From assembly GCA_017623595.1 (NCBI GenBank), contig JAGAOU010000121.1, positions 1-53,042 of the forward strand: DNA of 53,042 nt, in the 5' to 3' direction. A program made the translations under genes and the position numbers. The notes under the pieces were generated by a model that ran no database searches, had not been told where the DNA came from, and saw only the letters and a program-made list of their open reading frames with translations. This document shows positions 1 to 53,042 of the stretch, piece by piece (the stretch's first letter is position 1; each line of letters begins with the position of its first letter). Source of the stretch: Clostridia bacterium (GTDB taxonomy: Bacteria; Bacillota; Clostridia; Oscillospirales; UBA644).

Positions 1-1172
1 AGGGTGTTTTCCGCCGCAAACAGAGACAGAACGGGGGAGAGGAGGAAGAGAATCCGATAGATCACCGCCCCCTTTTTTGAGGTCAGCCATACAAAGCAGG
101 TTTCGCCGTAACAACTCCAGCTCAATACCGAAAGAAAGGCAAACAGAATCAGGCATAACGCAACAATGCCCTTCCCCACGGGCCCCAATACTTCATGGGC
201 CGCTGTAAGAACCCCCTCCGATGAATGGGCTGACTCCGCGGTCAGGATCATCAGCGCCGACACGGTGGAGATCACCACCGTATCAAAAAATACCTCAAAA
301 ATGCCCCACAGACTTTGTTGCAGAGGGTCTGCGCCGCAGGCTCCGTGAGCCAGACCACCGCTTCCCAGCCCCGCCTCGTGGGAGAAAAGCCCGTTGCCCA
401 CGCCGTAACGGAACCCAAGGGCAAATCCCGATCCCAAGACGCCCCCCGACAGAGAAGAAAAGGAAAAGGCTTCGGTGAAAATTCTTCCGAAGGCGGGCAG
501 AATCCGATCATACCGAAATCCGATAACCACCAATCCCGTCAGCAAGAAAATCCCTCCCAGCAGTGGTAAGGTCTTTTCCAAAGCCCCCGCATTGCGTGGA
601 ATTCCTCCCGACAAAAAAACACCGACTCCGACGGAAAACAGCACTGCCGTCACCCAAGGGGCAACCCCAAAGGCACTTTTGGCACCGTGAACGGCGGCAT
701 CGGTCTGGATCATGCTTCCCATGGTCAGAGCGGAAAAAAGACCGAAAAGGGCAAATAAGCCGGCAAACCCTTTGCTTTCCGTGATCTTTTTAATGTATGT
801 CATAGGGGCAAATCCGTAATGGGTCTCCTCCTTCGGCTGATGCTTCACCGCCAGATAGATTTCAAATTGCTTGACCGTCATGCATAGCAGGGCAGAGATC
901 CACATCCAAAACACCGCCCCTGCCCCTCCAAGGGTGATGGCAAGGGCAACTCCTGTGATGTTCCCTACGCCGATGGTCCCCGCGAGGGAGGTGGCAAAGG
1001 CACGGAAGGGAGAGATGGGGCGTCCCGTTTGTTGGGGCGATGTGATTTGGCGGAGCATGGCAGGAAAGGCACGCAGGGCTCCCCCTCGGGTTTTGATCGT
1101 TGCGTACAGTCCGAACACCATGAGGGTGGCGGTGGTTGTCGCACCGAATCCCGATGCAAGATGGGTCAACAT
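1..1172 (-). CDS. Sodium:alanine symporter family (AGCS) transporter, 3' end beyond window
   Basis: Reading the minus strand from the ATG at 1172 gives 390 residues with no stop, so the C-terminus lies off the left edge. Family signatures are clear: GTIGVGNITGVALAITLGG followed by a WMW motif near residues 65-95, an EAGLGSGGLAHG motif in the middle and an FFDTVVISTVSALMIL helix after it. The protein is almost entirely hydrophobic helices, as expected for an inner-membrane carrier that brings in alanine or glycine with sodium. The family is usually about 450 residues, so some 60 are missing. The start is supported by GGAAGTGA upstream. The substrate is not readable from the sequence. It is divergent from the small gene at 1271. 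Confidence 0.9.
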   Translation of the reverse strand, partial: MLTHLASGFGATTTATLMVFGLYATIKTRGGALRAFPAMLRQITSPQQTGRPISPFRAFATSLAGTIGVGNITGVALAITLGGAGAVFWMWISALLCMTVKQFEIYLAVKHQPKEETHYGFAPMTYIKKITESKGFAGLFALFGLFSALTMGSMIQTDAAVHGAKSAFGVAPWVTAVLFSVGVGVFLSGGIPRNAGALEKTLPLLGGIFLLTGLVVIGFRYDRILPAFGRIFTEAFSFSSLSGGVLGSGFALGFRYGVGNGLFSHEAGLGSGGLAHGACGADPLQQSLWGIFEVFFDTVVISTVSALMILTAESAHSSEGVLTAAHEVLGPVGKGIVALCLILFAFLSVLSWSCYGETCFVWLTSKKGAVIYRILFLLSPVLSLFAAENT

Positions 1173-1221
1173 AAGATCACTTCCTTGTCCCAATGTATGC
1201 GGCAAAGGAAAATTTTATGTG

Positions 1222-1251
1222 TTGACTTTGGGGGTGAAAGTGTGATATGAT
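1222..1251 (+). promoter_or_regulatory. Sigma-A type promoter for the 83-aa membrane protein
   Basis: TTGACT at 1222-1227 and TATGAT at 1246-1251 are separated by 18 bases, with an extended -10 TG at 1243-1244. The first ATG of the reading frame (1247) falls in the -10 box, so translation must begin later, at 1271. Confidence 0.7.
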
Positions 1252-1270
1252 AGATACCGAGGTGATATAC

Positions 1271-1522
1271 ATGAAAAAAATTGCCGATCGTATTTTCGGT
1301 TCTCCCCAATATCTGCGTGAACTGTTGTTTGCCGCCCGCTTCGGTGCTTTGCTTCAGTTTGTTGCGGCGCTGTTCTTTCTCTTTCTTTCCCGCAACGGTG
1401 GCCCTTTGGGATGCCTTGCGGTGGCCCGTACATTGAACGAAGCCGCCCTCGTCACGCTGACGCTGGAAATCTGTGTGCGGATTTTTGTGGGCTTTCTGCG
1501 CAAAGGCGGGCTGAAGTTGTAA
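1271..1522 (+). CDS. Small hypothetical membrane protein (83 aa)
   Basis: I do not recognise a family. The start ATG at 1271 follows GAGGTGAT and lies downstream of the promoter at 1222-1251; an earlier in-frame ATG is inside the promoter. Residues of about 13-43 and 52-75 form hydrophobic stretches, the first ending in FFLFLSRNGG, so one or two membrane helices are likely, with basic ends (MKKIADR at the start, RKGGLKL at the end). There is no obvious terminator before the next gene and no functional clue from the neighbours. Codon use looks normal and the ribosome site is good, so I believe it is real, but the function is unknown. Confidence 0.6.
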   Translation: MKKIADRIFGSPQYLRELLFAARFGALLQFVAALFFLFLSRNGGPLGCLAVARTLNEAALVTLTLEICVRIFVGFLRKGGLKL

Positions 1523-1602
1523 GTGAGATTTGAAACCTTCTGTTTTGTATGTTTTCAGAACGATTTCAACTGACGTTAGAAAATTTCTCTCCAAATGAGT
1601 TA

Positions 1603-1630
1603 TTGATTTTTCCTGTGAATATGCTATAAT
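1603..1630 (+). promoter_or_regulatory. Promoter of the first XRE regulator
   Basis: TTGATT at 1603-1608 and TATAAT at 1625-1630, 16-base spacer, extended -10 TG at 1622-1623. Very similar to the promoter of the second XRE gene at 2604-2632: both have TTATTGATT upstream. Confidence 0.75.
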
Positions 1631-1675
1631 AATGTCGGGATAAGCGCTGATCCAAAACAATTTGGAGGAATGACC

Positions 1676-2488
1676 ATGATTAAACTTGGAGAAAAAATTA
1701 AATTGCTGAGAAAACAGAAAAATATATCGCAGGAAGTTTTTGCAAATTATCTTGGTGTATCATTTCAAGCGGTTTCCAAATGGGAAAACGGAAACACAAT
1801 GCCTGATGTGACAATGATCCCGGCGATAGCGTCTTTCTTCGGTGTATCAACGGATGAACTTTTTGATTTTAATTTATTTGAAATGGAAAAGCAGGTAGAT
1901 GCCATTTGTGATGAGGCGTACAAATATCGCAATTCCGATATGAAAAAGTCGGAGCAAATTTTGCGTGAAGGATTACAGCGATTTCCTGGCAACGATATCA
2001 TTCTGAATAACCTTCTTTACACTTTGGACTATCGAATCCGTGCCGAAGAGGTGATCTCCCTTTGTAAAACACTGATAGAATCGACAAAGGATGATTCCGT
2101 TAAATATGATGCCTGCCGTATTCTTGCTTCCTGCTACAAAGAGAACGGACAGAGTGATTTAATAAAGCCCACCCTCGAAAGAATTCCCGAAATCTATTTT
2201 ACAAAGCTTGAGTTGTTGGCGACGCTTTTAGATGGTGAGGATTGTTACGAAGCCGCACAAAAGCAAAAGAATCTTTCTGCAGAGAGTTTAATTGACATGT
2301 TGATTGTTGCGGGAAAATACTTGCAGACAATCGGTGAATCCGAAAAGGCAAACTCTCAATTCAGAATTGCCAAAAAAATTATGGACGCCTTTGAAGATGA
2401 TTTCCTTGAAACGAAATGGTTCTCTTCGACGTTTTTTGAGTCTGCCGGTGAACAAAGAAGCGAATTAAATGAACTGGTGAATAATTGA
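1676..2488 (+). CDS. XRE-family helix-turn-helix regulator with C-terminal repeat domain (270 aa)
   Basis: Residues 1-62 are a classic XRE/SinR-type DNA-binding domain (LGEKIKLLRKQKNISQEVFA, then VSFQAVSKWENG and VSTDELFDF). The rest is helical with a TPR-like look (repeated pairs of helices, LQRFPGND, CRILASCYKENGQ). Such proteins are cytoplasmic repressors or activators; the target is unknown. ATG codons occur at 1670 and 1676. The ribosome site GGAGGA ends at 1669, touching the first ATG, so I chose 1676, which has proper spacing. The gene is clearly more AT-rich than the genes around it and has a paralogue directly downstream, suggesting acquisition by transfer and duplication (inference). 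Confidence 0.85.
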   Translation: MIKLGEKIKLLRKQKNISQEVFANYLGVSFQAVSKWENGNTMPDVTMIPAIASFFGVSTDELFDFNLFEMEKQVDAICDEAYKYRNSDMKKSEQILREGLQRFPGNDIILNNLLYTLDYRIRAEEVISLCKTLIESTKDDSVKYDACRILASCYKENGQSDLIKPTLERIPEIYFTKLELLATLLDGEDCYEAAQKQKNLSAESLIDMLIVAGKYLQTIGESEKANSQFRIAKKIMDAFEDDFLETKWFSSTFFESAGEQRSELNELVNN

Positions 2489-2504
2489 AAGTGGTTCACA
2501 AAAA

Positions 2505-2531
2505 AAGGCCGAGTTTTTACTCGGCCTTTTT
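2505..2531 (+). terminator. Rho-independent terminator after the first XRE gene
   Basis: A perfect 10-bp stem (2505-2514 with 2519-2528) of AAGGCCGAGT type closes a TTTT loop and runs into a T tract, 16 bases after the stop codon. Confidence 0.9.
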
Positions 2532-2603
2532 ACGTAAGAGACTTGTGGTCTGTTATTGATGAAAACTCGAATCGCAGTTGAATTTATGTCAAAAAATAAG
2601 TTA

Positions 2604-2632
2604 TTGATTCTTGTGCCATTCTATGATATAAT
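2604..2632 (+). promoter_or_regulatory. Promoter of the second XRE regulator
   Basis: TTGATT at 2604-2609 and TATAAT at 2627-2632 with a 17-base spacer and an extended -10 TG at 2624-2625. It shows that the two paralogous regulators are separate transcription units. Confidence 0.85.
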
Positions 2633-2679
2633 ACAATCGAAAGCAAGGCCTGCTTAACAGACTTAAAAGGAGACGCTGC

Positions 2680-3738
2680 ATGAATCATATTGGACTTAAA
2701 ATAAAAGAACTTCGGAAGAAAAAAGATTTAACACAAGAAAAACTTGCAGAATATTTGAACGTATCGTTTCAAGCAATTTCAAAATGGGAAACGGGAATTG
2801 CTTCTCCGGACTTATCTATGATCGTTCCTTTGGCCAGACTTTTTGAAGTGTCCACAGACGAATTGCTGGGGCTTGTTGATTCCTTGAAAGATCCTCGCCA
2901 AGAGGAATTACGAAAAATCTGGGGAGAAACATGGGACACCGGTGATGTTGCAAAACGCTATGAAATCGCTCGTCAGGCCGTATTGGAATATCCCGGGAAT
3001 TTTGAATATCTTGTCTGGCTTGCCGACGCAGAAGCTTCTTATGCAATTCACCATTGCAAGAATAAGAGTCCTGAGCAAAGGGAGCATCAAGAAAATGCAG
3101 TTCGCAATTATAAATTGATTATTGAGGATTGCGGAGATGTTGAAATGAAAAACGATGCAATGTATGGCATCGTTATGGAACTTTCCGGCCTTGGAAGAAA
3201 GGAAGAGGCTCTGCAATACGCAAAGCAGCACCCGCAGGCCGACGAGTTGATGCGCTGGTGTTTGTCCGGTACAGAAAAGGAAATTCACCGTCAGAAGATG
3301 ATCCAAAAAAAACTGGGGGACCTTGTATTTGAACTGGAGTCCGGTCATCATGATCTTCAAGGGATACAGGCCGCCGAAAGAATTGTAAAAACTGTTATTG
3401 ACGATGAAAACTATCTGTGGTTTCACGATACACTCATGCATAATTATATTTGGCAAGCACAGTGTCTTGTGAAAAGCAATCGGTATGACGATGCTATTTG
3501 TGCACTAATAAAATCTCATTACCATGCAGTGCAATTCGTTGAAATGTTTTCAAGGGGAAAAGAATCGCCGCTCCCGTATACTTGTAAAATACTAAACAAA
3601 TCAACGTTTGACTCGAATGATACGTGCTGGAGCGGGACAACTACATTGATTGAAGATTTCGAGGATTATTTGTCATGGAACGTTTTCGATGTAATCAGAG
3701 ATCGAAATGATTTCCAAGAACTGTTAGACTTATCATAA
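2680..3738 (+). CDS. XRE-family helix-turn-helix regulator with long C-terminal domain (352 aa)
   Basis: The N-terminal 65 residues form an XRE domain closely matching the upstream paralogue (LGEKIKLLRK there, IGLKIKELRK here; VSFQAISKWETG; VSTDELLGL). Residues 70-352 are a helical sensor or oligomerisation region, probably TPR-like, with LEYPGNFEYLVWLADAE as one repeat. In related Clostridia regulators this region binds a peptide or partner protein, but none can be named. The start follows AAAGGAGACGCTGC. The unit is monocistronic, bounded by its own promoter and a terminator, AT-rich compared with the proline operon next to it, so possibly transferred. The target is unknown. Confidence 0.85.
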   Translation: MNHIGLKIKELRKKKDLTQEKLAEYLNVSFQAISKWETGIASPDLSMIVPLARLFEVSTDELLGLVDSLKDPRQEELRKIWGETWDTGDVAKRYEIARQAVLEYPGNFEYLVWLADAEASYAIHHCKNKSPEQREHQENAVRNYKLIIEDCGDVEMKNDAMYGIVMELSGLGRKEEALQYAKQHPQADELMRWCLSGTEKEIHRQKMIQKKLGDLVFELESGHHDLQGIQAAERIVKTVIDDENYLWFHDTLMHNYIWQAQCLVKSNRYDDAICALIKSHYHAVQFVEMFSRGKESPLPYTCKILNKSTFDSNDTCWSGTTTLIEDFEDYLSWNVFDVIRDRNDFQELLDLS

Positions 3739-3759
3739 TATTTTTTTAAGAAGCAAAAG

Positions 3760-3793
3760 GGGAACCGTACAATGTCGGTTCCCTCTGTTTTTT
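3760..3793 (+). terminator. Terminator after the second XRE gene
   Basis: An 8-bp stem GGGAACCG (3760-3767) with CGGTTCCC (3776-3783), 8-base loop, followed by TCTGTTTTTT. Confidence 0.85.
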
Positions 3794-3827
3794 GATATAC
3801 ATTAAGTTTTAACACAAAAAGACAACC

Positions 3828-3886
3828 TCATCCATCGCTGTCGCGGTCCCTCTTCCCCTTCCAGGGGAAGGCTTGCGAAGCGCGCT
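3828..3886. repeat. Possible dispersed intergenic repeat (single copy here)
   Basis: Between the convergent XRE gene and proA lies a GC-rich stretch beginning CCTCATCCATCGCTGTCGC and containing the hairpin CTTCCCCTTCCAGGGGAAGG. It resembles short palindromic intergenic repeats I know from genomes of gut Clostridia. Only one copy is in the window, so its repeated nature is inferred from memory, not seen. Confidence 0.4.
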
Positions 3887-3902
3887 GTTCTCCCTGCTTA
3901 TT

Positions 3903-5159
3903 TCACCGCACTTGTCCGTTTCCGCGGATGACGTATTTGTAGGCCGTCATCTCTTCCAGACCCATGGGGCCGCGGGCGTGGAGCTTTTGGGTGGAGATCC
4001 CCATTTCGCATCCCAAGCCGAATTCTCCTCCGTCGGTGAAGTGGGTGGATGCGTTGACGTAAACGGCGGCACTATCCACCTCACGGGTGAATTTTTCCGC
4101 ATGCTCGGCGGTCTTTGTGAGAATTGCCTCACTGTGCCCCGTAGAGTGGGCGGCGATATGAGCAATGGCGGCATCGGTGTTGTCCACAACTGCCACCGCC
4201 AAAATATACTCCAAAAATTCCGTGTCAAAGTCGGTCTCACCTGCAGGGGTTCCGTTGATGATGGCGGCAGCCTTGGGGCAGAGCCGCAGTTCCACGGGCT
4301 CTTTGCCCTCGGCGACACGGTCTTCTACCAGCATTTCCTTCAGCTTGGGCAAGAATTCCGTCGCAATGTCCTTATGCACCAACAGAACCTCTTCCGCATT
4401 GCAGACCGAAGGACGGGAGGTTTTTGCGTTGTTGATGATGCGCAAGGCTTGTTCTTGATCGGCAGAAGCATCCACATAAATGTGGCAGATTCCGGTGCCT
4501 GTCTGAATGCAGGGCACGGTGGCATTTTCCACGCAGGCACGAATGAGTCCCGCACCGCCTCGGGGAATCAAGAGATCCACATATCCCACGGCGGTCATCA
4601 ACTCATGGGCGCTCTGACGGGTGGTGTCCTGCACCAATTGCACTAAATCGGCATCGGTTCCGCAGGCTTTCAGCCCCTTGCGCAGGGCCTCCGTAACGGC
4701 ATTTGCCGAACGGAAGGCTTCCTTGCCGCCCCGCAGAACGCAGGCGTTGCCTGATTTCAGGGTCAGCGCCGCCGCATCGGAGGTGACGTTGGGACGGCTT
4801 TCGTATATGATGGCCACAACCCCAAGGGGAACGGCGGTTTTTTCAATAATCAGCCCATTTGGTCGGGTTGAGGAGGAAAGAATCTTGCCCACAGGGTCGG
4901 GGAGGGTTGCTACCTGACGAATTCCTTCCGCCATGTCACGGATGCGTTGCTCGGTCAGACGCAAACGGTCGATCATTACGGGGGAGATCTTTCCCTCCGA
5001 TGCGGTCACGTCCTCCGCGTTTGCCGCAAGAATGGTGTCGGTATCGGCCAAAAGGCTGTCCGCCATGGCACAAAGGTATTTGTTTTTGGTCTCTTCCGAG
5101 GCGGAGCGCAGGGAAGGGGCCGCTTTTTTTGCGCGGACGAGAATTTCCTGAGTGGTCAT
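3903..5159 (-). CDS. proA: Gamma-glutamyl phosphate reductase
   Basis: Cytoplasmic NADPH-dependent enzyme that reduces gamma-glutamyl phosphate to glutamate semialdehyde, the second step of proline synthesis. The 418-residue length is normal. Aldehyde-dehydrogenase-fold motifs are visible: [20 protein letters not shown], the nucleotide-site region [25 protein letters not shown], the catalytic cysteine in [11 protein letters not shown] and the C-terminal GPMGLEEMT. The start ATG overlaps the proB stop as ATGA, which indicates translational coupling to the kinase whose unstable product it uses. It is the last gene of the minus-strand operon that seems to begin at pheS. No clear terminator is visible beyond it. 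Confidence 0.97.
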
Positions 5160-5932
5160 TGCTTGCTTCCTTTCCCGCAGAATCGGGTGCCTACGGCTTT
5201 TCCGTCAAAAAGGTCGTAGAGGATGTGGGGGTTGCTGCCGTTGATGATGACGGTGTCGGTCCCCTTTTCGGTGGTGATTTGGGCCGCATGCAGTTTGGTC
5301 GCCATGCCGCCCGTACCCAGATCGGAGCCTTTACCGCCCGCCAATGCAATGATCTCGGGCGTGATTTCCTCTACAACGGGAATAAGCTTTGCTTCGGGAT
5401 CCTTGTGGGGATCGGCGGTGCAAAGGCCGTCGATGTCCGAAAGAATGACCAGAACATCCGCTTTACAGCAGACCGCAACGATGGCACCCAGGGTGTCGTT
5501 GTCCCCGATGACGATTTCGTTGGTGGCAATGGTGTCGTTTTCGTTGATGATTGGGATGGCGTCCAGCTCCAGCAGACGGGAGAGGGTGTTTTCGAAATTA
5601 TGTCTCCGATCCTCGTGGTTCAGATCGTCTCCCGTCAGGAGAATCTGCGCCACGGTATGACGGTATTCGGAGAAGAGCTTATCGTATGTATACATCAGCT
5701 CACACTGTCCCACCGCGGCGGCCGCCTGCTTGGTGGGGATGTCGGTGGGGCGATTCTTCAGGGACAATTTGCCCACGCCCATGCCGATAGCGCCGGAGGA
5801 GACGAGGATGATCTCGTTGCCGGCGTTTTTCAGATCACTGATGACTTTGCACAAGGTTTCGATGCGTCGGATGTTCAGATGTCCGCCCCCGTGTGCCAGG
5901 GTGGAGGTTCCGACCTTGATGACGATTCTCAT
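5156..5932 (-). CDS. proB: Glutamate 5-kinase, short form without PUA domain
   Basis: Phosphorylates glutamate with ATP in the first, usually proline-inhibited, step of proline synthesis. Amino-acid-kinase motifs are present: [16 protein letters not shown] at the N-terminus, VSSGAIGMG, and [20 protein letters not shown]. At 258 residues it consists of the kinase domain only and lacks the C-terminal PUA domain found in many ProB proteins; short forms are known in Firmicutes. I chose the ATG at 5932, preceded by GAAGGAAC, because an upstream in-frame start at 5983 would add 17 unrelated residues and overlap the end of alr by 40 bases. ProA follows with a 4-base overlap. Confidence 0.96.
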
Positions 5933-5943
5933 AATCAGTTCCT

Positions 5944-7068
5944 TCAAAGGTAAAATCTGGGGATGCGTTTGCCGATACTGCAAAGGATCTCGTAATGGAT
6001 CGTGTTGCCGTGACGGGCCAGATCCGAGGCGGTCAGAGACAATTTGCCGTCGGTGCCCATGAGGGTGACGGTGTCGCCTTCTTTTGCGGGGATCCCCGTG
6101 ACGTCAATCATGCATTGATCCATGCAGATCCGTCCCAAAATATGGGTCTTGGTTCCGTTGATCAGCACGGGAGCCCCGTTGGAAAGGGCGCGGTGAAATC
6201 CGTCTCCGTAGCCGATGCAAACCGTTGCCACATCCATGGGGGCTGTGGCGGTGAAGGTGCGGTTGTAACTGACGGTGTCTCCCGCTTCAATGCGGTGAAT
6301 CTGCGCAATATAGGCCTTCAATTCCAAAGCGGGACGCAGTCCGAAGTCCGCATCCGGGTCGGGAAAATAGCCGTAAAGAACGATCCCGGGACGCACCATG
6401 TCCAGGTGGGTTTCCGGATAACGGAAAATGGCGCCGCTGTTGGCGCAATGGCGCAGGGGGAAGGTATGTCCCAACTCCTTCAGGCGATCCAAAACCTTCA
6501 TGAAAAGGCGGAACTGTTCCTTTGTGTGGGGGACGGCGGAATCCTCGGAGGTGGTGAAGTGGGTGAAGATCCCTTCGTAGTCAAAGCGAGGCGTTGCGGA
6601 AATGAGATCTGCAACGGTGTTCGCCGTTTTGTAGGCGGTGTTTTCATTATGGGCATAGAAGCCGAGGCGGCTCATTCCCGTATCGATTTTCAGATGGACC
6701 TTTAACTTATCTCCCGGGGAAAGGGATGCATGGAGCTGATTTGCGTATTCGGCGGAGAAGACGCATTGGGTCAGATTCCAGCGGATCAGCTTGTCACCCT
6801 CCGCAGGAGAGGTATATCCCAGGATCAGAATGGGCGTTTGAATGCCGTTTTCCCGTAGTTCCAGTCCTTCGTCCAGGCAGGCTACGGCAAAATAATCGCT
6901 GTCTTGCAGGGTCTTTGCCACTTCCACGGCTCCATGGCCGTATCCGTCGGCCTTAACCACGGACATGATTTTGCAGCCCTCTCGCAGACGGGCGCGGACG
7001 GCTTGATAATTATGGCGGATTGCCGTCAGATCAACGGCGGTATAGGTACGGTAGCGGGAACGCTCCAT
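5944..7068 (-). CDS. alr: Alanine racemase
   Basis: PLP enzyme that interconverts L- and D-alanine, providing D-alanine for peptidoglycan. The cofactor lysine is K39 in VVKADGYGHG; the C-terminal domain has the VSYNRTFTA segment with the catalytic tyrosine, CIGYGDGFHR, and GRICMDQCMIDVT. The 374-residue length is standard. It lies 13 bases after nnr and 11 bases before the proB start in one transcript, so expression is probably joint. Nothing is missing from the active site as far as can be read. Confidence 0.97.
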   Translation of the reverse strand: MERSRYRTYTAVDLTAIRHNYQAVRARLREGCKIMSVVKADGYGHGAVEVAKTLQDSDYFAVACLDEGLELRENGIQTPILILGYTSPAEGDKLIRWNLTQCVFSAEYANQLHASLSPGDKLKVHLKIDTGMSRLGFYAHNENTAYKTANTVADLISATPRFDYEGIFTHFTTSEDSAVPHTKEQFRLFMKVLDRLKELGHTFPLRHCANSGAIFRYPETHLDMVRPGIVLYGYFPDPDADFGLRPALELKAYIAQIHRIEAGDTVSYNRTFTATAPMDVATVCIGYGDGFHRALSNGAPVLINGTKTHILGRICMDQCMIDVTGIPAKEGDTVTLMGTDGKLSLTASDLARHGNTIHYEILCSIGKRIPRFYL

Positions 7069-7081
7069 AAGGATCTCTCTT

Positions 7082-8554
7082 TCAGGCGATGGTCTCGTAT
7101 TCTTTCAAAATGCGGGCAACGGCAAGGGGCAGATCGGAGGGAAGCATGCCGTGCTCGGAAAAGGTTTCTTTCAGGAAATCGGCGGCGGCTCCGTGGAGAT
7201 ATACTCCGCAGACCGCGGCGTCTTGGGCGGGATAGCCCTGGGCGAGGAAGGATGCGATCATGCCGGCCAGCACATCGCCGCTGCCTCCCTTGGCAAGTCC
7301 CGTGTTCCCCGTCAGATTCATAAAGGTGCGGTTTGCGGATGCGACGATGGTGTGGTGTCCCTTCAGAACAAGAGTGATGTTCCAGCGGGACAGACACTTG
7401 CGCACTGCGCCCAGCCGATCGGATTCGATACGGGCGACGGAGGTTCGCATCAGACGGGCCAACTCGGCAGGATGGGGGGTGAGGATTACCTCCGTGTTGG
7501 GGTTCTCCTCCAGAAAGTTGTTCAAAAGCTGAGGATCCTCCGCAATCAGGTTGATGGCGTCCGCATCCAGAACAATGGGTTTTTTCTGATCCAAAGCAAA
7601 TTTCAGCGCTTTTTTGTCGGCTCCGAGCCCGCAGCCGCAGAGAACGGCATTGGCCTTGATCTCTCCCTTGCGCTCGGAGAAAACCGGCTCGGAAAGCTTT
7701 GCCTGCAATACGGGAATGACGGGGGATGGGAGCGCCATTTTCAGCAGTCCCACACCGCATCGCAGTGCGCCCATGGCGGAAAGGGCGGCGGCGCCTGTCA
7801 TTTCCTTCGATCCGCAGACCGACAAAAGGGTCCCGAAGGTTCCTTTGTGGGAGTTTTCACTGCGGGGACGGAGAAGGGAGCGGATATATTCTTTATCGGG
7901 CAGATCTACGCCGGGATGTTGCTTTTCCAGGGCTTCGGGCGGAATCCCGATGTCGGTGGGAAGGACGGTTCCGCAGAATTCTTTCCCCGGATAAAGGAAA
8001 AAGCAGGGCTTGTAGGCGGCAAAGGTGACGGTTTTCCAAGCACACAGGGCACCGTCGCTAACCTTACCGTCGTCACAGCTTACCCCCGAGGGAATATCGC
8101 AGGCAATGATTTTTTTCGATTGTACGGCGCGGAAAACGGTTTTGATGTTCTCCGCAAGATCTCCTCGGAAGCCTGTTCCGTACACGCAATCCACCACCAA
8201 AGCGGCGGTGGGCACGCAGGCAAGAACTTCTTCCTCTGTCTCAAGAACAACAGATGCGGGAATCATGCGGAACATGACTGCCGCATCGGGGGAGAAGTCC
8301 CGTCCGCAGAGAAGGGCTACCGTTACGGTATAGCCCATTTCCTTCATGATTCGAGCTGCGGCGAAGCCGTCCCCCGCATTGTTTCCCTTTCCGCAAAGGA
8401 ACAGGATCGGACCGGGGGCGGGGACTGCCTTTGTGCAGACCTTGGTCAAGGCCAAGGCCGCCTTACTCATCAGGGTAAGGGACGGAATATTCAGTTTGTT
8501 TTCGCAATAAGCGTCCGCGCTTCGCATTTGTCGCGCGGTAAAGACCGATTTCAT
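7082..8554 (-). CDS. nnr: Bifunctional NAD(P)H-hydrate epimerase / ADP-dependent dehydratase
   Basis: Repairs NADH and NADPH damaged by hydration. The 490-residue protein has two domains. The N-terminal YjeF_N epimerase covers roughly residues 1-215 (CGKGNNAGDGFAAARIM and the later VVDCVYGTGFRG). The C-terminal ribokinase-like dehydratase covers about 225-490 (GTFGTLLSVCGSKEMTGAA, VLTPHPAELARLM and the signature GGSGDVLAGMIASF). Fusion of the two is usual in bacteria. It is followed closely by alr, a pairing that is common in Firmicutes, and preceded by a membrane protein gene 30 bases upstream. Confidence 0.95.
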   Translation of the reverse strand: MKSVFTARQMRSADAYCENKLNIPSLTLMSKAALALTKVCTKAVPAPGPILFLCGKGNNAGDGFAAARIMKEMGYTVTVALLCGRDFSPDAAVMFRMIPASVVLETEEEVLACVPTAALVVDCVYGTGFRGDLAENIKTVFRAVQSKKIIACDIPSGVSCDDGKVSDGALCAWKTVTFAAYKPCFFLYPGKEFCGTVLPTDIGIPPEALEKQHPGVDLPDKEYIRSLLRPRSENSHKGTFGTLLSVCGSKEMTGAAALSAMGALRCGVGLLKMALPSPVIPVLQAKLSEPVFSERKGEIKANAVLCGCGLGADKKALKFALDQKKPIVLDADAINLIAEDPQLLNNFLEENPNTEVILTPHPAELARLMRTSVARIESDRLGAVRKCLSRWNITLVLKGHHTIVASANRTFMNLTGNTGLAKGGSGDVLAGMIASFLAQGYPAQDAAVCGVYLHGAAADFLKETFSEHGMLPSDLPLAVARILKEYETIA

Positions 8555-8584
8555 CCCGGGATTCCGTCCTTTCGGTGGGTGTTT

Positions 8585-9109
8585 TTATGCTTCAAAGGGC
8601 ACTTGAACCCGACGCTTCATGTCATTAAGAATTTCATCCTTGGGTTCGAAGATCAGAAGAACCGTGCCGTAGTTCCGTTCCCGTGTGACCAGAAAACAGA
8701 TCTGATTGCCGGTATCGTAGCCGGAGGTGACGTCAAGAATCTTGTCAAAGGGGGCATTGCTCTTGATGGATTCCCGATAGATGCCGAAGCGGGTCACATT
8801 GGCTGCTTTCAGGGAAAGCAGACGCTTGCGGGTGGATTTTGCGGTGATGCGGTCGATGTCGATATCCCCGTTGAAATAGAGATATTCGAATTCCCGTTCA
8901 AACTGCTGGAACCACTGATTCTTTGTGGCAAAATAAATCAGGATGATGACAATCATCGCCCCTGCCATCAGGCCGAAGGAGCTGATGATGTTGAAAAAGA
9001 AAATAATTGCAGCCGAGCCGAAGAAGCAAGCCAAAAAAATCAGAATCTGAAGCAGGGATTCCACGGGGGTCTTGCGTTTGCGGTAAAGCTGTTCGGTGTA
9101 AAGATCCAT
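8585..9109 (-). CDS. Two-helix membrane protein of unknown function (174 aa)
   Basis: I cannot assign a function. After a charged 17-residue N-terminus come two membrane helices (about residues 19-40 and 44-64, LLQILIFLACFFGSAAIIFF and LMAGAMIVIILIYFAT). A soluble domain of some 110 residues follows, with FEREFEYLYFNGDIDID and a later FLVTRERNYGTVLLIF strand. The topology puts this domain on one side of the membrane, probably the cytoplasm. It looks like a conserved Clostridia protein rather than a random ORF: the ribosome site is good and it is tightly packed, 12 bases after ireB and 30 before nnr. A role with the IreB phosphoprotein is possible but unproven. Confidence 0.7.
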   Translation of the reverse strand: MDLYTEQLYRKRKTPVESLLQILIFLACFFGSAAIIFFFNIISSFGLMAGAMIVIILIYFATKNQWFQQFEREFEYLYFNGDIDIDRITAKSTRKRLLSLKAANVTRFGIYRESIKSNAPFDKILDVTSGYDTGNQICFLVTRERNYGTVLLIFEPKDEILNDMKRRVQVPFEA

Positions 9110-9121
9110 GGGTAATTCTCC

Positions 9122-9373
9122 TTAACGCAGGCCGAGATAGGATTTGACCAGCTGATGGAGCATTTCGTCCCGATCGAATTTACGGATCAGAGAACGGGCT
9201 CCGTTGTGGCTGGTGATGTAGGTGGGGTCCTCGGAAAGAAGGTATCCCACGATTTGGTTCAGAGGATCGTAGCCCTTTTCCACCAAAGCGTTGTATACTT
9301 CGGTGAGGGTGCGCTTCATCTCATCGTCCTTTTGGTTTTTCAGGGAAAAGGTTATTGTGTTGTGATCTGCCAT
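9122..9373 (-). CDS. ireB: IreB/ReoM family regulatory phosphoprotein (UPF0297)
   Basis: An 83-residue cytoplasmic protein of the family that is phosphorylated by the PASTA kinase and controls stability of the first peptidoglycan enzyme MurA in relatives such as Listeria ReoM. Family marks are [32 protein letters not shown] and LVKSYL at the end. Threonines at positions 6 and 8 lie where relatives are phosphorylated. The usual neighbours (alaS, ruvX) are absent; instead it sits between pheT and a membrane protein in the pheST-proBA operon, still near the wall gene alr. The start follows AAAGGCGG. Confidence 0.93.
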
Positions 9374-9402
9374 GATGGTTCCGCCTTTCTGTGGTATTGT
9401 GT

Positions 9403-9434
9403 CCCTCCCGAAGGGAATTTCTCCCGCGGGAGGG
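9403..9434 (-). other. Intercistronic hairpin between pheT and ireB
   Basis: CCCTCCCG (9403-9410) pairs with CGGGAGGG (9427-9434), and each arm can also fold on itself. There is no T run on either side, so it may be a processing or partial attenuation site rather than a full terminator. Confidence 0.5.
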
Positions 9435-9445
9435 ATTCTGATGAA

Positions 9446-11329
9446 TTATTTACGCAGGGTGATACCCTTTTGTTCCAGTACCTCCAAAACCCCATTGACC
9501 ACAGGGTCGATGTCCGCATCGGTGAGGGTTTTTTCGGGGTTGCGCAGGGTCAGAGAGTATGCAATGCTCTTCTTGTTTTCGCCCAATGCCGCGCTGCGGT
9601 AAACGTCGAAGGCGCGGATCTCTTCCAGAATGTCTCCGGCGGTGGCACGGATGATGCTTTCGATCTCGCCCGAGAGGACGGATTCGTCGCAGACCAGCGC
9701 CAGGTCACGGGTGACAGCGGGGAATTTGGGCAGGGGAGTGTATCCCTTCTTGCCGTTTCTGCAGGAGAACAAAGCGTCCAGCGCCAGTTCGGCACCGTAA
9801 ACCTCTCCGTTCATTTCGAAGTTCTTGACAACGGTGGGGTGGATCTGTCCGAAGACACCCAGAACCGTTTCGCCTACCTTGATCTCGGCGGTGCGGCCGG
9901 GATGATAGGAGGGGTTCGTTTTGCAGGGTGCGACGGTGTATCCGCAGATGCCCAACAGGGACAGAAGCTCGTCGATTCGCCCCTTGAGATCATAGAAGTC
10001 CATGCCGTCGCCGTAAGCGCCCAGGGTAACAATCTTGGGTTCGGCGGGAAGCTTGGTTTCGTCCTCGTTTTTCACGTAGACGGTGGCAACCTCATAGAGG
10101 TGCGCCGCAGGAATGCGGTTGTTGTAGTTGGTAGCAAGCACATCCAGCATGGAGGGCAGGGAAGAGGTTCGCATAACCGAGGTGTCCTCCCCCAAAGGAT
10201 TCTTGATGGTCAGGCAGTTGCGCTTCTTGTCATCGGCTCCGAGCAGGATTTTGTCCAGCCCCTTGGGCGATACAAAGGAGTAGGTTTCGATTTCGCTCAG
10301 TCCCACGGAACGAAGACCGATCCGCAGATTCTTTTCAAAAATCTGTTCTTCCGTCAATCCGCCGGATTTGATATCGGCGGAGAAGGGGAAGGCGGGAATG
10401 TTGTCATAGCCGTAAAAACGGGCAACCTCTTCGGAGATATCGTACTTGTTTTCCACGTCGGAACGGAAGGAGGGGACGGTGACGGTGCCCTCTTCCAGGT
10501 CCACCACGTAACCCACACGTTCCAAAAGCTCCTTCATGTTTTCGTCGGTGAGGTTGACGTTGACATAATGGCGGATCCAGTCGCCGCAAAGGGGTATTTT
10601 GCGCAGTTCCTTGACGCTGTAGTCCTCGTCGATGATGTCGGGGGAGACCTTGCCGGCGCCCAGTTCTTCTACCAGCTGGCAGGCGCGGTCGAGAGCATCG
10701 ATGGTCATTTGGGGATCGATGTTTTTCTCGAAGTGAGCGGAGGCTTCGGTGCGCATGCCCAGCTTCTTGGCCGTGCGGCGGACCGATGCGCCGAAGAAGT
10801 TTGCGGATTCAAAGACCACCGTGGCGGTGTTCTCGGTGATTTCACTGTTGGCGCCGCCCATAACCCCCGCAACGGCGATGGGTTTTTTGTCGTCTGCGAT
10901 GACCAGCATGTCGCTGTCCAGCGCGCGATCCTGATCGTCCAGGGTTTTCATGATTTCGCCATCGGCGGCTCTTCTGACAGTGATGTGTCCGCCATCGATG
11001 CAGGCATAGTCAAAGGCATGCATGGGCTGACCGTATTCCATCATGACGTAGTTTGTGATATCAACGATGTTGTTGATGGCGCGAATTCCGCAAGCCCGCA
11101 GCCGTTCCACCATCCACATGGGAGAGGGAGCGATCTTCACGTCGGTGACGATGCGTGCGGAATAACGGGGGCAGAGGTCCTTATCCTGAATGGTGACCTT
11201 CAGATAGTCTGCGGCCTTTGCGCCTTCTCCCTTGACGGTGGGCTTGTTGACGGTGAGAGGCAGACGGAAGGTTCCCGCCGCTTCCCGTGCTACACCGATC
11301 ATGGACAGGCAGTCGGGACGGTTGGTCAT
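9446..11329 (-). pseudogene. pheT: Phenylalanine-tRNA ligase beta subunit, main C-terminal part of interrupted pheT
   Basis: This piece starts at MTNRPDCLSMIGVAREAA, which in intact PheT follows the EMAP-type tRNA-binding domain, and it runs through the B3/B4 editing domain, B5 (DNA-binding-like fold), the catalytic-like core and the C-terminal anticodon-binding fold (FPAVTRDLALVCDES). Together with the piece at 11365-11829 it has the normal total length of about 800 residues. No ribosome site precedes the ATG at 11329. The missing junction is LGLDDTV.EADI: adding one T to the run at about 11343-11346 restores the frame. Either the sequence has an error or the subunit is made in two parts; the gene is normally essential. 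Confidence 0.85.
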
Positions 11330-11364
11330 GATGTCGGCTTCAAAACAGTGTCATCCAACCCCAG

Positions 11365-11829
11365 CTACTCGCGGATGTCGCGGCCGATGACGCCTTCCTT
11401 CAGAATCAGAAGCCCATCGGAGATGGCATCGGGATAGTCATTGACGGTGAGTCCCAATTCCTCTACGCCGCAGAACATGCCGTTGGACACAACGCCTCTC
11501 AGCTTGCCCCGCTCGATCTTGACCCCTCCGGGGAGGGTGGATTTGTGCTTTGCCAGAGGAACCAGATCCCCTACCTTCATGTTTTTGGCACCGGTGACGA
11601 TCTGGAGAGGCTCCGCTTCTCCTGCGTCTACCATGCAGACTACCAGTTTGTCTGCGTTGGGGTGCTGCTCGATGGACAGAATCTTGCAGACCACCACGTT
11701 GGAGATTCCTTCGTCCATACGACGGAAGCCCTTGATTTCGGTCCCCGTCATGTTCAGTTCGTGGGCAACGGTCTTGTCCGCCGCATCCACAGGTGTGTAT
11801 TCTTTCAACCAGCGATATGATACATTCAT
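11365..11829 (-). pseudogene. pheT: Phenylalanine-tRNA ligase beta subunit, N-terminal part of interrupted pheT
   Basis: 154 residues beginning MNVSYRWLKEYTP, containing the EMAP/OB-fold tRNA-binding region (ILSIEQHPNADKLVVCMVDA, IVTGAKNM, SNGMFCGVEELGL) and ending IGRDIRE at a TAG codon at 11365-11367. The codons after the TAG still encode LGLDDTV in the same frame as expected for PheT, so the TAG looks like a substitution within the gene; a one-base loss follows some 24 bases later. Two separate lesions are thus needed to explain the split. The gene begins 25 bases after pheS, as in the standard pheST operon. Confidence 0.85.
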
Positions 11830-11854
11830 TTTCGGTTAACCTTCCTTCATCCCA

Positions 11855-12883
11855 TTAAAACATATTCAGGAAACGGACATCGTTGTCGTAGAACATACGG
11901 ATGTCGTCTACGCCGTAGCGGCCCATAACCATGCGTTCCAGCCCCATGCCGAAGGCAAAGCCGGAATAAACCTCGGGATCGATGCCGCAATGGGCCAACA
12001 CCTTGGGGTTGACCATGCCCGCGCCGCCGATTTCAATCCAGCCCTCGTTCTTGCAGAACTTACAGCCTTCTCCGCCACACTTGAAGCAGGAGATGGAAAT
12101 CTCCGCCGAGGGTTCGGTAAAGGGGAAGAAGTCGGGGCGGATCCGTGTCTTTGTTTCGGGCCCGAAAAGCTTCTTGCAGATCAGTTCCAAGGAGCCCTTC
12201 AGGTGGGCCATGGTGATGCCCTTGTCCACCACAAGTCCTTCGATCTGATGGAAGATGGGAGAATGGGTGGCGTCCACCTCGTCAATGCGGAACACACGGC
12301 CGGGGGAGATGACGCGGATGGGAGGCTGCGTTTTCTCCATAACGCGGACCTGCACCGAGGAGGTCTGGGTGCGGAGCAGCATTTCGGGAGAGAAGTAGAA
12401 GGTGTCCTGCGTATCCCGTGCGGGGTGATCCTTGGGAATGTTCAGGGCTTCAAAGTTGTAATAGTCATATTCCACTTCGGGGCCGGAAGCAATGGAAAAG
12501 CCCATGCTGACAAAGGCATCCTTCACTTCGTCCAGCACCAGATTCAGGGGGTGCTGCTTGCCGATCACGCGGGTCTTGCCGGGAAGGGTAACGTCCAGGG
12601 ATTCCTTTTCCAGGCGGCGGTTCAGCTCGGCCTGCTCCAGAGTTGCTTTCTTTTCACGGATGCCTGCGTCAATAAAGCTACGGACCTCGTTGGCGATCTG
12701 CCCGATGATGGGGCGCTGATCGGGAGAGAGCTTGCCCATCTGAGACAACAGGGCGGTCAGTTCACCCTTTTTTCCTGCAAAGCGGACGCGAACGGCTTCC
12801 AGCTCCTCGGAGGTGGTTGCCTGCGCCAGGGCTTCTTTTGCCCGCTCTTTGACTGCGTAGAGTTGTTCTTTCATTTCTTTCAC
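11855..12883 (-). CDS. pheS: Phenylalanine-tRNA ligase alpha subunit
   Basis: Class II synthetase subunit, 342 residues, that charges tRNA-Phe as an alpha2-beta2 enzyme with PheT. An N-terminal coiled coil (residues 1-90) is followed by the catalytic domain. Motif 2 is seen as VDATHSPIFHQIEGLVVD, motif 3 as GFAFGMGLERMVMGRYG, and the cysteine-bearing insert CFKCGGEGCKFCKNEGW is typical of the family. The gene is the first of the minus-strand operon, with a promoter at 12932-12960. The leader is only about 45 bases, so there is no T-box, although phe synthetase operons in many Firmicutes have one. Confidence 0.97.
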   Translation of the reverse strand: MKEMKEQLYAVKERAKEALAQATTSEELEAVRVRFAGKKGELTALLSQMGKLSPDQRPIIGQIANEVRSFIDAGIREKKATLEQAELNRRLEKESLDVTLPGKTRVIGKQHPLNLVLDEVKDAFVSMGFSIASGPEVEYDYYNFEALNIPKDHPARDTQDTFYFSPEMLLRTQTSSVQVRVMEKTQPPIRVISPGRVFRIDEVDATHSPIFHQIEGLVVDKGITMAHLKGSLELICKKLFGPETKTRIRPDFFPFTEPSAEISISCFKCGGEGCKFCKNEGWIEIGGAGMVNPKVLAHCGIDPEVYSGFAFGMGLERMVMGRYGVDDIRMFYDNDVRFLNMF

Positions 12884-12931
12884 CTTTTATTTCCTGCGCG
12901 GATGCGCGATTGTTGACACGTATTACTATAT

Positions 12932-12960
12932 ATTATAGCACAATAATTCCTCAATTGCAA
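12932..12960 (-). promoter_or_regulatory. Promoter of the pheS-to-proA operon
   Basis: On the minus strand TTGCAA (12955-12960) and TATAAT (12932-12937) are 17 bases apart with an extended -10 TG. No terminator-like structure lies between it and pheS. Confidence 0.85.
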
Positions 12961-13008
12961 CCGAAAAGCCGCACTTTTTTATGACAAAAAGCGCAATCTT
13001 GGGGAGCT

Positions 13009-13785
13009 TTAGGTCAATGCTGCACACATGGTGAGAAAATCCCGCATTTTTACCTTCTGTTCAATTTGCTTTGGGGACAGCCCAACCTCCACGGTCTTGA
13101 CCCCTCGATCGGTCAGCCATTGCAGTGCGGTTCCGTCGGTGTCAAAGGCTTCTTGTACCGAAAAACCTCCGTATTGTCCCAGAAAAAAGGCCTCCTTTTG
13201 CTCCTTTTGGGTTGCCTGCAAGGAATAAAAAAGAACCCCCTGTCCCTGCCGCAAAATTACGGCCCCCAGGGGTGGGTCCTCCTTCATTCTTCGGACGAAG
13301 CAGGCCACCTCCGCTTCGCTTTCGGGAAACAAGCCGCAGTCGATGCGGAGAGGATCTCGTTTCTTCATTTTGATCCAGTTTGCATTGAAGTTTCGGTTTA
13401 AATTTACACCTCGAAAATTGATGCGATCTTCTTCCGGTTTTACGTTGCTTTCAATGTTTTCTTTTATGTTGCTTAAACCGTTTCGGTTTATTTTGACAAT
13501 GTTTGGATCCAAATGGGGAATCAGGCGGATTCGACACCGTTTTTGCAGATGATTCAGATTGAAATCTCCCAGGATCCCTCCCCTCTCGCACCCCTCCTCC
13601 AGCATGCTGCACCAGCGGAGCAAAAGGTTTGAGACGGGGCGGTCGGCAGGGTGAAGCCCGGATAGGAACAGTACCGATTTTTCGGCATTGCCCCACTGAT
13701 ACTCTTGTAGTGGCAACCCCCTTCCGGTGTGTCCGTAAACGGTTGTGCGGATTCCGAGGGGCGATCTTTGCGGCGGTGAATTCAT
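13009..13785 (-). CDS. M14 zinc-carboxypeptidase-like protein with degenerate metal site
   Basis: 258 residues starting at the ATG at 13785 behind AAAGGAGATTTCACC. The fold can be recognised from LFLSGLHPADRP (45-48 in place of the HxxE zinc motif), IRLIPHLDPN, the substrate-binding GVNLNRNFNANW (127-137), SEAEVACF and TVEVG with the general base glutamate at 233. The second HxxE residue is Asp48, and the third zinc ligand, normally a histidine in an LHS-type strand, is replaced by the LRQGQG segment near 178-183. It therefore may bind no zinc and be inactive, or use other residues. No signal peptide is visible, so it is probably cytoplasmic. It is divergent from the nudix gene. Confidence 0.75.
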   Translation of the reverse strand: MNSPPQRSPLGIRTTVYGHTGRGLPLQEYQWGNAEKSVLFLSGLHPADRPVSNLLLRWCSMLEEGCERGGILGDFNLNHLQKRCRIRLIPHLDPNIVKINRNGLSNIKENIESNVKPEEDRINFRGVNLNRNFNANWIKMKKRDPLRIDCGLFPESEAEVACFVRRMKEDPPLGAVILRQGQGVLFYSLQATQKEQKEAFFLGQYGGFSVQEAFDTDGTALQWLTDRGVKTVEVGLSPKQIEQKVKMRDFLTMCAALT

Positions 13786-13849
13786 GGTGAAATCTCCTTT
13801 CAAAGGGGTAAAAATAGAATAAATTTTCGAAAAGTTTGCAAAACACCTA

Positions 13850-13878
13850 TTTACAAATCCTCGTCTGTGTGGTATAAT
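13850..13878 (+). promoter_or_regulatory. Promoter of nudix-lexA
   Basis: TTTACA at 13850-13855 and TATAAT at 13873-13878, spacer 17, extended -10 TG at 13870-13871. The GTG at 13867 lies at the -10 region and cannot be the translation start. Confidence 0.8.
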
Positions 13879-13905
13879 GATAACGTAGATTGCAAGGAAA
13901 GGCGG

Positions 13906-14442
13906 ATGATCATGTCGCAGCATGCCGTTACCGAGTCTGTTCGGCATTTTGTCGGTAAAGTTCTTTCGGTCCGTGTGGATCGGGTGGAGGTCGCTCCGGG
14001 GATTTTTGCACCCCGTGAGGTTGTGGAGCACGTGCCTTCCGTCTGCATTCTTCCCGTGGACGAAAGAGGAATTGTGTACCTTGTGCGCCAGTACCGTCAT
14101 CCCGTGGGTGCGGACCTTCTGGAGGCTCCCGCCGGCATGATGGATGAAGGGGAGACCCCCGAATATGCCGCCGCCCGTGAGCTGCGGGAGGAGATCGGCG
14201 CTGAAGGGGAATTGATTGCTTTGGGTGAATTTTTGCCCACCCCCGGCTATTGTGATGAGAAGATGTTTTTGTTCCTTGCCCGTGTTTCCCGTTTCGGGGA
14301 GACCGAGCCCGATGAGGACGAATTTTTAGAGATGGTATCCATGCCTTTTTCGGAGTTCTACCGTAAGGCGGTGGACGGAACCCTGCGGGACGGACGCGCC
14401 CTTGCTCTTGCGCTGCGTGCCGCCCCCTATATCAACGGTTGA
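13906..14442 (+). CDS. Nudix hydrolase, ADP-ribose pyrophosphatase type
   Basis: 178 residues with the full Nudix box GMMDEGETPEYAAARELREE followed by IGA, preceded by the family region YLVRQYRHPVGADLLEAPAG, which is characteristic of NudF/ADP-ribose diphosphatases. Such enzymes cleave ADP-ribose to AMP and ribose phosphate with Mg2+. PTPGYCDEKMFLFLA follows, as in that subfamily. Starts at 13906 or 13912 are both possible behind AAGGAAAGG; I prefer 13906. LexA begins 17 bases after the stop, so the two genes are co-transcribed from the promoter at 13850. Confidence 0.9.
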   Translation: MIMSQHAVTESVRHFVGKVLSVRVDRVEVAPGIFAPREVVEHVPSVCILPVDERGIVYLVRQYRHPVGADLLEAPAGMMDEGETPEYAAARELREEIGAEGELIALGEFLPTPGYCDEKMFLFLARVSRFGETEPDEDEFLEMVSMPFSEFYRKAVDGTLRDGRALALALRAAPYING

Positions 14443-14458
14443 AGAGGAGACTGATTTT

Positions 14459-15064
14459 ATGTCGAAACGTGATGAAAAGCGCGCTCAGATTTTGGAATTT
14501 GTGACCGCCAAGGTTACCGAAGAGGGGTATGTTCCCTCCGTGCGGGAAATCTGTAAGGCAGTGGGGCTTTCTTCCCCCGCCACCGTTCATTATCATCTGA
14601 ATCAGCTTTGCGAGGAAGGTTTGATCTCCAAAGAACCCGGCAAGAAGCGCTTTCTCCGTCTTTCGGGCCAGTCTTCCTCCGGTGCTTTTGTGAAAATTCC
14701 CGTGGTGGGCCGCGTGACCGCAGGTCAGCCCATTCTCGCTCAAGAATATATTGAGGATTATATTCAGGTTCCCGCCGACCGTATCCGCGGCAGAGACACC
14801 TTCGCTCTCACCGTGCGGGGGGACAGTATGATCAACGCCGGAATTTTGGATGGGGATGTAATCATTGTCCTGCGTACACCCGTGGCAGAGGATGGTGAAA
14901 TTGTTGTCGCTTTGTTGGGGGATGAGGCCACCGTCAAGCGCTTCTATCGGGAGGGCAGACGGTTCCGTCTTCAGCCCGAAAACGACGCATATGCCCCTAT
15001 CTATACCGAAGAGGTGAAAATTCTCGGCAAGGTGATTGCCCTTCATCGGTACGAAATTCTCTGA
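14459..15064 (+). CDS. lexA: LexA repressor (SOS response)
   Basis: 201 residues. The winged-helix DNA-binding domain covers 1-70 (VPSVREICKAVGLSSPATVH) and the S24 self-cleaving domain 75-201. The cleavage site is Ala88-Gly89 in GRVTAGQPILAQE, the nucleophile is Ser123 in VRGDSMINAGILDGD and the general base Lys160 in ATVKRFYRE. Under DNA damage RecA filaments trigger cleavage, relieving repression of repair genes. The start follows GAAGAGGAG. I did not find a convincing LexA box at its own promoter, which lies ahead of the nudix gene. Confidence 0.97.
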   Translation: MSKRDEKRAQILEFVTAKVTEEGYVPSVREICKAVGLSSPATVHYHLNQLCEEGLISKEPGKKRFLRLSGQSSSGAFVKIPVVGRVTAGQPILAQEYIEDYIQVPADRIRGRDTFALTVRGDSMINAGILDGDVIIVLRTPVAEDGEIVVALLGDEATVKRFYREGRRFRLQPENDAYAPIYTEEVKILGKVIALHRYEIL

Positions 15065-15072
15065 GTTCTTTC

Positions 15073-15108
15073 CGCCCCGAAGATTTTTATGCTCCGGGGC
15101 GTTTTTTT
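15073..15108 (+). terminator. Terminator after lexA
   Basis: CGCCCCG (15073-15079) pairs with CGGGGCG (15095-15101), followed by seven Ts. Confidence 0.88.
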
Positions 15109-15184
15109 ATGTAAAATTTTGCCTTGAGCGGAATATATTATAATAATATATACGTTAATTCGTAATTATTTTACAAAAAGCCTC

Positions 15185-15213
15185 TTTACTTTGCGTTGGT
15201 TTTATGGTATAAT
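15185..15213 (+). promoter_or_regulatory. Promoter of the hydrogenase operon
   Basis: TTTACT (15185-15190) and TATAAT (15208-15213) with a 17-base spacer and extended -10 TG. An AT-rich near-palindrome (about 15132-15152) lies upstream. I looked for a Rex operator (TTGTTAA...TTAACAA) and found none. Confidence 0.75.
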
Positions 15214-15283
15214 AAGGTGCGATGGACTGTCCGACAGAACATCCATCATCAGCAAAAACTTTATCAAGAGAGGAAGTAACACT

Positions 15284-15781
15284 ATGGGTAAGTCCAAAAT
15301 TTCGAAGATTCCCTTCCAGGGAACACCCGAACAGGAACGCGAGTTGCGTGACATTCTCGCTTCCCTGAAAGATCAGCCCGGTGCCCTGATGCCCGCTATG
15401 CAGAAGGCTCAGGATATCTACGGCTATCTCCCCATCGAAGTTCAGACCATCATCGCCGAAGGCCTGAACGTCCCTGTAGAAGAAGTGTACGGCGTTGCCA
15501 CCTTCTACGCACAGTTCGCTCTGAATCCCAAGGGTAAGTACACCATCGGCGTATGCCTCGGTACCGCTTGCTACGTTAAGGGTTCTCAGGAGATCTTTGA
15601 CAAGTGCAGCGAAATCCTGAAGATCAAGGGCGGCGAAATCACCGAAGACGGTCTGTTCTCCCTGGAGGCAACCCGTTGCATCGGCTGCTGCGGTCTTGCT
15701 CCCGTTATGACGGTCAACGATGACGTTTACGGTAAGATCACCGCAAAAGACGTTCCCGACATTCTGAAGAAATACAACTGA
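15284..15781 (+). CDS. hydC: HydC/NuoE-like [2Fe-2S] subunit of bifurcating hydrogenase
   Basis: 165 residues of the NuoE 24-kDa thioredoxin-fold family. The helical N-terminal part contains ALMPAMQKAQDIYGYLP; the ferredoxin part has ligands Cys91 and Cys96 (CLGTAC) and Cys132 and Cys136 (RCIGCCG). In trimeric [FeFe] hydrogenases this subunit joins HydB and HydA to oxidise NADH and reduced ferredoxin together while making H2, or the reverse. The start follows AGAGGAAG. It is the first gene of a ten-gene operon; hydB and hydA lie at the far end, with six probable regulatory genes between. Confidence 0.93.
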   Translation: MGKSKISKIPFQGTPEQERELRDILASLKDQPGALMPAMQKAQDIYGYLPIEVQTIIAEGLNVPVEEVYGVATFYAQFALNPKGKYTIGVCLGTACYVKGSQEIFDKCSEILKIKGGEITEDGLFSLEATRCIGCCGLAPVMTVNDDVYGKITAKDVPDILKKYN

Positions 15782-15829
15782 TGCCCGGATTCCCCGAGGA
15801 ATCTCCAAATCAGTTGGGAGGAATTATTG

Positions 15830-16186
15830 ATGAAAATCAGCACCATCGTCGATCTCCTTGATGCGCAGGTCCTTTGCGGGGGAGATCATTTGGAAAACGA
15901 GGTCCATTCCGCTTGCGGTTCGGACATGATGAGCGATGTTCTTGCCTTTGTGAAGGATCAGGCGGTCCTTCTGACGGGGCTGATCAATCTTCAGGTGGTT
16001 CGCACTGCGGAAATGATGGACATGCGCTGCATTGTCTTTGTTCGCGGCAAAAAACCCGCAGAAGAAGTGATTGCCGCCGCCGATGATGCGGGTATCGTTG
16101 TCCTTGCCACTACCGAGCGTATGTATCCCGCCTGCGGGAAACTGTATGCCACCGGCCTTGTGGGCGGGAGCGTGTCTGCCGTATGA
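15830..16186 (+). CDS. DRTGG-domain protein, first copy in the hydrogenase operon
   Basis: 118 residues, a stand-alone DRTGG domain, the alpha/beta module also seen in HprK-related and phosphotransacetylase-related proteins; its ligand is unknown. Visible features are an N-terminal helix (MKISTIVDLLDAQVLCGG), DMMSDVLAFVKD, and IVFVRGKKPAEEVIAAA. The ATG at 15830 follows GGGAGGAATTATT. The stop overlaps the next gene as ATGA, so it is coupled to the ATPase. A second DRTGG protein is encoded at 17955. Position within hydrogenase operons of Clostridia suggests a sensory or regulatory role (inference). Confidence 0.82.
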   Translation: MKISTIVDLLDAQVLCGGDHLENEVHSACGSDMMSDVLAFVKDQAVLLTGLINLQVVRTAEMMDMRCIVFVRGKKPAEEVIAAADDAGIVVLATTERMYPACGKLYATGLVGGSVSAV

Positions 16187-16620
16187 GTGAGCCTGTGAAA
16201 TTCCATTTCGATGTGGAGGGGGACAATTTCTCGTCGGCGGGGGAAGCCTCCGTCAACGTGAAAAAGCTTCTCCGTCAGCTGAGTATGGACCCCGAAACCA
16301 TCCGTCGTGTCTCCATCGCCATGTACGAAGGAGAAATCAACATGGTCATCCATGCCAACGGCGGAACCGCAGATGTGCTTCTTTATCCCGATCGGATTCG
16401 CATCATTCTTGCCGATACCGGTCCGGGTATTGCGGATGTTGCCCTTGCCATGCAGGAAGGGTTCTCCACTGCGAAGGACAATGTGCGGGCGTTGGGCTTC
16501 GGCGCAGGAATGGGGCTTCCGAATATGAAGCGTTATACCGACCGTATGGAGATTGAATCCGAGGTCGGAAAGGGTACCACCGTTACCATGGATGTCTTCC
16601 TCCCCGGGAAGAATGCCTGA
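16183..16620 (+). CDS. GHKL ATPase, anti-sigma-factor/RsbW-like
   Basis: 145 residues with the Bergerat ATP-binding fold. The N box reads EGEINMVIHANGG, the G1 box DTGPGI and the G2 region GFGAGMGLPNMKRY. There is no histidine-phosphorylation domain, so it resembles RsbW-type serine kinases or anti-sigma factors rather than a sensor kinase. It overlaps the upstream DRTGG gene by 4 bases, and the HydS-like gene follows after 36 bases. A likely job is to relay the signal of the HydS-like protein. A second GHKL ATPase is encoded at 19009. Confidence 0.85.
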   Translation: MSEPVKFHFDVEGDNFSSAGEASVNVKKLLRQLSMDPETIRRVSIAMYEGEINMVIHANGGTADVLLYPDRIRIILADTGPGIADVALAMQEGFSTAKDNVRALGFGAGMGLPNMKRYTDRMEIESEVGKGTTVTMDVFLPGKNA

Positions 16621-16656
16621 GATCGGTAAAATCCCGCAGTAAAGGAGGTTTTCCGT

Positions 16657-17958
16657 ATGTCGATGCATTCCGTGTCCTTGATTCGGGATAAGTGCAAAGG
16701 CTGTACCGCTTGCTTGAAGCGGTGCCCCACCGAAGCGATCCGGATTCGGGACGGCCATGCCGTCATTCGTTCCGAACGCTGTATCGATTGCGGTGAATGT
16801 ATCCGAGTTTGTCCTCATAAAGCCAAGAAGGCTACCTACGACGACTTTTCTGCCCTGGACCGCTTCCGTTGGAAGATCGCTCTTCCCGCCCCTGCGTTGT
16901 ACGGTCAGTTCGATAATCTGGAAGATGTGGATTATGTTCTGACAGGTCTTCTCGGGTGTGGGTTTGACGATGTCTACGAGGTTGCCCGTGCGGCGGAACT
17001 GATTTCCGAATATACTCGTTGCTATTTGCGTCGTTCCGATATTCCGAAGCCTGTGATCTCTTCTGCCTGTCCTGCCATTGTTCGCATGATCGCAGCCCGC
17101 TTTCCCACCCTTTGTCAGAATGTGATGCCCCTGCTCCCTCCCGTGGAGTTGGCAGCGCGCCTGGCACGGGAAGAAGCAAAGAAGAATCATCCCGAGCTTA
17201 CGGATGATCAGATTGGTGTATTCTTTATTTCCCCCTGCCCCGCAAAGGTCAGTTATGTGAAGAATCCCATCGGTGTGGAAAAGAGTGCCATTGACGGAAC
17301 TCTGGCCATGAGCGATGTTTATTTCCGTTTGGTCCCGGTGATGAACAAGATCACCACTCCCATCTCCCTCTCCCGTACCGGGTTGATCGGAATCAGTTGG
17401 GCGGGCTCCGGCGGAGAATCTTCCGCACTGTTCAATGACAAGTATCTTGCCGCCGACGGCATGGAGAATGTCATTAAGGTGCTGGATGAGATCGACAACG
17501 GCAATATCTCGGGATTGGAATTCGTGGAGCTGAATGCCTGCAGCGGTGGTTGCGTGGGCGGAGCTCTCACCGTCGTCAATCCTTATATCTCAAAAGCACG
17601 GTTGCAGTCTCTGCGCAGATATCTGCCCGTGTCACAGAATCGGGTGGCTTCCGCTTTGAAGCCGGATTCCGTTGAAATCCCCCCCGATTATCTCTGGAAT
17701 GTACCATTAAAATATACGCCCATTTTGCAGTTGGATCAAGACATCTCCGCAGCCATGCGAAAAATGTCCGAAATTCAGCGAATCCGGGGGCGGTTGCCCG
17801 ACCTGGATTGCGGTGCCTGCGGCGCCCCAACCTGCCTTGCAATGGCGGAGGATGTGGCCTGCGGCGAAGCGGAGGAATCCGACTGCATTATGAAATGGAA
17901 GGACGTGCTTCGTAAGGTCGATCCTGCCGTCCGACCGAAAGGAGACGAACCGAAATGA
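16657..17958 (+). CDS. HydS-like (putative sensory) [FeFe] hydrogenase with C-terminal Fe-S domain
   Basis: 433 residues. Two [4Fe-4S] ferredoxin motifs lie at the N-terminus (Cys13/16/19/23 and Cys42/45/48/52). The H-cluster domain follows, with ligands Cys138 (SSACPA), Cys194 (SPCPAK), Cys295 and Cys299 (NACSGGC). A C-terminal cluster motif uses Cys385/388/393 (CGACGAPTC) and Cys410. Ala137 stands where catalytic hydrogenases have the proton-transfer cysteine, a substitution known in sensory group C/D enzymes. It therefore probably senses H2 or redox state with low turnover. AAAGGAGG precedes the start; a 4-base overlap couples it to the next gene. It is not the catalytic subunit, which is HydA at 21819. 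Confidence 0.87.
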   Translation: MSMHSVSLIRDKCKGCTACLKRCPTEAIRIRDGHAVIRSERCIDCGECIRVCPHKAKKATYDDFSALDRFRWKIALPAPALYGQFDNLEDVDYVLTGLLGCGFDDVYEVARAAELISEYTRCYLRRSDIPKPVISSACPAIVRMIAARFPTLCQNVMPLLPPVELAARLAREEAKKNHPELTDDQIGVFFISPCPAKVSYVKNPIGVEKSAIDGTLAMSDVYFRLVPVMNKITTPISLSRTGLIGISWAGSGGESSALFNDKYLAADGMENVIKVLDEIDNGNISGLEFVELNACSGGCVGGALTVVNPYISKARLQSLRRYLPVSQNRVASALKPDSVEIPPDYLWNVPLKYTPILQLDQDISAAMRKMSEIQRIRGRLPDLDCGACGAPTCLAMAEDVACGEAEESDCIMKWKDVLRKVDPAVRPKGDEPK

Positions 17959-18287
17959 CAGCAAAGGAACTGCGTGAAGCCCTTGCGCTTCAAGTCCTTT
18001 CCGAGCCCGATCCCGACCGTACCGTTACCGGCGGTTATGCGGGGGATCTTCTCAGCTGGGTCATGGGGCGTGCACAGAGCGGCGACGCCTGGGTTACCAT
18101 TATGACCAATCGGAACATCCTTGCCGTGGCGGCGCTGGCGGATACCGCCTGTGTTATCGTGGCTGAGGATTCCGTCGTGGAAGCGGACGTGACCGCTTTG
18201 GCCGTGGAAAAAGGGTTGAATCTCTATCGCAGCTCCCTTACGGGGTTTGACCTCTGCTGCCGCATCGGATCTCTGTTGGGCGTATGA
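17955..18287 (+). CDS. DRTGG-domain protein, second copy in the hydrogenase operon
   Basis: 110 residues, a single DRTGG-type domain: MTAKELREALALQVL at the N-terminus, GGYAGDLLSWVMGRAQSG, and TACVIVAEDSVVEADVTALA. It is more diverged from the copy at 15830 than a recent duplicate would be. It overlaps both neighbours by four bases (ATGA), so it is translated in step with the HydS-like protein and the PHP protein. No enzyme activity can be assigned; nucleotide or small-molecule sensing is a guess. Confidence 0.82.
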   Translation: MTAKELREALALQVLSEPDPDRTVTGGYAGDLLSWVMGRAQSGDAWVTIMTNRNILAVAALADTACVIVAEDSVVEADVTALAVEKGLNLYRSSLTGFDLCCRIGSLLGV

Positions 18288-19012
18288 GCCGTTATTATTA
18301 CGATCTTCACATTCACTCCTGCCTCTCCCCCTGTGCGGAGGATGATATGACTCCCGCAAACATCGCCGGGATGGCATCTCTGAAGGGGTTGACCCTTCTT
18401 GCCCTCACCGACCACAACTCCTGCCGCAACTGTCCCGCCTTTTTTGAGGCCTGCAAGGCCTTCGGAATTGTGCCTGTTCCCGGCATGGAGCTGACCACTG
18501 CGGAGGACATTCATCTTGTGGTTCTGTTTCCCACGTTGGAGCAGGCGATGAACTTCGACCGTGAGATCCACCGCCGTATCATCCCGGTGCAAAATCGCCC
18601 CGAGATCTTCGGCAATCAACGGATTGTGGACTGCGACGACAATATTCTCGAAATTGAGGATACCCTGCTCATCAACGCCACCGATCTGGATGTGGATTCC
18701 GCTCTGGCCCTGGTTCGCCGCTACGGAGGCGCCGTTTACCCCGCTCATATCGATCGCCCTTCCAACGGAATGATCGCCATCCTCGGTACCGTTCCTGCGG
18801 AATACGGGTTTCCCTGTGTGGAGTTCAACGATTTTGAGCATCGGGAAAGGATTCTTGCGGAGCATGTGCTGACCCACTGCACCACCCTGTGCAGCTCCGA
18901 TGCCCACGATCTGGGTAGAATCAACGAGGCGGAGCATTTTATCGATCTGGAGGATGAGCCCTATTCATCCGCGTTGGTACGACAGCGGTTGATAGAGTTC
19001 CTGACACGATGA
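18284..19012 (+). CDS. PHP-domain metal-dependent phosphoesterase-like protein
   Basis: 242 residues with the PHP fold: metal-binding DLHIHSCLSPCAEDDM at residues 6-21, ALTDHNSCRNC near 45, PVPGMELTT, the AHIDRPSNGM histidine in the centre and SSDAHDLGR near the end. All usual metal ligands appear present. It is short compared with PolX or histidinol phosphatase and may act on a nucleotide or phosphoprotein. It overlaps the DRTGG gene upstream and the GHKL ATPase gene downstream by four bases each, so it belongs to the same regulatory cassette within the hydrogenase operon. Confidence 0.88.
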   Translation: MSRYYYDLHIHSCLSPCAEDDMTPANIAGMASLKGLTLLALTDHNSCRNCPAFFEACKAFGIVPVPGMELTTAEDIHLVVLFPTLEQAMNFDREIHRRIIPVQNRPEIFGNQRIVDCDDNILEIEDTLLINATDLDVDSALALVRRYGGAVYPAHIDRPSNGMIAILGTVPAEYGFPCVEFNDFEHRERILAEHVLTHCTTLCSSDAHDLGRINEAEHFIDLEDEPYSSALVRQRLIEFLTR

Positions 19013-19569
19013 AAGAATTGTCCCTGAATATTCTCGATATTGCGCAGAACTCGGTTTCTGCCGGTGCGAAAAACATTCGGATCCTGCTCGACGAAGATGC
19101 CCAAGGGATTTTGACCTTGTCCATCGAAGATGACGGGAAGGGAATGTCCCCCGAAATGGTGCGCACCGTCACCGACCCCTTCTGCACCACCCGTACCACC
19201 CGTAAGGTTGGCATGGGAATCCCCCTGCTGAAGCTGGCAAGCGAGCAGGCCAACGGGAGCCTGACCATTCATTCGGTCTCCCGGGAAGCCGATCCCGACC
19301 GTTGCGGTACAACGGTGAAAGCCACCTTCGATACGAACAGCATTGATTTCACCCCCTTGGGGGATGTGGTCGATTCGCTGATCGTGCTGATTCAGGGGCA
19401 TCCGGAGATAGATTACCTCTTTCTCCACACCACCCCCTCGGGAGAAGCCCGTCTCGATACAAAAGAGCTGCGGGAAGTCCTCGGGGAGGAGATCTCCCTC
19501 GGCGAATTTGAGATCCTGGAATGGATCCGCGGTTCTCTGGAGGAGCAATACCAAGCATTAAAAAAATGA
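19009..19569 (+). CDS. GHKL ATPase (sensor-kinase-like ATP-binding protein)
   Basis: 186 residues, again an isolated Bergerat-fold domain: LNILDIAQNSVSAGAKNI as the N box, EDDGKGMSPEMV as G1, and RKVGMGIPLLKLASEQANG as G2. No phospho-acceptor or transmembrane segment is visible. The region after residue 110 (VDSLIVLIQGHPEIDYLFL) is an extra domain. It overlaps the PHP gene by four bases, and a 27-base gap leads to the ferredoxin-like gene. It is probably the second signalling ATPase of the hydrogenase cassette. Confidence 0.85.
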   Translation: MKELSLNILDIAQNSVSAGAKNIRILLDEDAQGILTLSIEDDGKGMSPEMVRTVTDPFCTTRTTRKVGMGIPLLKLASEQANGSLTIHSVSREADPDRCGTTVKATFDTNSIDFTPLGDVVDSLIVLIQGHPEIDYLFLHTTPSGEARLDTKELREVLGEEISLGEFEILEWIRGSLEEQYQALKK

Positions 19570-19596
19570 ATCATATAAAAATGGAGGCGTAAATTC

Positions 19597-19962
19597 ATGA
19601 AAACTCTCGCGGAACTTGAAGCCATCAGAGAACGGATGAGAGGGAAGGTTGCTGTTCGTGAAACTTCCGACAACACCACCCGTATTGTCGTCGGTATGGC
19701 CACCTGCGGTATTGCTGCCGGTGCCCGTCCCGTCCTGAACACCATTGTGGAGGAAGTCTCGAATATGGGTCTTTCCGAAACCGTCACCGTCACCCAGACC
19801 GGTTGCATCGGCCTTTGCCAGTATGAACCCATCGTCGAAGTGTACCAGACCGGGAAGGAAAAAGTAACCTACGTCAAGATGGATTCCGAAAAGGCCAAGA
19901 AGGTCCTGGAAGAACACATCAAGGGTGGTAAGGTTGTTACCGATTACACCATTAAACTGTAA
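19597..19962 (+). CDS. Thioredoxin-like [2Fe-2S] ferredoxin
   Basis: 121 residues. MATCGIAAGARPV supplies the first ligands and TGCIGLCQYEP the second pair, the pattern of thioredoxin-like [2Fe-2S] proteins such as the N-terminal module of HydB. An N-terminal helix (LAELEAIRERMRGK) precedes it. It may deliver electrons between NADH:HydB and other partners. The gene follows GGAGGCGTAAATTC and is separated from hydB by 18 bases. Similar small genes accompany hydB and hydA in many Clostridia. Confidence 0.88.
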   Translation: MKTLAELEAIRERMRGKVAVRETSDNTTRIVVGMATCGIAAGARPVLNTIVEEVSNMGLSETVTVTQTGCIGLCQYEPIVEVYQTGKEKVTYVKMDSEKAKKVLEEHIKGGKVVTDYTIKL

Positions 19963-19980
19963 TAAGGAGGAAAGAACACT

Positions 19981-21804
19981 ATGATTCGCTCTCATGTTTT
20001 GATTTGCGGCGGTACCGGTTGTACATCCTCCGGCAGTGCCCGTCTGCATACGAGACTGGAAGAAGAAATTAAGGCTAAGGGCCTGGAAAACGAAGTTAAG
20101 GTCGTTCAGACCGGTTGCTTCGGTCTTTGTGCTCTCGGTCCCATCATGATCGTTTATCCCGACGGCACCTTCTACAGCATGGTCAAGGAAGAAGACCTGG
20201 CTGAAATTGTAGAAGAACACCTGCTGAAGGGTCGTCCCGTAGACCGTTTGGTTTACAAGGATAAGGCTGAAGAAGCTCCCGCTGCGGAAGAAGAGACCTA
20301 TTCTCTGAACGATACCGCTTTCTACAAGAAGCAGATGCGTGTCGCTCTTCGTAACTGCGGCGTTATCGATCCCGAAATCATCGACGAATACATCGCCATG
20401 GACGGTTACAAGGCTCTGGGTAAGGTCCTGACCGAAATGACCCCCGAGGATGTTATTCAGACCATGCTGGACTCCGGTCTTCGCGGCCGCGGCGGCGCAG
20501 GCTTCCCCACCGGTATGAAGTGGAAGTTCGCCCGTGCTTCCGTTTCCGATAAGAAGTTCGTTTGCTGTAACGCCGACGAAGGTGACCCCGGTGCATTTAT
20601 GGACCGTTCCGTTCTGGAAGGTGACCCCCATGCCGTCATCGAGGCTATGGCTATCGCTGCTTATGCCATTGGGGCCGATCAGGGTTATGTGTACATCCGT
20701 GCCGAATACCCCATCGCCGTTAAGCGTCTTTCTATCGCTATTCAGCAGGCTCGCGAATACGGTCTGTTGGGTAAGGATATCTTTGGTACCGGCTTTAACT
20801 TTGATCTGGACATCCGTCTGGGCGCAGGTGCCTTCGTCTGCGGTGAGGAAACCGCTCTGATGACCTCCATTGAAGGTAAGCGCGGTGAGCCCCGTCCCCG
20901 TCCTCCCTTCCCCGCAGTCAAGGGTCTGTTCGCTCAACCCACCGTGCTGAACAACGTGGAAACCTACGCCAACATTCCTCAGATCATTCTGAAGGGTGTG
21001 GATTGGTTCCGTTCCATCGGTACGGAAAAGAGCAAGGGCACCAAGGTCTTCGCTCTGGGCGGAAAGATCACCAACACCGGTCTGGTTGAGGTTCCCATGG
21101 GTACTCCCCTGCGGACCATCATCGAGGAAATCGGCGGCGGTATCCCCAACGGCAAGAAGTTCAAGGCGGCTCAGACCGGCGGTCCTTCCGGCGGTTGTAT
21201 CCCCGTAGAGCATCTGGACGTTCCCATCGATTACGATAACTTGATTGCCATCGGCTCCATGATGGGCTCCGGCGGATTGATCGTTATGGACGAAGACAAC
21301 TGTATGGTTGACATCGCCAAATTCTTCCTGGAATTCACCGTGGATGAATCCTGCGGTAAATGTACTCCCTGCCGGATCGGTACCCGCCGTCTTCTGGAAA
21401 TGCTGACCAAGATCACCGACGGCAAGGCAACGCTGGAAGATCTGGACAAGATGGAAGAGCTGTGCCATTATATTAAGGAAAACTCTCTGTGCGGTCTCGG
21501 TCAGACGGCGCCTAACCCCGTTCTTTCCACCCTGCAGTATTTCCGTGATGAATACGTCGCCCACATCGTTGACAAGACCTGTCCCGCCGGCGTTTGTAAG
21601 AACCTGCTGAAATACAGCGTCGTTTCCGACAAGTGCTTCGGCTGCGGTATGTGTATGCGCGCCTGCCCCGCCTCTGCCATTTACGTTACCGATTACACGG
21701 CTCCCGGCAAGAAGAAGCCCGCCGTTGCCATCGATACCGATAAGTGCGTGAAGTGCGGCGCTTGTATCGGAACCTGTAAGTTCAACGCCATCATTAAGAA
21801 ATAA
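19981..21804 (+). CDS. hydB: HydB, NuoF-like NADH/FMN subunit of bifurcating [FeFe] hydrogenase
   Basis: 607 residues. Order of domains: N-terminal thioredoxin-like [2Fe-2S] module (1-90, TGCFGLCALGPIM), NuoF FMN/NADH domain (GLRGRGGAGFPTGMKWKFA near 165, CNADEGDPGAFMDR), SLBB domain, the [4Fe-4S] domain ESCGKCTPCRIGTRRLLEM, and a C-terminal two-cluster ferredoxin (CFGCGMCMRACPAS, CVKCGACIGTCKFN). The enzyme's FMN is thought to be the bifurcating site, splitting electrons between NAD and ferredoxin. Codons here are strongly biased, as expected for abundant protein. It begins 18 bases after the ferredoxin gene and ends 14 bases before hydA. Confidence 0.96.
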   Translation: MIRSHVLICGGTGCTSSGSARLHTRLEEEIKAKGLENEVKVVQTGCFGLCALGPIMIVYPDGTFYSMVKEEDLAEIVEEHLLKGRPVDRLVYKDKAEEAPAAEEETYSLNDTAFYKKQMRVALRNCGVIDPEIIDEYIAMDGYKALGKVLTEMTPEDVIQTMLDSGLRGRGGAGFPTGMKWKFARASVSDKKFVCCNADEGDPGAFMDRSVLEGDPHAVIEAMAIAAYAIGADQGYVYIRAEYPIAVKRLSIAIQQAREYGLLGKDIFGTGFNFDLDIRLGAGAFVCGEETALMTSIEGKRGEPRPRPPFPAVKGLFAQPTVLNNVETYANIPQIILKGVDWFRSIGTEKSKGTKVFALGGKITNTGLVEVPMGTPLRTIIEEIGGGIPNGKKFKAAQTGGPSGGCIPVEHLDVPIDYDNLIAIGSMMGSGGLIVMDEDNCMVDIAKFFLEFTVDESCGKCTPCRIGTRRLLEMLTKITDGKATLEDLDKMEELCHYIKENSLCGLGQTAPNPVLSTLQYFRDEYVAHIVDKTCPAGVCKNLLKYSVVSDKCFGCGMCMRACPASAIYVTDYTAPGKKKPAVAIDTDKCVKCGACIGTCKFNAIIKK

Positions 21805-21818
21805 GGAGGATTGTGGAA

Positions 21819-23558
21819 ATGGCTGACGTAAATCTGAAAATTAACGGCATCCCCGTAACCGTTCCTGCCGGAACGACCATTCTCGATGCCGCCAACAAAG
21901 CCGGTGTCCGTATTCCGACCCTGTGCTTTTTGAAAGATATCAATGCAATCGGCGCTTGCCGTATCTGCATCTGCGAAGTCAAAGGCGCCCGCGCCCTGGC
22001 TGCCGCCTGCGTTTATCCCGTAACCGAAGGCATGGAAGTATTTACCGATACTCCCAAGGTCATCGAATCTCGGAAAACCACCCTGGAGCTGATCCTTTCC
22101 AATCACGATATGAAGTGCCTTTCCTGCCCCCGCAGCCAAAACTGCGAGCTGCAGAGACTTGCATTGGAATACGGCGTGGATTGCGATCGCTTCCAAGGGG
22201 TTAAAACTCCTTCCGAATTGGAAGATACCAACCCCTACCTGATCCGCGATAATGGAAAGTGCATCCTTTGCCGCCGTTGTTCCGCCGTCTGCCGTCAGAA
22301 TCAAGGCGTCGGCGTTATCGGTGCAAACGAGCGTGGCTTTAACACCCACATCGGCTGCGCCTTCGATCTGGATCTGAAGGACGTTGCTTGTATCGGATGC
22401 GGTCAGTGTACCGTCGTTTGCCCCACCGCCGCTTTGACCGAAAAGGACGATACCGCGGCTGTCTTTAAGGCAATCGCCGATCCCACCAAGCACGTGGTCG
22501 TTGCTCCTGCTCCCTCCGTCCGCGTTCAGATCGCCGAAGAATTCGGCGAACCCATCGGAACCAACGCCGAAGGAAAGCTGGTTGCTTCTCTCCGCCGTCT
22601 CGGATTCGATTCCGTGGTGGACGTTGACGTTGCCGCCGACGTTACCATTATCGAAGAAGGTACCGAATTCATCAACCGCGTTCAGAAGGGCGGCGCTCTG
22701 CCTCTGATCACCTCCTGCTCTCCCGGTTGGGTCAAGTACTGCGAGCATTACTATCCCGAATTTATTCCCAATCTTTCTTCCTGTAAATCTCCCCAGGGGA
22801 TGTACGGCGCTTTGATGAAGTCCTACTATGCAGAAAAGATGGGCTGGGATCCGAAGGACGTCTTCGTGGTCAGCATTATGCCCTGTACCGCCAAGAAGTT
22901 TGAACGCACCAGAGAAGGCTACAAGGTGGACGGTCTCAACGACATCGACGCTGCTCTCACTACCCGTGAATTGGCGAAGATGATCCGCAAGGTCGGTATC
23001 ATCTGGGAAAAACTCCCCGACGAAGAATTTGATCCTCTGTTCGGTATCGCTACCGGCGCAGGTCACATCTTCGGTGCTTCCGGCGGTGTTATGGAAGCGG
23101 CGCTTCGTACCGTCGTGGAAAAATTGGAAGGCAAGGAATTGGCTTCCGTTGATTTCACCGACGTTCGCGGTATGGAAGGCGTCAAAGAAGCCACCTACAA
23201 CGTTGCCGGTATGGAAGTAAAGGTTGCCGTGGTCAGCGGTACTGCCAACGCAGGCAGATTGCTGGATAAGATCAAGTCCGGAGAAGCGAACTATCACTTC
23301 ATCGAGATCATGGCTTGTCCCGGCGGTTGTGTCAACGGCGGCGGACAGCCCATCCACGATGCTTATACCCGCGCAAACGTGGATATCCGCGGTCTGCGCG
23401 CTGCAGGTCTGTACAATCAGGACGCTGCTTGCTCCCTTCGGAAATCCCACGAGTCTCCCATCGTCAAGGAGTTGTACGCCAACTACCTGGGCGAAGCCGG
23501 CGGTCATAAGGCTCACCACCTGCTCCACACCACCTACGAACCCCGCAAGAAATATTGA
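21819..23558 (+). CDS. hydA: HydA, catalytic subunit of trimeric [FeFe] hydrogenase (group A3 type)
   Basis: 579 residues. [2Fe-2S] domain with Cys36/47/50/64, a His-ligated cluster (His96, Cys100/103/109), two [4Fe-4S] clusters (Cys148/151/154/158 and Cys191/194/197/201), then the H-cluster domain: L1 TSCSPGW at 298, L2 MPCTAKKFE at 354, L3 IMACPGGCVNGGGQP at 497. L1 reads TSCSP rather than TSCCP, a variant I recall from other A3 enzymes. A small C-terminal subunit-like part follows. I chose the ATG at 21819, nine bases after AGGAGG; a GTG at 21813 is too close. It produces or oxidises H2 while exchanging electrons with NADH and ferredoxin. Confidence 0.96.
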   Translation: MADVNLKINGIPVTVPAGTTILDAANKAGVRIPTLCFLKDINAIGACRICICEVKGARALAAACVYPVTEGMEVFTDTPKVIESRKTTLELILSNHDMKCLSCPRSQNCELQRLALEYGVDCDRFQGVKTPSELEDTNPYLIRDNGKCILCRRCSAVCRQNQGVGVIGANERGFNTHIGCAFDLDLKDVACIGCGQCTVVCPTAALTEKDDTAAVFKAIADPTKHVVVAPAPSVRVQIAEEFGEPIGTNAEGKLVASLRRLGFDSVVDVDVAADVTIIEEGTEFINRVQKGGALPLITSCSPGWVKYCEHYYPEFIPNLSSCKSPQGMYGALMKSYYAEKMGWDPKDVFVVSIMPCTAKKFERTREGYKVDGLNDIDAALTTRELAKMIRKVGIIWEKLPDEEFDPLFGIATGAGHIFGASGGVMEAALRTVVEKLEGKELASVDFTDVRGMEGVKEATYNVAGMEVKVAVVSGTANAGRLLDKIKSGEANYHFIEIMACPGGCVNGGGQPIHDAYTRANVDIRGLRAAGLYNQDAACSLRKSHESPIVKELYANYLGEAGGHKAHHLLHTTYEPRKKY

Positions 23559-23573
23559 TTTTAGATCTGTTGC

Positions 23574-23616
23574 AGCACAAAGGACCATCCATTTCGGATG
23601 GTCCTTTGTGCTTTTT
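23574..23616 (+). terminator. Terminator of the hydrogenase operon
   Basis: A perfect 17-bp stem (23574-23590 with 23596-23612), core CAAAGGACCATCC, five-base loop, then TTTT. The next 110 bases to the GH20 stop hold nothing I recognise. Confidence 0.93.
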
Positions 23617-23727
23617 AAGTTAAATTTTGGATTTGAACATTTCAAAACAGAGACGGTATTTTTTTCTGGGGATTGCAGAAACCGATGCGTCTCCGCTGTC
23701 CTTCCGGGGAACCTTCGGGGAATAAAT

Positions 23728-25140
23728 TTAGGGAAGCATCGGAATGACTTGCCGCATGGACCAGCCACAGTCTTCATAGGTTTTTGGTTGCGGTGCTACT
23801 TTTCGAAGAAGGGTTGCCGCTTCCGCTCGAATGAGTGATGAGGAGATGTCCGTCGCCCCTTCCCAAAGTTCTTTTGCTCCCAACAAAAGAAAGGGAAGAC
23901 CTTGGTTTATGGTGTGCCATGTGGTACAGATTGAACCTAAAAGTCCATGTTCCACGGCAGTGCGAATATCGGTCTGAATATTTTTCGGATTGAACCACGG
24001 GCAGGTCAGAACTTCAAATCCTCTTTTTTTCAACTCCAGAGCTGTGAGCATAGAACCTTTCGTAAGGTCGTACTGCCAATCGGCAATAATGATTCTTTTA
24101 TCCAATCCGGACAGAATCTGTTCGGACAATTCGTCGGAGATCAAACTCAGGGAGTAATGACCGTTGTCTGCGGGGAACGCCCCTCTTTTGAAAAGCATAT
24201 CCCCCCAGATGATCGGCTTGATTCCCTCTCGGAGCAGTTCTTCTGCGATTCCGTTAACATACTCTACCAAAGCAGCAATCTTCTCCGAAGAAGTGGTATA
24301 GCCGTGGACTTCGTCACACCCCAGATTGAAGAATTTGCAGTTTCCGCAAAGTTCGATCTGTTCCTTCCGTACCTGACGGAGCAATTTCAACGTTTCGGGG
24401 TTTGTAATATCCCAGGCCCAGCCGTCCCTTTCAAAGAAGGGGGCGCATTCGGGATGTTGATCGAGCGTTACGTGTTTTCCGCTGATGATGCGGCATTGGG
24501 AGGCGTGTCCCAGATGATTGAACATGGGAATGATCTCCATTCCCATCTGCCGGGCTTCTTCAAACAGAGGCAGGATTTGTTCTTTCGTATATGCCCGATC
24601 TTTCCAATGCAGGAAATCGGTGCATTCGTACTTGTACATTCCCCAGAATTCTACCGTAATATGGGTAAATCGCAGAGCACCGCAGAATCGGATGTATTTC
24701 TGCAAGGACTCCAAAGTCGTTTCGGGGAATACGCAGAGGTGGATCATTCGGTAGGCTGCCTTCGGGGCATTGTGAATTTCGGCACAATTCAGGGAAAAAA
24801 TTCCTTTTGCTACGTCTTTTGTTTCAATCCGGTCAAGCATCGTCAGATATCCGTGGAACAGCCCGGCTTGGTTTTTTGCCGAGATGCACACCCCTTCGGG
24901 CGTAATGAGAACGGCGTATTCGTCTTCTGCTTCCAGCGTGGGCTGAGGCGCAGCTCCGATGCGGAAGCACAGATCCTTCCCGGGGGACAGGGTAATCGTA
25001 CTTCTGTGAAGACAGAATCCGGTCCAAAAGTATTCCGCAATGGTACTGCAGAGAAACGGGTGGGCTGTGGCGGAAACGTCGGTACCGAAGAAAAATGCTT
25101 CTTCCCGGAGTTCCGTACGGGATGCTTCAATTAATTTCAT
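23728..25140 (-). CDS. Glycoside hydrolase family 20 (beta-N-acetylhexosaminidase-like)
   Basis: 470 residues. An N-terminal GH20b-like domain (1-120) precedes the TIM barrel. The catalytic Asp-Glu pair is in FNLGCDEVHG, preceded by FNHLGHASQC and followed by IIWGDML and IADWQYD, matching GH20 and related exo-hexosaminidases that remove terminal GlcNAc or GalNAc by substrate-assisted catalysis. No signal peptide is visible, so it would act on imported oligosaccharides. It is shorter than many secreted GH20 enzymes. A divergent AraC regulator at 25281 probably controls it. Exact sugar specificity cannot be read. Confidence 0.85.
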   Translation of the reverse strand: MKLIEASRTELREEAFFFGTDVSATAHPFLCSTIAEYFWTGFCLHRSTITLSPGKDLCFRIGAAPQPTLEAEDEYAVLITPEGVCISAKNQAGLFHGYLTMLDRIETKDVAKGIFSLNCAEIHNAPKAAYRMIHLCVFPETTLESLQKYIRFCGALRFTHITVEFWGMYKYECTDFLHWKDRAYTKEQILPLFEEARQMGMEIIPMFNHLGHASQCRIISGKHVTLDQHPECAPFFERDGWAWDITNPETLKLLRQVRKEQIELCGNCKFFNLGCDEVHGYTTSSEKIAALVEYVNGIAEELLREGIKPIIWGDMLFKRGAFPADNGHYSLSLISDELSEQILSGLDKRIIIADWQYDLTKGSMLTALELKKRGFEVLTCPWFNPKNIQTDIRTAVEHGLLGSICTTWHTINQGLPFLLLGAKELWEGATDISSSLIRAEAATLLRKVAPQPKTYEDCGWSMRQVIPMLP

Positions 25141-25171
25141 AAAAAGGTTCCTCTTTCGGCTTTTTTCTTTT

Positions 25172-25200
25172 ATTATACAATGTTTCGACGGGAATGAAAA
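25172..25200 (-). promoter_or_regulatory. Probable promoter of the GH20 gene
   Basis: TATAAT on the minus strand (25172-25177) with only a poor -35 element (TTTTCA-like, about 25195-25200). A weak -35 fits activator-dependent expression, perhaps by the divergent AraC protein (inference). Confidence 0.5.
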
Positions 25201-25235
25201 CTAACAAAACGGATAAGATGGTGGATTTTTCGCAC

Positions 25236-25264
25236 TTGACAAATTGGGAGACCTGTGATATACT
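25236..25264 (+). promoter_or_regulatory. Promoter of the first AraC regulator
   Basis: Consensus TTGACA (25236-25241) and TATACT (25259-25264), spacer 17, extended -10 TG. It lies within the longest open frame of the regulator, so translation must start downstream, at 25281. Confidence 0.85.
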
Positions 25265-25280
25265 GAACCGGGGTGATAGT

Positions 25281-26033
25281 ATGTTTTTTCAGAATGATGA
25301 TATTTCTTTTAATCTGATCTTTGTCGGAGAAATGCGATGGCCTGCGGGACACCATGCGGTCAAGGCTCGGCCGTTGGACGCACTGACCTTTCGCCGAAAG
25401 GGGCGCGGGACGATTACGGTGGGGAATACGGTGTATGAAATAAAGGAGGACGATCTTTTATTTCTTCCTCGGAATCTGGCTTATGTTGCAGATTATGAGG
25501 AGACGGAGATTGTTTATTTTCATTTTGTTGCGGAGGAAGAATATTCTGCGCCAGAGGTTTTTACCCCTCGGAATCCCGCGGTATTTCGAGCGCTCTTGTC
25601 CGCCTGCGTTGCCGATTGGGATGTGACTGCTCCGGGATATCAACTGCGTTCCAAGGCGCATCTGATGGAGTTGCTTTCCGAGATTTTTCGCCAGGGAAGC
25701 GTGGCTGACGGAAGATTTCCCCCTGCCGCGCAGACGGCACTTCGGTTTTTACAAGAGGGATATCGGGACCCTCAGGTGAATATTTCAGCCGTATGTGCCG
25801 CCGCGGGAATCAGTGAGGGATATTTTCGTCGGATATTCCGTTGTCAGTTCGGGATTCCTCCTATTGAATATCTGACAAATCTCCGCCTTGATTACGCTCG
25901 TAAATTGCTTTCTGGGGGCACGGTTTCTGTGGAACAGACTGCCCTCGCTTCGGGCTTTTCCGATGTAAAATATTTTAGCCGAGTGGTCAAAAAGATCTAC
26001 GGATGTACTCCGTCTCAGTTGATTTTGCGGTAA
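25281..26033 (+). CDS. AraC-family transcriptional regulator with cupin sensor
   Basis: 250 residues. The N-terminal cupin-like sugar-binding domain (about 1-100) has LTFRRKGRGTITVG and LLFLPRNLAYVADY. The C-terminal double helix-turn-helix (about 150-250) has NISAVCAAAGISEGYFRRIF and the signature ASGFSDVKYFSRVVKKIYG. The frame is open from 25194, but a consensus promoter sits at 25236-25264, so I take the ATG at 25281 behind GGGGTGA. It is divergent from the GH20 gene, the usual arrangement for a local glycan-responsive activator. Confidence 0.9.
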   Translation: MFFQNDDISFNLIFVGEMRWPAGHHAVKARPLDALTFRRKGRGTITVGNTVYEIKEDDLLFLPRNLAYVADYEETEIVYFHFVAEEEYSAPEVFTPRNPAVFRALLSACVADWDVTAPGYQLRSKAHLMELLSEIFRQGSVADGRFPPAAQTALRFLQEGYRDPQVNISAVCAAAGISEGYFRRIFRCQFGIPPIEYLTNLRLDYARKLLSGGTVSVEQTALASGFSDVKYFSRVVKKIYGCTPSQLILR

Positions 26034-26058
26034 ATTTGCCGGAGTTTACAAAAGGGAC

Positions 26059-26087
26059 TTGATTTTTTTTTCATTTTGTATTATAAT
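26059..26087 (+). promoter_or_regulatory. Promoter of the dtxR-like/SPFH pair
   Basis: TTGATT (26059-26064), TATAAT (26082-26087), spacer 17. It is the one clear promoter in the window lacking the extended TG. Confidence 0.75.
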
Positions 26088-26117
26088 AGAAGAAAGAACT
26101 ATTTTCGAGGTGTAGTT

Positions 26118-26486
26118 ATGCGACTTCAGGAATCGGGCGAAATGTATTTGGAAACCATCCTGCAGCTTTCCCGGAAGCAGAGCCGGGTTCGTTCCATCGA
26201 CGTGGTGGAATCCATGGGGTTCAGTAAGCCCAGCGTCAGCCGGGCGGTGGGACTTCTGAAGCAGGGCGGGTATCTCAACGTGCTGGAGGACGGCTCCTTG
26301 GTTTTGACCGACGTTGGACGCGAAATTTCCGAAAAAACTCTGGAGCGTCATAAGGTTCTCACCGCGTTCCTGGTCTCCCTTGGGGTGAACGAGCAGACCG
26401 CCGCCACCGACGCCTGCAAAATGGAGCACGACGTCAGCGACGAGACCTTTGAAGCCATCAAGCGCCACGCCGAATCGATCAAATAA
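26118..26486 (+). CDS. DtxR/MntR-family metal-dependent regulator
   Basis: 122 residues. Winged helix at 1-65 (RSIDVVESMGFSKPSVSRAV), dimerisation/metal domain after it. Metal-site residues look like ESGEMYLE at the N-terminus, ERH near 77 and the triad in DACKMEHDVS. The cysteine there matches the iron-sensing DtxR/IdeR pattern, whereas B. subtilis MntR has glutamate, so iron rather than manganese may be sensed (inference). No C-terminal SH3-like domain. The ATG at 26118 follows TTCGAGGTG; the SPFH gene begins 18 bases after the stop, so they form an operon. Confidence 0.88.
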   Translation: MRLQESGEMYLETILQLSRKQSRVRSIDVVESMGFSKPSVSRAVGLLKQGGYLNVLEDGSLVLTDVGREISEKTLERHKVLTAFLVSLGVNEQTAATDACKMEHDVSDETFEAIKRHAESIK

Positions 26487-26504
26487 TTTTTAGGAGGGTC
26501 TGTT

Positions 26505-27455
26505 ATGGACGGATTTATCATTTTTCTCATCGTTGCCGCAGTTGCGGTGCTGGTATTCAGTTGTCTGCGGATCGTTCCCCAAGCCCACGAATACGTGATT
26601 GAATTCTTGGGGAAATACCGCGCCACCTGGTCTGCCGGGTTGCATTTAAAGATTCCTTTTTTGGAACGCATTTCCAAAAAAGTCACCCTGAAAGAACAGG
26701 TTCTGGATTCCCCGCCCCAACCGGTTATTACCAAGGATAACGTCACCATGCAGATTGATACGGTGGTTTTTTACCGTATTTTCGATGCAAAAATGTACAC
26801 CTACGGCGTCGTCAATCCGGTCAACGCCCTGTCCAATCTGACTGCTACCACCCTGCGTAACATTATCGGGGAGATGGATCTGGACAGCACCCTGACCTCT
26901 CGGGACACCATCAACGGGAAATTGACGGGGATTTTGGACGAAGCCACCGACCAATGGGGGATCAAGATCACCCGTGTGGAGTTGAAAAATATCATTCCCC
27001 CCGCCGCCATCCAGGCTGCCATGGAAAAGCAAATGAAGGCAGAGCGTGACCGCCGTGAAACCCTGCTCCAGGCAGAAGGACATAAGGAAGCGTCCATCAC
27101 CCGTGCGGAAGGGGATAAGCAGGCGATGATCCTTGCGGCAGAAGGGGAACGGGACGCCCGTATCGCCCGCGCCGAAGGGGAAGCCCAAGCCATTTATCTT
27201 GCGAAAAAAGCGGAAGCCGACGGACTTCGCGCCTTGATGGAGGCAGGGATTGACGCCACCGTTTTGGAATTGAAGAAATACGAGGCGTTGACCAACGTAG
27301 CCAACGGACGCGCCGCAAAGCTGATTATTCCCTCCGACGTGGTGGATACGGTAAAGAAAAACGTAATTTTCAGCGAAACCTCCGGATTGGGCGATCAAAC
27401 GGACGCCGCCGTTGACCCCGAACCGGAAGAAAAACAAGATCCTTGTTGTGATTGA
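26505..27455 (+). CDS. SPFH/Band 7 membrane protein (stomatin/QmcA-like)
   Basis: 316 residues. One N-terminal membrane helix (3-22, FIIFLIVAAVAVLVFSC), then the SPFH domain (RIVPQAHEYVIEFLGKYRAT; DGYVLDSP-like region VLDSPPQPVITKDN; DLDSTLTSRDTIN). A long helical region with five AEG repeats every 10-11 residues runs from about 190 to 245, the oligomerising coiled coil of the family. The last residues are DPCCD, an unusual cysteine pair. Such proteins form cage-like assemblies on membranes and help quality control of membrane proteins. No NfeD partner is next to it; the only operon partner is the DtxR-like regulator. Confidence 0.92.
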   Translation: MDGFIIFLIVAAVAVLVFSCLRIVPQAHEYVIEFLGKYRATWSAGLHLKIPFLERISKKVTLKEQVLDSPPQPVITKDNVTMQIDTVVFYRIFDAKMYTYGVVNPVNALSNLTATTLRNIIGEMDLDSTLTSRDTINGKLTGILDEATDQWGIKITRVELKNIIPPAAIQAAMEKQMKAERDRRETLLQAEGHKEASITRAEGDKQAMILAAEGERDARIARAEGEAQAIYLAKKAEADGLRALMEAGIDATVLELKKYEALTNVANGRAAKLIIPSDVVDTVKKNVIFSETSGLGDQTDAAVDPEPEEKQDPCCD

Positions 27456-27458
27456 TAA

Positions 27459-27496
27459 TAAGAAATGCGTTGTGCAAAGGCACAACGCATTTCTTA
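27459..27496. terminator. Bidirectional terminator hairpin between SPFH and permease genes
   Basis: A perfect 17-bp inverted repeat (27459-27475 with 27480-27496; arm TAAGAAATGCGTTGTGC) with a four-base loop, midway between convergent genes. AT-rich flanks serve in both directions. Confidence 0.85.
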
Positions 27497-27507
27497 TGTT
27501 TGTAATA

Positions 27508-28674
27508 TTACAAAAATTTTAACAGCAACATCAAGCCCAATAACAAAATCAAAAATCCAAAGTTAAACAAGGAAAATGTTTTGACGTAGTAGCCGGTTTT
27601 GCCCGGATTGTGTTTGACGTATTCCCGGAAGGTGATCAGGCTTGCCAAAGACGAAATCAGCGTTCCGACGCCCCCGATGTTGACGGAAACGAGCAGATCG
27701 GCGTAATTTTCCGTAAACTGCGAAAGCAGAATCGCCGACGGAACGTTACTGATGATCTGACAGGAAAGGGCACCGAAGATCAGCGTGCTTTTTTCAAGAA
27801 GGGTGGAAAAGAGATCCCGCACCATGTCGATCCGAGCCATATTGCCCGCAAAGATAAAGAAGAATACAAATGTAAGAAGCAGGGGGTAATCGACGGATTT
27901 TAAGGCGTTTCGGTCAACAAGAAACAGGACGGCGGGAATAACGATCAATCCGATTCCGTAGGGGATTCCACGAAAGACGATGGCGATGGAAAGGGCAAAA
28001 AGCAAAAGATAAAGTACCGTCTTTTTCGGGTCAAGGGAAACTTTTTCGTCTGCAAGTTTCAGAGGTTCCGCCTTGACAAAAATGATACAACATAGAGTGA
28101 TGAGAAGCACCGAGAACAAAAACGGCGGTGCCATGATGGTCATAAACTCGAGGGTGGGAATTTGGTATTTCGTATAGAGGTAAAGGTTTTGCGGATTCCC
28201 GAAAGGGGTCAACATTCCGCCCAGGTTTGCGGCGATGTTTTGCATAATAAAGGTGAACGCCATGTATTTTTCCTTGCCCGTGGTGGAAAGAACCAAATAT
28301 CCCAGGGGCAAAAAAGTGAGAAGCGCCATATCGTTGGCGATCAACATCGATCCGATAAAAGTAATATAAACGAGCGCCAAAATGCTTAACCGGGCGTTCT
28401 TGAACAGTTGCACAATTTTGCGGGCAAGAATATAAAAAAAGCGGATGTTTTTCAGGGCGCATACCACCGCAAGCACGCAAAACAGACAGGTCAGGGTTTT
28501 GAAATCGAAATATCCTAGATAAGTCCTGTCGATGGGTACAATGATCGAGGTGATCAGCGCGGCAAAAAAGGCAATACATATCACGGCGTTTTTCTTGGTG
28601 AAGGACGCAAGAACCTGGAGTGCGTCGTGGATGTGGTGCGTCACGTGGTGGGAATGGCGGTGCGTTATCTGCAT
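27508..28674 (-). CDS. SLC13/ArsB-type anion permease with histidine-rich N-terminus
   Basis: 388 residues, about ten membrane helices. Family signature: IANDMALLTFLPLGYLVLS and NLGGMLTPFGNPQNLYLYT, repeated in the second half as SNVPSAILLSQFTENY and NIGGVGTLISSLASL. These are the two ion-transporter repeats of the citrate/arsenite/sodium-proton superfamily. The cytoplasmic N-terminus reads HRHSHHVTHHIHDA, with eight histidines in 14 residues, a possible metal-binding tail. The cargo is unknown; dicarboxylate, tungstate-like anion and metal transport cannot be separated. The start follows AAAGGAATACGACCT. Confidence 0.85.
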   Translation of the reverse strand: MQITHRHSHHVTHHIHDALQVLASFTKKNAVICIAFFAALITSIIVPIDRTYLGYFDFKTLTCLFCVLAVVCALKNIRFFYILARKIVQLFKNARLSILALVYITFIGSMLIANDMALLTFLPLGYLVLSTTGKEKYMAFTFIMQNIAANLGGMLTPFGNPQNLYLYTKYQIPTLEFMTIMAPPFLFSVLLITLCCIIFVKAEPLKLADEKVSLDPKKTVLYLLLFALSIAIVFRGIPYGIGLIVIPAVLFLVDRNALKSVDYPLLLTFVFFFIFAGNMARIDMVRDLFSTLLEKSTLIFGALSCQIISNVPSAILLSQFTENYADLLVSVNIGGVGTLISSLASLITFREYVKHNPGKTGYYVKTFSLFNFGFLILLLGLMLLLKFL

Positions 28675-28718
28675 AGGTCGTATTCCTTTATGATATTTAT
28701 AAAATAATCAACCATGGC

Positions 28719-28747
28719 ATTATAACACATCACAATGGTTTTGTCAA
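28719..28747 (-). promoter_or_regulatory. Promoter of the histidine-tailed permease
   Basis: Consensus TTGACA (28742-28747 on the minus strand) and TATAAT (28719-28724), spacer 17, extended -10 TG. Leader about 40 bases. Confidence 0.85.
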
Positions 28748-28750
28748 TAT

Positions 28751-29005
28751 TTATTTTAATAAAAGAGAAAGAAGGATGGCGTTAAACAAAAAGCAAAGGG
28801 GGATTCCGATCAAAAAAGAGAGCCGTTTCGTTTTGTGCCGAAAGATTTGCATCCCTAATAAGGCACCGACACTTCCCCCCAGCAAGGACAGGGCAAAGAG
28901 GATTTTTTCCGCAATCCGATATTTTTTTTGTTTTGCCCGTTGTTTGTCTATTCCAAACAATGCAAAGGTCAACAGGTTCATCCCGAGAAACCAACCCCAT
29001 ATCAT
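28751..29005 (-). CDS. DUF1294 small membrane protein (84 aa)
   Basis: A member of the DUF1294 family: NLLTFALFGIDKQRAKQKKY, LLGGSVGALLGMQIFRHKTK and a final hydrophobic helix. Two or three membrane helices, function unknown. An ATG at 29038 opens the frame earlier but lies between the -35 and -10 boxes of this gene's promoter, so I start at 29005, behind AAGGATGGG. It is tandem with the permease on the same strand but that gene has its own promoter. Confidence 0.85.
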   Translation of the reverse strand: MIWGWFLGMNLLTFALFGIDKQRAKQKKYRIAEKILFALSLLGGSVGALLGMQIFRHKTKRLSFLIGIPLCFLFNAILLSLLLK

Positions 29006-29028
29006 TTCTATCCCATCCTTCCAAGGAT

Positions 29029-29057
29029 AGGATACCATGTTTTTTTCTTCCTGTCAA
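29029..29057 (-). promoter_or_regulatory. Promoter of the DUF1294 gene
   Basis: Minus-strand TTGACA (29052-29057) and TATCCT (29029-29034), spacer 17, extended TG. Confidence 0.7.
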
Positions 29058-29132
29058 GGGGGATCCCGGAAGGATTGCCAAAATAAACCGTTTTGGTTTA
29101 CAAAAGGTTCACAGATTGGAAATATTTTTCCC

Positions 29133-29161
29133 TTGAAGGGGAGGGGGATCTATGGTAAAAT
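29133..29161 (+). promoter_or_regulatory. Promoter of the SH3/C39 gene
   Basis: TTGAAG (29133-29138) and TAAAAT (29156-29161), spacer 17, extended TG. Confidence 0.65.
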
Positions 29162-29183
29162 GTTTGAGAAAGGAGAGACCAAT

Positions 29184-30146
29184 ATGAGAAAACTATTGAT
29201 TTCCTGTCTGTTTGCTCTGGCTCTGGTCTTCATTTCTCCCGGATTGATTCAGCGGGCGCAGGCGTCACAAACCGCAAAAGCGGGAATCGTCACCACCGCC
29301 CAAACCCGATTGAACGTCCGTTCTTCCCCTTCGTTATCGGGAACGATCCTGACCGGATTGGATAAGGGTACGACCGTTGCCCTCGTTTCCAAATCCGGCG
29401 ATTGGTGGAAGGTGGAATACGCCTCCGGGCGTTACGGTTATTGTAACGACGATTACATCCAAACCTTGTCCACCAAAACCGCCACCGTTTCGGCGGACGG
29501 ATATCGGTTGAATATCCGCACCGGACCTTCTACCTCCTATCGGATCGCGTCGAAATTTTCCGACGGCGCGTCGGTAACGGTTCTGTCCTCTTCCGGCGGA
29601 TGGGCGAAGGTTCTGTACGGCGGAACGAAGATCGGCTACGTTTCGGAGGAATTTCTGATCTATCCTTCTTCCGGATATGCCGCGGTTAAATTGTCCGTTC
29701 CCCGCTATTCCCAAACCGATTCCCGCTGGGCAAATATCCGTTTGGGGAGCAGTTGGTACACCATCGGGACTGCCGGATGCACCACGACCGCCATGGCGAT
29801 GGTGGAAACCACCGTTCGGGGATATACCGTAACTCCCGCAACGCTGGTAAAGGAATTGAGTTATTCTTCCTCCGGCAATTTGTATTGGCCGTCCTATTAT
29901 TCGGCATATACGAAAAGCGACTATCTTTCGGTGGTTTATCGGGAGCTGCAAGCGGGCAGACCGGTGATGATCGGCGGCTTTACGCCTTCCGGCGCCCAGC
30001 ATTGGGCGGTAATTACCGGGTTCAACGGAGGTTCTCTGACCGCCGGGAATTTTACCATTCACGATCCCGGCTCCACCTCCCGCACCACCCTTGCGGATTT
30101 CCAATCGAAATACAGCGTATTTTATAAGCTTATGATCCGAGGTTGA
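29184..30146 (+). CDS. Secreted SH3b-domain protein with C39-like cysteine peptidase domain
   Basis: 320 residues. A signal peptide (1-28) with basic start MRKLL, hydrophobic core and AQASQ cleavage region. Two bacterial SH3 domains follow: LNVRSSPSLSGTILTGL at about 43-59 and LNIRTGPSTSYRIAS at 109-123. The C-terminal C39_2 peptidase has Cys199 (GTAGCTTTAM), His273 (GAQHWAVITGF) and Asp294 (IHDPG). It is probably exported, binds peptidoglycan through SH3 domains and cleaves peptides at the cell wall. The ATG at 29184 follows AAAGGAGAGACC. Monocistronic, with its own promoter and terminator. Confidence 0.9.
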   Translation: MRKLLISCLFALALVFISPGLIQRAQASQTAKAGIVTTAQTRLNVRSSPSLSGTILTGLDKGTTVALVSKSGDWWKVEYASGRYGYCNDDYIQTLSTKTATVSADGYRLNIRTGPSTSYRIASKFSDGASVTVLSSSGGWAKVLYGGTKIGYVSEEFLIYPSSGYAAVKLSVPRYSQTDSRWANIRLGSSWYTIGTAGCTTTAMAMVETTVRGYTVTPATLVKELSYSSSGNLYWPSYYSAYTKSDYLSVVYRELQAGRPVMIGGFTPSGAQHWAVITGFNGGSLTAGNFTIHDPGSTSRTTLADFQSKYSVFYKLMIRG

Positions 30147-30175
30147 TAGACCAAATAACAAAAAGAGCAAACAGG

Positions 30176-30210
30176 AAAAGAAGAGATCCGCCCGACGGGT
30201 CTCTTCTTTT
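30176..30210 (+). terminator. Terminator after the SH3/C39 gene
   Basis: 15-bp stem (30176-30190 with 30196-30210, one G-T pair), arms AAAAGAAGAG and CTCTTCTTTT. Nearly the same arms are used at 30943-30975. Confidence 0.85.
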
Positions 30211-30229
30211 AAAATTGTTTTAAACTCTC

Positions 30230-30258
30230 TTGACAGAGCCATAATTTTATGATATAAT
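30230..30258 (+). promoter_or_regulatory. Promoter of the PRTase-like gene
   Basis: Consensus TTGACA (30230-30235) and TATAAT (30253-30258), spacer 17, extended TG. Confidence 0.9.
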
Positions 30259-30280
30259 GAAAAAAAAGGGGTAAACGCAA

Positions 30281-30922
30281 ATGCCAACTCAAAATTCCTT
30301 CAAAATTCGTACCAAAAACCGCAATCTTTTCCTTCGGGTCTCCAAGGGACATTTTGCAACGAATCACAGTCATATCAACTACTACATTGACGTTACCACC
30401 CAAAAAACCCGTCTGTCCGAGTCGCAAGCCGTGGCAAAGGAGATCGTCTCCTTCTACAACCACAGCACCATCGTGGATACTATCCTATGCCTGGACGGAA
30501 CGGAGGTCATCGGCGCTTGTCTTGCCAACGAATTGACCAAGGAAGATTTTACCAACCTTAACGCCCATCAGACCATCTACGTGGTTTCTCCCGAATTTAC
30601 CACCGGAAGCCAGCTGTTGTTCCGGGAAAACATCGCTCCCATGATTAAGGGCAAAAACGTGCTGATCTTCTGCGCGTCGGTCACCACCGGGTATTCCGCA
30701 AGAGCCGCCATCGAAGCGGTGAAGTATTACGGCGGCAGAGTGGCAGGGGTTTCCGCCATTTTCGCTACCCTGTCCGAGTGTGACGGTTACGCCGTCCGTT
30801 CGGTCTTTGACGGCGACGATCTGGAGGGATACGAAAGCTACCCCACCCACGATTGTCCCATCTGCAAGGCAGGTCAGAAGATCGACGCCTTGGTAAACAG
30901 CTACGGATATTCCAAGCTGTAA
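30281..30922 (+). CDS. Phosphoribosyltransferase-like protein (orotate PRTase fold)
   Basis: 213 residues. The core resembles type I phosphoribosyltransferases: a strand-loop VLIFCASVTTGYSARAAIEA stands in place of the PRPP-binding loop (normally hydrophobics, two acidic residues, then TTG). The acidic pair is missing (FCASVTTG), so PRPP binding may be altered or lost. A CPIC pair follows in THDCPICKAGQKID. The hydrophilic N-terminus (residues 1-40) is unusual. Similar proteins exist in Clostridia but I know no proven function; regulatory use, as in PurR or PyrR, is possible. Own promoter and terminator. Confidence 0.72.
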   Translation: MPTQNSFKIRTKNRNLFLRVSKGHFATNHSHINYYIDVTTQKTRLSESQAVAKEIVSFYNHSTIVDTILCLDGTEVIGACLANELTKEDFTNLNAHQTIYVVSPEFTTGSQLLFRENIAPMIKGKNVLIFCASVTTGYSARAAIEAVKYYGGRVAGVSAIFATLSECDGYAVRSVFDGDDLEGYESYPTHDCPICKAGQKIDALVNSYGYSKL

Positions 30923-30942
30923 TTCATATGGATAAACCCCTC

Positions 30943-30977
30943 AAAAGAAGAGCTTCGCCGAGAGGCTCTTCTTTTTT
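30943..30977 (+). terminator. Terminator after the PRTase-like gene
   Basis: 11-bp stem AAAAGAAGAGC (30943-30953) with GCTCTTCTTTT (30965-30975) and a T run. Confidence 0.88.
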
Positions 30978-31001
30978 GCGGGAACGGAAAGGAACTTTGC
31001 T

Positions 31002-32381
31002 TTGACGGAAAAATTGCGTCTTCGGGATTGCCTGGGAGACAGAGAATTGTACGGAAAAATGATAAAAATCGCCGTCCCCATCTCGTTGCAGTCCATGATT
31101 ACCGTGGGCATCAACCTGATGGACACGGTCATGCTCAGCTCCATGGGGGACGCCCAGCTGTCCGCCTCTTCGTTGGCGGGGCAGTTTATCAACTTGTTTA
31201 TGATTTTCTGCATGGGCATCGGCATGGGAGCGTCGGTGCTGACCTCCCGATTTTGGGGGATGGGGGAGATGTCCTCCCTCAAAAAGTCCATTACCATCAT
31301 GCTCCGCTTTGCCTTGGCGTTCAGCCTCGTTTTTACCGTCTCAACGATCCTTGCCCCCGGTTGGATCATGCGGATCTATACCGACGAGCCTGAGATCATT
31401 TCCTTCGGAATTCGGTATCTGAAATGGATGATCCCCACCTATTTCTGCACCGGACTTTCCCTGGTTTGTACCATCGTTCTGCGGAGTGTGGGATTGGTCA
31501 GAATTCCCTTGATCTGCTCGATTATCGCGTTTTTCGTCAACGTCTTTTTTAATTGGGTTTTTATTTTCGGAAAATTGGGCGCGCCTCGGATGGAGATCGA
31601 GGGGGCGGCGTTGGGTACGCTGATCGCTCGGGTGTTTGAGCTGTGCTTTATCTGCGGTTATTTCTTTTTCATCGACAAGCGGGTGCGGTATCGGATCAAA
31701 AATATATTTATGAAATGCCGGGATATGCTGGGGGAATACGTTCGGGTCAGCATCCCCGTGCTGATTTCCGACGGACTGTTAGCCCTGGGGAACAACGCGG
31801 TCGCCATGGTCATGGGGCATATCGGCGAAGCCTTCGTTGCCGCCAATTCCGTGACGATGGTGGTGCAGCAGTTGAGCTCGGTCTTGACCCAGGGAGTTTC
31901 CAACGCCAGCGGAATCATTACCGGGCATACCATGGGCGAGGGGAATTACAAAAAGGCGTACCGTCAGGGCTTTACCTTTTTGATGGTCGGTACGGTGTTG
32001 GGGCTTCTTGCGGGGCTTTTGATTTTGCTGGTCAAAAATCCCATCATCAATTTCTACGACGTTTCGGACGAAGCAAAGTTGATTGCCCACGAAATGATGT
32101 ACGCCATTTCTCTGATTATGGTCTTCCAAACGGTGGGCAATATGCTGACCAAGGGGGTTCTGCGCGCCGGGGGCGACACCAAATTTCTGATGATGGGCGA
32201 TATCCTCTTCTTGTGGGTGGCGTCCATTCCCCTGGGGGCGCTGGCAGGGTTGGTGTTCCATCTGCCCTCCTTTTGGATCTACACGCTGTTGAAGATCGAT
32301 CAGATCATCAAATGTATTTGGTGTATTTTCCGACTGAAAAGCGGAAAATGGATGAAGAAAATCAAATCGGCGGAAGAATAA
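31002..32381 (+). CDS. MATE-family multidrug/sodium antiporter
   Basis: 459 residues, twelve membrane helices in two six-helix halves. Typical features are IAVPISLQSMITVGINLMDT in helix 1, SLAGQFINLFMIFCMGIGMG, the loop ASVLTSRFWGMGE, and the second-half repeat VSIPVLISDGLLALGNNAVA. It exports drugs or toxic compounds in exchange for Na+ or H+. I use the TTG at 31002, ten bases after GGAAAGGAAC, because it keeps the cytoplasmic N-terminal helix (LRDCLGDRELYGKM); an ATG at 31062 would be internal. Only a terminator, no clear promoter, lies between it and the PRTase-like gene. Confidence 0.92.
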   Translation: MTEKLRLRDCLGDRELYGKMIKIAVPISLQSMITVGINLMDTVMLSSMGDAQLSASSLAGQFINLFMIFCMGIGMGASVLTSRFWGMGEMSSLKKSITIMLRFALAFSLVFTVSTILAPGWIMRIYTDEPEIISFGIRYLKWMIPTYFCTGLSLVCTIVLRSVGLVRIPLICSIIAFFVNVFFNWVFIFGKLGAPRMEIEGAALGTLIARVFELCFICGYFFFIDKRVRYRIKNIFMKCRDMLGEYVRVSIPVLISDGLLALGNNAVAMVMGHIGEAFVAANSVTMVVQQLSSVLTQGVSNASGIITGHTMGEGNYKKAYRQGFTFLMVGTVLGLLAGLLILLVKNPIINFYDVSDEAKLIAHEMMYAISLIMVFQTVGNMLTKGVLRAGGDTKFLMMGDILFLWVASIPLGALAGLVFHLPSFWIYTLLKIDQIIKCIWCIFRLKSGKWMKKIKSAEE

Positions 32382-32385
32382 AAAA

Positions 32386-32423
32386 GAGGTGCTTGATTTT
32401 AAGTCAAGCACCTCGATTTTCGT
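32386..32423. terminator. Bidirectional terminator between MATE and permease genes
   Basis: Perfect 11-bp stem GAGGTGCTTGA (32386-32396) with its complement at 32404-32414 between convergent genes; T-rich on both sides. Confidence 0.85.
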
Positions 32424-32428
32424 TTTTT

Positions 32429-33703
32429 TTATTTCGGCCCGAACAGAAGCCAGATGTAAATATACGCCGGGACGATCGCCGCCAGGGTGAAAGGAATTCC
32501 GATGCGGAAGAAATCGCCGTTTTTGACGTCGTAGCCTTCTTTCCGTAAAATACCGATGCCGGTGATGTTTGCCGACGCCCCGATGGGGGTGCAGTTCCCG
32601 CCCAGGGTTGCCCCGGACAAAAGCCCGAAGTAAAGCACCGTCGGGTCAATGTTCAGCCCTGCCGCCAAAGCGGTTACCACGGGAAGCATGGTTGCCACGT
32701 AGGGAATATTATCGATAAACGCGGAGATAACCACCGACGCCCAAACGATAACCGTGTAGAGCAAAAAGACGTCTCCGCCCCCTAATTTCGCCAGCAGATC
32801 TGCCGCCGCCTGAATGACGCCCATGTGGGAGATCCCGCCGATCATCAAAAACAATCCCAGCAACAAACCGATGGTTTCAAAGTCGATTGCCTTCAAGGGC
32901 TCGGTAAAGGCTTTAAAGCTCTTATTTTTGATCCAACTGTAAACCAAGCCGATCAGCATCATCCCAACGCAGATCAAGCCGTTGGTGACGGCAGGCTTGT
33001 TGGGGATGAAGGATGCCACGATCAACAGAAGAACCACGCCGCACAAAAGATACGTGGGGACGAGATCCGTAACCTTCGTCCGTTGTCCGGTTTTGGGAAT
33101 GAGGGATTTTTCCTTGCGGAACAGCCATGCCAAAATCAACGCGGAAAGAACGGCGCCCAATTCCACGGCAAAGAAGATCCCCGGCTTTCCCTGATATACG
33201 AAAAAGTCCATAAAACTCATATCCGCATAAGAGCCGAGCATGATGGCGGTGGTGTCGCCCACCAGGGTTGCCGCCCCCTGCAGGTTGGAGGAAACGGCGA
33301 TGCCGATAATGACGGGGATCGGGTTCGTCTTCAGCTTTTTGCAAACCTCCAGCGCCACCGGGGCGATCATCAGAACCGTTGCCACGTTATCCACGAAGGC
33401 GGAAATGACCCCTGCAAACAGGGCAAGGCAGACCGCCGCCATTTGGATGTTCGGCACCTTTTCCATAATCAGATCTGCCAAAAGCTCCGGCATTTTACTG
33501 TCGATGAAAAGCTGTACCAGCCCCATCGTGCCTGCGATCATCAACAGTACGTTAAAGTCGATGGCGCCGAACACGTCCCCCAAGGGAAGCATCCCCGACA
33601 GGATGAAAACCAACGCCGAGGTCAGGGCGATGTAGGGGCGGTATTTGCTGAAGACCAACATTAAAACGTAGGTCACCGCAAATAAAATAATTGCGTAGAT
33701 CAT
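32429..33703 (-). CDS. SLC13/ArsB/NhaD-type ion permease
   Basis: 424 residues, eleven or so membrane helices in two repeats. Signatures are GVISAFVDNVATVLMIAP, LQGAATLVGDTTAIMLGSYA in the first half, and ISAFIDNIPYVATMLPVVTA and LGGNCTPIGASANITGIG in the second. This matches the ArsB/NhaD branch (arsenite or Na+/H+), but cargo cannot be decided and no arsenic genes are near. It is only distantly related to the permease at 27508. Start codon at 33703 follows AAAAGAGGAGTTCTTTC. Confidence 0.88.
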   Translation of the reverse strand: MIYAIILFAVTYVLMLVFSKYRPYIALTSALVFILSGMLPLGDVFGAIDFNVLLMIAGTMGLVQLFIDSKMPELLADLIMEKVPNIQMAAVCLALFAGVISAFVDNVATVLMIAPVALEVCKKLKTNPIPVIIGIAVSSNLQGAATLVGDTTAIMLGSYADMSFMDFFVYQGKPGIFFAVELGAVLSALILAWLFRKEKSLIPKTGQRTKVTDLVPTYLLCGVVLLLIVASFIPNKPAVTNGLICVGMMLIGLVYSWIKNKSFKAFTEPLKAIDFETIGLLLGLFLMIGGISHMGVIQAAADLLAKLGGGDVFLLYTVIVWASVVISAFIDNIPYVATMLPVVTALAAGLNIDPTVLYFGLLSGATLGGNCTPIGASANITGIGILRKEGYDVKNGDFFRIGIPFTLAAIVPAYIYIWLLFGPK

Positions 33704-33735
33704 GATGAAAGAACTCCTCTTTTTTCTATGACGCT

Positions 33736-33764
33736 ATTATATCATTTTTGTCGGGTTTTGTCAA
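33736..33764 (-). promoter_or_regulatory. Promoter of the second permease, lying in the end of the AraC gene
   Basis: Minus-strand TTGACA (33759-33764) and TATAAT (33736-33741), spacer 17, extended TG. The stop codon of the AraC gene is at 33742-33744, so most of the promoter is coding sequence. Confidence 0.85.
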
Positions 33765-34641
33765 TTCTTTTCGAAGGGGTAAAGCGATATTTTTTCGTAA
33801 TACTCGTCGTTTTGGCAAGCTTGTACTCCGTGGGGCGGATAATTTTTCTGCGGAATTCGGAGGGGGAGGCGCCCGTGTGCTTGCGGAAAAAGACCGTAAA
33901 ATAGTTTTGAGAGGAAAAATTCATCTTTTCCGCAATTTCCGCGATGGAAAGCTTCTGATTCAACAGAGCGACCGCCCTCTGGACGCGCAGTTGATTGTAA
34001 TACGCCTTCGGGCTCATGCCGGCGTATTCCAAAAACAAAAGCTTCATATAACTGACGCTGACGCTTTGCCGCGTGGCAAAATCGGAAAGGGTCCGATTCC
34101 CGTCCACCCATTTGGTCATGTCGGATACGATTTTGTGGTAAGATTCCGATCGGTCGGATTTGACGATCTCTTCAACCCCTTGCTTTTCACTTAAACGAAT
34201 CAAAAAAGAGGACAGGCGGTCTGCCGCCAGCTGGGACAGATAGGGCTCGGTCTTTCCCAAAACCACGCTTTTGATGCTTTTACAGATGGCGCGGTATTCT
34301 TCCTTTTCTTCCTCCGTCAACAGGAAAATTCCCTGCTTCAACGCCTCCGGAAGCCGTCCTTCCGCCTGAAAGCTCAAGATAAATCCCCGCGGCGACGTCC
34401 CTTGGACAGAACGGATGCGGTGGAATTCCATGGGGGCGTGGAGCAGCATACAGTTGTCCTTGACCAGATAAATTTTTTCATCCTCCACGCATTCCACGTT
34501 TCCCTGCTCGAAGAAAACGATCTCCCAAAAATCGTGGCTCTCTCCGTGGAATACGTAATCGTCCTTCCAGTTGGCTTCAAAGGCGGTATAAAATCCCTGA
34601 ATGGAAAACGACCGTTGCACTTCCTTTAATGTTAAGGGCAT
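33742..34641 (-). CDS. AraC-family transcriptional regulator with cupin domain
   Basis: 299 residues. Cupin-like sensing domain (1-100: FHGESHDFWEIVFFEQGNVE, NCMLLHAPMEFHRIRS), a linker and a C-terminal double helix-turn-helix (VSVSYMKLLFLEYAGMSPKA; KMNFSSQNYFTVFFRKHTG). A basic tail of about 30 residues (KLAKTTSITKKYRFTPSKR) follows the HTH, and its codons overlap the promoter of the downstream permease. It is divergent from the GH109-like gene and there are two direct repeats of TGTGTCT between them, so it probably regulates both. Confidence 0.9.
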   Translation of the reverse strand: MPLTLKEVQRSFSIQGFYTAFEANWKDDYVFHGESHDFWEIVFFEQGNVECVEDEKIYLVKDNCMLLHAPMEFHRIRSVQGTSPRGFILSFQAEGRLPEALKQGIFLLTEEEKEEYRAICKSIKSVVLGKTEPYLSQLAADRLSSFLIRLSEKQGVEEIVKSDRSESYHKIVSDMTKWVDGNRTLSDFATRQSVSVSYMKLLFLEYAGMSPKAYYNQLRVQRAVALLNQKLSIAEIAEKMNFSSQNYFTVFFRKHTGASPSEFRRKIIRPTEYKLAKTTSITKKYRFTPSKRIDKTRQK

Positions 34642-34651
34642 GACGAACCTC

Positions 34652-34679
34652 TGTGTCTAAAAACATAAATTTTGTGTCT
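34652..34679. promoter_or_regulatory. Probable AraC operator: TGTGTCT direct repeats 21 bp apart
   Basis: TGTGTCT occurs at 34652-34658 and again at 34673-34679, both followed by A/T-rich sequence. The repeat period is 21 bases, two helical turns, as for AraC-family half-sites. It lies just ahead of the AraC start and upstream of the GH109-like gene, whose -10 (TATAAT, 34712-34717) has no good -35 box, which suits an activated promoter. Confidence 0.55.
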
Positions 34680-34765
34680 GTTTTTGTATAGATTTGTTTT
34701 TTTAATTGATGTATAATGATTATAACATAGGATTTCCCATTTGTCAATGGGGGAAGGAGCATTTT

Positions 34766-35983
34766 ATGATCAATGCGTGCGTCATTGGACTCGGCGGCCG
34801 CGGATTCGGGCTGCTGAAATACGTTCTGTTGAAGTCCGAGGATATTCGGATCGTGTCTCTTTGTGATCTTTACGAGGATCGGATTACCCGGGCGTTGGAT
34901 CACGTGAAGCAATTCGGCATGACCGACGCGAAGGGCTTTACCGATTATAAGGAAGCCTTGAACGTTCGGGGGGTCGATGCGGTTTTCATCTTCAGCGATT
35001 GGAGCACCCATACGGAGATCGCCCTGTACGCCATGAAAAAGGGAATTGCCGTGGCAAGCGAGGTGGGATGCGAATATACGCTGGAAAACTGCTTTGAATT
35101 GGTTCGCACCCAGGAAGCCACAGGAACGCCCTATATGTTCGTGGAAAACTGCTGCTGGGGGAAGGAAGAACTGTTGGCAACGTCCATGGTTCGCAAAAAT
35201 CTGTTGGGAACCGTCGTCCATTGTTCGGGCGCGTACGGACACGATTTGCGCAACGAAATTGCCTACGGTCACGTCAACCGTCATTACCGCTTTGACAATT
35301 ATCGGGATCGGTGCTGCGAAAACTATCCCACCCACGAATTGGGTCCCATCGCCAAGTTGCTGAATATCAATCGGGGCAACCGCATTTTGACCGTTTCTTC
35401 CTTTGCCTCTAAAGCCTGCGGTCTGGAAGAATATATCCAAACCCGGGAAGACGCTACGGAGGAAATGAAAAATACAAAATTCAAGCAAGGGGATATCGTA
35501 ACCACGATCTTGACCTGCTCCAACGGGGAAACCATTCATCTGACCCTCGATACCACCCTGCCCCATTCCTATAGTCGGATGTTTACCGTCCGCGGTACGA
35601 AGGGCGCGTATTATCAGGACACGAATTCGGTCTTTTTGGATGGGGATAAGGAATTCTGGAAGCCGGTGGAATATTATCAGACCGCCATGGATAACGCCAA
35701 GAGGTTTGAAGAAGAATATCTTCCGTCTTTGTGGAAAAACATTACTCCGGAGGAAAAGCAGTTGGGACACGGGGGAATGGATTGGTTCTCGTACAAAGCG
35801 TTCTTCGACGCTCTTCAGCAAAAGCAGGAGATGCCCGTTGACGTGTACGACGCCGCCACGTGGCAGTCGGTCGCCGTTTTGTCGGAAATTTCCATCCAGC
35901 AGGGAGGCGCTCCCCAAGCCATGCCCGATTTCACCAACGGAAAATGGTTCAAACGCCCTGCAAAAGACGTTTGCGAATTGTAA
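34766..35983 (+). CDS. Gfo/Idh/MocA oxidoreductase, GH109-like (NAD-dependent glycosidase)
   Basis: 405 residues. The Rossmann domain has CVIGLGGRGFG at the start and the usual DxYED for NAD; the second domain has ENYPTHELGPIAKLLNINRG and HLTLDTTLPHSYSRMFTVRG. These match GH109 alpha-N-acetylgalactosaminidases, which use NAD in a redox elimination mechanism. No signal peptide, so the enzyme is cytoplasmic. Other Gfo/Idh dehydrogenases are possible. Start ATG at 34766 behind GGAAGGAGC. It is divergent from an AraC regulator, suggesting inducible sugar use. Confidence 0.8.
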   Translation: MINACVIGLGGRGFGLLKYVLLKSEDIRIVSLCDLYEDRITRALDHVKQFGMTDAKGFTDYKEALNVRGVDAVFIFSDWSTHTEIALYAMKKGIAVASEVGCEYTLENCFELVRTQEATGTPYMFVENCCWGKEELLATSMVRKNLLGTVVHCSGAYGHDLRNEIAYGHVNRHYRFDNYRDRCCENYPTHELGPIAKLLNINRGNRILTVSSFASKACGLEEYIQTREDATEEMKNTKFKQGDIVTTILTCSNGETIHLTLDTTLPHSYSRMFTVRGTKGAYYQDTNSVFLDGDKEFWKPVEYYQTAMDNAKRFEEEYLPSLWKNITPEEKQLGHGGMDWFSYKAFFDALQQKQEMPVDVYDAATWQSVAVLSEISIQQGGAPQAMPDFTNGKWFKRPAKDVCEL

Positions 35984-35992
35984 ATTGATGAG

Positions 35993-36023
35993 AATCCCCG
36001 AACCACATGGTTCGGGGATTTTT
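35993..36023. terminator. Terminator after the GH109-like gene
   Basis: Perfect 12-bp stem AATCCCCGAACC (35993-36004) with its complement at 36009-36020, ACAT loop, then TTT; sits between convergent genes. Confidence 0.88.
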
Positions 36024-36027
36024 ACGT

Positions 36028-37104
36028 TTATTTTAAATTCAGCATTTCTCTCAAATAAGGCTCGATGGCGTTTGCCATGCGGAAGAATCCCAGGTCGTTG
36101 GGGTGGCATCCGTCCACGGTGCAGCTGTCCCAGCCGATGCCCTCAAAGAGCTTATTGCCGGGCAAAAACCAAATCTTTTCGTCTCCTTCGGATTTTGCAA
36201 TCAGATAGGTCTTGCGGACAATTTCCAAACGGGGAAGCCACGCCGCAGGCTTCAGGGAAACGTCGGGGGCGGAAATTAACAGAATCGGCAGATCCGGCTT
36301 TGCTTCCCGCACCGCCCGATACAGAGGCAGGTGGGTCTGCTCCAAATATTCCGGGTTGGGAGCGTTGTGGTCGTAATCGCAGACGAACGCCGAGGCGTTT
36401 TTGCAAAGGGAGGCAAGATATTCTACCATCGGCGCTTCGGCTTTTGCCGAGCCGGAAAATCCAAGGTTGATATGCTCAACGTTCAACCGTCGGGACAGCA
36501 TCGCCTGATAACTGTTTCCCGGACGGGAGGCGCAACCCCCTTGGGTGATGGACGAGCCGTAATACACCACGGGCTTTTCGATGGCGTAGGGGGCGGGCGT
36601 CTCGATGACGGCGTCTTTTTTCAGCGCGATATACAATTCTTTTACGTTATCGTAGAGGGGGAAATTCAAGGTGTATTCTCCAAAAGCGCCGTCGGTTTGC
36701 AGGGGAGAGGTATATCCCTCCTGCATCCCCATGGGCGGACGGAAGGAGGCGTAATAGATCTCAAATCCCGCCTCGTTTTTCCGATACAGATCGAACCCCG
36801 ATTGTCCAACCAACGTGATATGATTCATCAATCTGTGATTTTTCTGAACCGCGTGGATGGCGATGAATTTGGAATTCGTCTTGAACCGGAGTCTTCCTCC
36901 TGCCGTGTGGGCGTTCATCCCCTTTACGCCGCCGTTGACCTTGTCGGCAATTTCCTGGGGCATCCGAACGTAGCGTCCCTGCGTTTCATCGTAAAAAACG
37001 CCGTGCAGGGCAAAGGGAGCGTTCTTTGCATCAAACCACACGATGTCCGTTTCCGTGATATTCGTTTCAATTTTCATGTTTTGATCGAAATCTTCAATTC
37101 TCAT
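36028..37104 (-). CDS. SGNH/GDSL-family hydrolase with N-terminal accessory domain
   Basis: 358 residues. The N-terminal beta-sandwich domain (about 1-160) is the type found before SGNH esterases of gut bacteria. The catalytic domain begins VVYYGSSITQGGCASRPG (block I, Ser in GSSIT), has INLGFSGSAK (block II Gly), DYDHNAPNPEYLEQT (block III Asn) and DGCHPNDLGFFRMA (block V, Asp and His). Catalytic residues are complete. It probably removes acetyl or other ester groups from glycans; no signal peptide. I start at 37104 behind GGCGAGGTTTTGTT; an upstream in-frame start at 37143 lies near the -10 box. Confidence 0.87.
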   Translation of the reverse strand: MRIEDFDQNMKIETNITETDIVWFDAKNAPFALHGVFYDETQGRYVRMPQEIADKVNGGVKGMNAHTAGGRLRFKTNSKFIAIHAVQKNHRLMNHITLVGQSGFDLYRKNEAGFEIYYASFRPPMGMQEGYTSPLQTDGAFGEYTLNFPLYDNVKELYIALKKDAVIETPAPYAIEKPVVYYGSSITQGGCASRPGNSYQAMLSRRLNVEHINLGFSGSAKAEAPMVEYLASLCKNASAFVCDYDHNAPNPEYLEQTHLPLYRAVREAKPDLPILLISAPDVSLKPAAWLPRLEIVRKTYLIAKSEGDEKIWFLPGNKLFEGIGWDSCTVDGCHPNDLGFFRMANAIEPYLREMLNLK

Positions 37105-37131
37105 AACAAAACCTCGCCGCCGTTTTTTTCC

Positions 37132-37160
37132 ATTATAACACAAAGTCCCGTGAAATACAA
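37132..37160 (-). promoter_or_regulatory. Promoter of the SGNH hydrolase gene
   Basis: Minus-strand TTGTAT (37155-37160) and TATAAT (37132-37137), spacer 17, extended TG. Confidence 0.75.
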
Positions 37161-37200
37161 GTATTTCCCGAATTTGTCACAGGTTTTTCCGAAAATCCTC

Positions 37201-37229
37201 TTGCAATCGGAATCGGAAACTGCTATAAT
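37201..37229 (+). promoter_or_regulatory. Promoter of malQ
   Basis: TTGCAA (37201-37206) and TATAAT (37224-37229), spacer 17, extended TG. Confidence 0.85.
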
Positions 37230-37257
37230 AAAAATAGAATTTTTCCGAGGTGGTTTT

Positions 37258-38691
37258 ATGAAGCGGGCAAGCGGTGTATTGCTACATATCTCTTCGTTGT
37301 GGGGAGAATATTCCGAAGGGTCCTTCGGTCAGGCGGCAAGGGAATGGATCGATTTTCTTGCCGATTGCGGATTTTCTTATTGGCAGACCTTACCCTTTTG
37401 TCTCCCCGACGCCTATCATTCCCCCTATTGCTCCCTTTCCACCTTTTCGGTCAATCCCTATTTTATTGATCTGCCCACCCTGGAACGGGAAGGACTTTTG
37501 ACCGCAGAAGAAATCGCAAGTGCAACCCAGCGCACCCCGTACGCCTGTGAATTTGCCCGATTGTCGGAAGAGCGCCTTTCGTTGCTGAACAACGCGGCGA
37601 AGCGGTTCGGCAATCCCCCGGAGATGGACGCCTTTTACCGTGCGCATCCCCGCACCGCCGATTTTTGTCGCTTTATGGGGCTGCGCGCCGCCAACGGCGA
37701 CCGCCCCTGGAAGGAATGGACGAAAGACGTCCCCGACGAAGAAGCCGTAGCGCTTTGGCGGTTTACCCAATATATCTTTTTCCGTCAGTGGAGCGAAATC
37801 AAGGCTTACGCCAATCAAAAGGGGATTTCCGTCATCGGGGATATTCCCATCTACGTCGCCCTGGATTCCTCCGACGTGTGGGCGGCACCGGAGCAGTTTT
37901 TGCTGGATCAACAAAAGAAACCCACCGGCGTTGCCGGCGTTCCCCCGGATTATTTTGCAGAAGACGGTCAGCTGTGGGGAAATCCTCTGTACGATTGGAA
38001 AAAAATGAAGACCGACGGCTACGGCTGGTGGAAGGATCGGATTCGATTCATGTGCGAGTTGTTCGACGGCGTGCGGATCGACCATTTCCGCGGGCTGGAA
38101 TCTTACTATTCCATTCCGTCAGGGGAGACCACCGCCCGAAACGGAAAGTGGATGAAGGGGCCCGGAATGGCTTTGATTCGTGCGTTAAAGGAAGCCGCCG
38201 GAGACAAGCTTCTGATTGCGGAGGATCTGGGCGACATTACCCCCGCCGTGCATAAATTGGTCAAAGACAGCGGATTTCCGGGGATGCGGGTCTTTCAATT
38301 CGGCTTTTTGGGAGATGAAAATTCTCCCCACCTGCCCCATAATTACGATAACCATTGTATCGCCTATACCGGCACCCACGACAACAACACCCTCTTGGGA
38401 TATATCTGGGAGCTGGACGACGCCACCCGCCGCCGGGTTCTTCGCTACTGCGGTTATTACGGCGACGATTGGGACAGGGGCTACGACGCCATTTTGCGTA
38501 CCATGTTCCAATCCCACGCGGGGCTTTTGATCCTGCCGGTGCAGGATCTGCTTCTCTACGGAAGCGATACCAGACTCAACAAGCCGGGCACCAGCGACGA
38601 TAATTGGTCTTACCGCATCACCAAAGAACAGCTGAATACCGTTGACCGGGAAAAATTCCGAACCTGGAACCGGCTTTACGGACGGATATAA
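37258..38691 (+). CDS. malQ: 4-alpha-glucanotransferase (GH77 amylomaltase)
   Basis: 477 residues, normal for bacterial amylomaltase. Transfers maltosyl units between alpha-1,4-glucans in maltose and glycogen use. Motifs: LLHISSLWGEYSEGSFG at the start, IGDIPIYVALDSSDVWA, the nucleophile Asp in GVRIDHFRGLESYY, the acid/base Glu in LLIAEDLGDITP and the third carboxylate in GTHDNNTLLGYI. Start chosen at 37258 behind CCGAGGTGG; the frame is open far upstream on the opposite strand of the SGNH gene, which is not coding. The PHP phosphoesterase begins 15 bases after the stop, so they share a transcript. Confidence 0.96.
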   Translation: MKRASGVLLHISSLWGEYSEGSFGQAAREWIDFLADCGFSYWQTLPFCLPDAYHSPYCSLSTFSVNPYFIDLPTLEREGLLTAEEIASATQRTPYACEFARLSEERLSLLNNAAKRFGNPPEMDAFYRAHPRTADFCRFMGLRAANGDRPWKEWTKDVPDEEAVALWRFTQYIFFRQWSEIKAYANQKGISVIGDIPIYVALDSSDVWAAPEQFLLDQQKKPTGVAGVPPDYFAEDGQLWGNPLYDWKKMKTDGYGWWKDRIRFMCELFDGVRIDHFRGLESYYSIPSGETTARNGKWMKGPGMALIRALKEAAGDKLLIAEDLGDITPAVHKLVKDSGFPGMRVFQFGFLGDENSPHLPHNYDNHCIAYTGTHDNNTLLGYIWELDDATRRRVLRYCGYYGDDWDRGYDAILRTMFQSHAGLLILPVQDLLLYGSDTRLNKPGTSDDNWSYRITKEQLNTVDREKFRTWNRLYGRI

Positions 38692-38706
38692 TAAGGAGAA
38701 ATGATT

Positions 38707-39651
38707 ATGAAACGTCAACAAGCTTTCATGGGAACCGAACCGATGCTGAAGGGAGGGCTTCATTGTCACACCACCCGTTCCGACGGAAAGGGTGCGCCCG
38801 AAGAGGTCATTCGGCTTCACGTTCAGAACGGGTACGATTTTCTTGCCGTTACCGACCATCGGAAATACAATTACGTGAATTACGCCCCCGACGTGTCGAT
38901 TACCATCATCCCCGGCATGGAATTTGACAATACCTTTGATCGGGAAAAGGGATTCCGCACCTATCACACCGTTTGTATCGGACCTTCCAGAGAAGACGGA
39001 AACGGTTACGAGCAGGACGAAACCCTGGAAAAGGGTACGGCGAAGACCCAAGAGGAATATCAAACGTATTTAGACGATATTCACGCAAAAAATAATTTGA
39101 CGATCTACTGTCACCCCGAATGGTCTTCCACTCCCGCCCGCTATTTTGAAAAATTAGAAGGCAATTTTGCCATGGAGGTTTGGAACAGCGGTTGCGTGAT
39201 CGAAGACGATATGGACAAAGATGCCGCCTATTGGGATGAACTTTTAGGACAGGGAAAATTGATTTACGGCGTTGCCACCGACGACGGACACAAGATGTAT
39301 CAGCATTGTAACGGTTGGGTCATGGTTCGGGCGGAGAACAATATCAACGCCATTCTCAATGCCTTGAAGGAAGGGAAGTTTTATTCTTCCTGCGGACCGG
39401 AGATCTACGATTTCTACGTGGAAGACGGCAAAGCGGTGGTAAAATGTTCCCCCGCCTGCAAAATTCGGTTCCATGCCGATATGCATCCCACGAAGGTCTT
39501 CCGCGGGGAAGAAGGTCAGACTATTTCCCACGCCGAATTGGATTTGAAAGACAATTACCGCTATATCCGCGCCGTGGTCATTGACGAGCAAGGCAGATAC
39601 GCCTGGACGAACCCCATTTTTTTGGATGGAAGATCCGTCGGCGATTCTTGA
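38707..39651 (+). CDS. PHP-domain phosphoesterase
   Basis: 314 residues. PHP metal motifs are complete: LHCHTTRSDGKG (residues 16-27), AVTDHRKYN, IPGMEFDNT, YCHPEWSST, and GVATDDGHKMYQH near the C-terminal end of the barrel. An additional beta domain follows (residues 230-314). Relatives hydrolyse phosphate esters with a trinuclear metal site; the substrate here is unknown and no DNA polymerase domain exists. ATG codons occur at 38701 and 38707; AAGGAGA ends at 38699, so 38707 has the right spacing. It is co-transcribed with malQ. Confidence 0.88.
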   Translation: MKRQQAFMGTEPMLKGGLHCHTTRSDGKGAPEEVIRLHVQNGYDFLAVTDHRKYNYVNYAPDVSITIIPGMEFDNTFDREKGFRTYHTVCIGPSREDGNGYEQDETLEKGTAKTQEEYQTYLDDIHAKNNLTIYCHPEWSSTPARYFEKLEGNFAMEVWNSGCVIEDDMDKDAAYWDELLGQGKLIYGVATDDGHKMYQHCNGWVMVRAENNINAILNALKEGKFYSSCGPEIYDFYVEDGKAVVKCSPACKIRFHADMHPTKVFRGEEGQTISHAELDLKDNYRYIRAVVIDEQGRYAWTNPIFLDGRSVGDS

Positions 39652-39741
39652 ATATCCCGCCGAAATGAATAATTATAATGCATAAATGCCGAAAAACCCG
39701 ATTTAAATGGAAAAAGACACAGTTTTTTTGCATTTTCCCCC

Positions 39742-39770
39742 TTGACAAGCGGGTTTCGATGTGTTATAAT
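39742..39770 (+). promoter_or_regulatory. Promoter of the first T-box unit
   Basis: TTGACA (39742-39747), TATAAT (39765-39770), spacer 17, extended TG. Transcription should start near 39777, the 5' end of the T-box leader. The 85 bases between the PHP stop and this promoter hold nothing recognisable. Confidence 0.9.
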
Positions 39771-39776
39771 ACCCCC

Positions 39777-40047
39777 ATAAAAGCTGTGACGAGGACGGTT
39801 TGGAGTCCCTTGCTTTGAGAGAGCCGACGGTTGGTGCGAGTCGGAAGCAAGCCTCCTTGTAACCCATCACCTCCGAGCCGGAAGTCCGAACGCCGTCGGT
39901 CAGTAGGCGCTTCCCGTGATTGCTGCGTTAACGCATAGGGATTGTTGGATCCCAAGAGTGGCGGAAGGAATACTTTCCGCAATTTGAGTGGTACCGCGAG
40001 TGTATATTCACCCGTCTCAAAGACTTTCTTTGGGACGGGTTTGTTTT
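39777..40047 (+). ncRNA. T-box riboswitch, predicted tRNA-Ile (specifier ATC)
   Basis: Stem I: CTTGCTT (39809-39815) pairs with AAGCAAG (39845-39851); a distal hairpin CCGAC/GTCGG encloses GGTTGGTGCGA, the tRNA-elbow-binding loop, with an AGAGAG bulge on the 5' side. The specifier is read as ATC (39866-39868), followed by ACCTCCGAGCC. Stem III is GCGGAA/TTCCGC (39961-39980). The T-box sequence TGGTACCGCG is at 39989-39998. The terminator stem is 40011-40023 with 40027-40039, then a T run to 40047. Uncharged tRNA-Ile would stabilise the antiterminator and permit expression of the synthetase at 40128. Assignment to Ile rests on alignment with the second leader and on context. Confidence 0.93.
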
Positions 40048-40127
40048 TTTACCGGTGAGCCGCAGATCCGATCCCTCCCAACAAAAAGAACGCGCTCACC
40101 TAAATTTTCCGTCAGGAGGTAAAAAAC

Positions 40128-42395
40128 GTGGCAACAACAGTAGAAACCGAAAAACTTCTTCAGGTCGCGGCTCGGATTTGGGAGATGCGGGAAATTTCCG
40201 GTCTTTCCGTGGAAGAAATGGCGAAGCGGACCGAAGTTTCCACCGAAGAATATCTTCGGTACGAAAAGGGAGAGGCAGACTTTCCGTTTTCTTTTATTCA
40301 CAAATGTTCTCTGGTTTTCAATATCGGAATTTCCGACCTGTTGGAGGGGAAATCCGCCAACCTTTCGTCCTATACCGTCACCCGAAAGGGGCAGGGACAG
40401 GAAACGGCAAAGGAGGATGGAATCACCATTCAGAACCTTGCGCCCATGTTCCGAAAGAAAATTGCCGAGCCCTATTGGGTGCGCTACGAGTACGACCCCT
40501 CCCAGCAAAATAAGCCCATCCACCTTGCCACCCACTCCGGACAGGAATTCGATCTGGTGGTCAGCGGAAAGCTGAAGGTTCAGATCGGAAATCATACGGA
40601 GATCTTGGGCGAGGGGGACAGCATCTATTACAATTCTTCCACCCCTCACGGAATGATCGCCGTGGACGGAGAGGATTGCGTCTTCTGCGCCGTGGTTCTT
40701 CCGGGGGAAGATACCAAGGAAGAAACGGTGCGCGCCAGCATCGTTACCGCAAAATCCTCCGAGCCTCTGGTCTGTGAAAAATTCGTGGAGACCGTCGAGG
40801 ACGAAAACGGTGCGTTGCAGAATATTTCCTTCAAAAATACCGATACCTTCAACTTCGGCTTTGACGTGGTGGACGAGATCGCCGCGCGTTATCCCGACAA
40901 ATTGGCGATGCTTCACCTGGACGTCAATCGGACGGAGCGTCGGTTTACCTTCAAGGATATCAAGCAGTATTCCAACCAATGCGCCAACTACTTTACCTCC
41001 CTCGGCATCAAGCGGGGCGATAAGGTTATGCTGGTCTTGAAGCGGCATTACCAATTCTGGTTTGCCATGGTGGCTCTGCACAAAATGGGCGCCGTTGCCA
41101 TCCCTGCCACCAATCAGCTGAAGGAACACGATTTTGAATACCGCTACAACGCCGCAGGCGTTTCTACCATCGTTTGTACCGCCGACGGAGACGTTGCCGA
41201 CATTGCCGCCGCCGCTGCGGAAAAATGCCCCCAGGTAACCAACAAAATTTTAGTGGGCGGCAAAAAGGACGGATGGCACGATTTTGATGAAGAATTCAAG
41301 CTGTTCTCCCGGAAATACCTCCGTCCCGAAGACGCTTCCGCCGGAGACGAAACGGCGTTGATGTTCTTTACCTCCGGCACCACCGGAAACCCCAAAATGG
41401 CGGCGCATAAGCACACCTACGCCCTGGGGCATTACGTCACCGCAAAATATTGGCATTGTTGCGAACGGGACGGCTTGCATTTAACCATTTCCGATACCGG
41501 CTGGGGCAAGAGCCTTTGGGGCAAGCTGTACGGTCAATGGCTCTGCGAAGGGGCGGTATTCGTTTACGATTTCGACCGCTTTGACGAAAAAGATATTCTG
41601 CCCATGTTCGCAAAATACAACATCACCACCTTCTGTGCACCTCCCACCATGCTGCGGATGCTGATTCGGGAGGATCTGTCGAAATACGATCTGTCCTCCA
41701 TCCATCACATGACCACCGCAGGGGAAGCGTTGAACCCCGAAGTGTTCAAGAAATTTAAGGAAGCCACCGGGCTGGAGATCATGGAAGGCTTCGGACAGAC
41801 CGAAACTACCCTTGCCATCGCCAATTTGGTGGGCACTGCCCCGAAGATCGGCTCGATGGGGAAGGCGTCGCCCCAATTCGATCTGGACGTCGTGGACGCC
41901 GACGGCAACAGCGTTGCCAACGGGGAGGTCGGAGAAATCGTCATTCATACCGACCGATCGGTTCCCTGCGGTCTGTTCCGGGAATATTATCTCGACGATG
42001 AAAAAACCCGCGAGGCGTGGCACGACGGGATGTACCATACCGGTGACACGGCGTGGAGAGACGAGGACGGCTATTTCTGGTACGTGGGACGCGTGGACGA
42101 CGTGATCAAATCCTCCGGCTATCGGATCGGACCCTTCGAGATCGAAAGCGTCATCATGGAATTGCCTTACGTTTTGGAATGCGGCGTATCTGCCGCCCCC
42201 GACGAGGTTCGGGGACAGGTGGTTAAGGCTTCCATCGTTCTGACCAAGGGAACGCAGCCCACGGAAGAGCTGAAGAAAGAAATTCAAACCTACGTCAAGA
42301 ACCATACCGCACCCTATAAATATCCCAGAATCGTCGTTTTCTGCGATTCGCTGCCCAAAACCATCAGCGGCAAGATTCAAAGAAACAAACTGTAA
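40128..42395 (+). CDS. XRE-cupin-acyl-CoA synthetase fusion (AMP-forming), Ile T-box controlled
   Basis: 755 residues. An XRE helix-turn-helix (about 15-70: SGLSVEEMAKRTEVSTEEYL) is followed by a cupin (115-195: His136 and Glu140 in THSGQEFDLVV, His174 in TPHGMIAV) and a complete AMP-forming synthetase (245-755): [46 protein letters not shown] and the catalytic lysine K749 in [12 protein letters not shown]. The sequence is nearest to medium- or short-chain acyl-CoA synthetases (ACSM type). With an Ile leader, 2-methylbutyrate is a likely substrate (inference). GTG start behind AGGAGG. The HTH could let the enzyme bind its own DNA; untested. Confidence 0.88.
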   Translation: MATTVETEKLLQVAARIWEMREISGLSVEEMAKRTEVSTEEYLRYEKGEADFPFSFIHKCSLVFNIGISDLLEGKSANLSSYTVTRKGQGQETAKEDGITIQNLAPMFRKKIAEPYWVRYEYDPSQQNKPIHLATHSGQEFDLVVSGKLKVQIGNHTEILGEGDSIYYNSSTPHGMIAVDGEDCVFCAVVLPGEDTKEETVRASIVTAKSSEPLVCEKFVETVEDENGALQNISFKNTDTFNFGFDVVDEIAARYPDKLAMLHLDVNRTERRFTFKDIKQYSNQCANYFTSLGIKRGDKVMLVLKRHYQFWFAMVALHKMGAVAIPATNQLKEHDFEYRYNAAGVSTIVCTADGDVADIAAAAAEKCPQVTNKILVGGKKDGWHDFDEEFKLFSRKYLRPEDASAGDETALMFFTSGTTGNPKMAAHKHTYALGHYVTAKYWHCCERDGLHLTISDTGWGKSLWGKLYGQWLCEGAVFVYDFDRFDEKDILPMFAKYNITTFCAPPTMLRMLIREDLSKYDLSSIHHMTTAGEALNPEVFKKFKEATGLEIMEGFGQTETTLAIANLVGTAPKIGSMGKASPQFDLDVVDADGNSVANGEVGEIVIHTDRSVPCGLFREYYLDDEKTREAWHDGMYHTGDTAWRDEDGYFWYVGRVDDVIKSSGYRIGPFEIESVIMELPYVLECGVSAAPDEVRGQVVKASIVLTKGTQPTEELKKEIQTYVKNHTAPYKYPRIVVFCDSLPKTISGKIQRNKL

Positions 42396-42472
42396 AAACG
42401 TAAAATGATTGAATCAACGTTCCTTCGGGGCGGAAAAAAGTCGGGTTTTTTGCAAAAAATTGCGAAAAAGGT

Positions 42473-42501
42473 ATTGACAAAACACCAAAGTTGTGATAAA
42501 A
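42473..42501 (+). promoter_or_regulatory. Promoter of the second T-box operon
   Basis: TTGACA (42473-42478), TAAAAT (42496-42501), spacer 17, extended TG; transcript start near 42508. Confidence 0.85.
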
Positions 42502-42507
42502 TAGTAC

Positions 42508-42807
42508 TATTCTTTTTAATAAGTACAAAGGCTTTGACGAAGAGGATACGGAAAAGGGTTTCCGCAGAGAGACGTGGCGGTTGGTGCGAGCCATCGGAAA
42601 CGTTCCGTATTTGTCACTTCCGAGCCGAGGGAAAGAACACCTTTCAAGGTCGGTAGAATCCCTCCGTGATTGCTGCGTAAAGGCATAGGGGTTGTTAGAC
42701 CTCAAGAGAGGCGGTTTTTCCGCAATTTGAGTGGTACCGCGGGTGTATTGTATTCCAAGCACTCGTCTCAAAGTTTTATCAGCTTTGGGGCGGGTGTGTT
42801 TTTATTT
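42508..42807 (+). ncRNA. T-box riboswitch, predicted tRNA-Val (specifier GTC)
   Basis: Same plan as the first leader. Helices GTTTCCG/CGGAAAC and ATACGGAA/TTCCGTAT flank an AGAGAG bulge; the distal loop is GGTTGGTGCGA. The specifier aligns at 42613-42615 as GTC, followed by ACTTCCGAGCC (the first leader has ATC then ACCTCCGAGCC). Stem III is GCGG/CCGC (42711-42723), the T-box TGGTACCGCG is at 42732-42741, and the terminator stem is 42760-42773 with 42783-42796, then T-rich sequence. It should turn on the downstream nine-gene operon when valine is short. The intergenic space 42396-42831 is filled by this element and its promoter. Confidence 0.93.
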
Positions 42808-42831
42808 CCGTCCCGGATAGGAGAAACTTGT

Positions 42832-44829
42832 ATGGAGCAAATGACCGGATTGGATCGTAAGATCCGGGAAATGGCAAGCCGTATTCGCGAATTGCGTCAG
42901 CTGGAGGGCTTGTCCACCGCCGAGATGGCGGCGCAGACCGGTGTAACCGAAGAAGAATATCTTCAATGCGAAGAAGGAAAAAGCGATCTGAACTTTGCCT
43001 TCATTTATCGGTGCGCTATGATCTTAAAGGTCAACGTCACCGAAATTATCGAGGGGCAGAGCCCGAAGCTGAAATCCTATACCGTCACCCGTCGGGGACA
43101 GGGGCAGGAGGTTTCCAAGGCTCACGGCATGACCTACTATAACCTTGCCTACGCCTTCCGTGACCGTATTGCCGAGCCCTTGTACGTCCGCAGTATTTAC
43201 GATCCCTCCGCCCAGCAGAAGGACATCGAGCTGACCACCCACGCCGGGCAGGAATGTGATCTGATCATCGAAGGAAATCTGATGGTTCAGGTGGGCGAGC
43301 ATAAAGAGGTTTTAGGTCCGGGGGACAGCATTTATTTCGACTCCGATACCCCCCACGGCATGATCGCCGTCAACGGTAAGGACTGTATCTTCTACGCCAT
43401 CGTTCTGAATCCTACGGGCGAGCCGATCCCCGAATTGACCGAGGTAAAATCGGTCTCGGAAAAGCGGGTTCAGGTCGCCGATACCAAGGATCGGATCTAT
43501 CGGAAATTTATCGACGTTACGGAAAATCAAAACGGAACGCCCACCGAAATCAAATTCAAAAATACGGAAAAGTTCAATTTCGCCTTTGATCTCGTAGATG
43601 CCTTGGCGGATCGGGAACCGGAAAAAATGGCGATGCTTCACATCTCCAGGGACAAGACCGTTCGCCGGTTTACCTTCAAGGATATCAAAAAAGCGTCCAA
43701 TCAATGCGCCAACTATTTCAAATCCCTCGGCATCAAAAAGGGCGACCGAGTCATGCTGGTGCTGAAGCGTCACTACCAATTCTGGTTTGCCATGATGGGC
43801 TTGAACAAGCTGGGCGCCATCGCCATCCCCGCCACCAATCAGCTGCAGGAGCACGATTTTGAATATCGCTTCCAATCGGCAGGGGTTTCCGCCATTCTTT
43901 GCACCGCCGACGGAGATACTGCCCGCCAGGTGGAGATCGCCGCGGAAAAATGCCCGGATTTGAAGCACAAGATCCTGGTCAACGGAAGTCGGGAGGGCTG
44001 GAGGAGCTTCGACGAAGAATATTCCTTGTACAGCACCCACTTCAAGCGCACCGAAGATTCTCCCTGCGGAGACGATCTGATGCTGATGTTCTTTACCTCC
44101 GGAACTTCCGGATATCCCAAGCTGGCGGCGCACAATTACAAATATCCCCTGGGGCATTTCCATACCGCCAAGTATTGGCATAACGTAGATCCCGACGGCT
44201 TGCACTTTACCATTTCCGACACCGGTTGGGCAAAATCCATGTGGGGCAAGCTTTACGGACAATGGCTCTGTGAAGGGGCGGTATTCGTTTACGACTTCGA
44301 CCGCTTCGACGCGGCAGACATTCTGCCCATGTTTGCGGAGCATCACATTACCACCTTCTGCGCTCCCCCCACCATGCTGCGCATGATGGTTAAGCAGGAT
44401 ATTTCCAAGTACGATTTTTCCTCGGTCAAGCACATGACCACCGCCGGCGAGGCGTTGAATCCCGAGGTTTACCGTCAGTTTGAAAAAGCCACCGGGCTGC
44501 AGATCATCGAGGGCTTCGGTCAGACCGAAAGCACCATGATGATCGGCAATATGGTCGGGGCGGATCATAAGATCGGCTCTATGGGCAAAAAGGTTCCGGT
44601 TTACGACGTGGAGCTTCACGACGCCGACGGCAACCAGGTCCCCGTCGGAGAAACGGGAGAGATCGTAGTCAACATCAAAACGGACTTCCCTGCGGACTTG
44701 CCGTGGGATATTACGGCGATGAAGAAAAAACCGCGGAAAATTGGCACGACGGATATTACCATACCGGCGACGTCGCCTGGAAGGACGAGGACGGCTTCTT
44801 CTGGTACGTGGGCAGAGCCGACGACGTAA
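42832..44829 (+). pseudogene. XRE-cupin-acyl-CoA synthetase fusion, Val T-box controlled; 5' part before frameshift
   Basis: A paralogue of the protein at 40128, with the same order: XRE (12-65, LEGLSTAEMAAQTGVTEEEY), cupin (TTHAGQECDLIIEG, TPHGMIAV) and the AMP-forming synthetase (FFTSGTSGYPKLA, GFGQTEST). Reading frame is lost near 44686-44690 (GACTTCCC, where GACTTTCCC would keep frame with [13 protein letters not shown]). After this point the frame gives unrelated residues to 44829 while the true C-terminus continues at 44703-45119. With one T restored the protein would have 762 residues. Likely substrate isobutyrate (inference). Start ATG at 42832 behind GGAGAAACTTG. Either a sequence error or an early lesion. 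Confidence 0.85.
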
Positions 44830-45119
44830 TCAAGTCTTCGGGCTACCGGATCGGACCCTTCGAGATCGAAAGCGTCATCATGGAATTGCCCTACGTTCTG
44901 GAATGCGGCGTTTCCGCCGAGCCCGACGAGGTTCGGGGACAGGTGGTCAAGGCATCCATCGTTTTGGTGGACGGCACCGAACCTACCGAGGATTTGAAAA
45001 AAGAAATTCAAACCTACGTCAAACAAAAAACCGCACCTTACAAATATCCCCGTATCGTGGTCTTCCGTGACTCGTTACCCAAATCGGTCAGCGGAAAGAT
45101 CCAGCGGAACAAACTGTAA
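44703..45119 (+). pseudogene. XRE-cupin-acyl-CoA synthetase fusion, 3' part after frameshift
   Basis: 138 residues starting at a GTG within [22 protein letters not shown]. They contain the synthetase C-terminal domain with [37 protein letters not shown] and the catalytic lysine in [12 protein letters not shown], so all essential motifs survive on one side or the other of the frameshift. The last 60 residues are almost identical to the paralogue at 40128. The stop overlaps the ATG of the next gene (TAATG). Confidence 0.85.
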
Positions 45120-45787
45120 TGCTTATGAGAGATTTCAAACGAATCACCCTGCTTTGCGGACATTACGGAAGCGGAAAAACCAACGTGGCGGTCAATCTTG
45201 CCGTTGCCCTGCGGGAACGGTACGATCGGCTTGCGGTGGCGGATCTTGACATCGTCAATCCCTACTTTCGCTCCAAGGACAGCCGGGGGCAGTTCGAGGA
45301 TTTAGGCATCCGCCTGATCTGTTCCGAATACGCCAACACCAACGTGGATATTCCGGCGCTTCCCCAGGATATGTACGCCGTTACCGACGACCGTGACCTA
45401 CGGGTTATCATCGACGTCGGGGGCGACGATCGGGGGGCTTTGGCGCTGGGACGGATCTCCCAGCGGATTTTGGAAGAGAACGATTACGAAATGCTTGCCG
45501 TGGTCAATTCCTCCCGCCCCTTGACCCACACCCCCGAGGATACGGTGGAGGTGCTGCGGGAGATTGAAGACGCCGGCGGAATCCAATTTACCGGTATCGT
45601 AAACAACACCAACCTGGGCAGAGAGACCGACGCCAATGTGGTGTTACGCTCGGTTTCTTATGCCGAAGCGGTTTCAAATTTGATGGAAATTCCGGTGGTT
45701 ATGACGACCGTGCCCGCGGAATTATTCCCTCAACTGCAAGGAAAAATAGAAAATCTGTTCCCCTTGGAACTTCAGAAAAAACTGTGA
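45119..45787 (+). CDS. MinD/ParA-like P-loop ATPase in the 2-oxoacid oxidoreductase operon
   Basis: 222 residues. Deviant Walker A GHYGSGKTNVAVN with Lys20, then VADLDIVNPYFRS, a switch region IIDVGGDDRGALALG and the NTKxD-like segment VVNSSRPLTHTPED. This is the SIMIBI class that includes MinD, ParA and metal-cluster assembly factors. The function is unknown; maturation of Fe-S clusters or cofactors for the oxidoreductase is conceivable. Its ATG overlaps the preceding stop (TAATG), so translation is coupled to the synthetase; an alternative start is the ATG at 45125. The ferredoxin subunit gene follows after 45 bases. Confidence 0.85.
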   Translation: MLMRDFKRITLLCGHYGSGKTNVAVNLAVALRERYDRLAVADLDIVNPYFRSKDSRGQFEDLGIRLICSEYANTNVDIPALPQDMYAVTDDRDLRVIIDVGGDDRGALALGRISQRILEENDYEMLAVVNSSRPLTHTPEDTVEVLREIEDAGGIQFTGIVNNTNLGRETDANVVLRSVSYAEAVSNLMEIPVVMTTVPAELFPQLQGKIENLFPLELQKKL

Positions 45788-45832
45788 TGCCGGGAAAATC
45801 CCCCGACACCCTATTTGAACGGAGATGTACTT

Positions 45833-46039
45833 ATGGCAAAATTAACCTTCAAGACCGACTCCTGCAAAGGCTGCGGACTGTGCGTCGATGCCTGCCCGAA
45901 GCACCTGTTGCAGTTAGCTCCGGACCAAATCAACAAAAAAGGACACCACCCCGCGGTTCTGACCGACGAGGGGGCGTGCGTGGGCTGTGCCTTCTGCGCC
46001 ACCATGTGTCCCGATTGCGTTATCAAAGTGGAAAGGTGA
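45833..46039 (+). CDS. vorD: 2-oxoacid:ferredoxin oxidoreductase delta subunit (2[4Fe-4S] ferredoxin)
   Basis: 68 residues with two cluster motifs, CKGCGLCVDACP and CVGCAFCATMCP, the small ferredoxin subunit of four-subunit VOR/KOR enzymes. It passes electrons between the TPP centre in the beta subunit and ferredoxin. Start ATG at 45833 behind AACGGAGATG. The alpha subunit gene begins immediately after (10 bases or less). Symbol is by analogy with vorDABC; the substrate is deduced from operon context. Confidence 0.92.
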   Translation: MAKLTFKTDSCKGCGLCVDACPKHLLQLAPDQINKKGHHPAVLTDEGACVGCAFCATMCPDCVIKVER

Positions 46040-46048
46040 GTGAGTAGA

Positions 46049-47122
46049 GTGTCTGATAAAGTTTTGATGAAGGGCAACGAGGCGATTGCGGAAGCCGCGA
46101 TCATCGCCGGATGCCGTCACTATTTCGGGTATCCCATTACCCCCCAGACGGAGGTTGCCGCGTACATGGCGAAGCGGATGCCGAAGATCGGCGGATGCTT
46201 CCTGCAGGCGGAAAGTGAAATTGCCGCCATCAACATGGTTTACGGCGTTGCTTCCACCGGAAAGCGCGTGATGACCTCCTCCTCCAGCCCGGGAATTTCC
46301 CTGAAGGGCGAGGGGCTTTCTTACCTTGCCGGCGCAGACCTTCCCGCGTTGGTGGTCAACGTCCAGCGGGGCGGTCCCGGCTTGGGCGGAATTCAGCCCA
46401 GCCAATCGGACTATTTCCAAGCCACCCGTGCCGGCGGACACGGCGATTTCAAAATGATCGTCCTTGCCCCCGCTTCGGTACAGGAAATGGCGGAATTGAC
46501 CGTCAAGGGCTTTGAGCTTGCAGACAAATACCGCATGACCACCATGCTTCTTGCCGACGGTACGATGGGGCAGATGATGGAGCCCGTCGCGCTGAACGAT
46601 CTGAAGGTCAACGATTCCATCGAAAAGCCCTGGGCGACCACCGGCACGAACATGGAACGGGAACACAACATTGTCAATTCCCTCTTCCTCGATCCCGCCG
46701 CCCTGGAGCAGACCAATTTTGAACGGTTCGACCGCTACAAGACCATCGAAGAAAACGAGGTCATGTACGAAGAGTATCTGATGGACGATGCGGATATCGC
46801 CATCGCTGCCTTCGGGATCGCCGCACGGGTTTCCAAAAACGCCATCGACGAAGCCCGCAAGGAAGGCATCAAGGTCGGTATGATCCGTCCCATCACCCTG
46901 TGGCCCTTCCCCGTAGCACCCTTCCGGAAGGCTGCAGATCAGGTCAAGGCGATGATTTCCGTGGAATTGTCCATGGGTCAGATGATCGAAGACGTCCGCC
47001 TTGCCACCGAATGTAAAATTCCCGTAACCCTGTGCAACCGGGTGGGCGGTATGATCCCCTCTCCCGAACAGGTTTTGGAATCCATCCGTACTACCGCTGC
47101 CAAGATCGGAGGTGCCAACTAA
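46049..47122 (+). CDS. vorB: 2-oxoacid:ferredoxin oxidoreductase alpha subunit (VorB/KorA-like)
   Basis: 357 residues. KVLMKGNEAIAEAAIIAGC and FGYPITPQTEVAAYMA at the start, then QAESEIAAINMVYGVASTG and SSPGISLKGEGLSYLAGAD, all standard for domain I of the family; domain II ends with SVELSMGQMIEDVR and NRVGGMIPSPEQVL. It catalyses reversible CoA-dependent decarboxylation of 2-oxoacids with ferredoxin. Starts are GTG at 46040 or 46049; AGGTGA sits before the second with the better spacing. Stop overlaps the beta gene ATG (TAATG). Confidence 0.93.
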   Translation: MSDKVLMKGNEAIAEAAIIAGCRHYFGYPITPQTEVAAYMAKRMPKIGGCFLQAESEIAAINMVYGVASTGKRVMTSSSSPGISLKGEGLSYLAGADLPALVVNVQRGGPGLGGIQPSQSDYFQATRAGGHGDFKMIVLAPASVQEMAELTVKGFELADKYRMTTMLLADGTMGQMMEPVALNDLKVNDSIEKPWATTGTNMEREHNIVNSLFLDPAALEQTNFERFDRYKTIEENEVMYEEYLMDDADIAIAAFGIAARVSKNAIDEARKEGIKVGMIRPITLWPFPVAPFRKAADQVKAMISVELSMGQMIEDVRLATECKIPVTLCNRVGGMIPSPEQVLESIRTTAAKIGGAN

Positions 47123-47880
47123 TGGTCGTATTTGATAAACCCCATGCTCTGACCGACGCTCCCATGCACTACTGCCCCGGCTGTACCCACGGGATCGTTC
47201 ACCGTCTCGTCGCCGAGGTTATCGACGAATTGGGCATTGAAGGAAAAACCATCGGCGTTGCCCCCGTCGGCTGCTCCGTTATGGCGTATAATTATTTTGC
47301 TTGCGATATGATCGAAGCCGCCCACGGACGCGCTCCCGCCGTTGCCACCGGCGTAAAGCGTGCAGATCCGGAAAATCACGTGGTCTTCACCTATCAGGGT
47401 GACGGCGACTTGGCTTCCATCGGGATGGCGGAAACGGTTCACGCCGCCGCCCGGAACGAAAATATCACCGTGATCTTCATCAACAACGCCATTTACGGAA
47501 TGACCGGCGGTCAGATGGCGCCCACCTCCCTCCCCGGGCAGGTCACTCAAACCTCCCCCTACGGAAGAGATACGAATCATTGCGGATTCCCCATCAAGGT
47601 TTGCGAATTGCTCTCCGAGCTGGACGGACCCGAATATCTGACCCGCGTCACCGTCAACAGCGTCAAGAACATCAAAGCCGCAAAGGCCGCCATCAAAAAG
47701 GCGTTCCAGAATCAGATCGACGGCAAAGGCTTCTCTTTGGTCGAGGTTCTTTCTTCCTGCCCCACCAACTGGGGAATGACGCCCCAAAAGGCGCTGGAAT
47801 GGATCGACGAAAAGATGATTCCCTACTACCCCTTGGGTGTGTATAAAGACAGATCTGCCGCAAAGGAGGAGACGAAATGA
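47122..47880 (+). CDS. vorA: 2-oxoacid:ferredoxin oxidoreductase beta subunit (TPP-binding)
   Basis: 252 residues. MHYCPGCTHGIVHRL at 17-31, GVAPVGCSVMAYNYF, and the TPP/Mg motif QGDGDLASIGMAETVHAA followed by INNAIYGMTGGQMAPTS. This subunit holds thiamine diphosphate. The CPGC and GCS cysteines agree with the [4Fe-4S] binding seen in some family members. It overlaps the alpha subunit gene by one base and the gamma gene by four. Relation to 2-oxoisovalerate versus 2-oxoglutarate cannot be decided from sequence; the operon points to branched-chain substrates. Confidence 0.93.
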   Translation: MVVFDKPHALTDAPMHYCPGCTHGIVHRLVAEVIDELGIEGKTIGVAPVGCSVMAYNYFACDMIEAAHGRAPAVATGVKRADPENHVVFTYQGDGDLASIGMAETVHAAARNENITVIFINNAIYGMTGGQMAPTSLPGQVTQTSPYGRDTNHCGFPIKVCELLSELDGPEYLTRVTVNSVKNIKAAKAAIKKAFQNQIDGKGFSLVEVLSSCPTNWGMTPQKALEWIDEKMIPYYPLGVYKDRSAAKEETK

Positions 47881-48410
47881 GCACGAAACAATTTTTGTTC
47901 TCCGGATTCGGCGGTCAAGGTATTTTGTTCGCCGGAAAGTTCATCGCTTATAAAGGCTTGATGGACGGTAAAAACGTCAGCTGGCTTCCTTCCTACGGTC
48001 CCGAAATGCGGGGCGGCACTGCCTCCTGCGGCGTAATCGTCGGGGATGAAACCGTCGGATCTCCCATCGTTTCCCGTCCCGACGTGTTGGTTGCCATGAA
48101 TCTTCCTTCCCTGGATAAATACGAATCAACCGTTGCCCCCGGCGGAATTATTTTCGTGGATTCCACCCTGGTTTCCCGAAAAGTCAACCGCACCGACGTT
48201 ACGGTGTACCCCATCCCTGCCACCCAAATGGCAAGCGACAACAAAACCCCCACCCTTGCCAACATGATTCTCGTGGGCAAGATTCTGAAGGTTCTCAACG
48301 ACTTCGATGAAGTAAGCGTCCGCACCGCCCTCGGAAAGGTTATTTCCGCCAAGCGGGCAGATATGCTGGAGGTCAATCTCAACGCCATGAAGCTGGGCGC
48401 AGATTATTGA
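47877..48410 (+). CDS. vorC: 2-oxoacid:ferredoxin oxidoreductase gamma subunit
   Basis: 177 residues. Family start FLFSGFGGQGILFAGKFIA and the signature SWLPSYGPEMRGGTASCGVI, which contacts CoA, then NLPSLDKYESTVAPGGIIFVDST. Completes the four-subunit enzyme (delta, alpha, beta, gamma). ATGA overlap with the beta gene; ilvE follows 14 bases after the stop. Confidence 0.92.
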   Translation: MSTKQFLFSGFGGQGILFAGKFIAYKGLMDGKNVSWLPSYGPEMRGGTASCGVIVGDETVGSPIVSRPDVLVAMNLPSLDKYESTVAPGGIIFVDSTLVSRKVNRTDVTVYPIPATQMASDNKTPTLANMILVGKILKVLNDFDEVSVRTALGKVISAKRADMLEVNLNAMKLGADY

Positions 48411-48424
48411 AAGGAAACTCGGTT

Positions 48425-49492
48425 ATGTTGAATATTACCGTTACGAAAACCACGACTCCCAAGGAAAAGCCCGAGGCTTCCACCCTTGGCTTTGGGAAGT
48501 TTTTCACCGATCATATGTTTATGATGGACTATTCCCGGGAGGAAGGCTGGCACGACGCCCGCATCGTTCCCTTTGCCAACATTTCCCTTCATCCCGCATC
48601 TACGGTGCTGCATTACGGCTCTGAAATTTTTGAAGGGCTGAAGGCGTACCGCCGCGCCGACGGAAAGGTTCAGCTGTTCCGTCCCATGGAAAATATCCGC
48701 CGTTTGAACAATTCTGCGGAACGTCTCTGCCTGCCCCAAATCCCCGAAGAAGACGCCTTTCAGGTATTGAAAGCCTTCGTGGAAATGGAACAGGATTGGA
48801 CCCCTTCCGCCCCCGGAACGTCGTTGTATCTCCGCCCGTTTTTGTTCGGAAACGACGAGACCTTGGGCGTTCACGCCGTTCATAACGCCACCTTCGTGAT
48901 CATCGCTTCTCCCGTGGGAAGCTATTACAAGGAAGGCATCAACCCGGTTCGCATCATGATCGAGGACGAAGACGTCCGCGCGGTTCGGGGTGGTACGGGC
49001 TATGCAAAATGCGGCGGAAACTACGCCGCCAGCAACCGCGCCGGAGAACGGGCAGAGAAGAAGGGCTATTCCCAGGTTCTCTGGCTGGACGGTGTGGAAC
49101 GCAAATATATCGAGGAAGTCGGCGCGATGAACGTCATGTTCAAAATTGCCGGCGAAATCGTCACGCCCATGCTTTCCGGCTCGATCCTACCCGGCATTAC
49201 CCGGAAATCCTGCCTGGAGGTTCTACGCAAGGAGGGGTATCAGGTCAGCGAGCGACTATTGAGCATCGACGAGCTGGCAGAAGCCCTATCCAACGGAACC
49301 TTGGAAGAAGCCTGGGGCTGCGGTACTGCCGCGGTGGTTTCTCCCATCGGCGAATTGTGCTACAAAGATACTAAATATATTATCAACGGCGGTAACATCG
49401 GCGCCGTCACCCAACACCTTTACGACACCCTGACCGGAATCCAATGGGGCAAGATCGAAGATTCCTTCGGTTGGACCTGCCCGATTGATTGA
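48425..49492 (+). CDS. ilvE: Branched-chain amino acid aminotransferase
   Basis: 355 residues, the long form of class IV aminotransferases. LGFGKFFTDHMFMMDY at the start, GSEIFEGLKAYR, the PLP lysine in GTGYAKCGGNYAAS, YIEEVGAMNVMFKI and SGSILPGITRKSCLEV. It transfers amino groups between glutamate and the oxoacids of valine, isoleucine and leucine. Its place next to the oxoacid:ferredoxin oxidoreductase supports amination of oxoacids made by carboxylation. ATG at 48425 is used, behind AAAGGAAACTCGG. Confidence 0.95.
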   Translation: MLNITVTKTTTPKEKPEASTLGFGKFFTDHMFMMDYSREEGWHDARIVPFANISLHPASTVLHYGSEIFEGLKAYRRADGKVQLFRPMENIRRLNNSAERLCLPQIPEEDAFQVLKAFVEMEQDWTPSAPGTSLYLRPFLFGNDETLGVHAVHNATFVIIASPVGSYYKEGINPVRIMIEDEDVRAVRGGTGYAKCGGNYAASNRAGERAEKKGYSQVLWLDGVERKYIEEVGAMNVMFKIAGEIVTPMLSGSILPGITRKSCLEVLRKEGYQVSERLLSIDELAEALSNGTLEEAWGCGTAAVVSPIGELCYKDTKYIINGGNIGAVTQHLYDTLTGIQWGKIEDSFGWTCPID

Positions 49493-49521
49493 TTCAATCT
49501 CGGTATAATACCGTGTTTACG

Positions 49522-49567
49522 GTCCCGGAGTCGGTGTAAGCCGACCCCGGGGCTTTATACTTTATTT
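49522..49567 (+). terminator. Hairpin between ilvE and the LeuA-like gene
   Basis: GTCCCGGAGTCGG (49522-49534) pairs with CCGACCCCGGGGC (49541-49553), one mismatch, then TTTATACTTTATTT. It resembles a terminator with a weak T run, and may be partial read-through, so the last two genes may be under separate or weaker expression. No strong promoter was found after it. Confidence 0.6.
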
Positions 49568-49609
49568 GAAAAATTTAACGAACGAGTAGAAAAAAACAGG
49601 AGAAAAATC

Positions 49610-50989
49610 ATGAAACAGATCATCATTTCCGACACCACCCTCTGCAAAGCAGGGAGCACCTATACCTTTAAAGAGAAGATCGAAATTGCGCGCCAGCTGG
49701 AGCGCTTGAAGGTTGACGTGATCGAGCTTCCCGAGATCCAAAACGGAAAAACCGATATTCTACTTGTTCGTACTCTGTCCTCTTTCGTGAAAAATTCCAT
49801 TCTTTCCGTTGCCGTGGGCGTTACGCCCGACAGTCTGGAAAACGCCTTGCAGGCATTGTCCGGCGCGTCCCGTCCCCGAATTCGGGTGGAGGTTCCCCTT
49901 TCTCCCGTAGGCATGGAGTATCAAAGCCACAAAAAGCCCCCCAAGATGCTGGAATTTATTTCTGCCGCCGTTTCTTCCGCAAAGCAGGGCTGCGCCGACG
50001 TGGAATTCTGCGCCGTGGACGCTACCCGTGCGGAACCGGAATTCTTAAAAACTGCCGTGGAAACCGCCCTTTCTGCCGGTGCTACCTCCATCTCCCTGTG
50101 TGACAGTGCCGCGGAAATGCTGCCCGACGATTTTGCCGCCTTTGCCGCAGGGATCAAGGAACAATGCTCCGTTCCCGTAACCGTTTGCTGCGACGATAAA
50201 AACGGACTTGCCTGCGCTTCTGCCATTTTGGCGGTTCGCGCCGGTGTTGACGGTGTAAAAACCTCCGTGGACGGCACCTGCGTTTCCCTGGAAACCTTTG
50301 CGGATATGATTAAAAATTGCGGAAACACCTACGGCTTTTCTTCCTCCGTGCGGGTGACGGAATTGCACCGCGGGATCGGTCAGATCCGTTGGATCGCAGG
50401 GAATTCCAAGAGCGAAAAGCCTTCCCTTGCCGTTCCTTCTGCCAACGACGAATCCATTCGTCTCGACAAAAGCGACGACCAGACCGCCGTTACCGTTGCG
50501 GTCAAGAAATTGGGATACGAGCTGTCCGAGGAAGACAACGCACGGGTTTATGAGGAATTTTTGAGAGTTGCAGACCGCAAGACCGTCGGCGCAAAGGAAT
50601 TGGACGCCGTCGTTGCCAGCGTTGCCCTGCAGGTTCCCCCCTCGTATAAGCTGAAAAGCTACGTCATCAACAACGGCAACATCATTTCCGCTAGCGCCCA
50701 GATCACCTTGGAGCGAGACGGCAAAGAATTGCCCGGTATTTGCATGGGCGATGGACCGATGGACGCGGCGTTCAAAGCCGTGGAACAAATTATCGGTCAC
50801 CACTACGAGCTGGACGATTTCCAGATTCAGTCGGTCACCGAAGGAAAGGAAGCGGTGGGCTCTGCCCTGGTCAAGCTTCGTTCCAACGGCAAATTGTACT
50901 CCGGTAACGGCATTTCCACCGACATCGTAGGCGCCGGCATCCGGGCGTATATCAACGCGGTCAACAAGATCGTTTACGAGGAGGCGTAA
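49610..50989 (+). CDS. LeuA-like protein with degenerate catalytic domain and intact regulatory domain
   Basis: 459 residues. The N-terminal HMGL-like barrel (1-270) resembles isopropylmalate/citramalate synthase but has lost key residues. DTTLRDGEQ reads DTTLCKAGS (8-16), lacking the catalytic Arg, and the metal-binding HxH before the NDLGLA motif is Cys193-x-Asp195 (CCDDKNGLA). The C-terminal LeuA allosteric domain (about 345-455) is well kept: LKSYVINNGNIISASAQ, MGDGPMDAAFKAVEQ, GKLYSGNGISTDIVGAG. It is therefore probably not a normal synthase. It could be a regulator that senses leucine or another amino acid, or an enzyme of altered chemistry. ATG behind AGGAG. Confidence 0.85.
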   Translation: MKQIIISDTTLCKAGSTYTFKEKIEIARQLERLKVDVIELPEIQNGKTDILLVRTLSSFVKNSILSVAVGVTPDSLENALQALSGASRPRIRVEVPLSPVGMEYQSHKKPPKMLEFISAAVSSAKQGCADVEFCAVDATRAEPEFLKTAVETALSAGATSISLCDSAAEMLPDDFAAFAAGIKEQCSVPVTVCCDDKNGLACASAILAVRAGVDGVKTSVDGTCVSLETFADMIKNCGNTYGFSSSVRVTELHRGIGQIRWIAGNSKSEKPSLAVPSANDESIRLDKSDDQTAVTVAVKKLGYELSEEDNARVYEEFLRVADRKTVGAKELDAVVASVALQVPPSYKLKSYVINNGNIISASAQITLERDGKELPGICMGDGPMDAAFKAVEQIIGHHYELDDFQIQSVTEGKEAVGSALVKLRSNGKLYSGNGISTDIVGAGIRAYINAVNKIVYEEA

Positions 50990-50992
50990 CGA

Positions 50993-53042
50993 ATGAAATT
51001 GTCTTTTTCCACCCGAGGGTGGCACGAAAATACCTTTGAAGAATTTTGCGATATCGCCGTAGATCTGTCCTTCGGCGGGATCGAATTGCATAACGTCAAC
51101 AACCGCCTCTTTACCGATCGGGACGGGGCGTTTCACGACTACGCCGCCGCGGCAACCCTGCGTCGGTTGTATGAGAAAAAATTACAGATTCCCTGTATCG
51201 ACACCCTTTGCGATCTGTCCGATCCTTCGGCAAAAGAGACCACCTTGGACGAGATCCGCCGTTGCATTACCATCGCCGGCAATCTTCACATTCCCAACGT
51301 GCGTCTGAAAGCCGCCGCAACGGACGATCCGAATGCGTTGGACGGAATTGCCCAACGGATTTCCGAGGTTCTGCCCGAAGCAGAAGAGAAGGGGATCACC
51401 CTGTTGCTGGAAACCTCCGGCATTTTTGCAAACACCGCCGTTCTTCGGGAAATGCTCAACCGCTTTGCCTGTGACAACCTTGCCGCCTTGTGGAATTTGT
51501 CTGCCGCCTATTTTGCCGGCGGAGAATCTGCCGAGGAGATCATTCAAAATTTAGGCGCGTATCTGAAGCACGTGCAGTTCAGCGACGGCGTTGTGACCGA
51601 AAAGGGGGTCGAATACCGCCTTGCCGGAGAGGGCGAGCTTCCCGTCGCCGAAATGATGCTGGCGCTCCGTTCGGTCAATTACGACGGCTTTATTTCCCTG
51701 GTCTGGGATCCGAAATGGTTGCCGGAGCTGGACGATATGGAGATCATTTTCACCCAATTCGTCAACTACATGAAGCAGTACAACGATACGTCCCGCAACG
51801 AAAAAACCTTGTACTACAATCGGGCAAGAACCGGGAAATTCATCTGGAAAAAGGATCTTCTGATCGACCTGACCTTCTCCCAGGTGTTGGACCGTATGGT
51901 GGAAGAATTCCCCGATCAATACGCCTTTAAATATACCACCCTCGATTATACCCGGACGTACAGCGAATTTCGGGACGACGTGGATACCTTTGCCCGGTCG
52001 CTGATCTCTATGGGCGTCAAGGCGGGGCATCACGTCGCCGTCTGGTGCTCCAACGTGCCCCAATGGTATATCGCCTTTTGGGCAACGGTAAAGATCGGGG
52101 CGGTTCTCGTCACCGTCAATACCGCCTATAAAATTGCCGAGGTGGAATACCTGCTCCGTCAATCGGATACCCATACTCTGATCCTGACCGAGGGGGGCAA
52201 GGATAACCATTACGGTCAGATCATCGGTCAACTCTGCCCCGAATTGGAGACCATGAAGCCGGGGGATACCCTCCACGCCCATCGCCTGCCCTTCCTGCGC
52301 AACGTCATCACCGTCGGCTTCAAGCAGACCGGCTGCATGACCTGGGAGGACGCCGTTGCTCGGGCAAATCAAGTGCCCGTGGAAGAGGTTTACCGCATGG
52401 CGGCGTTGGTGGACAAGGACGACGTTTGTAATATGCAATACACCTCCGGCACCACCGGATTTCCTAAGGGCGTTATGCTGACCCATTACAACGTGGTCAA
52501 CAACGGAAAATATATCGGGGATCATATGGATCTTTCCACCGCCGATCGGATGATGATCCAGGTGCCCATGTTCCATTGTTTCGGTATGGTTTTGTCTATG
52601 ACCGCTTCCATGACCCACGGAACGACCATGTATCCCTTGCCCTATTTCTCTCCCAAGCCGGCGTTGGCGTGCGTTCATAACGAACACATTACCGCCTTTA
52701 ACGGCGTTCCCACCATGTTTATCGCCATGATGCAGCACGAGGATTTCAAAAAGACCGACTTTTCCTATATGCGCATCGGAATCATGGCAGGGGCGAACTG
52801 TCCTGCGGATCTGATGAAGCAGGCAACCCAGCCCGACAATATGAACATGAAAGAGATCGTTTCGGTTTACGGACAAACCGAGGCGTCTCCCGGATGCACC
52901 ATGTCCAGCTATTACGATTCTCTGACCGTCCGCACCGAAACCGTCGGCTCTGTCTTTGCCAACGTGGAATGTAAGATCGTGGATCCCGAAACCGGCGAGG
53001 ATTGCCCCGACGGTGTCAACGGCGAATTCGTCGCCCGGGGAT
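50993..53042 (+). CDS. TIM-barrel (sugar isomerase-like) / acyl-CoA synthetase fusion, 3' end beyond window
   Basis: The frame is open from 50993 to the right edge (683 codons). Residues 1-270 form a xylose-isomerase-like/AP-endonuclease-2-type TIM barrel: SFGGIELHN, LLLETSG, KHVQFSDG and GEGELPVAEM. Several usual metal ligands are altered (ALWNLSA, SLVWD). Residues 290 on are an AMP-forming synthetase with YTSGTTGFPKGVMLTH and VYGQTEASPG, of the fatty acyl-CoA synthetase branch, different from the XRE-cupin synthetases. The 3' part with the catalytic Lys is off the edge. Start follows GAGGAGG inside the end of the previous gene, so coupling is likely. Substrate unknown. Confidence 0.87.
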   Translation, partial: MKLSFSTRGWHENTFEEFCDIAVDLSFGGIELHNVNNRLFTDRDGAFHDYAAAATLRRLYEKKLQIPCIDTLCDLSDPSAKETTLDEIRRCITIAGNLHIPNVRLKAAATDDPNALDGIAQRISEVLPEAEEKGITLLLETSGIFANTAVLREMLNRFACDNLAALWNLSAAYFAGGESAEEIIQNLGAYLKHVQFSDGVVTEKGVEYRLAGEGELPVAEMMLALRSVNYDGFISLVWDPKWLPELDDMEIIFTQFVNYMKQYNDTSRNEKTLYYNRARTGKFIWKKDLLIDLTFSQVLDRMVEEFPDQYAFKYTTLDYTRTYSEFRDDVDTFARSLISMGVKAGHHVAVWCSNVPQWYIAFWATVKIGAVLVTVNTAYKIAEVEYLLRQSDTHTLILTEGGKDNHYGQIIGQLCPELETMKPGDTLHAHRLPFLRNVITVGFKQTGCMTWEDAVARANQVPVEEVYRMAALVDKDDVCNMQYTSGTTGFPKGVMLTHYNVVNNGKYIGDHMDLSTADRMMIQVPMFHCFGMVLSMTASMTHGTTMYPLPYFSPKPALACVHNEHITAFNGVPTMFIAMMQHEDFKKTDFSYMRIGIMAGANCPADLMKQATQPDNMNMKEIVSVYGQTEASPGCTMSSYYDSLTVRTETVGSVFANVECKIVDPETGEDCPDGVNGEFVARG

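Follow-up and report, generated by a model that had tools for sequence, protein, structure and literature searches.

Domain architecture and gene context

What can a LeuA-derived protein do when it lacks the catalytic residues of LeuA and keeps its regulatory domain? The question was raised by one gene in the window, by which we mean the whole stretch of 53,042 nucleotides analysed here. The initial annotation placed this gene in a branched-chain operon, and VOR and BCAT genes do lie 5' of it; the constant neighbour among relatives, however, is the ligase fusion gene downstream. The region comprises the following features.

39777-40022, + strand: T-box leader, specifier AUC (isoleucine), 96.3 bits
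40128-42395, + strand: second HTH-cupin-AMP-forming acyl-CoA ligase, predicted for the isoleucine branch by its T-box; 60% identical to the ligase at 42835
42525-42773, + strand: T-box leader with valine specifier GUC; 76.5 bits, short of the gathering score (93), but E 6e-17
42835-45119, + strand: HTH-cupin-AMP-forming acyl-CoA ligase, best match MbcS, predicted for the valine branch by its T-box
45119-45787, + strand: P-loop ATPase, kept between ligase and VorB
46058-47122, + strand: 3-methyl-2-oxobutanoate dehydrogenase subunit VorB (PRK07119, 541 bits)
47119-47880, + strand: 2-oxoacid:acceptor oxidoreductase TPP/beta subunit (VOR), profile match
47877-48410, + strand: 2-oxoacid:acceptor oxidoreductase gamma subunit (VOR), profile match
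48428-49492, + strand: branched-chain amino acid aminotransferase IlvE (PRK13357, 482 bits)
49610-50989, + strand: LeuA-derived pseudo-synthase, 459 aa
50993-53042, + strand: TIM barrel of xylose-isomerase type (residues 1-280) fused to an AMP-forming acyl-CoA ligase (residue 290 on), cut by the contig end

The pseudo-synthase consists of a (beta/alpha)8 barrel (residues 1-241), a shortened linker and a LeuA regulatory domain (328-458). In profile searches, residues 7-236 matched the HMGL-like Pfam family with 108.7 bits, and the C-terminal regulatory domain of LeuA was recovered by LeuA_dimer (PF08502) at residues 328-454 with 99.6 bits against a cut-off of 24.9. The protein nevertheless scored below the cut-offs of the LeuA equivalogs of NCBIfam (273.6 vs 532 bits and 239.8 vs 598.7 bits), of NifV (82 vs 462.9) and of CimA (45 vs 450), and the DRE-TIM metal-binding and catalytic residues that would mark a CimA, NifV or homocitrate synthase are absent. 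The closest solved sequence was the IPMS of N. meningitidis (E 1.7e-23). In the AlphaFold model (pLDDT 85.8, pTM 0.59) the barrel is complete and is followed by linker helices and the regulatory domain; residues 266-281, at the place of the LeuA catalytic linker segment, are disordered. Its top Foldseek matches were methylthioalkylmalate synthase, M. tuberculosis LeuA and other IPMS structures.

When plasmid records were searched for the LeuA-like protein, only ordinary LeuA was present among the matches listed. On contig C7 of genome G133, a candidate proved to be a fragment of a genuine LeuA with leuCDB behind it and was rejected.

Loss of catalytic and metal-binding residues

The 459-aa protein is a member of a single old clade descended from LeuA, of which we aligned 118 full-length orthologues, 42-85% identical, with 11 LeuA sequences. 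The initial annotation had reported CKAGS at residues 12-16 in place of RDGEQ and Cys193-x-Asp195 in place of HxH. Both readings hold in the translation (C193-C-D195 for the latter), and the alignment with LeuA revealed losses larger than those described. The RDGEQ motif, with its Arg and metal-binding Asp, is absent in 118/118; the window protein combines CKAGS with a 4-residue deletion, and the family has that deletion or unrelated letters. The GERAGN loop, which carries the metal-binding Asn as third metal ligand, is deleted in all 118. The catalytic Glu of SCED is Val136 here and mostly V, L or I in the family, and about 43 linker residues are gone, including HQ(D/H)G with the catalytic His and YE with the Tyr. 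All of these elements, HxH included, are missing from every family member, and because the losses are common to 118/118 they amount to more than chance.

The initial annotation had left room for alternative residues forming the metal site. Instead of HxH, the 118 sequences have variable residues, with K in 40, Q in 17, S in 15 and R in 12 at position 193, and S in 55, D in 36 and N in 11 at position 195. A substitute site at C193/D195 was thus ruled out, neither position being conserved, and since the former metal-binding positions are free to vary, no conserved substitute exists among the orthologues. Arg89, Asp90, Gln93, Glu227, His288, His290, His388 and Tyr399 of BjMAMS were shown to be essential and are conserved in IPMS (PMC11532901); the counterparts of these metal-binding and catalytic residues are missing from the LeuA-derived family in our alignment. 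Our literature search found no report of a LeuA pseudoenzyme, and a search on the name of the regulatory domain was likewise without result.

Selective constraint and the regulatory domain

Among 38 diverse family members, mean pairwise identity was 43% in the barrel and 67% in the regulatory domain, whereas ten LeuA of the same order gave 66% and 50%, respectively. The domain constraint is therefore reversed relative to LeuA, and the C-terminal domain, described as well conserved in the initial annotation, is the most conserved part of the family. Comparisons with close relatives yielded dN/dS of 0.07-0.15, with the lowest values in the regulatory domain (0.017-0.085; one comparison was saturated). 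In the tree, the clade has a single origin inside LeuA, on a long stem with support of 100/100. The protein is thus, like HisZ, an enzyme paralogue that has lost its catalytic residues under purifying selection.

Aligned with M. tuberculosis LeuA, the GNGPL loop became GDGP(I/M) in the family, V551, Y554 and A565 correspond to L401, F404 and A415, and the second pocket strand has kept small and hydrophobic residues. In the LeuA structure, this loop and strand line the leucine pocket. The pocket Tyr of LeuA is Phe404 in 118/118, and the Glu of the LeuA 'DIVEAS' motif is Gly441 in the window protein; because both differ from LeuA, an acyl compound or an amino acid other than leucine could be bound instead. 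In LeuA itself, leucine sits at the dimer interface of the regulatory domain (PMC11057210).

The partner gene

The TIM-barrel/acyl-CoA ligase fusion was the next gene in every pseudo-LeuA locus with enough 3' sequence. Over 115 loci the gap between the two genes had a median of 2 nt and was at most 30 nt in 109, a 4-nt overlap being common; this genetic coupling to the putative regulated enzyme is again of the HisZ kind. Within groups, the ligase halves are 80-84% identical, and the ligase motifs are intact in full-length homologues. Gene order thus makes the fusion, not the oxidoreductase, the likelier obligate partner.

The fusion occurred in 82/197 genomes of the order, 42 with the LeuA-like protein and 40 without, and in the latter it stands alone (20 loci examined). 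By analogy with the xylose-isomerase-like fold family, E140, D168, H195 and E237 would form the metal site of its barrel. These residues were kept in 19/19 stand-alone fusions vs 9/90 partnered ones, among which several different decay patterns were seen; the window fusion has a degraded set (E140, N168, S170, Q195, V237). The ligase tree separates partnered from stand-alone fusions by one fully supported branch. Taken together, the partner-linked split and the decay of the metal set indicate that the fused barrel decayed as the LeuA-like partner was gained, and the contrast of 19/19 with 9/90 indicates that partner and barrel are functionally linked.

The stand-alone fusions (L160-L179), with their intact metal set, may have a barrel activity or ligand of their own that was lost in the partnered forms. 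A PF04909 amidohydrolase gene followed the fusion in 55 of about 97 loci (range L034-L113).

T-box leaders

In relatives, Rfam detected T-box leaders directly 5' of the pseudo-LeuA gene. Most relatives have a leader belonging to the pair, and where present it is a T-box. Specifiers read from the printed Rfam alignments were leucine codons in 14/14 (13 CUC, 1 CUG). A stem-checked script, applied to the fetched loci, returned leucine in 95/97 (90 CUC, 5 CUG); in L084 and L096, which gave CAT, the anchor was probably misplaced. By the same script, the stand-alone fusions had the leucine specifier CUC in 8/8, and the HTH-cupin ligases, sister ligases that lie beside the VOR genes, had isoleucine AUC in 9 and valine codons in 26. 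As judged from these specifiers, one type of ligase belongs to leucine, and the others belong to valine and isoleucine.

The leucine T-box directly 5' of the gene is found in the family, not at the window copy, which has no T-box of its own and sits behind the valine-led operon. This arrangement is common to its closest relatives, L034, L035 and L158, the last being the second copy in the same MAG. The tandem HTH-cupin ligases behind isoleucine and valine T-boxes (window 39777-42835) show the same split in relatives, which suggests 2-methylbutyrate and isobutyrate as their candidate substrates. The reading frame of the valine-branch ligase (42835-45119) is broken near 44.7-44.8 kb; since the L158 copy (14041-16335) is intact, the break is an assembly error or a strain-specific lesion.

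Distribution of branched-chain pathway genes

We surveyed 197 genomes of the order, each counted once regardless of relatedness. On this count, LeuA was found in 0/42 genomes with the LeuA-like protein vs 61/155 without, LeuB over the cut-off in 2/42 vs 111/155, IlvC in 4/42 vs 87/155 and VOR (VorB) in 38/42 vs 91/155. With relatedness likewise ignored, VOR was present in 76/82 genomes with the fusion vs 53/115 without. A wider sample of 348 genomes of the phylum added one further genome with the LeuA-like protein, in the same gene pair. The system occurs in gut Clostridia.

The MAG of the window (86% complete, 3.5% contamination) is an exception, as short contigs carry leuC, leuB, ilvB, ilvC and ilvD. 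It also holds two cassette copies of 79% identity, which suggests a mixed bin and may reflect two strains; given these copies and the ilv/leu fragments, a canonical LeuA may exist there. The diverged cassettes and two leuB-bearing short contigs are on contigs C14, C34, C55 and C107 of this MAG (G000).

Proposed role and alternatives

The leucine ligase also occurs alone under a leucine T-box, so the LeuA-like protein is not needed for the chemistry. As it is not a necessary catalyst, its simplest role is allosteric, that of a leucine-binding subunit for the ligase. We consider it reasonably probable that the LeuA-derived pseudoenzyme senses leucine as a regulatory subunit of the TIM-barrel/acyl-CoA ligase encoded next to it, in the leucine branch of reductive carboxylation. 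The initial annotation had suggested a non-enzymatic sensor, and this part of its proposal agrees with the clade-wide catalytic loss, the strongest constraint in the regulatory domain and the leucine T-box control.

In the proposed mechanism, the ligase would activate a leucine precursor acid, most likely isovalerate. VOR would then carboxylate the activated acid reductively, and IlvE would transaminate the product. The leucine T-box would allow transcription of the pair when leucine is scarce; when it accumulates, leucine would bind the LeuA-type domain and, through a putative contact of the LeuA-like protein with the ligase, change ligase activity, with binding, contact and direction of control all inferred. 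The full account, to which we give an even chance, is that a dead LeuA was converted into an end-product sensor for a non-homologous route to the same amino acid; it would sense leucine for an isovalerate-CoA ligase, and the metal site of the barrel fused to that ligase would have been lost in parallel. Leu, Val and Ile would each have one ligase, as assigned by the T-boxes.

Rather unlikely is a purely structural or chaperone role, in which the protein would stabilise the ligase fusion without sensing leucine and would keep its regulatory domain for dimerisation alone. Pfam names PF08502 a dimerisation domain, the genes are tightly paired, and the partner barrel is degraded in parallel. The regulatory domain, however, is conserved beyond the needs of the fold, as its 67% identity across the 38 diverse members includes the GDGP loop and the pocket strand.

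A little less likely still, in our judgement, is a new activity of the barrel in the leucine branch that needs no metal, be it catalysis or acyl-CoA binding. H107, K109, E132, D137, R140, D165 and K217 are family-specific barrel residues that are invariant or nearly so in the 118 sequences, K217 standing where LeuA has an invariant Glu, and the modelled barrel fold is complete. The invariant H107, K109 and K217 also speak against the sensor reading in so far as they could point to some other function. Yet the barrel is the less constrained half and the old metal-site positions vary freely, while stand-alone fusions occur under the same leucine T-box without the protein, so that the route seems to need no additional reaction.

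That the protein senses for, or partners, the 2-oxoacid oxidoreductase, as the initial annotation also suggested, now appears improbable. The window and a minority of relatives do have VOR and BCAT genes on the 5' side, and VOR shares 38 of the 42 genomes. However, clearly fewer than half of the pseudo-LeuA loci had VOR genes within 8 kb, the cluster often being elsewhere in the genome, and the ligase fusion was always next; moreover, VOR would serve three branches, whereas the T-boxes of the pseudo-LeuA gene are for leucine only. The likelier partner is the ligase, which would feed the oxidoreductase. The idea of a decaying, functionless leuA pseudogene, prompted by the lost catalytic motifs, is refuted by the low dN/dS, the full-length frames in more than 100 relatives and the single origin with long conservation, and we give it practically no weight.

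Comparison with known systems

The protein shares fold, domain order, ancestry and regulatory domain with LeuA, a DRE-TIM metallolyase (PF00682 + PF08502), and differs in lacking the catalytic and metal residues and the catalytic linker segment, in the shift of constraint to the regulatory domain, and in being paired with a ligase instead of leuBCD. HisZ is a paralogue of histidyl-tRNA synthetase. In HisGS it is likewise a non-catalytic enzyme paralogue carrying an end-product signal to the first enzyme of a pathway (PMC9734150, PMC10795190), although fold and pathway are different, and the regulatory effect was shown for HisZ and is proposed here. The prozyme of trypanosome AdoMetDC (PMC5201418) is also a catalytically dead paralogue controlling an enzyme, but its partner is the live paralogue itself, whereas the LeuA-like protein would have as partner an unrelated ligase that carries a second, degraded barrel.

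The pathway most likely to house these genes is rumen leucine synthesis from isovalerate by reductive carboxylation, biochemical work (Allison et al. 1962, 1966) cited in PMC7356843. According to this paper and its references, rumen bacteria use branched volatile fatty acids to build branched-chain amino acids, rumen ruminococci have been known since the 1960s to grow on these acids as precursors of amino acids, and isovalerate carboxylation to leucine is established rumen physiology. Among the papers searched, none assigned the acid-activating genes or named their feedback control or regulator. Each ligase is tied to one amino acid by its T-box specifier, and for the missing leucine feedback the LeuA-derived protein is a concrete candidate. 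If true, this would be a clear case of an enzyme that kept its allosteric domain and gave up catalysis to serve a different pathway. Such genes may be annotated automatically as leuA, and a leucine pathway that the genome lacks may then be predicted.

At loci L136, L140 and L141, a phenylacetate-CoA ligase and an ACT-domain protein are encoded near the LeuA-like/ligase pair. There too, an amino-acid-binding domain protein adjoins an acid:CoA ligase; with an ACT fold and an aryl-acid ligase, the likeness is one of arrangement only.
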